This document shows, piece by piece, positions 1 through 64,000 of a stretch of DNA of 64,000 nt; positions within the stretch are counted from its first letter, which is position 1; each line of letters opens with the position of its first letter. A program made the translations under genes and the position numbers. Source of the DNA: Beroe forskalii (taxonomy: Eukaryota; Ctenophora; Nuda; Beroida; Beroidae); contig WFMF01000015.1 in assembly GCA_011033025.1 (NCBI GenBank), positions 1,042,813 through 1,106,812 of the forward strand, read 5' to 3'. Under the pieces are notes generated by a model. It did not search any database. It saw nothing but the letters and a program-made list of their open reading frames with translations, and was not told the DNA's origin.

Positions 1-22
1 TAACTGCGTAACTGTGTCGTAA

Positions 23-183
23 ATAATCGTTCAAATAATACGTTGTCACCTATAGGGAGGAGGGGGGTTTCCGACTTATTACGTTACATATTGTATTTGT
101 AACAGGTAAACCACTGTAAACTTGATTACGAGGGAGGGGGGGTTAAAATCGACCAAAATTGATCACGTAATATGAACGATCCC
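23..183. mobile_element. Harbinger-like MITE inserted in a minisatellite
   Basis: A 161-bp element whose ends are imperfect inverted repeats (left ATAATCGTTCAAATAATACG, right ending CGTAATATGAACGATCCC) and which is flanked on both sides by TAA. The TAA target duplication and the termini match the longer element at 5273-5740, so both belong to one family. A 3-bp TWA target duplication is typical of PIF/Harbinger elements. It interrupts the minisatellite that resumes at once downstream. No coding capacity. Confidence 0.6.
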
Positions 184-186
184 TAA

Positions 187-870
187 CCATAACTGTCGTA
201 ACACTAACTGCGTAACTGCGTCGTAACGGTGTTATTGCGTGTCGTCACTGCGTGACTACTGACTGTGTCGTAAGGGTGTTACTGTGTCGTGATGGTGTTA
301 CTGCGTGTTGTAACAGTGTTACTGTAGTCGTAAGAATGAAACTGTGTTGTAACGGTATTAGTGTTACTGTGTCATAACGATGTGACTGTGTCTTAGTTGC
401 TTTACTGTGTCGTAACGGTGTTATTGTGTTGTAACGACGTTATTGTGCTGTAAAAGGTGTAACTGTGTCGTAACGGTGTTACAATGTCGTTACAGTGTTA
501 CTGTGTCGTAACGTTACTGTTACTGTATTGAAACGGTTCTACTGTGTCGTAACGGTGTTATTGTGAGACGTCGTCTGAACATTATTTCGAGACGGCGTGC
601 CCCCATCGGAGGCAGAGGGGTCAGACAATGTTTGACAACGGTGTTACCCTGATGGTGTTGTAACGGTGTTACTGCGGTTACTGTGTCGTAACGGTGTTAC
701 TGTGTAGTAACGATTTTACTGTGTCGTTATAACGGTGTTACTGTGTCGTACTGTCGTAACGGTGTGACTTAATCGTAACGGTTCTACTGTGTCGTAACGG
801 TGTAACTGTGTCATGTGAATGAAACTGTGCTGTAACGGTTCTACTGTCACGTCAATGCATAACTGTATCG
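187..870. repeat. Minisatellite, about 19-bp unit
   Basis: Degenerate tandem copies of a unit resembling GTGTTACTGTGTCGTAACG run almost without break; traces also lie at 1-22, before the MITE. A short non-repeat stretch at about 565-640 interrupts it. No reading frame survives. Typical subterminal or intergenic minisatellite. Confidence 0.85.
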
Positions 871-1028
871 TAAAACTGGTTTATGTTGTTGTTGATGTGA
901 TTGTTGATGTTAATGTTACAGCCCTGTGCGAGGAATTGCCGTAAATGTCACCTGCACGGCCAGCAGGAATTATATTTTGAGGCAAACACGCCCAAATGTC
1001 CATATCAGTTCAAATTTAACAAGTTGGC

Positions 1029-1443
1029 GATCAGCGCTGATCGGCGCTGATCAGCGCTGATCAGCGCTGATCAGCGCTTTTCGATGAGGAAAATGGCGTT
1101 TACAAAGGCTCTTATGCAGGTGTTTTGGTCGGCGCTGATCAGCGCTGATCAGCGCTGATTTTAGGCCATCAGCGCTGATCGGCGCTGATCAGCGCTGATT
1201 GATCCGATCAGCGCTGATCAGCGTTGATCGGCGCTGATCAACTGCCGATCAGCGCCGACGACCGCCGATGAGAATTTTGAAATTTCTGATCGGCGCTGAT
1301 CAGCGCTGATCAGCGCTGATCGGCGTGTCGCTGATCGCTGATCGGGCCCGATCAGCGCTGATCAGCGCTGATCAGCGCCGATCAGCGCTGATCAGCGCCG
1401 ATCGGCGGTGGATCGGCGCTGATCAGCGCTGATCGGCGCCGAT
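1029..1443. repeat. Tandem array of a self-complementary decamer (GATCAGCGCT)
   Basis: Repeated GATCAGCGCT units with variants such as GATCGGCGCT. The reverse complement of the decamer is a rotation of the same decamer, so each strand reads as the same repeat and any stretch can fold on itself. Blocks are separated by short spacers (around 1085-1130 and 1255-1285). Confidence 0.9.
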
Positions 1444-1474
1444 TGCAAAGTCAACATCTGCCTCATTTTTGGTG

Positions 1475-1625
1475 TCTATGCTTTATCTGGATCTGCCTAG
1501 ATCTTTGATGAAGGCACTCTTTCATGGATACCATCAAAGATTATGGATGGGTTGTTGGAGAGTTTGTGGCTCGACTTTCAAAGAATCCGGCCACAAAACT
1601 CTCCAGCAGCTCCATCCATAGTCTG
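1475..1625. repeat. Dispersed repeat with internal hairpin
   Basis: About 100 bp at 1475-1575 is repeated in inverted orientation at 4630-4725; both contain a recognisable GGATCTGCCTAG-type core. Within 1540-1625 there is also an imperfect inverted repeat, with arms resembling TTGGAGAGTTTGTGGC and its complement. Probably a fragment of an interspersed repeat family; no conserved protein seen. Confidence 0.5.
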
Positions 1626-1639
1626 TATGATTTTCCCTT

Positions 1640-2680
1640 TACCTAGTTTACCTAGTTTTTGGTGCCTGTTGATATGTCTATTTGAGGCAAGCAATACTTG
1701 CCAAGCATTGCCCAATTTTTTGCCCGATATGAACATGTATTATATATGCCAATTTCAATCTAGTTTATTGAAAATTTTCACTGAAAATTTTTCTTAGTTT
1801 TTGATGCCACTTGTCAGTTGTCATGCCTATTTGAGGCAAAACCTTGCCCAATTTTCATGCCCAATATGGGCATGCACAGATGTTTACATATGTTATTGTT
1901 TTAAAATCTTGAATTTATTGGAGTTTTAATCTTGTTGTTGGATATTTTCACTGACAAGTTTTAATGCAAATTTCATCTAGTAGTTGTTCATTGTTGAGAC
2001 AAAAAATCGCCTAACTTATACCCCACAATATGGACATACATTTTTGCTATTTCAAACTACATTATTGTAAACTTTCACTGGCAATTTCATCTAGTTTTTG
2101 ATGCCACTTGATTTGTCTGTCTGAGTCAAAATTTAGATCACTTCATTCTTCACAATATAAGCTTGTTTCTTCTGTATTTTCCTATCAAGTTTATTGTTGT
2201 TTTATCGTAAGCTTTGCTAGAACTTTTATCTAGTTTTTTGCTGTCTATTTGAGGCAAAATGTTGCCCACTTTATACTCCACAATTATAAACATGTATTTA
2301 CATAATTACATATTCATAATATGTCATTGTCAATCTATTTTACCTATTTTACCTAGTTTTTGGTGGCACTTCATATGTCTATTCGAGGTGCCAAAGCATT
2401 GACCAACTTTTTGGCCCAATATAAACATTAATTTCATGTCATATTCAATCTGGTCTACTGTAAATTTTCACTGAAAAGTTTACTTAGTTTTGGTGCCACT
2501 TGGCATGCCTATTTGAGGCAAGATGGTCCACTTTCCTGGCTATTAATATGAACCTGGATTTATGTAATATTTAATTCATTTCATTGTAAGCTTTCTGACA
2601 ATGTCACTTAGTTTGTGCCAATTGATGTGTTCATTTGAATTTTGAGGCAAATATAATTTGATCAACTTGACTCCAGACCA
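1640..2680. repeat. Degenerate tandem array, 120-180-bp period
   Basis: A motif resembling CTAGTTTTTGGTGCCACTTG, followed by a TATTTGAGGCAA box and then a run like TGCCCAATATGAACATG, recurs near 1656, 1794, 1974, 2089, 2228, 2346, 2486 and 2606. Units are diverged and of uneven length. The short reading frames inside are by-products. Confidence 0.75.
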
Positions 2681-2689
2681 ATAGTTTTT

Positions 2690-3400
2690 GGTTCCAATTG
2701 ATATATCGATAAAAGGGTCACAAGAGTTGTGAATTTTGTCCAATGGATCCTTTGGATCCATCATGTTTAATGGACATGTCCAATGGACATACAGTCAATT
2801 TGACATCCAATGGACATCTGTTAACATGATGTCCATCAGTAAAATTTAAAAATTGTCCAATGCAGTGTTAAATGGATTCAATGGATGTTCATTGGATCCA
2901 TCTTTAGGATCCAATGGACACAATCACCATGTTTTGTAGATGGACATCAGTCTGGTATTTTGTTCAATGGATCCATTGTGTCTATTGGATCCATTGTTTC
3001 TGATGAACACCATTAGATCCATTGCACATTGAGTCCATTGCAACCATTGTGTCCAATGGATCTATTTTGCAATAGATCCATTGTGTCCAATGGACAAACT
3101 GGATCCATTAGATCCAATGGAAAAAAATGTGCAATGGATCCAATGGACACGTCCAATGGTGTTCAATGAACACAATGGATCCAATGGATCCATTGAACAA
3201 AATACATTGCTTCCACTGTCCATCTACCAAACCATGTTTAGTGATGTCCATTGATCCACTCAGATGGATCCATTGGATCTATTGAACAGCATTGACATTT
3301 TTACCGATAGAATCATGTCAATGGATGTCCATTGGATGTATGGACGTCCATTGGACATGATGGATCAATGGATCAATTGGACAAAATTTACAACTCTTTT
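2690..3400. repeat. Low-complexity array of TCCATTGGATCCAATGGA-type palindromes
   Basis: Dense, irregular repetition of ATGGATCC, CCATTGGA and AATGGACA. The motifs are again self-complementary, like the decamer array at 1029-1443. The frames at 2576-2764 and 3264-3455 are products of this repeat, not genes. Confidence 0.8.
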
Positions 3401-3823
3401 GACTCTTTTACTGATGTCATTTCATAAAACTGTTGTACCGATGTCTATTTCATAAAACTGTTGAATGTATGGAAAATTGAGGTTCAAATTATTTATGTGC
3501 ATATAGAAATGGAAGGATAAGTACTTCTGGTGCTTCTGTTCAAAATGTTTCAAGAGGGCAGAGGATAGGAACTTTGACATATAAAGTTTCAAAACATATA
3601 TAATCAAAATCAATCAAAATTGGCTGCAAAATATATTGTCTGCATATAGGGCCCCCTCAGTCAATGCTATGAGTAATCAAGTTGAACCAGCTGCATATTA
3701 AATTCCAAACATCTGTAACAATTCCTTATCTTCATGTTCTTGCCAAGGATGCACTATGATTAAGTCACTGCTTATTTCTTTTCCTTTACAAAACAAGCCA
3801 AAAATACTGTAGAAAAAGCAAAC

Positions 3824-4219
3824 CATCAATTATACCTCATTGTGTTAAAAAGGGAGTTAGACTAAAGAACAAGTTGAGGCTTGATAACAGATAGAGTTAA
3901 GGGATTTGGTATGGGTCTTAGATGTTTCTCATAGAGAAGAATGCTGGGTATGAACTTCTTATGCACTTTGTCAAAATACAACTTCAAAATCTATCTTCCA
4001 CAATTTTTTTTTGATAAACCCCATCAATTATACCTGATCGTGTTAAAAAGGGAGTTAGACTAAAGAACAAGTTGAGGCTTGATAACAGATAGAGTTAAGG
4101 GATTTGGTATGGGTCTTAGATGTTTCTCATAGAGAAGAATGCTGGGTATGAACTTCTTATGCACTTTGTCAAAATACAACTTCAAAATCTATCTTCCACA
4201 ATTTTTTTTGATAAACCCC
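3824..4219. repeat. Recent tandem duplication, two copies of about 199 bp
   Basis: The block beginning CATCAATTATACCT at 3824 is repeated nearly identically from 4023. Both copies run through a T-rich stretch and GATAAACCCC. The near identity suggests a recent event. No coding content seen. Confidence 0.85.
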
Positions 4220-4714
4220 AGAAACTTGGTGGTTATCTGTAATAGTCAACATTGAATTGAGCCACATAAGGTATAACAAGGGATTCTCTTAAAATTGGGG
4301 TGTCAAGGAGCCACTTTTCACTACACCTCTTCCAGGAGCTTTACCTTGGAACTGTGAGCAGATTTCTGTATGGTAGATAGCTTTTTCCACGCAAGTAAGG
4401 ATGTTTTAGTACCAAATAACCAAAATTTAGAGTTAATACAACCTAAATTTTTCAGGGTTTGCCACAGGTGTCAAGGGAAAAGGACCTTCCTCGAGGGAGA
4501 GCCTCAAATTTAATATATTGCATATGGGCCATTGACTATTGAATTTTGAAAATCACCATCAGATGAATCTGAATAGAATCAAAACATCCACAACATCTTC
4601 TTTGTAGAACAAATACAGTCATCTTTGTAGTCAAGCCATAGAACTCTCCAACAACTCCAACCATAGTCTTTGATGAAAGAAATGTCTTCATCAGAGAGCT
4701 AGGCAGATCCAAAT

Positions 4715-5090
4715 AAAGCATAAATGTGAGTCTAAGATTGGACAATGACTACTATCTGCTGAATTATCCTCATCCATCACGTCTCTCCAAAACAGAAGCA
4801 TCATTCTCATACTGTGCTCCTAGGATATGGAATGAATTGCCCTATGATATCAGGTGTAGGACAGAACTGGACACATTTAAAAAACTTCTTAAGACTCATT
4901 ATTTTGAGACAGCATTTATTGGTATTGAATAAGTTTATGGGCAGAAATCTTATGTTACATAATGTTATTGCCTGAAATCTTTTGCAATTTATTTTGGTCA
5001 CGCTTGAATGACAAAATATTTCTGACAAGTTATATTAGTAATTGTCTAAGCGTGTAAGAAGTACTTTCAATTTATTTATTATTTATTTAT
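4715..5090 (+). mobile_element. 5'-truncated CR1-like LINE, 3' end only
   Basis: Codons 4726-4932 encode the last about 68 residues of a LINE ORF2 (SLRLDNDYYLL ... IWNELPYDIR ... FKKLLKTHYFE). They align closely with the C terminus of the longer LINE at 56.9-61.6 kb (SLRLDNDFFLL ... VWNSLPYEIR ... FKKSLKTYYFD). The 3' UTR follows: an 8-bp inverted repeat (4999-5006 with 5047-5054) and then an ATTT-rich tail. Truncation from the 5' end is the usual outcome of target-primed reverse transcription. Confidence 0.85.
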
Positions 5091-5272
5091 AGACACCAAA
5101 AATTACATGGTGTAGTGAAAGCTAACACTGTGGCACACGGACTTGCAACCATGTTTTGGGGTTGAATGCATTCATTTGACAGGCACCCAAGGCTCCCCCA
5201 ACCACAAGATGTAGTGTGCTAGTTTCAGAAGCTCTAAGTTCATCAAGGAAATTACGTTCATCAATGTCTTTA

Positions 5273-5740
5273 GGGATCGTTCACATATTACGTAATCAAT
5301 TTTTGGCCATTTTCAACCACCTTCCCTCCCCCTCGTAACCAAACTAATCAAAGCCCAACCCCCCTCTCTTGAGGAGAATATTACGTAATCATGGCCTAAC
5401 CCCCCCCCCCCCCCCACCTTTTTGAGTAAAAAATGAAGAAAATGGACAGTTTAAATACTTTAAAATTGATTATGTTTCAACTTTGGAAAATTTATGAAAA
5501 TATTGAGGTAAGGTTTTAAAAATGGTGCTGAAAAATTGTGCTTTTGAGTTGGTTTTCTGAAAATTTTGCTAAAAATTGCAGAGAATTTGTGGCAAAAATT
5601 GTTAAAAATTGTGTCAAAAATTGTAAATTTTGATTACGTAATCAACCACCAAACCCCCTCCCCCCTCCCAGTAATCAAACGTAATCATTTGAAAACTCCC
5701 CCCCCCTCCCCCTAGGTGATTACATAATATGTGAACGATC
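5273..5740. mobile_element. Harbinger-like MITE with TTA target duplication
   Basis: Terminal inverted repeats of about 25 bp (GGGATCGTTCACATATTACG at the left, its near complement at the right) enclose a C-rich, non-coding interior. TTA flanks both ends. Same family as 23-183. No transposase, so non-autonomous. Confidence 0.8.
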
Positions 5741-5837
5741 CCTTATCCAACATCCACAACACTTGGTAATCATAATTTTTTTTGTCAGATCTGAATGCTT
5801 TAAGAAAATCCCACAATTCACTGAGCCAATTTCACCA

Positions 5838-5925
5838 AGAAGATGAACAGCAACAACAATAACAACAACAAAATCGACAACAACAACAACAACAACCACA
5901 ACAACACCAAAAATAACAACAAATT
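5838..5925. repeat. AAC trinucleotide repeat
   Basis: A run of AAC units with a few interruptions. It produces the leucine-rich minus-strand frame at 5818-6015, which is not a gene. Confidence 0.85.
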
Positions 5926-7225
5926 AATAGTACCACTAAACAAATAGTTCCTTCCTTCTGTTACAAGTAGTATCCTTGAACTGGGCTTTGCCCATTGAGC
6001 CCAGTTAAATCCCAATTGATGGGAATATTATTTACACAGTGTGGCTGGATCAGACCTCCCTGTGACCCATCTAGACAACGAGGGGTGGTTCATAGCCACC
6101 TTTGGAATATCTGACTTAATCTGCAGGCAAGCCTTGTCTTGCTTTGCAGTCCGAATGATGTCATGGGCATTGGCAGCTTGCCAGTCAGGAGAGGTCCTGG
6201 ACAGACTGGCTGCTCTCACCTCAGAATATACTCAGCAGTCAGGTGGCCTAAAACTACCCTAGAGTTCACGCCCTCCACCCAGTGTACTAGGGAGTCTCAA
6301 TGCTCAACATGGCTGCCACTGGTACAGTTGATTAAACCGACCTTACCTTTCTACTTAGACTAAGAATCAAAACTTAAGAATCAAAACTCCAGAGGACCTG
6401 CTGAGAAGTTATGAAAATTGCTGAACATTTAAGGAGTAAAAACAAAAAATATGGCTTGAAGCCTGTTGGTTACCCAAGCAGTCTTGAGAAAAGAAGGCAA
6501 AAGATTGCAGCATTGCCCTCACACCAGAAATAATAATTAGTTAACTATTCTAATACACGCCTAATTGTGAGCTCAAAGAGCAATATCAGTCATACAACAG
6601 AATTAAAGGTGCAATTATTCATTAAAAGTAATAAATTTACAACATAAGATGATGTAGAAGCAGTGCTAGCTGGTCAGGAGTTTCAAATAAAATAGAAAAG
6701 GAGTAGCATCTAAGGGTAAGTTACAATGAAACTCAAATCCCGAGGCTGAGGGTAACATCTATCGAGAGGCAAATTCAATGAAAATTAAAGAAAATTTTTA
6801 AAAAGGTGTGGAAAAATATGATTAACAGTCATTGATGTATAACAAAATTTTACTTGTGAGAATGTGTTTGCGAGAAATAATAATAATAAATAATAAAAAG
6901 TCAATTGGTTATTTTAAAATTCTAATTAACATAAGCAATATATAAATAACAATGGTAACTTTCTTACGCACCATTTAACTCAGGTGCCCATTAAATATGA
7001 TTCTAGTCAATCAATTCAAAAAGTCAACAATTAATTTACTTGAATTATTTTAAAATTCCTAATTGCGGGCCAAGGGTACAAAATAGATTATAGGTATGGA
7101 AAATTAAAAGTCATTAAGAAAAAAGCATTTCAATTCGAGACCAATAACTGTTCAATGAAGTAACTGATTACTAAAAAATTAAACTTATATTTGCTTGTCA
7201 GACGTTTTCTATTTCCAAACTCCAA
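5926..7225. other. Intergenic, no gene recognised
   Basis: AT-rich sequence with only short frames, no splice-bounded open segments and no RNA gene that I can recognise. Confidence 0.6.
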
Positions 7226-7936
7226 AGCCAGCATAGGTGCGTGTACTCGCCGCGCGCTTTCCTACGGAAAGGTTTGTCAGATGTACTCGGCGGACGCGCG
7301 CGCGCCCACCGAACGCGAAGGCGAAAGACACTCAGACAACGTCTGACAAAGCAAGGTCACAATGTCATGTCACATGTGCGCTCACACTCTTGCCCTAACC
7401 AGCGCCCTATTCTGCGCATCGTCATTCCTCCTCAGAATTTAATAGTCGTAGCGTAGGCCGCGCGGCGCGCGCAAGCACCTGGGCCTGATTAGTTCCTAAG
7501 CCCGCATAGGTGTGTGTACGCGCGCCGCGCAACGCAAACAGGGATATACGTGTTTAGCAACCTGATTAGGTGAACTCACGACGCGCGCTCTCAGCAGTCA
7601 ACTCTAGCTTGTCTGACGTTGTCATACCCATTATTTAAAATTTTAAATTTAAATTAGAGGGGGTCAGGCAACGCCTGACAAGCTCTAGCATAAGCCATCC
7701 TTAAGCTAAAGACGTATATTATATTATCATATCCATGATTGCGCTTCCTTTGTCGTACGATGTATGACCATTGCATTGACCCGCTGACGCCAGCCGCGAA
7801 ACGGCCAACAAAAATTAGATTACGATATGTCCAAAAACGTAAATACATTTAAAACGCAAATACGTTTTCCTAAGCCCGCATAGGTGTGCGTACGCGCGCT
7901 ACGCAACGCAGACAGGGATATACGTGTTTAGCAAAA
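7226..7936. repeat. CpG-rich block with dispersed palindromes and a 67-bp direct repeat
   Basis: A segment beginning TCCTAAGCCCGCATAGGTG occurs at 7494-7560 and again at 7868-7936, with a weaker third copy near 7226. A palindrome of the type TCAGACAACGTCTGA recurs near 7194, 7331, 7609 and 7665. The CpG and GCGC density is far above the flanks. The second direct repeat copy sits inside the first units of the 17-bp satellite. Confidence 0.6.
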
Positions 7937-9126
7937 ATACGTTTAAAACGCAAATACGTTTAAAACGCAAATACGTTTAAAACGCAAATACGTTTAAAAC
8001 GCAAATACACTACTTTTAAAACGCAAATACGTTTAAAACGCAAATACACTACGTTTAAAACGCAAATACGTTTAATTAAAACGTAAATACGTTCAAAACG
8101 TAAATACGTTCAAAACGTAAATACGTTCAAAACGTAAATACGTTCAAAACGTAAATACGTTCAAAACGTAAATACGTTCAAAACGTAAATACGTTCAAAA
8201 CGTAAATACGTTCAAAACGTAAATACGTTCAAAACGTAAATACGTTTAAAACGTAAATACGTTTAAAACGTAAATACGTTTAAAACGTAAAAACGTAAAT
8301 ACGTTGAAAACGTAAATACGTTTAAAAAGTAAATGCGTTTAAAACGTAAATACGTTTAAAAAGTAAATACGTTTAAAAAGTAAATACGTTTAAAACGTAA
8401 ATACGTTTAAAACGTAAATACGTTTAAAACGTAAATACGTTCAAAACGTAAATACGTTTAAAACGTAAATACGTTCAAAACGTAAATACGTTTAAAACGT
8501 AAATACGTTTAAAACGTAAATACGTTTAAAACGTAAATACGTTTAAAACGTAAATACGTTTTAAAAGTAAAAACGTTTAAAACGTAAATACGTTTAAAAC
8601 GTAAATACGTTCAAAACGTAAATACGTTTAAAACGTAAATACTTTCAAAACGTGAATATGTTTAAAACGTAAATACGTTTAAAACGTAAATACGTTTAAA
8701 ACATAAATACGTTTGAAACGTAAATATGTTTGAAACGTAAATACGTTTAAAACGTAAATACGTTTAAAACGTAAATACGTTTAAAACGTAAATACGTTTA
8801 AAACGTAAATACGTTTAAAACGTAAATACGTTTAAAACGTAAATACGTTTAAAACGTAAATACGTTTAAAACGTAAATACGTTTAAAACGTAAATACGTT
8901 TCAAACGTAAATACGTTTTAAACGTAAAAACGTTTAAAACGTAAATACGTTTAAAACGTAAATACGTTCAAAACGTAAATACGTTCAAAACGTAAATACG
9001 TTTAAAACGTAAATACTTTTAAAACGTGAATATGTTTAAAACGTAAATACGTTTAAAACATAAATACGTTTGAAACGTAAATATTTTTGAAACGTAAATA
9101 CGTTTAAAACGTAAATACGTTTAAAA
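7838..9126. repeat. Satellite of a 17-bp unit (GTTTAAAACGTAAATAC)
   Basis: Roughly 70 head-to-tail copies, interrupted once at 7868-7936. Three sub-blocks can be told apart: an early AAACGC variant (to about 8065), a homogeneous GTTCAAAACG variant (about 8088-8240) and the GTTTAAAACG form for the rest. The array ends about 170 bp beyond the stop codon of the PLP-lyase gene. No open frames of note. Confidence 0.95.
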
Positions 9127-9294
9127 TTGCACTATGTCCATGCCCACTATGTTCATGTCCAATGTATCCGCTATGCAAGGCCGATGGCTGAAGTGTAGAA
9201 CTATAGAGTATAGAATAAGACGATGTCGTATTGATTTTTCCGAATAAATGCAGATCAACAGACAAGGTTATTTACAAAATCATCACAAAATTTT

Positions 9295-11094
9295 TTACAG
9301 AATTGAACAATATGGATTGTTTTCATAATCATATATTGATTTTGAATTCACTGAATCAATAACTTTTGCAACCCGATTAACAGTATCATCAAATTCAACC
9401 CTGTCATTCAGCGTGTACTTTCCTTCAAAATGGTAAAAGCAATCATCGACATAATTCTCAGGATGTAAACCCGCACACAGATTTTCCAAGATCCCTTCTT
9501 GATAAACTTCTCCTAAAAGACTAAGCACGTACAACAGATCTTCTCTACTGTGCACTTCTCGAGGTATCGCAAGTCTCAGAGAGTCCATTGGGAGAGCGTT
9601 AGAGAAACAAACGTTCCCTGATTTATCAATATGACGACCTCCATGAATCGAATAGCCCAAACCACACCCTCTTATGCTCAGACACTTAATTAAAATTGCG
9701 TTGAGATACTCAGCTGGGCAGTTCTCTGTCTTGACGTTTGGAAGAACTTGGTCCGCTGCCAAATACATGGCATGTCCTCCACAGATAATGGGCATGCCAT
9801 ACATGTTCTTCAGAAACGATGAAACGTAGCAGACATCGTTTATTCGCCGAGCAACAACACTCTCATTGACGCAAAGTAGAAGCCCTGACATGATTTCTAT
9901 CATTCCATCGCCTGTCAGCCCGGAGTAAGAGTTGTACCCGTTTCCATAGTACGCGGTTGTCTGAGTTTTTATCAGCACGTCCAGTCCATGAATCTGAGCT
10001 GCACTCAGGACTTTGCTTCTGCGGTTGACGAATATTCCACCTCCAGAGTGGGAATACATCTTCTTGAAGCTCACAGTAACGACATCAGCAACTCTGACAA
10101 TATCCTTAACAATGTCTCGCAAACTTTTATCCTTGCATTCTGGATCCAGTGCTTTGATGAAACACGCGTTTTCATATATTCTGCACCCGTCGATCCAAAC
10201 CAATTTATTCTTTTCGTGCGTTTTTCTAGCGAGAAACTCAATATTTTTCAACGAAACCGGCTGCCCTCCTCCCTCATTGTCCGTTATCGTCATCAAAAGA
10301 CAAGAAAAATCGCACTCCGCATCAAACGCTGTCGTATTAATGTCTCCCATGAACGGATGTTGTGCACTGTAGTATGATTCAATACTCGGTAATGGCAACA
10401 ACTCCTTCACTGTAAGCCCATGTGCCATAATGTGACCTTTTGTTGTTCCATAAGGGCGGTTGGATAAGATCGTTGTCCCCGGAGCGAGCACACCAGCCTG
10501 AACCAAGCCGGTCAGGAGCATTTTCTCTGAGGCTCTCCCTTGGAGGGTGGGATAAAAGTTAAAATCTTCTCCGAAACAAAACGCTGCCGCTCTACGTAGG
10601 TCTCGAGTCGGAGTGGAACCGGCATACGAAAATACATCTGTGCTGGGAACTATGCCGTGGTAGGTTTCCTTGAAATTAACTTGTTCGTTTGTTAGGCTAC
10701 TTGTGCCGGAATCCGAAAGCAGGTCAAAATTCAAATATGACGCCGGTATTGTGAATGGGTTGAAGTTCTTGAGGGACAGATGATCGACGCTTTCGTTTGA
10801 AGGAACTGGAGCGAGTTTACCACGTGGCATCACCATTTTCTCACACTCAAACATAACTCCGGGTTCTCGGTACTGCCAGAAATATTTCTTGAGATCTCGC
10901 AAAGCCTGGTCGTCTCGAACACAGTCACTGCGAACCATTTGTCTTTCCACGAAATTCCAGGTCACTGTGCAAGCCTCCATTTCATTCGTTGAGTCTGCGG
11001 TGCTGGTGCCACATCGCTCACCATCGTTATCCATCGTGCCTTGCCTGTCAGTGTTGTATAGTTTAACATTAACTACAGGTAGAGGTGGGCTCAT
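9295..11094 (-). CDS. Tryptophanase / tyrosine phenol-lyase family PLP enzyme (beta-eliminating lyase)
   Basis: One uninterrupted 599-codon frame. Known members split aromatic amino acids into indole or phenol plus pyruvate and ammonia, using pyridoxal phosphate. Family landmarks appear in order: LLSDSGT (125-131), YAGS with the expected proton-donor Tyr157, PTLQGR phosphate-binding loop (182-187), TDNEGGGQP (271-279, Asn273), DGCR (Asp302, Arg305), SFKK (342-345, Lys345 the expected Schiff-base lysine) and RLAIPRE (Arg507, expected substrate-carboxylate contact). Microbial enzymes have about 460-475 residues. This protein adds about 110 N-terminal residues without a recognisable domain or signal peptide; Met21 is another possible start. 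By eye, the residue after the PLP-stacking aromatic (Tyr215) is Gly216, where tryptophanase has Asp and tyrosine phenol-lyase has Thr, so the substrate is open. The lack of introns among intron-rich genes suggests horizontal transfer or retroposition. An intact frame implies selection. Confidence 0.9.
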   Translation of the reverse strand: MSPPLPVVNVKLYNTDRQGTMDNDGERCGTSTADSTNEMEACTVTWNFVERQMVRSDCVRDDQALRDLKKYFWQYREPGVMFECEKMVMPRGKLAPVPSNESVDHLSLKNFNPFTIPASYLNFDLLSDSGTSSLTNEQVNFKETYHGIVPSTDVFSYAGSTPTRDLRRAAAFCFGEDFNFYPTLQGRASEKMLLTGLVQAGVLAPGTTILSNRPYGTTKGHIMAHGLTVKELLPLPSIESYYSAQHPFMGDINTTAFDAECDFSCLLMTITDNEGGGQPVSLKNIEFLARKTHEKNKLVWIDGCRIYENACFIKALDPECKDKSLRDIVKDIVRVADVVTVSFKKMYSHSGGGIFVNRRSKVLSAAQIHGLDVLIKTQTTAYYGNGYNSYSGLTGDGMIEIMSGLLLCVNESVVARRINDVCYVSSFLKNMYGMPIICGGHAMYLAADQVLPNVKTENCPAEYLNAILIKCLSIRGCGLGYSIHGGRHIDKSGNVCFSNALPMDSLRLAIPREVHSREDLLYVLSLLGEVYQEGILENLCAGLHPENYVDDCFYHFEGKYTLNDRVEFDDTVNRVAKVIDSVNSKSIYDYENNPYCSIL

Positions 11095-14000
11095 CAGTCA
11101 AAACCAAACCAGTTAAAAGTAGCCTGTCAAAAAGACTTGCATGGAGATAGAAAAGCCAGATACAGATACTTATCTTCAGCCTCAGGTCTTAGGCGCCTTT
11201 CAGTTTACAGGGCTCTATCTTCACTTTTTAAGTCCTTTTGACGGGCTATTTTTCGACAGAACTTTTGACTGATATGTATTTGACTGATGAGCACACAATA
11301 CACATACCAGTCATAAAATTTTTATGTTACATATTACAGTTATGATAAATTGCATCATTTTTCAAGAATGTAAGGAATGATCTGAAACAACTGATTGCTA
11401 TCCATCAAAAAAGTGCGGACAAATTTGGTGCTATAAAGTTCGGTATCAAAGTATTAAGGTTATCCGAGAGCAATTCACTAATTTCAATCTCGAGAATGTG
11501 GAAAATTGTGATATTGATTTCTCAAGAAGCTACTCCTTCATAAAATTTTATCTGGAACTAATAACATTGATTTCCTACCATTTCAGTATTCCAATATATT
11601 TCTCAGATTCAAGCAATACTAAGAATTTCATTGTTGAGTTCACAGTAAACTGAAGTCTTAACAGTGACCAACCGAAGCCCTTTCATGTTTTATACGTTGA
11701 GCGCAGTGGGAGACAGAGATTGGTCAAACAAAGCTTTCATGTGTTTATCCTCGTGATCATTGCTCACTTAAAGCTCAACTCACTTAAGCTGATCACAAAG
11801 CACTCTCCAAATGAGGGTGCACTTTTGACTATCACACAATAGCACCGAAAAATATGAATACCTCTGCTGCGTTTAAAAATATGCCAGCTATTGCAGCTCC
11901 TTCATGAAATATTATATTCATTATATAGCCAAAACTTCGTAAGGACAATAACGACTATGATCTTGGTGATTGTCCACTATATTATATAAATTTACATATA
12001 ATAACACTTCCGAAGTTATGAAATAGTTTTATTGTTGATGCCGTGAGATGGCACAATACCTTACCAAACACCTGCCTTTGTAAGTCGGTAATTCCGGAGA
12101 TCAGTGAGTTTATTATTTGTTTTCAGCTCACAAAACATCCCGTAGTGTAGTCAGGGGCAATGTTTAATATATAACGCTGGCTTTGACAAAAGCGAGGCGT
12201 TCCACTATCTTTTTCACGTGACTTTATCAATTTACCAATGTTATTGCCTTTGTCATTGCCTGTGTTTTTACAAAAAAAACATATATATATATATATTGTG
12301 TGTTTTTCTTGCTTTATGAGTTTATGTCCGTAGCACCTTTGTGTTATTCGTATAACGGAGCGCTATATGTTATACTAAACCTGTCACGTGGTGCCACATA
12401 ATATACAGCACTCCAGTCACCTGACTGCGGGTTTATATTGTGAGCGTCACGTGATCCCCCGATATAAAGCACTCTTCCATACTAAGGGCCCGTGAAGTTG
12501 CCCTGAAGAAACAGACTTCAGGCACCCTGGAACCCACCAGGTGTTCTTTATAATCTCTTGTCTCCCAGAGTATAAATAGGAAAGTATTATAGTCATAGAT
12601 ATGTTCTAATCTATATATATACGATCTAGTTATTTATATTGAAGTGGGGTATGTTTTAGTCAGCAGAATTTGATAATTAATTTATCATACCTTGTCTCCA
12701 CACTGTGCAGCTGTTGGTAGTGTAAACTATTGTTCTCATTAATTGATAGATACCACATGAGTCATGATACTGGGTCATTAATAGATTAATATTTGATTGT
12801 TGTACTGGTGTCGAGCTGTGCTTTATTTGAATCGGTGATTATAATGATAAATTGATTGGGGATAACTTATCTAAGCGAATCTATCTTATTATCTAGATCT
12901 ATCATATTAGTTATGATTTATTATCTTTCATAACATTAGCATTTGAACGTTAGTACTCTCTACTATGTTGACAAATAAATGAGTATTGATAGACGAGAAA
13001 GCGTCAAACATAAAAAGCTCTGATCAAATAAAAGCGTGCGCTGATTTATTACTTATTTAGGTGTGCATGAGTGTCAGGCAGGTGTTAGGGAACATAAAAA
13101 CTGGAACGGGAACGTGGAATCATAAATCTGAGTTATCTCTACAATCTAGCCTACAATCTTTAGCAACTAGAAAGTAAAATTGCGTTACATTCAGCATTGA
13201 GTTCACCGTGGTCCGTGACAAACTCAAAGAGCACTCGATTGTACTTTAACTTTTGAGTAAAATTTACAAAATTTAAAATCCGGCAGGAACAGCCAGTATA
13301 CACGAACTCAAGAATACAAGTACACTCTGTGTAACGCACGCAGCATTCCATACTTCCTCAATAGCGCGTTTCTCCAGAAGCGCTGACCAATCAGAGGGCA
13401 GTTTGCATTCTACCTAAAAAATCAGAGGGCAGGAAAAGCGCGCGCAACTGCGTGAGCCAAATGGTGACAATAATACTTGTTTAAGAAGACCTTTTTAGGC
13501 TGCGCGTGTGTCCTGTGATTAAAACTAATAATTTCAGTATTAAACCTAATTTGTACAATGCGTATCGTTTAATTTATCGTTTATTAGATTAATTTATCAT
13601 TTCGTCGTTCATTTGCCGTTGTTTTCAATTTAACATTTTTGAATGAGACAATGCACTTTGTGGTAATATGAGTTATTAAAAATCCCAATAAATGAAAGGC
13701 TTCTTTGACCAAACCTGGTGCTCATGGTTGGAGTCAATAACCTGTATAGACTATACCAAATAATCGTTCTCAAGAGATAGTTCATCTGATACTTCCTTAT
13801 TTCCTTGTCAACTTTCCTAATTTAGTAATACTTCACTGCTTTACAGAATAGTAGGTTGGTAGGTACACTTTCTCTTTTGGTTTTACACTCGCTGCGATGA
13901 TGAGACCAGTTCTCTACTCTTCTCACGTACAGTCTTTGTAAAATGCTACGTAAACACTACGTAAACACTATGATCTTTCATGGAATTTGAATTGTTGAAT

Positions 14001-15125
14001 GACTTCAATTGAATTAGGTTCGTTCTCAAGAAACGCAGACTCCCGTACAAAATGCAGCCGTTTTCTTTCTTTTCCTCTTCACTCTTGAATCTTGATCCCG
14101 ATTCCCGTCTGACTGTCTGAGAATTTTGCTTAAATAAGTGAATATAAAGTGCAAATTTTAGGTTGGTACCCACCACATTGATTTTGATGATATCCTTCAG
14201 TTTGGACTTTTGGAACATACCTATCTCAGTATCAAGAAGGTACTTACTAGACTCTAGGACTAGATATGAATCGAGCACCCTATTTTCTTTCATCGTTGAA
14301 TATAGAAACTTTGAAAGCCAACTATTTATCACCTGTAGGTATCATTTTGCTCTTTTAATCTTTTAATAGATATTCAAATTCATCCGTCATTGAAATCCAA
14401 AATCTAGCCCTCGCAAAGATACATTGATAAAGTTCCTACCTTCCTCCAAGCATAAATGACATATGTGCTCTTTTTGAGCTATTTTCATGAGTATTTTGTC
14501 CTCCCATGTCTGCATAATAAGCTGACGTTCTTTGAATATAAGGAATATGCCGTGAGGTCCCCTCACCTGTTCTATGTCAAAAAACTGACGTCAGACATGC
14601 GAGTTGTGCATTGTGCAGTCAAGTTGAGTTTTTGAATGTGTATGTTAAGTTGGTATGTATTTTATAGGTATGCAGTAAGGTTTGTGGGTGTTGCCAATAT
14701 TTTGTGTCGATTTGTCTCAGTTACAAACTTGAAAGGTTGAAAATCTATCCTCTTGAATCATCGCTATTGATTTATTATGGTTCTGCATTTTCGATCCATG
14801 GATTTGGTTATGTAGGTAATGCTGAAAGTCTGCAATGATAAATTAACTTTGAAACTGTAAAAGTCATGGAGTGGGCTACTCTATGTGATGAAGTGTCCTA
14901 TGAAGTGTCCTATGAAGTGTCCTATCATTGTTTGTGCTACGGTTATCAGTCTTTAAACTTTCAATGAAAGTGTCGCACTATTCACTAAAGATAGATAAGT
15001 CGATGAGAAGAAGGTACTCAATAATTAAATACTTAAATAAATCGTTTAATTCGTATCCTTTTCCCTTAATCCATCGTTTTAGACGTTGTGCGATTAATAT
15101 CTAATATTATTAATTAGAGGCTGAG

Positions 15126-15286
15126 GTGACGACATTGTCATATCCTAAAGTTGTGAGTTGATGACGACATTTTCATATCCCAACGTTTTGAGTTGATAAC
15201 GTCATTATCTTATCTCGAAGTGGTAAGTTTGATGACGTCATTATCATATCCCAAATTGGTAAGTTGATGACGTCATTATCATATCG
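15126..15286. repeat. Short tandem array carrying TGACGTCA-type sites
   Basis: About five copies of a 30-35-bp unit of the form AGTTGATGACGTCATTATCATATCCCAA. The last two copies hold a perfect TGACGTCA (the CRE/ATF palindrome); earlier ones are one base off. Could be an ordinary minisatellite. Confidence 0.7.
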
Positions 15287-18200
15287 ATGCAGTAATATAG
15301 TTCTCCTGCGGTCGCAACAACCATAACCACGTGGTCAATAAGCTAATTAGCCATCACTATTCTTGGAATGAAATCCTGTAAAAGTTTTTGTGAAACGTGA
15401 AGTTCAATGAAAAGACAATTTCTTCGAATTCATGGATTTTATAAATCATACGCCACGTGTTGGAATGTATATATTATATATTTACCATAGCTGTATATTA
15501 TTCTATCATTTATAATTATGTTCGTTTATTTTCTTTTTTATCTGCCTTGAATAATATACTATAATAATATACTATAATAAAATCAAAGGTCATGCAGATG
15601 TCGGATGTTTGATCATTGACGATGAATTTTTCGCAGAATTGTCCCCTAGAGAATCATAGGAAATGAATAGTTAAGATAAGAAAATCTTAGGTACCAATTA
15701 TCCCTACTATTATAGTATTATAGAAGTAAAGAAATTTAGGTACGGTCCATCGGTAACACTTTACAACTTAATGGCGTCATCGATACCGCCTTTTTAATTA
15801 TTTGTCCGTCGCTGAATGGAGAAGATAACCGGCTCTATGAGTCGGAACTTGCGAAACAGCTGAAAAGTTCTTAGGAATCAGACTTTTAGCAAGAACTGCA
15901 AATCCTCGTGTTTAGTCTGCCGTGATGTCATGAAATTCATGTGGAATTCTGAGCTGCTCAATGATTCCTGTTCATTTTCCAACAGCCGATTCCGCCATAT
16001 GTTATGCCATGTCTACGTCCTAAAATATACCCGGACAGGACCCCTTGGTATGCGCCGTTTATTACTTTATTCGTTTATTTTATGCAATTCAGTTATGATT
16101 ATCACAATAATCAAGAAATCGCATTAGCTTCGATATATCTATATATGTTCTAAAATAGTTTACGACTATTGGACTTCAAGGTTAATTTTATCCTTTTGCT
16201 TTTCCCTAAAACTAAATGACACGAACGTTTGGTAGTATTTCTGCGCATCAGCATTTGGTTTAGGCAATATCAACGTTGAATTTAGATATTTTGTGACTTG
16301 CTACCTATGCACTATCTCTATTCTCCCTATTGCTCTATTGATAACGTCTGATCATTAATTATTAACAATCGTTTGAGAAAATTCATGCTATATTAACACG
16401 CTACAGCTATAACAAATTACTATATTAATTAATACCAGTTTGCTTTGAGAGCTGTGCTGGTAACTACCGAGCTCTGTGAGGGAGTTTTCACGGCTCTAAA
16501 ATTCAGATAAGTTACATTACCTCAGCTATTATATGACACGATGTTAGCAGGTCCAAGTGGCAACTTAAGGGATCAAGGTTGGTAGTCAATCTTCGTTGTT
16601 TGCAATAGCTAAGATATCAACATCTGGCTCCCAAAGTTGGTAGACAAGTAGAAAAGTAGCTTTGCAGTGCATCCAGATTGGTCCAGGGAACGCTCCGTAA
16701 TGGAGAGTTGCCCCACTTCCCGCGTGGTGCCGGTAGGGGTGCGTGGTTGGTTGATATTGTGCCAAAAAATGGTCGAAGATTTGCGGTAGTAACGTTTTAC
16801 ATCAGACCGAGGGAGCCTAGAAGTAAGGTTTAGGGCTCCCGGGTATTATCAAGAATAATATATGCTCGGAGGGTATTATAAGTATGCAATAGTGGTGGGC
16901 TCAGACAATTGTCATTCAAATCGGGCCTGGTATTCAGGCATTGTTTGTGTGCACATCTTTGATCCAAAGCGCGAAATTATGAGCTTAGATCTTTGCCTCT
17001 TGTTCAGTTATTCTAACTTTCTAAGACCATAGGGTTACCTAGCGCTCTGTGCCTGCAGACTGCAGACGATAGAATAATCGCCTTCTGGCCCCTACTATCT
17101 CATTATTGCATTATTCTTTCGTCTTCCGGGCCTTTAAAGCTACAATTAGTACCAAATCAGCAATCAGCGCCTTGTAAACCAAGTAGATTTAGGTTACACA
17201 CTGCTGAGATGTGATATCGATGAAATAGTTATCAAGTACCGAGAACCAGTTTGACTTTGACGTTCGTTGATAATAATGCTTGATTCATGATGTTAGAAAA
17301 TCGTTTGAATCGTTCACGGGTGCCGAATCACTGGTCAATCCGAGAACGCGTCTTTATTGGTCATTCGTCATCACTCCGCGAGCAATTCTCTTATCTGTTT
17401 AATCAATGTTTAATATAATGGATTCGTGCTTCTTATTGTGAAATCGATATATTTATGTCAGTTACTAACTTTTCATACTGTTATTGGGGATTATTTTGTT
17501 AATTTATAGTGAGTATCTGAGGATATCTATCATATATCTGCAGGAATAAATAATAATCAATACGTAGGTTCTAATTACTTTATTTGTGACTTATGTGATT
17601 TTGGCTGTCAAAAGTCTAACAGTCTAACAACCAATCCATCGTTGCCAATGATTCCATGCATCACTTATTGACCAATTAACAACCCCGCCTGATTATTTAT
17701 GATTGACGATTGTGCATAATGCCGTTGCATAATCCAATAAAGGTGCTCAACCCTCTATGTTGACTTTTGGATTCAAGTGCTTAAATGATAAGAATTACGA
17801 CCGTCAACGCAAAGATAGTTATGCCTCTGCTGTCCTACAGAGTAGGTGAGCCCTGAGCCGCAACTCCGGATTACCTCCCGTTATATTAACTTATTAAATA
17901 TTAAAATTAAATCACGCAATAATATCTCAATATCATCTTGTGATCAAATATTATTATTTCGTAGACAAAAAATAATATTAAATCCAAAGTATATAAATCA
18001 TAATTTCATTCACGAACGTTTTCTCTGACGAGTAACCACGCTTTCGACTCCAGAGAGCCCAGGAAATATTGGGGGATAATGAGGGGCAGCTATTTTCCCT
18101 GGGCCTCGTCTCCTTTCACCCCTTTCAGCCCTATTTCCCGGAGCCTGTTCCCCGAGTTCAGTGTCTGAGGACTGCATGAACAAAGCCGTGAGTTGACTGC

Positions 18201-20851
18201 AATGATATCGAACCAGGGGAATTTTAACTGCATTACATATCGGCTCAAATTAATAATCTGTTTTTGTTCGGGGAATTTATTTTCCATTGTTTACACAGAG
18301 AGCTATGGACGGATATTGGTAGAATATAAGAATATACTAACGTCAATATATTGAATTTATTGCTTTATTAACGGGAATGTTCATTTTTTATCATTGAATC
18401 AGAAAATAATTCAATTAAATAAACAGGGCTCAAGCGAAGTAAAATATTTATCGTTTTTCAATTCGGCTTTTTCAGAATTTAAATCATATTTTTGATTAGT
18501 ATTTAGTATAGTACGAACATTTTTCGAAAATAAGTTGGGGCCTCTTTTTAGTCATAAAAAGTAATTATTGACAGGTCCTTGGTAAAATTTGCATGCGAAA
18601 ATAGAGTTGATTTTATTAGATTAAATATTCTGTCACTAGGCATATGAATATAATTTAATCAAACACAGCTTAGGTATTAACCTATTCCTAAACGGAACCC
18701 CACTTCTTCACTCCTTCCTTCTTTTCTTCCTTTAGAGCTTTAGGTTAGAATATTTAAATAACTGACAAGTTATAGGTTGGAGGTTAAAGTTAGGACTAGG
18801 ATACTAAAGATCTTAAAAACACTAAAATAGGAGGCTAGAGGTTCGAATAAGAATCTTGATCGTTGCTTTCAGCTTCCATTTACCTAGTTCCTGAACCCAT
18901 CAATGTCATTGAGCGCGGTTAGAAGGTAGGTACACAACTTATTTTTCAGGTAAATTTGCAACGAGATAAGAAGCAGTTTTGAACCATTCACTGTAACAAA
19001 TCAAAAGTTTTTATATACAATTCCGCATCTTGTCACAAATTAGAGGAGAATTGTTGCTTATTAGCACAACATGTGACTCATATATACCACCCAATCCAAC
19101 TTAGGTATATCATAATATGGACAAAATGCCCTCCTATTTGAAAACCTATGTTTCAACCTCTGCAAGGTGCTATAAGGTCCCTCCAATGTTAGACCATTGC
19201 CATTGCCTGTAGAATCGTACCTCTTATTTCTGAATAATGCATGATACTGCATGTGTTAAGTGTGTAAGTGTGTACTTGGTAATTTTTCCGTGTCGCAGTG
19301 GCATCTGAAATCCAGTGCTTTGTGGCGTTTATTATCCTTTTGTTAGGTATATCGTGGGTTTTGATGTAAAGAATGCCTTGCTGTGCGCGGCTCATGCTAC
19401 GATCAATCTAACGTTTTCAATTTAAAACTTTTATCAGAGCTACCTTATAAATTTTGTGATATGTTTCTCAAAATGAGATGTATCGCGTTATAATATGATG
19501 AAACCCTGATTTCTCAACTTTGAGTCGCTCCTGCTTTTTCTTGCTCTCTCACGAAACGTACTATAACGCATTACAACTTAGTCAAAAGGTGCTGTCGCTT
19601 GAAAAGGTCCTTTATTATCACCCCCATGGCTGATGAGCGTTGATTGGATAGCGGGCGGGCTGCGTCACGCTTTTCATTGTTCATGTGTGATACAACAACT
19701 ATACTTGCCGTTACTTATATAAAAAAGTTATAACTCCTCTTGTGCGACTCATGAAGTCTCAACTGCGGTGGATATATGTACAATGGCCAGCCAATCAGCG
19801 TCGTGCTCGATAAAGTCACGTGACATGTCACGTGGTGCTCCTTTATAATAACCTTCTTTTCAGGCTGATCACGTGAGGTCCTCCAGAACGATGATAACAG
19901 GCTGACAAAATACAAAATAAGTTAAATGGAGCGTATTATGTTAAAGGCATAACATTATAAAGCGAGAATATTACATACGAACATGCCGAGAGATGCACTA
20001 TTGATTCTTTTGAAAAAATACGCGTTGGAGCTCTCGAATGAATGTTATCAGAAGTTAAACTTTTGTAGGGTGCGAAGCCCCAAGAATAGAATAATGCTCA
20101 TCTAGTCATATGGTACCTATGACATGTCCATTGTGCACAACAAAACTCTATTTTCTCTCCTAGTTCAGCCAGAGATGGAGATCGCCCTACACCTCAGTAA
20201 TTTGCTCCCTCCCATTGTAGGTTATAAATAAGGAATAGAAACGTACTTTGCGAGATGTCAAAGTTGACGGGGCACATGAATTTCGTTTGATGATGTTTAT
20301 GCTTTTATTTAGCATCGTTGTCAATGTGACGTGTCTATTTGCAGCAATAAATACTGACGTTGGGAAGTTTCTTTTTATCGATTCAGTTGGCAATAGGAAT
20401 ACACTGTGGACTAGTTAACTATTTTCTCTTAGAATTGAAATTTGATGCGTTCGTGAGCTATTGTTGGGAATGGTAACTAAGAATTGTAATCTTTTTCGAC
20501 CGGCAAAATTCAAACCGCATGACAGCAAACAAAAACTTATTCGGGCTGTCCGTGACTGTTTGACCATTGTCCTGATCTATGAGGTATTGTGTTCAGAACT
20601 TTAACACCACACCAATTCAACAGTCACGACTTGAGATATTTTTTCTATCTACAAACTGAGAGATTCTCTTTCTATATTTCGAAATGACTCCAAAGTTTGT
20701 CACCCAACTACAGAATTTTTGAATGCAGTTCCCACGCAATGGATAGGTAAGTCATATCAGGTAGGTAGGTAAGTCATATATATAACCAACTCTTCTTGGA
20801 CTTTGTTTTTGTTTCTTGAAGCCGAGGATATCGTGATCATTTTTGATATTA

Positions 20852-21031
20852 TACTCGGCGTATTAGAAATTTGCGGATTGCTATGATTTTCCACAGCCAA
20901 TCACGTGATCTCCGTAGTGGGTGATACCATGTGGACCAATCAGATGGTTGTATCTGATATTGTTGGCAATATCAGATGCAACCATCAGCTGATAGGCTGT
21001 GGAAAATCCGTAAATTCCTAATACGCCGAGT
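20852..21031. mobile_element. 180-bp MITE with nested palindromes
   Basis: Outer inverted repeats begin ACTCGGCGTATTAG at both ends and continue, with an 8-9-bp indel, through a shared TTTTCCACAGCC block. The centre holds a second palindrome (GATATTG / CAATATC). No coding capacity; superfamily not determined. Confidence 0.7.
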
Positions 21032-21088
21032 TTAATTAATGCGCTATTATACCGTCAGACCACTTGACCAGACTTTTTACAAGATCTC

Positions 21089-24000
21089 CTAGTTATTAAG
21101 GACAGAATGAAGGTTTTTGCTCTGCTGTTTGCGAAGCGAACCCGGCTTGTTCTGTTTAAGCGGGGGTAGCAGGTGAATCAGTACGGTTCCCGACTGATCC
21201 CCGACCCTCATCTGCTTCTTGAACTGAGTACTCCGTACCATTTCGTAGCTTGATGCTAGGGGACCGTCCTGCGATACGGAACTTTCCCGGGACGTTCCCA
21301 CGCGTGTTTTCTCAGTGTCCGTTGCCATGACAACCTGCACGTGGTCAGACCGCGCGTGATGGTGGTGGTGTCCGTGACCCCGAATGTGACGTAATTTGTT
21401 TATCACGCGTGATTTATTCATTGCAGCGCGTGCAGCGCGACGATTCTCTAGAGGTGGTAGGAGCCCGCGTTTTCTTTCAGCATCAGACTTGTTGTTCCCT
21501 CCAAGTTTACTTGCAGCATTACTGCTGCTATCTTTCACCTTCCTCACTCGCAAGTAGCTGCACTCCTTCAGATCTTCATATCGTTTGGAAGTGAGGTACC
21601 GGTAGAAGTACAGTTCGGAGTGAATACCGCCCCCACCTCCGTGACCTCGTGATGCCTCGTGGTTTTCTCCTTGGGCCGTGTCCTCGTGGTTTGAGGATGT
21701 CACGCCGCTCAGGACTCCGTGGTCCATCGGTTCTACTGTCTGGCACCCTCGTGATATGAACCTGGAGTGGAGTTAGTGTTAGAAATGAGAAAGAGGGGAA
21801 GCTAATTCGAAGCTTATATAGTGAAGATGTGCATCAGTTTCATCATTCTCTACATTACTACTCCATAAATTACCATCATATCCAATATATTATCATATCC
21901 AATTTATAATTCTCATAAGCTGCTATAGTCTCTTGACAATAGGCTTATTTCTGGCCTTATGAAATATCAAAAGATTTGTTCATTAAAATCCAAATTATTG
22001 ACAATAGTTTCAATTATTCAAGGCATTAGTTTCCCTTTCATTTGTCCATTAGACTCCATTGTGTTCTCATTTGGGATATTTGACCTACCGCTCATCAGGA
22101 TATGCATATATGAGCAAGCAACAATTTTGAAGAACTAGCACGTTTAAAAGACATAAATCGGCACGTTTTTGGTGCATTTATAACCTTTTCCGGTTAGCAC
22201 AACAATGGATTCATCGGAGCCAGTCTGTAGTTGAATTTAAAAATGTCTGCCTTTTAAATCCCTCATTTTATTTAATAAATAAAATGAGGGATTGAGCGTG
22301 ACGATGTCATTTTGGTTTTGAATGATAAAATGATGACATCTAAGCATCCAAGGTGTAGCTACTCTTTTCAAAGTCACGTTATCTCCATATTTCTGCACGT
22401 GCATTTCAATTTCGTCAGTGTTAAAGCACTTAAATAATATTTCTTTTCGTATCTTCGGTTTCAGGAACAAAAGCATTTTTAGTGAAAGCGTGATAAGTGA
22501 GTAGGTGGTGCATTCGTTTTCTTTGTCAAATAATAGTGCTTTTTGATAATTCGAGGAAATGCATAAAAGCTGATAGGATATGCTATACACGTTAATAAAC
22601 GTTTATAGCATATCCTATCAGCTTTAAATGCATTTTTATATCGCGTAAAGGAGACTTAGAAACATTCAAATTGAAATATTGTAAGTGATGTAAATAAGAT
22701 GATCAAGTCTTTTCTGTTTTTGAATGTTTGCTGACTTTTTTCAAAATTCAAAATAAAAATCAAGTGTAAAATTTATAGATATTCTTTCTGAATTAGCGAA
22801 TTGCTTGGGCGATCGTTGTTCCATATTAATATCTTGTAGTCTTGAAAGCTCTCAGTATTCATTAGCATAGCAAATGTTTTACAAAATAAAAAGTCGCCGT
22901 AAAGTCTATCTGATATCTGAAGCATCCCAATTTTAATAGCTTCTGCTGCAAATTCATATCATATTTGTTTTTGTGACTAACTCTGTAAGATTTATATATC
23001 ATGATAAAGCTTCATATCATCTATTATGATAATGCTGGCCCATGATAATGATTCAAGATATTTCATATAACTCAGAACTTGTGATCAGAGCTTTACATGT
23101 TGCCTGTTGGTGATGTAAAGCATAAAGCACGTGACTCATAGAATAATCTATTTTTCTCAAAATTTTGAAAAATTTCTGAAGTTGCAGGATGCAACTTTTC
23201 ATTTCTAATAATTGCATGAGGGCTTTGAGGCAACATCAATCCATGCACTTTGAATTACGGAAAATATTCGAAATTGTAGAAGATATCGCATTTTTGAAAA
23301 ACTGGACATATCGACGGTATTAATGCTCCATCATGGACCATTGAAATGATGTTACTTGTAGAATCCATGAGCGACGAAGCTACCTATATAGGCTATAACT
23401 CTGCACCTTCTTGGACTGACGACACGATCATTGAATAAATATAAATCTTTAATGCGTGATATTAGATTATCAGATTTGATAATATTTCTTGTAAATTTGT
23501 AAGTGGTAAAAGTTTATTACTTTTTTGTTGCATCTTTTTGCTGGCTTTAGCAGTATCTAAGTTTTTGTGTGAAAATCATACACGCATACAAATTGAACCA
23601 GTTACTGTATCCTAAATTGGTCCCACTCAGAACTTACTATGAAGCATTTTGGCAATTAAAACCCATGGAAACCCCTCTATAATAGTCGGTATATTCCTAT
23701 ATAATTCCGCCGCATCACCCTTACTTGATATCTCCCGACCGGGTCTCCAGTATCCTTGAGACGGTGTGTTTCCACCTGGCACTGTGCCGTAAGTTCCTCG
23801 CCTTCGCCTCGTTGTACACCAGTTGATCAGGTGATCGGAACGTTAGGAGGGTCTCCCGCTTACCCATATCTCCCTGAGCGTGAAGTAAGCTGTGAGAGTT
23901 TGTTAATTGTGGAGTGAGTCATGAGACTGTGTGAATTGTGAGGATCTGTGAATTGGAATTGGAGGTGATGTCAGAGTGGAATGGATCGAATCGAAAGGAA

Positions 24001-24253
24001 CTTATGACTTGCATTATTGATAAAACTAGTTTATGTGGCGTGCAAAACAAGTGAAGCAGAGGGCACTTTGTCAGAGTGAATTGGCGTGAATACGAAGTTT
24101 AATTCTAAACTGTTTCAAATCGAATATTTCATTCCATAGTACCTGCATGGCAATGTAGTCCGTGAGTCCGTTTGCCTCCAACTGACTCCTGTAGCCGTGA
24201 TGCCCTCTCCGAGGTGAAGGTAACGAACGCTTGCGGAGGTTTAGGGGGCACGG
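21089..24253 (-). CDS. Unrecognised multi-exon gene, 3' three exons
   Basis: Last exon 21761-21089 ends at TAG. The preceding exon is 23873-23725, and before it is an open segment ending at the donor at 24143, open in this frame back to 24253. Phases agree (0 at 24143/23873, 2 at 23725/21761) and all sites are GT-AG. The readable product includes LEANGLTDYIAMQ, GDMGKRETLLTFRSPDQLVY, FISRGCQTVEPMDHGV and ELYFYRYLTSKRYEDL, then a basic low-complexity tail with a GHGHHHHHA run. No signal peptide or membrane segment. I do not recognise the family. The 24143 exon is uncertain: another frame is open across 24129-24370 but does not fit the downstream phase, so either the acceptor lies within 24170-24253 or there is an indel. 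Exons further 5' were not found. Confidence 0.6.
22257..22294. repeat. Perfect 17-bp hairpin
   Basis: AATCCCTCATTTTATTT and its exact complement, separated by 4 bases. It lies in the intron of the 24253-21089 gene. Probably the remnant of a small palindromic element. Confidence 0.7.
22557..22634. ncRNA. Near-perfect 31-bp hairpin (possible MITE or small-RNA precursor)
   Basis: Arms 22557-22587 and 22603-22634 pair over about 31 bp with a single offset, around a 15-base loop. The size and pairing resemble a pre-miRNA or siRNA hairpin. A palindromic MITE would look the same. It is intronic to the minus-strand gene. Transcription is not shown by the sequence. Confidence 0.3.
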
Positions 24254-24342
24254 TCACATCTACCCGGTGAGACCTGCCCCTGCGTAGCTCCTGCTTCTCA
24301 CTGTTTCGTGAGGAAGGGAGGGTCTCATGGAGCTGCACCACC

Positions 24343-24484
24343 ATCGGCAGGGCTCTGCGAGGGGGCCTGAAACGGGGAGGAAATGTATGAACTCTAACTT
24401 CTTTTTAATGGGCAGAGCTCTGCGAGGGGGCCTGAATAGGGGAGGAAATCTGATAAACAGTAGCTTCTTTTTTAAATGGGCAGT
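24343..24484. repeat. Tandem duplication of a 70-bp acceptor-like segment
   Basis: Two copies of a block containing CTCTGCGAGGGGGCCTGA, with a further trace near 24600. On the minus strand each copy reads as a plausible splice acceptor followed by GCCCCCTCGCAGAG, just upstream of the 24143 exon. Confidence 0.6.
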
Positions 24485-24609
24485 GCACGCCAAGGCTTGA
24501 AAAAACACTCCCTTGTTTATTTTGGAACTTTTTAAGTTTAAAATTATCCTAAACCGTCACTTATTTTTAATCCCATTGCAAATATTGCAAATAAACATCT
24601 GCGAGGCGA

Positions 24610-27600
24610 GGGGGCCTGGAAATAAACTTCCTCGTTTGAAATATCATAAATTGCAACTTATTTTTAAAATCTTATTTCAAGTGACGTCTGTGACTGGTGA
24701 GGTAATCATGAGACCAGCTACAGCTTTTTCTGAAGGTAACTATGTTTAGTTTTCTAAGAATGTCAACTTCTTTATGTTACAGACCTCGGTCTTGTGTGCT
24801 CAGTGTCTCAGGAGCATTGTGTTTGATTAGTGTTGTGTGAGTTGCAGGGGAAGCTAAGAAGATTGCTCGAATGCACATAATATTATGGTTATACGGCCAT
24901 GCACAAAACTTAAGAAAACTCATATGTTTCATTCTTTTTAGGAATAATTATGTGGTAGAAGGTTTGAAGTATGTGATGAAAAGCGATGAGAGTGAATGAA
25001 AAGCTTTGAAAGCAAATAATTCGAGCTTTACACAGAAAAAGACTTACTTCGTTTTCTCTGTATTATTAATAGCTCGGTCACTCGAAATTTAAATTCAATA
25101 TTTTATCTTCATTTTGCTCCTTTTTCATACCAATATAATAGTGTTCTTCACCATGAAATTTTGTATATTATAATTTACTATTAAAATTATGATTATTAAG
25201 CAAAGTGCTTATAATGCATTATTTATCAGAATTACAAAATTTAAGGAGAATAAAAAAGCAAAGCAAAAGAAGCAACGTACTGCACAACGTTCGATAATAT
25301 ATGAATTCGGGTATATAGATGAGTTTTGAGTTTTGATCTCTCATATATAATGATAAAATAGTAAATAGGGCGATTATCCTATTAGAGTTGAGTAGTTATA
25401 GCTTGGCTTGTGTACTTCCATAGCAACGCGCAGCGTTTAGGATCCTCATAGGTCGGTGTACAAGCTCCGATTAGGTAGGTTGTTGGTATAGACATATCCT
25501 GATCCATGGTACCCGCAAATGCTGTATAAACGCAACTAATAAAGTAATAAACGGTCGAGAGAGTGACATCTTTATTAAAATGGCGAATTTATGACGTCAA
25601 ATCGTCTTATCATTCGTACGCGACAGACAGACAGACACATAATTATTATCATGATTTGCATCTTAGGGCAGCGGTAATTTGTCACGAATCCACCATCATA
25701 TGGCATGGCTCGAAATCGCTTGCTACCAAGTTTGGGAACGTCCTGCAGTGGGATCATCAATATAAAAATGTTTATGAAAAAACGTCGAAGCAACCATGTT
25801 TTTCCTGCGGAAATTATTTTCGTAGAGACGAGGAACTAGCATGCGTTACCCGCGTTGCCCAATGCCATGGCAATGCGTGGTGCCGTGATGCTACCATGGT
25901 GTCGCTGTGGCGTGGAAACTGTGATGGTCCTTGCGCTACCATGGTGCCTGAGTAGTATTGCTGTGGCGTTGCTGTTCTTAAAACGACAAGTATGTCGGAG
26001 TTCTAAAAATGCTGAAAAAATATATCTTAGATTGTCTATCATAAAGATACAAAATTAGAGGGAATATGATCTTAGTAAATTGGCAAGAAATAAGCTCATG
26101 CTGAGACTTAAAAAGGATGGTAGAATTCTTGAGAGTTAAGGCTCTTCGTGGGAACTGCTAATATTGCTTTATTGTAGTGCGTAATGCGATGTCAAAGCGT
26201 ATGAAATATAAGGAGTATTAACGTGTGTTCATAATGTAGTCAACGTTTCGTGTGGTTACTGGTTATGGCACTAGGAATTTGGATTCATTAATTAAAGCGA
26301 TGCGTTTTATCGATTGTTGGGACATTTATAGTTGAATGTGATGAGTTCGGGGGGAAATTTCTAATTTTTCTCAGGTGAAAACTTTTCAAGAATCTTTCAC
26401 TTAGAAAAATTTTGTTTCTCTAATTCTAAACCAACAAAATCTTAATGTTATTCGGGAAATGGATTTATCTCAAGTTTAAGTCTTTATGCAAATATTGGAA
26501 GCTCCTATTTAAATATTGCCTATAACGACCAGCGCCATTTGAGCTCTGTTGCCCGTACTTAGATATCAGAATAGTAACCATTTCTGAAAAGGGATGGCGA
26601 GCTACATTCAAAACCTGTTTAATGTTTTATTTTGTTGGCTCAAAGCTCTCATTTTATCAAAATGAACGACATTTTCATATCACCTGTTCTAAAAGGGGGA
26701 GGCGGCCGCCTGTTTCGCCTCCCCTGGCTACGCCCCTGAATACTATAACCATCGGAGATTCAGCTAACATGACTGTGGTAGTGTGATATATGATATTGAC
26801 TTCTTAAACCTTTATTATTATCCGATGCTGGAAGGATCTGTATATCAGTATATCAAAATATTATTCGAATTTCGAACGGAGTCTTTTATCGGAAGCTGCG
26901 TTGTGCTTGATTACCTTTTATCGATCGTATAGCTTACTGGATATGGCAAAAGACAATTCATCTCAGTGAGCTTGGTTTATCAACGTCTCAACTCACTTTG
27001 GTGGGTGGGGCTCATGTTTAAAGCTCCACACCTCTTCAGTCTACACACACATCTCCACAAACACACGCACAAACACACGCACAAACACACATCCCCACAA
27101 ACACACTCCCTCCTTCTTCTGACTAAAAGGACTCAGCCGCACCAAGTGATGTGCGCTCGTGGCGCTCTTCTCGCTCGATACCGCACGGGCCGCGCGCAAT
27201 TTCCAAGCATCGCATCCCATGTTGTGGAGCTGCCACTCGGCCAATCAGGAGCGAGGATCGGTGAACTAGCCAATGGGCTGCGGTGTTGAGTTCGCTGAGA
27301 CATAACATGTAGACCAGTGTCGTTCAGAGGTGCCGTTTTCCATGTTGAAAACGCCGTATTGATGGTATGATCCCCGTGATATGTCACGTGACTCACCGAG
27401 TAATCCCAAGCTTTGTACTGTTATAACGCAGAAAAGTGATTGTGTGTGAGCGTTTGTGTGTTTGTGTGTGTGCTCTGTGTGGTGTGTGTACGTGTGTGTG
27501 TGACTCACTTCTGATAAGTAAAATTTATTTAGTTTATTATTTATAATCCAATTGTTTGTTTACTCATTCCATGTAATTAAGGGTACTTATTCCTTACTGT

Positions 27601-28900
27601 ATCTAAGAGTTTACTATTTAAGAGTTGTTCGTTGTGCTGTAAGGCTCATGTGGTAATGATATGATACAGCATTTTCCGTGTGCCCGGGATAGTTTGTCTC
27701 AATTTTCGTGCAACACTGATTTTAATATCCTCACAGTGGCCACGTGATTTAAGGAGCCACGCGGTATTTCCTTAGAATCATGCAATTTTCGGCTGGTAAT
27801 TCGCAATCTCATCCATTATGTTATAAATATCATAAACCATTTTTTATCTTCAACAATTGGATATTATTATAAAAGAATTAAGAATTAGTTATCGATGAGT
27901 TCGAAACGAGATGATAGTCATATCTTCAAAATTTTCATAGGTGGATTTCAGTGTGGATATAACTGTAGATAAGGTGCTTGTGGACATTGGAGTTTGGACA
28001 GGATGGACACAAAATTTCCCCTAGAATGAATCTCATTGACGATGGACATTGGACATTCAATGGACCATTGTGAATGGCTATAGACTTCTATAGCATTGAT
28101 GGATACATATAACTTCTTTGAAATCTTGACTTAGGTCCATGGACTCTGTGTTGTTATAAGTTCATTCAGTGGACTCATTGGACTCCACTGTGTTTTGATA
28201 ATAAAAATGATTCAAAATTTGTACAAGAATTTTCCATGAACACCATTGCCCCACAGTTTTACAAAATGATCACAAAATCTTACATTTTCCTAAGACTCAC
28301 ATGTTGTGCGTGTTATTATAACGTGCCTTGATGTAAATGTTGAATTTTAAATCGAGGCAAATACCTCAAGTAATTTTCTCATGTTTGAGAAACTTTCTGC
28401 ACAAAATCGCAATGTCCTTGAAAATTCTCAATTTTGCTCACCTCAATAATTGCTAGTCACCTTTTGTATAATCATAAACTGGCTACCGCATTTTAAAATT
28501 TCAGAATTACTCGCTTTCGTCGGTTATATTGTCTATAACATTTTGAGGAATGTTACTATCTTATTCTAGCTCTGCCACAGTTTCTAAAATTCCCTAATCC
28601 ACCACCACTTTCCAAAGCCAATTCATCTTTCTACACCCTAACATTCAACATTCACTTCATCCGCTGATCCACACCTCCACTTCATTTAATTCACTTCATC
28701 TGATCCACAGTCCACATCCCCACTTTCAGCGTCACTTTATCTAATCCGCGCCCCCACTTTAAACATCATGTTATCCAATCGACACACTTCTTTAAACATC
28801 CATTTCATTTTATCCACATCATCATTTCGCATCTACTCACCTACAACTGTAATATCTTAATATATTACAGTTTTCTAACATTATTCCTAATCCCATTTCT
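24610..28900. other. Mostly non-coding stretch
   Basis: No gene supported. Contents: a CAGA run near 25625; a GC-rich segment at 25830-25965 with repeated CCATGG; a degraded transposon-like snippet near 26690-26745 (GGCTACGCCCCTG); complementary CA/GT microsatellites at 27036-27108 and 27443-27501; and between these a GC-rich segment with two CCAAT boxes (about 27240 and 27270) and a CACGTG at 27385 that could be a promoter. Confidence 0.4.
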
Positions 28901-28908
28901 TCCGTTAG

Positions 28909-29040
28909 GAGATGACTTTCAGTGCAGGAATGCGGCAGCGCCTTGCTCCGGCCTAGCTGTTCAGCAGCTACAATCCCCACACCCCGTTAGAGCTTGCTAT
29001 GAGAAATTGCCACTCATTCTGTTCGTCACAAAACAAGAAG
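28909..29040 (+). other. Exon-like segment of unknown gene
   Basis: Bounded by a good acceptor (TTCTTCCGTTAG) and donor (GAAG, GTCAGT) and open through 43 codons in one frame only (DDFQCRNAAAPC ... LILFVTKQE). Entry and exit are both phase 1. It does not join in frame to the exon at 32315, so if the two are spliced it would be 5' untranslated. No family recognised. Confidence 0.3.
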
Positions 29041-32000
29041 GTCAGTACTTTCGCGGATTTTATTAAGTTGTTCGGGCGGGCAATGTATTGGAAGAGAAAT
29101 TATGGGCGCTAAGTGCCCTAGAGCCCATGTTATATCCGGTCAATTTCTTATGCCCGATTATGCAATACCTATATATATTTTTTCAAACTTTCAATATGAT
29201 GCCGTATGATGTAAAATAGTTTAGAATTTTAAGTTTTATTTTAATCGTATCTAATCGTCGAGAAAAGTAGAACAACGAAAAATCTAAGAATAGTGAATAA
29301 AACTTGTATAGTTGTATGTGACTTGGAAAATGGCCATAGTGTGTCTATTGTTAGCAGTTTGAAGCTCGTAAACCGGCAGTCGGCATAACCACGTACCTAC
29401 ATGTGACTTGGAAAATGGCCATGGTCTGGTATTCAAATTTCAGCTGCTTGGGACTCAAATACCTGAACAATCTCATTATTGTCGTGGAAAATGGACGTGG
29501 ACTGTTTTTACTGTAGTTACTGTCCAACTAAAGAACTAATGAACCATAATCCGATTCACATCGTCCTGTCTTCATCAGGCCTCTTGAGCCATAATGATAA
29601 TCAAAACATTCTGAGAGCTGATAATATCAGCGAAATTTCCTGATATTATCAATTTCATTTAATGAAATCAAACTTCATTTTAAAAATCATGAAGTTAAGA
29701 CATGGTCAATACTTGAGTATTTGTTTTTGTTTTGTACGCACCAGGTCACGTCTGGACTCAGATAAGAGACGTTAGTCTTGAGGAGACCTTACGGAGTAAT
29801 ATCTATAGCTATATAGCTACAACTAGTCCTTAAAAATGATAAATATTATGATATTCTGATTAATTTAACGCGGTTTTATCCATAATCGATAAGTTATGCC
29901 TGGTTTCACAAGACTTTCAAAAATGCACGAGGTGTCTTTTATCCATTCCGATAATGCCCATGATAAGCGTACCCATATTAATTCGATAAGGGTTCTGTTA
30001 ATTGGAATTTTGTTGTGAAATCCACCGATAGTTGTATGATTCAACTGTGCCTCATAAATTCTATTAATTTAACATTCTATCCCCAACCATTCCGGCTTTC
30101 ATTATGATGGCTTTTTGTCTTTATAACTTTATTACTTAGTTGCCTGTACGAATTTTACTACGTTTGGTTTTGATCCCCGGCCCCACATGGATTAGTACAT
30201 AAACTTTTTAAACTGATATATTTGATTATTTCCGGATTTTTGCATTATTTCACGAGCATGATTTTATCCGTTTTGTCTACCAAAAAAGTTCATTATTTCT
30301 TTATCTCCTAATTTTCTTCTAATCAAAAGACTAATTTTTGTATTTTTGCCAAGGTTCGTTGCCTATGCACTTAAAGAAATGGAATTACTTGCACTAACAC
30401 CTGGTTGAAAGGCTTGAATAAGACATTACGTACATAATGTTGTTTTTGTTTTTTGAAGTGTTCATTATTTCATCGTCTTTCAATATTTCTTTTATCACAC
30501 CTTAGTCCATGTGTATATACTTATTTGGCCGTGTAACGTGTGACTCTATTGTGATTACTCCTTGCTCCTGACTCGTAGGTTATAAGGTTCAATTACTCTT
30601 AATTAGCTCCTACCTACTATAATTCTCCTTGGCTACTTTCCGAACTATTTGCTGATTACCCTAGGACTATATATCAGTTCTCCCATCGCATTTCAAAACT
30701 CGACCAATCAGAGTGCAGTTCCGTATTTATCCTCTGCGTTGATTGGTTAAACTGTACGTGCTCTGGGCTATAACCATGCCATTACACACTTTTTCGAGCT
30801 AGTGGGGGCCAAGGCCCCCCCCCCCTAGATTTTTCTACTTTCTAGGGGGGCCTTTTGAAAACTACGGGGGGCCAAAATTTACATAGGCAAATTTTCATTT
30901 CTCATAGCCATAATTTTTACTGTTTTGCTTAAAAATAGTACTAAAATAATGTTTTATTCATTGATTTTACTCTGAAAAAGGGTGAATTTCAGGAAAATCT
31001 CTGTCTAATGAACTTAATTTTGACCTCCATTCTATGCTCAATTTTTTGAGAAAATCTTAGGTAGGGCCAAGGCCCCCCTAAGATTTTTCTACAGGGGGCC
31101 TTTTGAAAACTAGGGGGGGGGGCGTGTAGTCCCATGGCTATAACTGATATTTTGAATTTTGGTCGCTAATACTGAGCTCAGTAATTGTAAGATTCCTTGA
31201 CTGTCTCCAAGTCTCATTGGTGATTGGAGACAGCAAGTCACTGGGGTCTGGACAGAATATAACCTAACTGTTGACCAATCTGCAATAAAACGATCTGCCA
31301 CCGTCGAAGATTAGCAAATAGCAATCCCGTTATATCCCGATTATTATAATGGGACGATCTTTAGTTTGCTTTAGAACTCGAGAATGCGAAGAGGTGGTGA
31401 AATGATTTATTTATGCGGGTTTTAAAACGGATTCTCGTCATCAGTTCATGTTTGCTCTTGTTTCAGTGCGATAGCAGCGACTAATGGTTGGACTCTTAAA
31501 TTGATTATATTCTGACAAATTATTCGATTAAGAATTTCTTCATTTAATTAAGATAACCTGATATTGAAACGGTAGAAAGGCACAGAAGTGGTGACCATAG
31601 CCGTTAACTTTGTTGAGGGCCCGTTCATAATATCAGCTTAATTAAATGCCACCTAGTTTTTATCTGATTGCCTATAAAAGTCACGAAATTTAGCTTATCG
31701 TGACTATTTAATTACTACTGTTTTCCTCTAATTGACTGCTTATTGTCTCTAAATGTTTCCGACAATTTGTGTATTCATCCTATAAATTAATTTTGTCCAA
31801 TTTTCATAATTAACACGCTGCAATGTTAACTTGGCTCAATATAAAGTCATTATCATTTCAACTTGTTAAATTCCGCTTGTAAAGTTACAAATATTTGTGA
31901 TGATTCCTGTCATAATTTCATTCTAAACTAAAAATCAATGTAAACAACTTAAGTTTCTAAATGAAGTCTGATCAAGCTAACTGAGACTATAGCGGGCTGG

Positions 32001-32310
32001 TTCTGAAGCTCTCCTATCGACAAAACTTTGGGTAATTACTTCCCAGCTCAGAATATTTCTGACTAAACTACGAGTGTGCGAACATGGATATTAGATATAC
32101 CCATGCCAGCACACTGTGCAGACGGTTCAAACACTGGCATACCAGCTCATAAAGAACATAATTTTGAAATAATGATTATTTTACTATAGCAACTGGCAAA
32201 TACATGTTTTTATTTGTCCAGAACCCAATTTGCTAATCGATTAATTTTGCTCATCTCTCTGAATTATAACCTAAGTACGTTGATTATTATTTAATAACTT
32301 GGTTTCATTT
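29041..32310. other. Non-coding stretch with a G/C-run repeat pair
   Basis: AT-rich with no supported gene. Two direct copies of a unit with GGGCCAAGGCCCCC ... GGGGGCCTTTTGAAAACTA lie at 30807-30880 and 31062-31125, about 250 bp apart; their origin is unknown. Confidence 0.45.
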
Positions 32311-32344
32311 TCAGTGCCCTAAACATTCGCTCAACCTACAAGAA

Positions 32345-37018
<4,674 letters not shown>

Positions 37019-37022
<4 letters not shown>

Positions 37023-37145
37023 GTTTGGTTTTATATAACGTAATTTGAATATTTAGGTGGAACGAAATGTGGGGGTTTTACGGAAAAAATCTCCATATTT
37101 TTGCACCCCAAAATTTCGATCCCCAGAATTACAGTTTCAGAATTG
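37019..37145. mobile_element. Small MITE, arm A copy
   Basis: Diverged counterpart of 49043-49146, with a left inverted-repeat remnant near TTTAGGTGGAACGAAAT and the right end near TTCCGCCTGAAACTGTATCG. Being present in both arms, it predates the duplication. Confidence 0.5.
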
Positions 37146-37277
37146 TTCCGCCTGAAACTGTATCGTAAGTTATATGAATTTTGGCCGAAAGTTGATCTAT
37201 AAATAATTCTTATATTCGTTTGAAATTTCGGACCACTGGGTCACCCATGGAAAAGCATTGTAGGAGTACAGTTGCTC

Positions 37278-38605
37278 TGCTATTTATCAGTTTTCTCATT
37301 GCTATTTATCAGTTTTCTTGTGCGTGTTAATTAAGCAGCTCTCTTATCAGTACATTGCAACTTGAACGCACTCAGCACACACCGTTACCCTGCTGTACAC
37401 AGCCGTGTACATACAACATGGAATTCTCATTGGAAAACCTATACAGCGTGGAGAAGGATGTGGACTCAGTGTTCGGCGCTGTGTTTGGAGTGAACTGGAC
37501 TGAGGTCAACAAGACGACGGTGACGAAATTTGACAAAGCGACTCTCACCAATCTTGTTTTGTCAGCTGTTAGTGTGCTCGGGAAAAGTAAGGAGGTGCTG
37601 CGGTCAGCTGCTACAAGTGTTGAACAACTAAGAAAAGAACAGATAGAGAACCAGAATACGTTGCTCAAGCTCCAGGAAGATCTACTGAAGAGCAAATGTG
37701 ATCAAGTTGTGGAAGTGCAGAAAACAGTGAAGGAGGAAATTCGGAGTTTCAGCGATGCTGTCAAGAAGGGATGCACTGACACCGGTATGACGAAAACACT
37801 GGTTAAAGCTGCTGTGAAAGCTGCTGTGACGGAAGATGACAGGACGAAGTCATTCATGGTGTTTGGACTTGGCGAGGGCCCCGACGAAGTTTTGCGGTTG
37901 AAGGTGGAGGACTTACTAAGCTGCACAGGAGAAAAGCCCATCGTCAACGACTGTTACCGCGTTGGGAAGGTTATGCCAGATTCTGAGCGTGCAGTGAAGG
38001 TGGTGCTCCGCAATGGACAAGCAGTGACAAGGGTGCTGAGGAATGCAAAAGTATTGAGAGCTACGACGCGTTTCAAGAAGGTGTACATCACCCCAGACAG
38101 GAGCCGTGAAGAGAGACAACAGAGGAAGAAACTCGTTACTCAGATGAAGGAGAAAATAAGGAGCGATCCCCAACAGTATCATTTCATCAGGAATAGTGCT
38201 GTCTGCAGCAGAGACAAGGAGCAGGCACCCCCCAGTCTATCAACAACCAACTCGTCTTCATCGTCAGCTCGGACTGTGACGTCATCACGAACTGTGCCCC
38301 CGGCCAAGACTTCAACACCGCTCGAACTCTTCTTCCTAAATCACGCTGAATAGGACAACTAAAACTCCCCGACTATAGCGTATTTCGAATTTTGGGTGTT
38401 TTTATTCTTGTGATGTTCGATTTGAGTGCTACTTGTGTGTGGCGTTTGATTGAGTGGCAATGGGCCACACGTGCTAAGGACACATACCTTAATTGGTATC
38501 TCTTCGTGCTTGTGGTTTATTAGATATTATTATTGTACATATATATCATATTGTTTCAAAGCCCTTATGGGTACCCCACCGTGGGTTTTCAACAAAAATA
38601 CAACA
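37278..38605 (+). mobile_element. ORF1-only LINE-derived retroelement
   Basis: Arm B lacks this block: its sequence runs directly from the ATACAGTT counterpart to the ACATTGCCATCATG counterpart, giving an empty site and fairly precise ends. The element has a short 5' leader with a duplicated TGCTATTTATCAGTTTTCT, one ORF (37355-38353), about 200 bp of 3' sequence and an A/C-rich tail (CAACAAAAATACAACAA). There is no endonuclease or reverse transcriptase, so it resembles the half-LINEs (HAL1) known from mammals. Confidence 0.75.
37355..38353 (+). CDS. LINE ORF1 protein (coiled coil plus RRM-like domain)
   Basis: An intact 332-codon frame; the start MEFSLENLYSVEKD at codon 22 (37418) is the more likely one. 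Residues about 85-130 are a charged, leucine-bearing helical stretch of coiled-coil type (EQLRKEQIENQNTLLKLQED). Residues about 165-275 resemble the RNA-binding fold of LINE ORF1 proteins: SFMVFGLGEG, DCYRVGK, AVKVVLRNG, VYITPDRSREERQQRKKL. The tail is serine- and threonine-rich. Known relatives are RNA chaperones of the retrotransposon particle. No ORF2 follows, so movement would need an enzyme in trans. An intact frame suggests a young copy or retention by selection. Confidence 0.8.
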   Translation: MQLERTQHTPLPCCTQPCTYNMEFSLENLYSVEKDVDSVFGAVFGVNWTEVNKTTVTKFDKATLTNLVLSAVSVLGKSKEVLRSAATSVEQLRKEQIENQNTLLKLQEDLLKSKCDQVVEVQKTVKEEIRSFSDAVKKGCTDTGMTKTLVKAAVKAAVTEDDRTKSFMVFGLGEGPDEVLRLKVEDLLSCTGEKPIVNDCYRVGKVMPDSERAVKVVLRNGQAVTRVLRNAKVLRATTRFKKVYITPDRSREERQQRKKLVTQMKEKIRSDPQQYHFIRNSAVCSRDKEQAPPSLSTTNSSSSSARTVTSSRTVPPAKTSTPLELFFLNHAE

Positions 38606-39261
38606 ACTTTTTAAGCATGGCCATCATGTTGCAACTTTCATCTGAAAATTTAAGTCAAATTAGACCTGCTATTTCCCTGCGCAAGTCCAGACAAATCAGT
38701 AATTATAATCAAGTCTTTAAATCGATCTAGCATCCGGTAGGACATAATTATCGGCAATTATCACTCTGTCGTCCGGGTTGATTTGTGCTAAAATGCCATC
38801 GATTTCATCGTTCGGTTTAAAATCTGCCTCATCTCAACCTATATTCTAGTAATATTCTTAGCCATGTCCGTAGATTTCCCCTGAGTTCAACTTGTATCTC
38901 GAATTTTTGACGTGTTTCACTTGAAGAGTAAAAGGCTCATCCGTTCCATTCTATTTTCTTTGCTGCCATGCTTTTATAATGTGTTTCAGAGTTTTAGCCT
39001 TTAGGCTTCTAAATTTTCATGCCTCGGAATAAATAAAACTAGACACTTTAAAAGTTATACAAATTAGAATATGAAACAATAAGAAGCATTTAAAATTATA
39101 TCAAGATTAATTAAAAATGTAGAAAACAAAAGTTTCAACCCTATCCGTATCTTCAAGATACATCTTTCGAAGGAATCACTTAACATATGAAGTAAATGAA
39201 AGTAGTTCTAGCACACCAATATAATGATATACTTAAGCCTCTAAAGGAAGGGTGAGACATC

Positions 39262-39459
<198 letters not shown>

Positions 39460-40100
39460 TTAAAAAGTAGTAAGATATTAGAATCGGGGCTAGGTGAATG
39501 GAGTTGAGTGGACTGGTTGAAACTTGAAAAATAGTAAATTAGTGGAATTTTAGGTGATGATATACCAGCTAAAGTATCAAAATTTGTTTCGTAGATGTTT
39601 AGTTCTACCAATTCCTCTTATCGAGTATACGATGAAATATTGAGTTGAATATATCGCAAATGTTTGATAACAAGCTTAATTGCTTTGATGTTATATGGCT
39701 TCAAATTCTACACCTCTTCTCGTACATGTTTGGACCGTTTTGTTTAGCTTGGTTTGACTTGGAATTGTGAATTAATCCAAAAATCATTATTTCAACTTGA
39801 TTCAGTTCTGATGACAGTAAGAAAAATAACGTAACAAATAACAGTTTATTTGATATTTTTGGCAGCTCTCAGCTTAAAGAAACGAGTCTTTAATATAAAA
39901 ACCATGCTCAGGATCAACCTGGAGCAAAAGTCTGTAAAACATACCCCTTCCCACACGCGCTGACACGAAGCCGCGCGAAATGATGACGTCACGCTGCGAT
40001 ATTCTCCATGGCAACAGGACACGCGTCTCCCTGGAGACACTCACGCGTTACCCAGGAAACAGTCACGCGTTACCAGAGCATCACGCGGTGACGTCACGGT

Positions 40101-42905
40101 TTAGGAGGATGCTGATAGGTTGACGAGGACCACGTCGTCACAGTCGAGGGTCAGGCCCTTGTGAGGATCTGATTTGACGGACTCTGCGAGTTCTCTCAGT
40201 GCAGCGGCCCTGGGGAAGGAAAGGGTTGGAATACTTGATAATATGGTTTTATTCGATGAGTAAATAAAGGGTTTATCATCCGGATTGTATGCATTAATCA
40301 GTGCAATTAACAATGAGGCCGCAGGCAGTATTAATGACACGATAATCATTAAATGGATGATAGACCTATTAACCAAACCACAAGATTTTTTTGGTGGAAA
40401 TTCGGGGGAAGGGTTAAATATGGAATTAGGAAGGTGAACAAGGGCCTACATAAGATCATTTAGGAGGAACGGGCCACTGGGAAGCCATAGTTTCCATGGA
40501 GAAATTCCGAGGGGGGTACATAATATTCTCGAAGGCGGGGGTATATAATCTTCTTGGATGGAAAGGGGCTAAATTAGTAAATTGATAACTACCTGAATCT
40601 GTTCCTCCTCTTCACAGAGATGAGGGGTTTGTGCAGGGAATCCTCGCTGGTAAGCTGGTCCTGTCCTGCAAAGGAGAAGGGGTTAGGGGTTAACACAGAA
40701 ATTTAATTAGAGGATGAACTAATTCACACTGGCATTTGAGAACCGGAATTTTCATTTTGGTGAATAGTAAAAAAGTAGGTAGAATCGCGAAATTAAAGTA
40801 AAAATATTTACCTCTTTTCACAGTAGCTGCCTTCTTAGCTGTCTTGGAAGTTCGAGCCATGATATCTCAACACAAGGAAAGATGTTAGTTTAACTTCATA
40901 CAGATATTAGAAAGTATATTATAAAAATTGATCCATATGATAACAAGATATTTGGCAAAACACCATCATTATACGGTGAACAGTTACAAAATTCTCCCAG
41001 AATCCATCAAGAATATGCTTTAAGACATCAATTACAAATGCAATAAAACACAAAATCAACAATAATATAGCTATGTTTTCAATGGTATATATGACTCAAA
41101 ACAATTATTCATGATTCAAATTACCAAATTCAGGTTAAATTTAAACTTGAATGAATGTGAATTCAAACTTATTATACTTACTGTAAACTAACTAAAGTTG
41201 TTATATGGGGGACGGGGGTAGGGAAAGACTTCGCATGACGTCAAAACGCAAATATGACGTAAAAATGATGTAATCAGTCAAAAATAATGCGACAATACTC
41301 AAAATCTGTAAAAATTCTCAAGTACGTTCCTAACTTGAATTATAATGCCGAAAATTGATAATATCACCAGAAAATAATTTAGAACTTTTCTCCTGAGTAA
41401 AACCAACGAAAATAAGCTAATTTTATTCCAACAAAAGCTGTACTTAGTTTCTCTCATCAGGCATATTAAACGACAAAACGTTGGGTACAGTAAGTAATAA
41501 TTATTCGTATATATTTCTAAAAATGAATGTCATTTTTGTTGAAAATAATCAATCCTGGTAAAGTTTATGCGTCTCACAGAATTGCTTGTGCGTGTCACCA
41601 TTGCTCCTGATGTAACGAGGGGTCTCAGAAATATGAATATCGTGTCTGTCAAGGCATTCTAGCTTCTATGATGGCTGTCATCATCACCATGTAATTAACA
41701 GTTTATAGCCGACATTCGACAATTCACATATTACGCGTTTTTTAAATATCATAATCAATTCAAGCAAAAAATTGCATCAATAATACAATTGCTCCCAAAA
41801 TTACGAGAATGTCAAAACTCAGTTAGATCACATCTGAAATACTGAAAGGATCCCAGAATTTCAGATTAAATCGTAAATAGATTAACTCACATGGATTAAG
41901 GGTGACCCTGGTCCCCAAGTCTTGGTTCTCACATCGTCATCCACTACCAGTGGACTAGGTCGCATGGAGTCCATTCGCTCCTGCTTCGCAACTTTCAGCA
42001 TCGTGGGCTTCGTGTGGATTTCTGCGGGAGGTCGAATGAGTTATGACATTTTTAAATGGTTTAAAATTGGTTGTCTGACTTCTTCTACTGGGTCATCACT
42101 GTTATTCCATTAATCTGCTTTGTTCCTGAAACAATTGAAAATTCATAAAAACTTCAACAAACCAAAAAAATTTGTCAATTTTAATGAAGAATCATAGAGA
42201 CTGATTATTGACTGCTGTGCCTCGAAAGATCATAAATGCCATGACGGGATGGTGCTGAGAACTGAACATTTGCATCATTTTGACAGAGGCCATGGAGTAT
42301 TTTCCACATTTGGATTATGATGTATCGCTCACGTCTGCGTTGAAGTGAATTGATGACTTCAGACGGCCCATCATTCCATTAATAGTGTAGAAACAATTAG
42401 AAAAACTTCAACAAACCAAAAATGGGCACAGAAAAAAAAACGCGTGGAATGATCCCGCATAAATGATAATCATAAACGTCAAAAGACGGTTATTGTAAGG
42501 CATCATAAATCATGACAGTCGTTTAACGATAATTTGCGATAAACGGGGAACATTTTTATTCGAAACCTTAAATCATCCGTGAAACATCGACAATTTTCAA
42601 TAAGATAAAGTCACCGTACCAGTCTAAAATATTCATGTGATTCTGTGATAACTGATAGCAATAAGGGTGTAGCTCACAATATAAAAATCAGAGGTATTCG
42701 AAAATGAAATCACGCGAAATAATGTCAGTCACATGACACTCGAGATCCCCCCATTGATGTAGCATAGAAAGATAGAACTGTGCGTAAAGTGTTAAATCGA
42801 CCAGAATGGACCCTCACCTCGCTCGTACTGCTCCACCAGGTCGTCCTGCTTCGTCACCACCCGGAAGTTGTTAGGGTTGAGCGGCTGCATGCCGTACGGG
42901 TCCGA
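40101..42905 (-). CDS. Unrecognised gene, 3' five exons
   Basis: Exons 42905-42818, 42021-41887, 40865-40812, 40665-40593 and 40209-40101 (TAA) join with matching phases 1, 1, 1 and 2, giving 152 residues with no stop. Readable parts: SDPYGMQPLNPNNFRVVTKQ, DDLVEQYEREIHTKPTMLKV, ERMDSMRPSPLVVDDDVRTK, MARTSKTAKKAATVKR, HKPLISVKRRNRFRAAALRE and GLTLDCDDVVLVNLSASS. The product is basic in the middle with an acidic end, and no membrane segment is seen. The join at 41887 uses the donor AGTTAAT, 4 bp past a stronger-looking GTGAGT, because only this keeps phase; alternatively ATG 40860 starts a shorter protein. Exons 5' of 42905 were not found. Two RFX-type X-boxes lie 0.7-0.9 kb upstream, which hints at a ciliary role but does not prove it. 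Confidence 0.6.
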
Positions 42906-43527
42906 CTGAAATGGGGAATTTGAGTTTCATGAACCGATGAATGGGATGAAAATTGAGGCTTTTGAATTTGGATAAGACCATACTGAGGATAAGACCATAT
43001 TGCAGATATGTATCTTCGATTCTAAGATGAATTGCTGCTTCAATGCAGAGATCGCAGTCACCAAACGCACCCTTGAATGGGAATGAAGAGAAAATAAGAC
43101 AGAAAATAATCGAGTCTGTTTTCCTGCCAGATAATCTTATAAAACACATCTTTGCTATAAAACTGCTCCTTAGAAAAGGATCTCATTTTCTGTGCTGAAA
43201 TTTACCTTCTTGATCTACTTGAACTTCATCTCAATATCATCGAATATTGGACTCAAGTCCAGACGTCATCGGACCGGAAGTGGGTATCGATAGACCGTAA
43301 AACTAGAATTCCGAAGGGAGAAATATCGGAAGACATGACTCGAAAAATCGTGTAAAAACTCGGAGTTCGGTCGGAAGAAAACACACGGAATAAAATTAAA
43401 CATCCAAAAAATAAGTCCGTAAATATATATCGGGTTGGATATACGTCTGGTGCTCGTAGGAAACGTGATGACAAGTTGTTCTATTGTGCGAGAAATCTGT
43501 CAACACTTCGCCGGGGAGTGCCGAGAC

Positions 43528-43845
43528 CACGTGACCGTGAGTTAAACCCCGTGACACGATTAATGCAGTGGCAGTATGTTACCCTGGCAACTTAGCGTGA
43601 CACGTGACGCGTTACGTCACGCAAAGTACCACAGTCACGTGGTGGCGTTGAGAAAGTCACGTGGTCCGTGGCACGGAAAAGGCTTACCGCAGGTTAAAAT
43701 AGTTGTGTGTGGGATCCGGACACCAAGCAGGATTCGCCGCGTCACGTGACCTTACCATCACCGTTACAACAGCGCGTTACACGTGTCGCCTAGGCAACGC
43801 AGTCACGTGACTGGCACTATGTCATTATGTCAAAACAGTCACGTG
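43528..43845. promoter_or_regulatory. Cluster of eight CACGTG E-boxes and two X-boxes
   Basis: CACGTG occurs at 43528, 43601, 43636, 43658, 43743, 43780, 43804 and 43840. Five are TCACGTG, and GTCACGTGAC is complete at 43741-43750 and 43802-43811, matching the CLEAR-type site of MITF/TFE factors. Two fits to the RFX X-box (GTNRCC, 0-3 bases, RGYAAC) lie at 43578-43591 (GTTACCCTGGCAAC) and 43785-43798 (GTCGCCTAGGCAAC). The block sits between a minus-strand gene (first seen exon at 42905) and a plus-strand lysosomal-type protease (45637). Function is inferred from motifs only. Confidence 0.5.
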
Positions 43846-43849
43846 GTTT

Positions 43850-45630
43850 AATTGATCTCAAGTTAGTTGGTACGACCTGTAAAATGTTCCAGCGAACGGT
43901 CGTTACTGAGATTCAGACCGGGGGAAGAGCAAAGTGGTTAAACCCGCATGGGAAGAAAGGAGGGGTTACGTCATCAACGCACCATTTAAATCTATGAAAA
44001 TGACGTCATCAAAACCACAACGTAAAGTGCGTCTTATATATCAATGCCGCTTGGTGCTTTATGGCGTTGAAAGCTGCCATTAAGAAGTTCTGGGATCTTT
44101 TTGATGAAAAGAGAGAATCTACAAGTACTCTCGGAAGGAGACAAAGTTAAAGTTTAAAACACGGCCTTTTGACTCTCAGAGAGGCGCCACTCACTCCTTC
44201 ATCCAAACCACTGCCTAATATGTCCGGGGAGAATACTTGAATTGAAATTACGTATTTATCAAAACTTAGAGTGGGAAATAGATGATGTTAGACATGCCTA
44301 TTTGAACACTTGATGAGCTCTGTGATATGACAGTGGCGAATTATTACGTCATTTTAGTTTTAAGGTTTTTGAAGCCTTACTAATGAGTGACAGTTAGTAA
44401 CCGATTGAAATATGGCTGAGGGTATAGTTTTATGGGTTTTGTGACAGGTTCAACGTTCTGATAGGGCTGTTAGGAGGGTTGCGTTGGGTGGACTGCGTTG
44501 GGCAATCAAATAAATGTCAAGTTCAGGTTCAGCCCACTTTTCGTTGCACTATCGGTATAAGCCGAGGTATGTACTGAAATCGGAAGTTGAACAACCACGC
44601 CCTCATCACGTGAAACACCATGATTCTGTTCAGAGTTCTTGTTATGATTTATGGCTCATGAGTCATAAATCATTCAAAAGTCATTTAAATCATCGGACAT
44701 CGTGCTATGACTTATGTTACACACGAGCCTTACAGAATTTTGTCATAAGGGATTAAATCAGTAAATCACAGGATTGGATCCACTTTGTCTACTCAATCAC
44801 ATTTATCTTCCCATAGTCCGCGATTTTCGTAAAAAGACCTAATACCGTCCACCGACTATTGATCTTTACAATTCTACCCAATTGTAAAGGATTCTGTGAT
44901 GAATAAGGTATATTGGAAAGTGGAAGTAAAACCAGCGTTTTATTCCCCTAAAATGTAATGCCCCCGTCCCCATCTTAGGAAGTAAGAAATGGACCAGTGT
45001 CTGGCAGTTAAATCACACAAAATCCTCACTTTTCTCTGGCGTAATATGAACCACCTGAGACATGACCAGCTGTACGTGCACTTTCTACTCACCAGCAAGT
45101 TTTGCTATTTCAGCTTAACTTCAGATTGGACCTGCACACAAAGACCTTTTACGACATCTTCTCAATATTCTAAACTCTGATCTTTACGGTAATGATAACC
45201 GCCTATTTTATGTGCTTGACCTCCAAATATGGGGCGCCCAGTTTCAGTTCTTGCGTACAGCAGATTTGCTGTGCAATATGAGCCAGAAAAAAGTTTGTTT
45301 TAAATCATGTGCATCTTACGTTAAACATTGACTTTGAGATAAGCCACGTAATTAACATCAGGTAGCATTGTGGATATCTTATCAGCTGCAATATTATATT
45401 TTCTTATCAGTTTGAGAGTCACGAGATTTTGATGTACAGCGTGTTTTTGTGAGCAGTACCTTTAAATTCATTTTGTTCGGGTTGTCAGTCGTGATTTGTG
45501 CTGAATTGTATTATTTTCATTTTACTTCAGCTGAATTATGCGAAGATTTTCATTAGTAATTTTTAAGTACTGAAACTATCATAAATCACATAGCCGTAGT
45601 TCAAATTATCTAAGTCTTATACAATCTTTT
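43850..45630. other. Intergenic stretch upstream of the protease
   Basis: No supported coding exon. Short frames such as 44514-44756 and 44989-45180 lack family signatures and splice logic. The protease promoter and 5' UTR should lie in the last few hundred bases. Confidence 0.5.
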
Positions 45631-45636
45631 TCAAGA

Positions 45637-48281
<2,645 letters not shown>

Positions 48282-49043
48282 GGATGTCTCACCCTTCCTT
48301 TATCATAGGATTTAGTATCATTGTATCGGTGTGCTAAAACTACTTTCATTTACTTCATATGTTAAGTGATTCCTTGGAAAGATGTATCTTGGAGATATGT
48401 TCCAGGGATAGGGTTGAAACTTTTGTTTTCTACATTTATAATTTTGATATTATTTTAAATGCTTCTTATTGTTTCATATTTTAATTTGTATAACTTTTAA
48501 AGTGTCTAGTTTTATTGTTTCCCAGGCATGAAAATCTGGAAGCCTAAAACACATTATAAGCCTCTTACTCTTCAAGTGAAACACGCTAAAAATTTCGAGT
48601 CACGAGTTGAACTCAAAGAGAAATCTACGGACATGGCTAGATATTTAAAATATAGGTAGAAATGAGGCAGATTTAAAACCAAACGTTGAAATCGATGGCA
48701 TTTTAGCACAAATCAACCCGGACGACAGCAGACGGAGTGATTATTGCCGATAATTCCGGATAATTATATCCTGCCGGAGGCTAGATCGATTTAAAGACTT
48801 GATTATAATTACTGATTTGTCTGGACTAGTGCAGGGAAATAGCAGGTCTTATTTAACTTAAACTTTCAGATGAAAGTTGCAACATGATGGCAATGTTTAA
48901 AAAGAAGTAAAACTGTATCCCTGAATATTCCATTGCGGCTTTGTCATGAGTGACCCAGAGGTCAGAAATTTCGAATATAAGAGTTTATCAATCGATCTAC
49001 GATCGGCTACGATCTATGTACAACTATGTATGATCAATGTACC

Positions 49044-62488
<13,445 letters not shown>

Positions 62489-64000
62489 GTCTCAAACAGT
62501 AGGTATCATAGATCATGAAGATATAATTTCCAATCCCAGAAAAAATTTCAATTTTGGGTGCTTTCCCTACTGAAAATTAAAAGCACAATCCCTTATGAGG
62601 ATGCTTTCAGTTTGATCATCTGTACATTTGAATTTGTTTGTTAAAACATGGGACAAAGATTCCAGATAAGATTCCCTGCCTGGGCCTGCCATTCCTACTG
62701 AGCTACAGGTGAATGATACCTAGGTATCTCAAGCCTTTGCAGCCACATGGATCACTCAGTTGAGCATAAAAGAATCTGTGCAGGTGGGTTGAATGAGGAG
62801 CAGTCAATTGCAGTAAAGTCTTGGACAAATAAAGTATGGATTACACTTCCCTTATTTCCCTCTGCATACTCAACACATATTTTTCTATCCCCTTTTCTCA
62901 CCATGAGTCATCAATGATGGGTGTTGCCATTGACAGTATATAATATGTTTGGCAACTTAAGCATGACTGGGAGAGAGACTTGTTCCATTCCTTATAATGA
63001 GGGTGTAATTTCAAATTACCCCAGCATTGAGTCTGATTATGGTCCTGCCTGTTTGTTTGTGCAGTTTATCCGATAGGTTAACAAAGCAAAGAGAGCTTTG
63101 TTATCCAGCTCATAAATTAATATTTTGGTTAAAAAAAGAGGTACAATAAACTTCCCATTGTTATGTTTCTGAATAATATTTAGAAATTTACAACTGAGCT
63201 ATAATTACACTACTCTATAGGCACACACAGTATTTGACGTCATATGTCAGGATCTTGTCACTCCAACTACACATCCCTTATTGTTTTCTTTAGGCCTGAC
63301 ACCACCCCTTTTCTTTTCTTTGTTTATTGTAAGCCCAGGCATGATTTTTATGAGTACCAACATCATCCCTGTTCTACTTTTTTCCTCAATTAATTAGTTT
63401 CTTCGCACTTAGGTCTCTGATTTGTATCCAGAACTTTTTGAAACTGTCAAAAATCTCTGAAGAGAGTCAATTATAGAAATTTATATTGGTTGAGTAAGCA
63501 CCAAACATTCATAATGAATGGTGTATTGCAATAAGGTGGTCTCCTGGTTCCATGTTGATGGAATGGACTGATCAAATGAAAAACATGCACAATACACTTT
63601 TACAGTGACATCCACACAAAACATCATGTTCTGGTATTTGTGTGCGTTTTTCATCTGAACAATTATTTGATCAATGTGGAATGAGGCAGATGCCTAACAA
63701 ATATCATAATCCAAGGTAAAAATATTTCAAAAAGTTTGAAGTTTATCATCTTTTATAAATATTAAATAAGATCATAGAACATGCAGTAGCACTGATAAAA
63801 AGCCCCAATAATAAATTGTTGAAATAATAAATATTCAAAAATAGGGTCAGTCTTTCATATCTTTGAAAGTGCATATATTTTTACTTAAATTGCTCAAAAC
63901 AATTTTTATCTAAAATCGTTCATTAACAATCAATAATATCTCATAGCGTTGATGAAATCAGAAATGTGTCCACTGTCCAGTCCTGATCTCTTATCACTAC
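62489..64000. other. Upstream region of the zinc-finger gene, no gene seen
   Basis: AT-rich with no supported frames. It should contain the 5' UTR and promoter of the minus-strand zinc-finger gene. I recognised no specific promoter element. Confidence 0.45.

What the first reader, a model, noticed from the sequence alone, without database searches (positions are those of the whole stretch)
9295..11094. Intronless tryptophanase-family lyase in an animal genome
The 599-codon frame keeps every catalytic landmark of the beta-eliminating lyase family (Tyr157, Gln185-Gly186-Arg187, Asn273, Asp302, Arg305, Lys345, Arg507), yet animals are not known to rely on this family for tryptophan or tyrosine breakdown. 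It has no introns among intron-dense genes and is flanked by animal-type repeats, so contamination is unlikely. Horizontal transfer is the simplest reading. Some acorn worms and polychaetes accumulate halogenated indoles or phenols; a host enzyme releasing indole or phenol would be an attractive source, but that link is speculation.
Basis: partly seen in the sequence, partly recalled or inferred. Interest (0 to 1): 0.88.

Follow-up and report, generated by a model that had tools for sequence, protein, structure and literature searches.

The report
Archaeal-type tryptophanase relative in animal
An animal genome carries intronless genes for a tryptophan-splitting type of enzyme whose closest named prokaryotic kin are in tiny archaea; the copy found here has lost the residue needed to split tryptophan and ends in what looks like a lipid-anchor signal, so it probably does a different job.

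Summary
The open frame is real: 599 codons on the minus strand, no intron, no stop. It is a PLP lyase of Pfam PF01212, but not an ordinary tryptophanase. A search of about 5.8 billion proteins found 23 close relatives, then a sharp drop in score. They include a ribbon worm (Lineus) and Woesearchaeota and Micrarchaeota MAGs; most are unnamed. Trees put the animal rows among archaeal ones, so horizontal transfer is well supported. The host genome (216 Mb) holds a second, diverged, intronless paralogue beside a multi-exon gene, so contamination is unlikely.

It is Asp in 22 of 22 relatives with a letter there and in 181 of 181 tryptophanase-like proteins in hand. A published D133A mutant was inactive on tryptophan. 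Indole release is therefore unlikely; the paralogue keeps the Asp. Both paralogues and their two nearest relatives end in CaaX-type boxes, which a strict pattern found in 0 of 202 other family proteins. Animal tryptophanases are in print; this is a new variant.

The parts
9295..11094 (-). Single-exon frame, 599 aa plus stop: PF01212 lyase of the archaeal-type tryptophanase subfamily
10810..11094 (-). N-terminal extension, residues 1-95 (residue 96 aligns with residue 18 of Proteus tryptophanase); its motif VRDDQALRDLKKYFWQYREPG aligns with archaeal members (VRSSKSIDAVRTYFSQGRKFS in the Woesearchaeota row P0003)
   Evidence: HMMER alignments; alignment A1
10624..10626 (-). Tyr157, equivalent of Tyr72 (Proteus), which comes from the neighbouring subunit
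   Evidence: role from PMC11301627
10447..10452 (-). Codons 215-216, TAT GGA = Tyr-Gly, where 22 of 22 relatives with letters and 181 of 181 tryptophanase-like proteins in hand have Phe-Asp (Phe132-Asp133 of Proteus TIL)
10060..10062 (-). Lys345, Schiff-base lysine (Lys266 of Proteus), in the subfamily motif KK[MI]Y
9427..9432 (-). His555-Phe556, equivalents of His458-Phe459 (Proteus)
9298..9309 (-). C-terminal CSIL, a CaaX-type prenylation box
11085..11296 (.). Inverted repeat (arms 11085-11120 and 11261-11296, 83% complementary) overlapping the first codons; one match (itself) in the genome search
7935..9126 (.). 17-bp tandem array, about 70 copies, 3' of the gene

Best explanation
This is one of two old paralogues of an archaeal-type tryptophan indole-lyase that an animal lineage gained by horizontal transfer and kept without introns. 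Shown: family, close kinship with DPANN-archaeal proteins, paralogues in one genome, long retention of an intact frame, loss of the ring-binding Asp, a shared C-terminal CaaX-type box. Inferred: the enzyme binds PLP on Lys345, removes the alpha proton and beta-eliminates as its relatives do, but it no longer cleaves tryptophan; it acts on beta-substituted amino acids with a better leaving group (S-alkyl or S-aryl cysteines, activated serine) giving pyruvate and ammonia, and it is held at a membrane by a prenyl group. The sister copy, which keeps the Asp and the closing His, is the likelier indole producer.
For: Close-kin set of 23 proteins, then a drop from 301 to 170 bits and from 535 to 281 bits in the profile search. 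Trees: window + P0001 + P0002 100/100; with P0003 (Woesearchaeota) and the Lineus group 99/94 and 97/95; with P0005 added 99/97 and 100/98; with paralogue C234 included 96/94 and 98/96. Micrarchaeota locus L003 carries RadA over the archaeal model's cut-off about 1.2 kb upstream, and L001 an adjacent AspRS frame. Four places in the host genome; C234 is open over 622 codons, keeps FDTT and ends CSIM, beside an EF-G gene in at least four frames. Phe-Asp lost only in the window copy. D133A in the Proteus enzyme: inactive on L-Trp, active with good leaving groups (PMC11301627 passages); Asp137 ionisation does not show in the reaction with L-serine (PMC6826157 passages). CaaX-type box in 4 of 4 of the quartet; 0 of 202 others by a strict pattern, 1 of 202 (P0008, CTDT) with any Cys at -4. 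Intact frame against a simulated neutral mean of 7-20 stops for 10-35% substitution; codon positions differ by 34%, 25% and 64% from C234.
Against: No expression, enzyme or prenylation data. Only P0008 of the presumed animal relatives bears a name; P0001, P0002, P0004, P0006, P0007, P0009 are unnamed, as are P0005 and P0010 that help to set the donor, so within the nested group the donor reading leans on P0003 alone. The root rests on a distant outgroup (branch about 1.3-2.4 changes per site) and the basal forks are weak. One versus two transfers is not resolved (AU p 0.486 and 0.232 for one clade). A CaaX-like ending can occur without prenylation. The substrate is a guess from mutants of distant enzymes.
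Confidence: 0.55

Rival explanations
1. The window copy is an active tryptophanase that supplies indole.
For: At the five positions that separate indole- from phenol-lyases (PMC5805759 passages) it has Gly, Tyr, Cys, Leu, His: the His is the tryptophanase residue, Tyr, Cys and Leu occur among the tryptophanase-like proteins compared (4, 105 and 4 of 181), and none is the phenol-lyase residue.
Against: Asp137/133 is Gly with Phe132 also changed; D133A was inactive on L-Trp. No Trp_halogenase match in the genome.
Confidence: 0.12
2. It is a catalytically weak partner: it forms mixed dimers with the Asp-bearing paralogue, lends its Tyr157 to the partner's active site and tunes or anchors that enzyme.
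For: The catalytic Tyr comes from the neighbouring subunit (PMC11301627) and is kept; both paralogues lie in one genome and both have CaaX-type ends.
Against: The other PLP-chemistry residues checked are intact too, which a mere partner would not need.
Confidence: 0.2
3. It is a recent, decaying duplicate without function.
For: It has the most private changes at otherwise invariant sites, 6 (next P0019 with 5) (rows with close kin in the set cannot score high); two further copies in the genome have broken frames.
Against: 57% protein identity to its paralogue with no stop in 599 codons; a mean of 7-20 stops in neutral simulations; C-terminal box kept.
Confidence: 0.08
4. Prokaryotic contamination or misassembly.
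For: Archaeal-type sequence, no intron.
Against: 1.1-Mb contig with a LINE-type endonuclease frame, zinc-finger and protease exons; a second locus beside multi-exon EF-G; an annotated nemertean relative; strict CaaX ends in none of the other 202 family proteins.
Confidence: 0.04

Closest known systems
Tryptophan indole-lyase (tryptophanase, EC 4.1.99.1), e.g. Proteus vulgaris 1ax4, E. coli TnaA
   Same: Pfam family, PLP lysine, and equivalents of Tyr72, Arg101, Asn194, Asp223, Arg226, Arg414, His458-Phe459 (numbering of Arg226 and Arg414 counted on the 1ax4 row)
   Different: N-terminus about 80 residues longer; 28-35% identity to the tryptophanase-like proteins listed; KK[MI]Y motif instead of KKD; CaaX-type end; ring-binding Asp lost in this copy; below NCBIfam cut-offs (238.1 against 285 bits for the subfamily model)
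Tyrosine phenol-lyase (EC 4.1.99.2)
   Same: Pfam family and PLP chemistry
   Different: The phenol-lyase residues Thr124, Met288, Met379, Arg381, Phe448 are Gly, Tyr, Cys, Leu, His here
DPANN-archaeal 'beta-eliminating lyase-related' proteins (Woesearchaeota P0003, P0014; Micrarchaeota P0019/L001, L002, L003)
   Same: Whole length including the N-terminal extension, KK[MI]Y motif, up to 48% identity
   Different: Those that cover the site keep Phe-Asp, and they lack the CaaX-type end
Animal 'tryptophanase-like' of Lineus longissimus (P0008)
   Same: Same subfamily, 49% identity
   Different: Keeps Phe-Asp; ends CTDT, not a standard CaaX box
Animal and protist tryptophanases already reported (PMC8537960: octopus, corals, anemones, Saccoglossus, Limulus, Folsomia, Priapulus, Drosophila; PMC8448343: Blastocystis, described as making tryptophan from indole)
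   Same: Tryptophanases in eukaryotes
   Different: I had none of those sequences; two other animal proteins that I could compare (Bradysia P0124, Tachypleus P0183) fall with ordinary tryptophanases, not in this subfamily

Membership tests
Beta-eliminating lyase family PF01212 | Score over Pfam cut-off | tested here: met
   82.3 bits against 27
Tryptophan indole-lyase | PLP lysine, Tyr72*, Arg101, Asn194, Asp223, Arg226, Arg414 | tested here: met
Tryptophan indole-lyase | Ring-binding Asp133/137 | tested here: not met
   Gly216; Asp in 22 of 22 relatives with a letter and 181 of 181 tryptophanase-like proteins in hand
Tryptophan indole-lyase | His458/463 of the closing lid | tested here: met
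   His555
Tryptophan indole-lyase | NCBIfam model cut-offs | tested here: not met
   238.1/285, 155.7/825.8, 167/750 bits
Tryptophan indole-lyase | Potassium-binding Glu before the catalytic Tyr (role recalled) | tested here: inconclusive
   Phe155 opposite Glu in the HMMER alignments; my larger alignment has gaps there
Tryptophan indole-lyase | Release of indole from L-Trp | not testable with these tools
   needs enzyme assay
Tyrosine phenol-lyase | Thr124 and Arg381 | tested here: not met
   Gly216 and Leu479
Archaeal-type (DPANN-like) tryptophanase subfamily | Grouping in trees, KK[MI]Y motif, N-terminal extension | tested here: met
Prenylated (CaaX) proteins | C-a-a-X at the very C-terminus | tested here: met
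   CSIL, of one type in 4 of 4 of the quartet
Prenylated (CaaX) proteins | Lipid actually attached | not testable with these tools
   needs labelling or mass spectrometry

The most novel reading that the evidence does not exclude
A gene of DPANN-archaeal origin was taken up by an animal lineage, duplicated, given a prenyl anchor, and one copy was turned from a tryptophanase into a membrane-bound PLP lyase with a new substrate.
Probability: 0.3. Interest if true: 0.8.

Novelty: new variant of a known kind. Interest (0 to 1): 0.6.

Why it matters
Transfers from archaea to animals are seldom claimed (recalled); the Mnemiopsis survey of which I read passages reports none (PMC6005172). Here donor-type proteins, two paralogues and a clear active-site change can be compared, so the path from acquired enzyme to new function can be tested at the bench. 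The CaaX box would be a eukaryotic targeting signal added to a prokaryotic enzyme.

Tried and rejected
Virus as carrier: one scan of viral contigs with two peptide patterns gave 19 loci, 27-34% identical in their best segment, none at close-kin level. Transposon (MITE) origin of the hairpin at the start codon: not supported, one match in the genome search (that search skips very common words). Halogenated-indole pathway: no Trp_halogenase match in the genome. First scan of genome contigs with the single protein gave no relative; the alignment gave three loci. Six of nine Micrarchaeota matches turned out to be ordinary KKD-type tryptophanases. Naming the host by a LINE-like ORF gave four hits without names. 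Nuclear-receptor zinc fingers: none found, but the tool warned that nothing rang in its controls either. A suspected loss of the potassium-binding Glu rests on pairwise HMMER alignments alone.

Full report
What is there. The frame runs from 11094 to 9295 on the minus strand, 599 aa, ATG to TAA. The stop-to-stop frame is 9295..11097, so an in-frame stop lies two codons upstream of the ATG. It matches PF01212 well over cut-off. NCBIfam tryptophanase and phenol-lyase models match strongly but below their cut-offs. The best PDB matches are tryptophanases and tyrosine phenol-lyases, at up to 135 bits.

Kin. The single-sequence search scored 8000 candidates (a cap) and listed the best 120 of 2099 matches. 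P0001 to P0023 score 749 to 301 bits (39-61% identity), the next 170 bits. With the 19-row alignment A1 the same 23 lead, with a fall from 535 to 281 bits (120 of 1707 listed). Named members: Lineus longissimus (P0008), two Woesearchaeota MAG proteins (P0003, longest contig 620 kb, and P0014), one Micrarchaeota MAG protein (P0019); a genome scan added Micrarchaeota loci L001 (contig of the same length as that of P0019), L002 (partial gene) and L003. The remaining members are unnamed and need not all be archaeal. In L003 a RadA gene over the archaeal model's cut-off lies about 1.2 kb upstream, and in L001 an aspartyl-tRNA synthetase frame (366 bits against 353 for one model, 364 against 368.4 for the non-discriminating one) is adjacent; the neighbours of L002 were not tested. 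Of 301 genomes searched in the phylum of L001, 9 match at E 1e-60 or better; 3 (those already known) are of this subfamily and 6 carry the ordinary KKD motif. Woesearchaeota genomes could not be sampled.

Trees. Four maximum-likelihood trees were built with different row sets. One search held all 23 relatives and L003; the later ones left out L003 (a long branch) and the shorter rows P0009, P0012, P0022, P0023, and the last also P0017; L002 and L042 were never used. In all four the subfamily is one side of a branch at 100/100. Window, P0001 and P0002 (and C234 when included) group at 100/100. With P0003 and the Lineus group (P0004, P0006, P0007, P0008, also P0009) they form a set at 99/94, 97/95, 96/94 and 90/94; P0005 and then P0010 join next. 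The order inside is weak: joins the two animal-type groups at 70/3, the other three trees join P0003 to the window group at 82/38, 91/83 and 86/80. Holding all presumed animal rows together is not rejected (AU p 0.486; 0.232). So one transfer or two cannot be told, and a transfer from a eukaryote into the P0003 lineage is not excluded. The outgroup is far away, basal forks are weakly supported, and some rows have odd composition (P0010, P0015, P0018, P0021 among them). Because Micrarchaeota and the other Woesearchaeota row lie outside the set, an archaeal-type donor is the simplest reading. Two other animal proteins, of Bradysia and Tachypleus, fall with ordinary tryptophanases, which suggests that animals gained this family more than once.

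The host. The window is the last 64 kb of a 1,106,812-base contig of a 216-Mb assembly. The genome gave 104 homeodomain matches; two that I compared with solved structures are closest to LIM-class (Lhx4) and Paired-class (Aristaless) homeodomains, classes known only from animals (recalled). In 25 of the 30 loci fetched I could read the recognition helix, and none looked like a Hox gene by eye; zf-C4 was not found (controls silent). This hints at a sponge or comb jelly but does not show it. The protein search gave seven matches at four places: the window gene; C234, open over 622 codons and 59% identical; C391 and C411 with broken frames. C391 and C411 are about 94% identical to C234 in DNA. 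The family search found no place beyond these (three of the four were over threshold, exon-split genes may be missed). Next to C234 is an elongation factor G gene in at least four separate frames. C234 is 70% identical to P0001 and 65% to P0002; in the tree the window copy branches outside these three (97/89), so the duplication seems older than the split of those species.

Active site. Residues come from an alignment of 24 subfamily and 181 other family proteins; roles from passages of PMC11301627, PMC5805759 and PMC6826157. The 181 are the other high-scoring hits; true phenol-lyases, which carry Thr at the Asp site (PMC5805759), are not recognisable among them, so the Asp is invariant in this sample, not in the whole family. 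The PLP and carboxylate residues checked are kept. At the five positions that separate indole- from phenol-lyases the window has Gly216, Tyr387, Cys477, Leu479, His555: none is the phenol-lyase residue, the His is that of tryptophanase, and Tyr, Cys and Leu occur in 4, 105 and 4 of the 181. Asp133/137 is replaced by Gly216 and Phe132 by Tyr215. Codons are TAT GGA: from an Asp codon two base changes are needed, from Phe at least one, so a single sequencing error cannot explain it. Private changes at sites otherwise invariant in the subfamily: six in the window copy (F215Y, D216G, T233L, G274E, Y515H, G552C), five in P0019, four each in P0008 and P0021, fewer or none in the rest (rows with close kin in the set cannot score high; C234 was not in it). 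Four of the six lie at or near active-site residues (215, 216, 274 beside Asn273, 552 near His555). In Proteus the D133A mutant was inactive on L-Trp but kept activity with good leaving groups (PMC11301627). The inference is loss of tryptophanase activity and a shift of substrate.

Is it still a gene? Window and C234 share 57% of 580 aligned residues; bases differ by 34%, 25% and 64% at codon positions one, two and three; dN is 0.38 and dS could not be computed (saturated). Random change of 10-35% of sites gave 7 to 20 stops on average. The frame has none. Selection has kept it, unless it lost function very recently.

C-terminus. From the common YHF motif on, the tails are 46, 59 and 37 residues long in window, P0001 and P0002 and differ in sequence, yet they end in CSIL, CSIL, CTLL; C234 and the two broken copies end CSIM. 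A strict CaaX pattern is found in 0 of 202 other family proteins in hand, any Cys at -4 in 1 of 202 (P0008, CTDT); Cys is 0.7% of their last 30 residues. Final Leu favours geranylgeranyl and final Met farnesyl transfer (recalled rule). This is the best sign that P0001 and P0002 are eukaryotic and that the enzyme was fitted to a eukaryotic cell.

Literature. PMC8537960 (outline with abstract, passages, and parts 1-2 of 3 of section 3.3) lists tnaA records from octopus, corals, anemones, an acorn worm, Limulus, Folsomia, Priapulus and Drosophila. PMC8448343 (passages) reports a Blastocystis enzyme that makes tryptophan. PMC4962025 (passages) reports a tryptophanase transcript in the mollusc Dicathais orbita. 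[quoted passage not shown] that paper is not held, so its results are unknown to me here and it may already treat members of this subfamily. PMC6005172 (passages) found no transfer from archaea in Mnemiopsis. In the listings of my ten paper searches (at most 20 rows seen of each) I saw no report of an archaeal-type or prenylated animal member; they cover open-licence papers only.

Verdict. A real, intact, apparently horizontally acquired animal gene of a rare archaeal-type tryptophanase subfamily; ordinary in family, unusual in origin, C-terminus and active site. It should not be filed as a working tryptophanase.

Noticed in passing
G000 C234:38285-39898, C391:112940-114550, C411:79333-80701 (L024, L025, L026): Three further copies of the family in the host genome; C234 intact with Phe-Asp kept, the other two with broken frames.
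   Followed up: partly
L030 4613-4984 (-): Short cysteine-rich frame with a signal-peptide-like start near the C234 paralogue, resembling a macin-type peptide by eye (recalled); no Pfam match.
   Followed up: no
window 11085-11296: Inverted repeat with 36-nt arms, one of which overlaps the start codon of the lyase; one match in the genome search.
   Followed up: yes
window 25551-25955 (+): Frame with a weak match to an OTT_1508-like deaminase domain, below Pfam cut-off.
   Followed up: no
window 56938-61433 (+): Four long frames in a row that look like ORF1, endonuclease and reverse transcriptase of a LINE; only the endonuclease frame was tested.
   Followed up: no
window 56001-64000: CpG observed/expected is 0.17 and 0.11 in these two 4-kb blocks, against 0.44-1.66 in the other fourteen; perhaps methylation of the LINE.
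   Followed up: no
L003 7508-8518 (+): Diphosphomevalonate decarboxylase directly downstream of the archaeal lyase gene.
   Followed up: no
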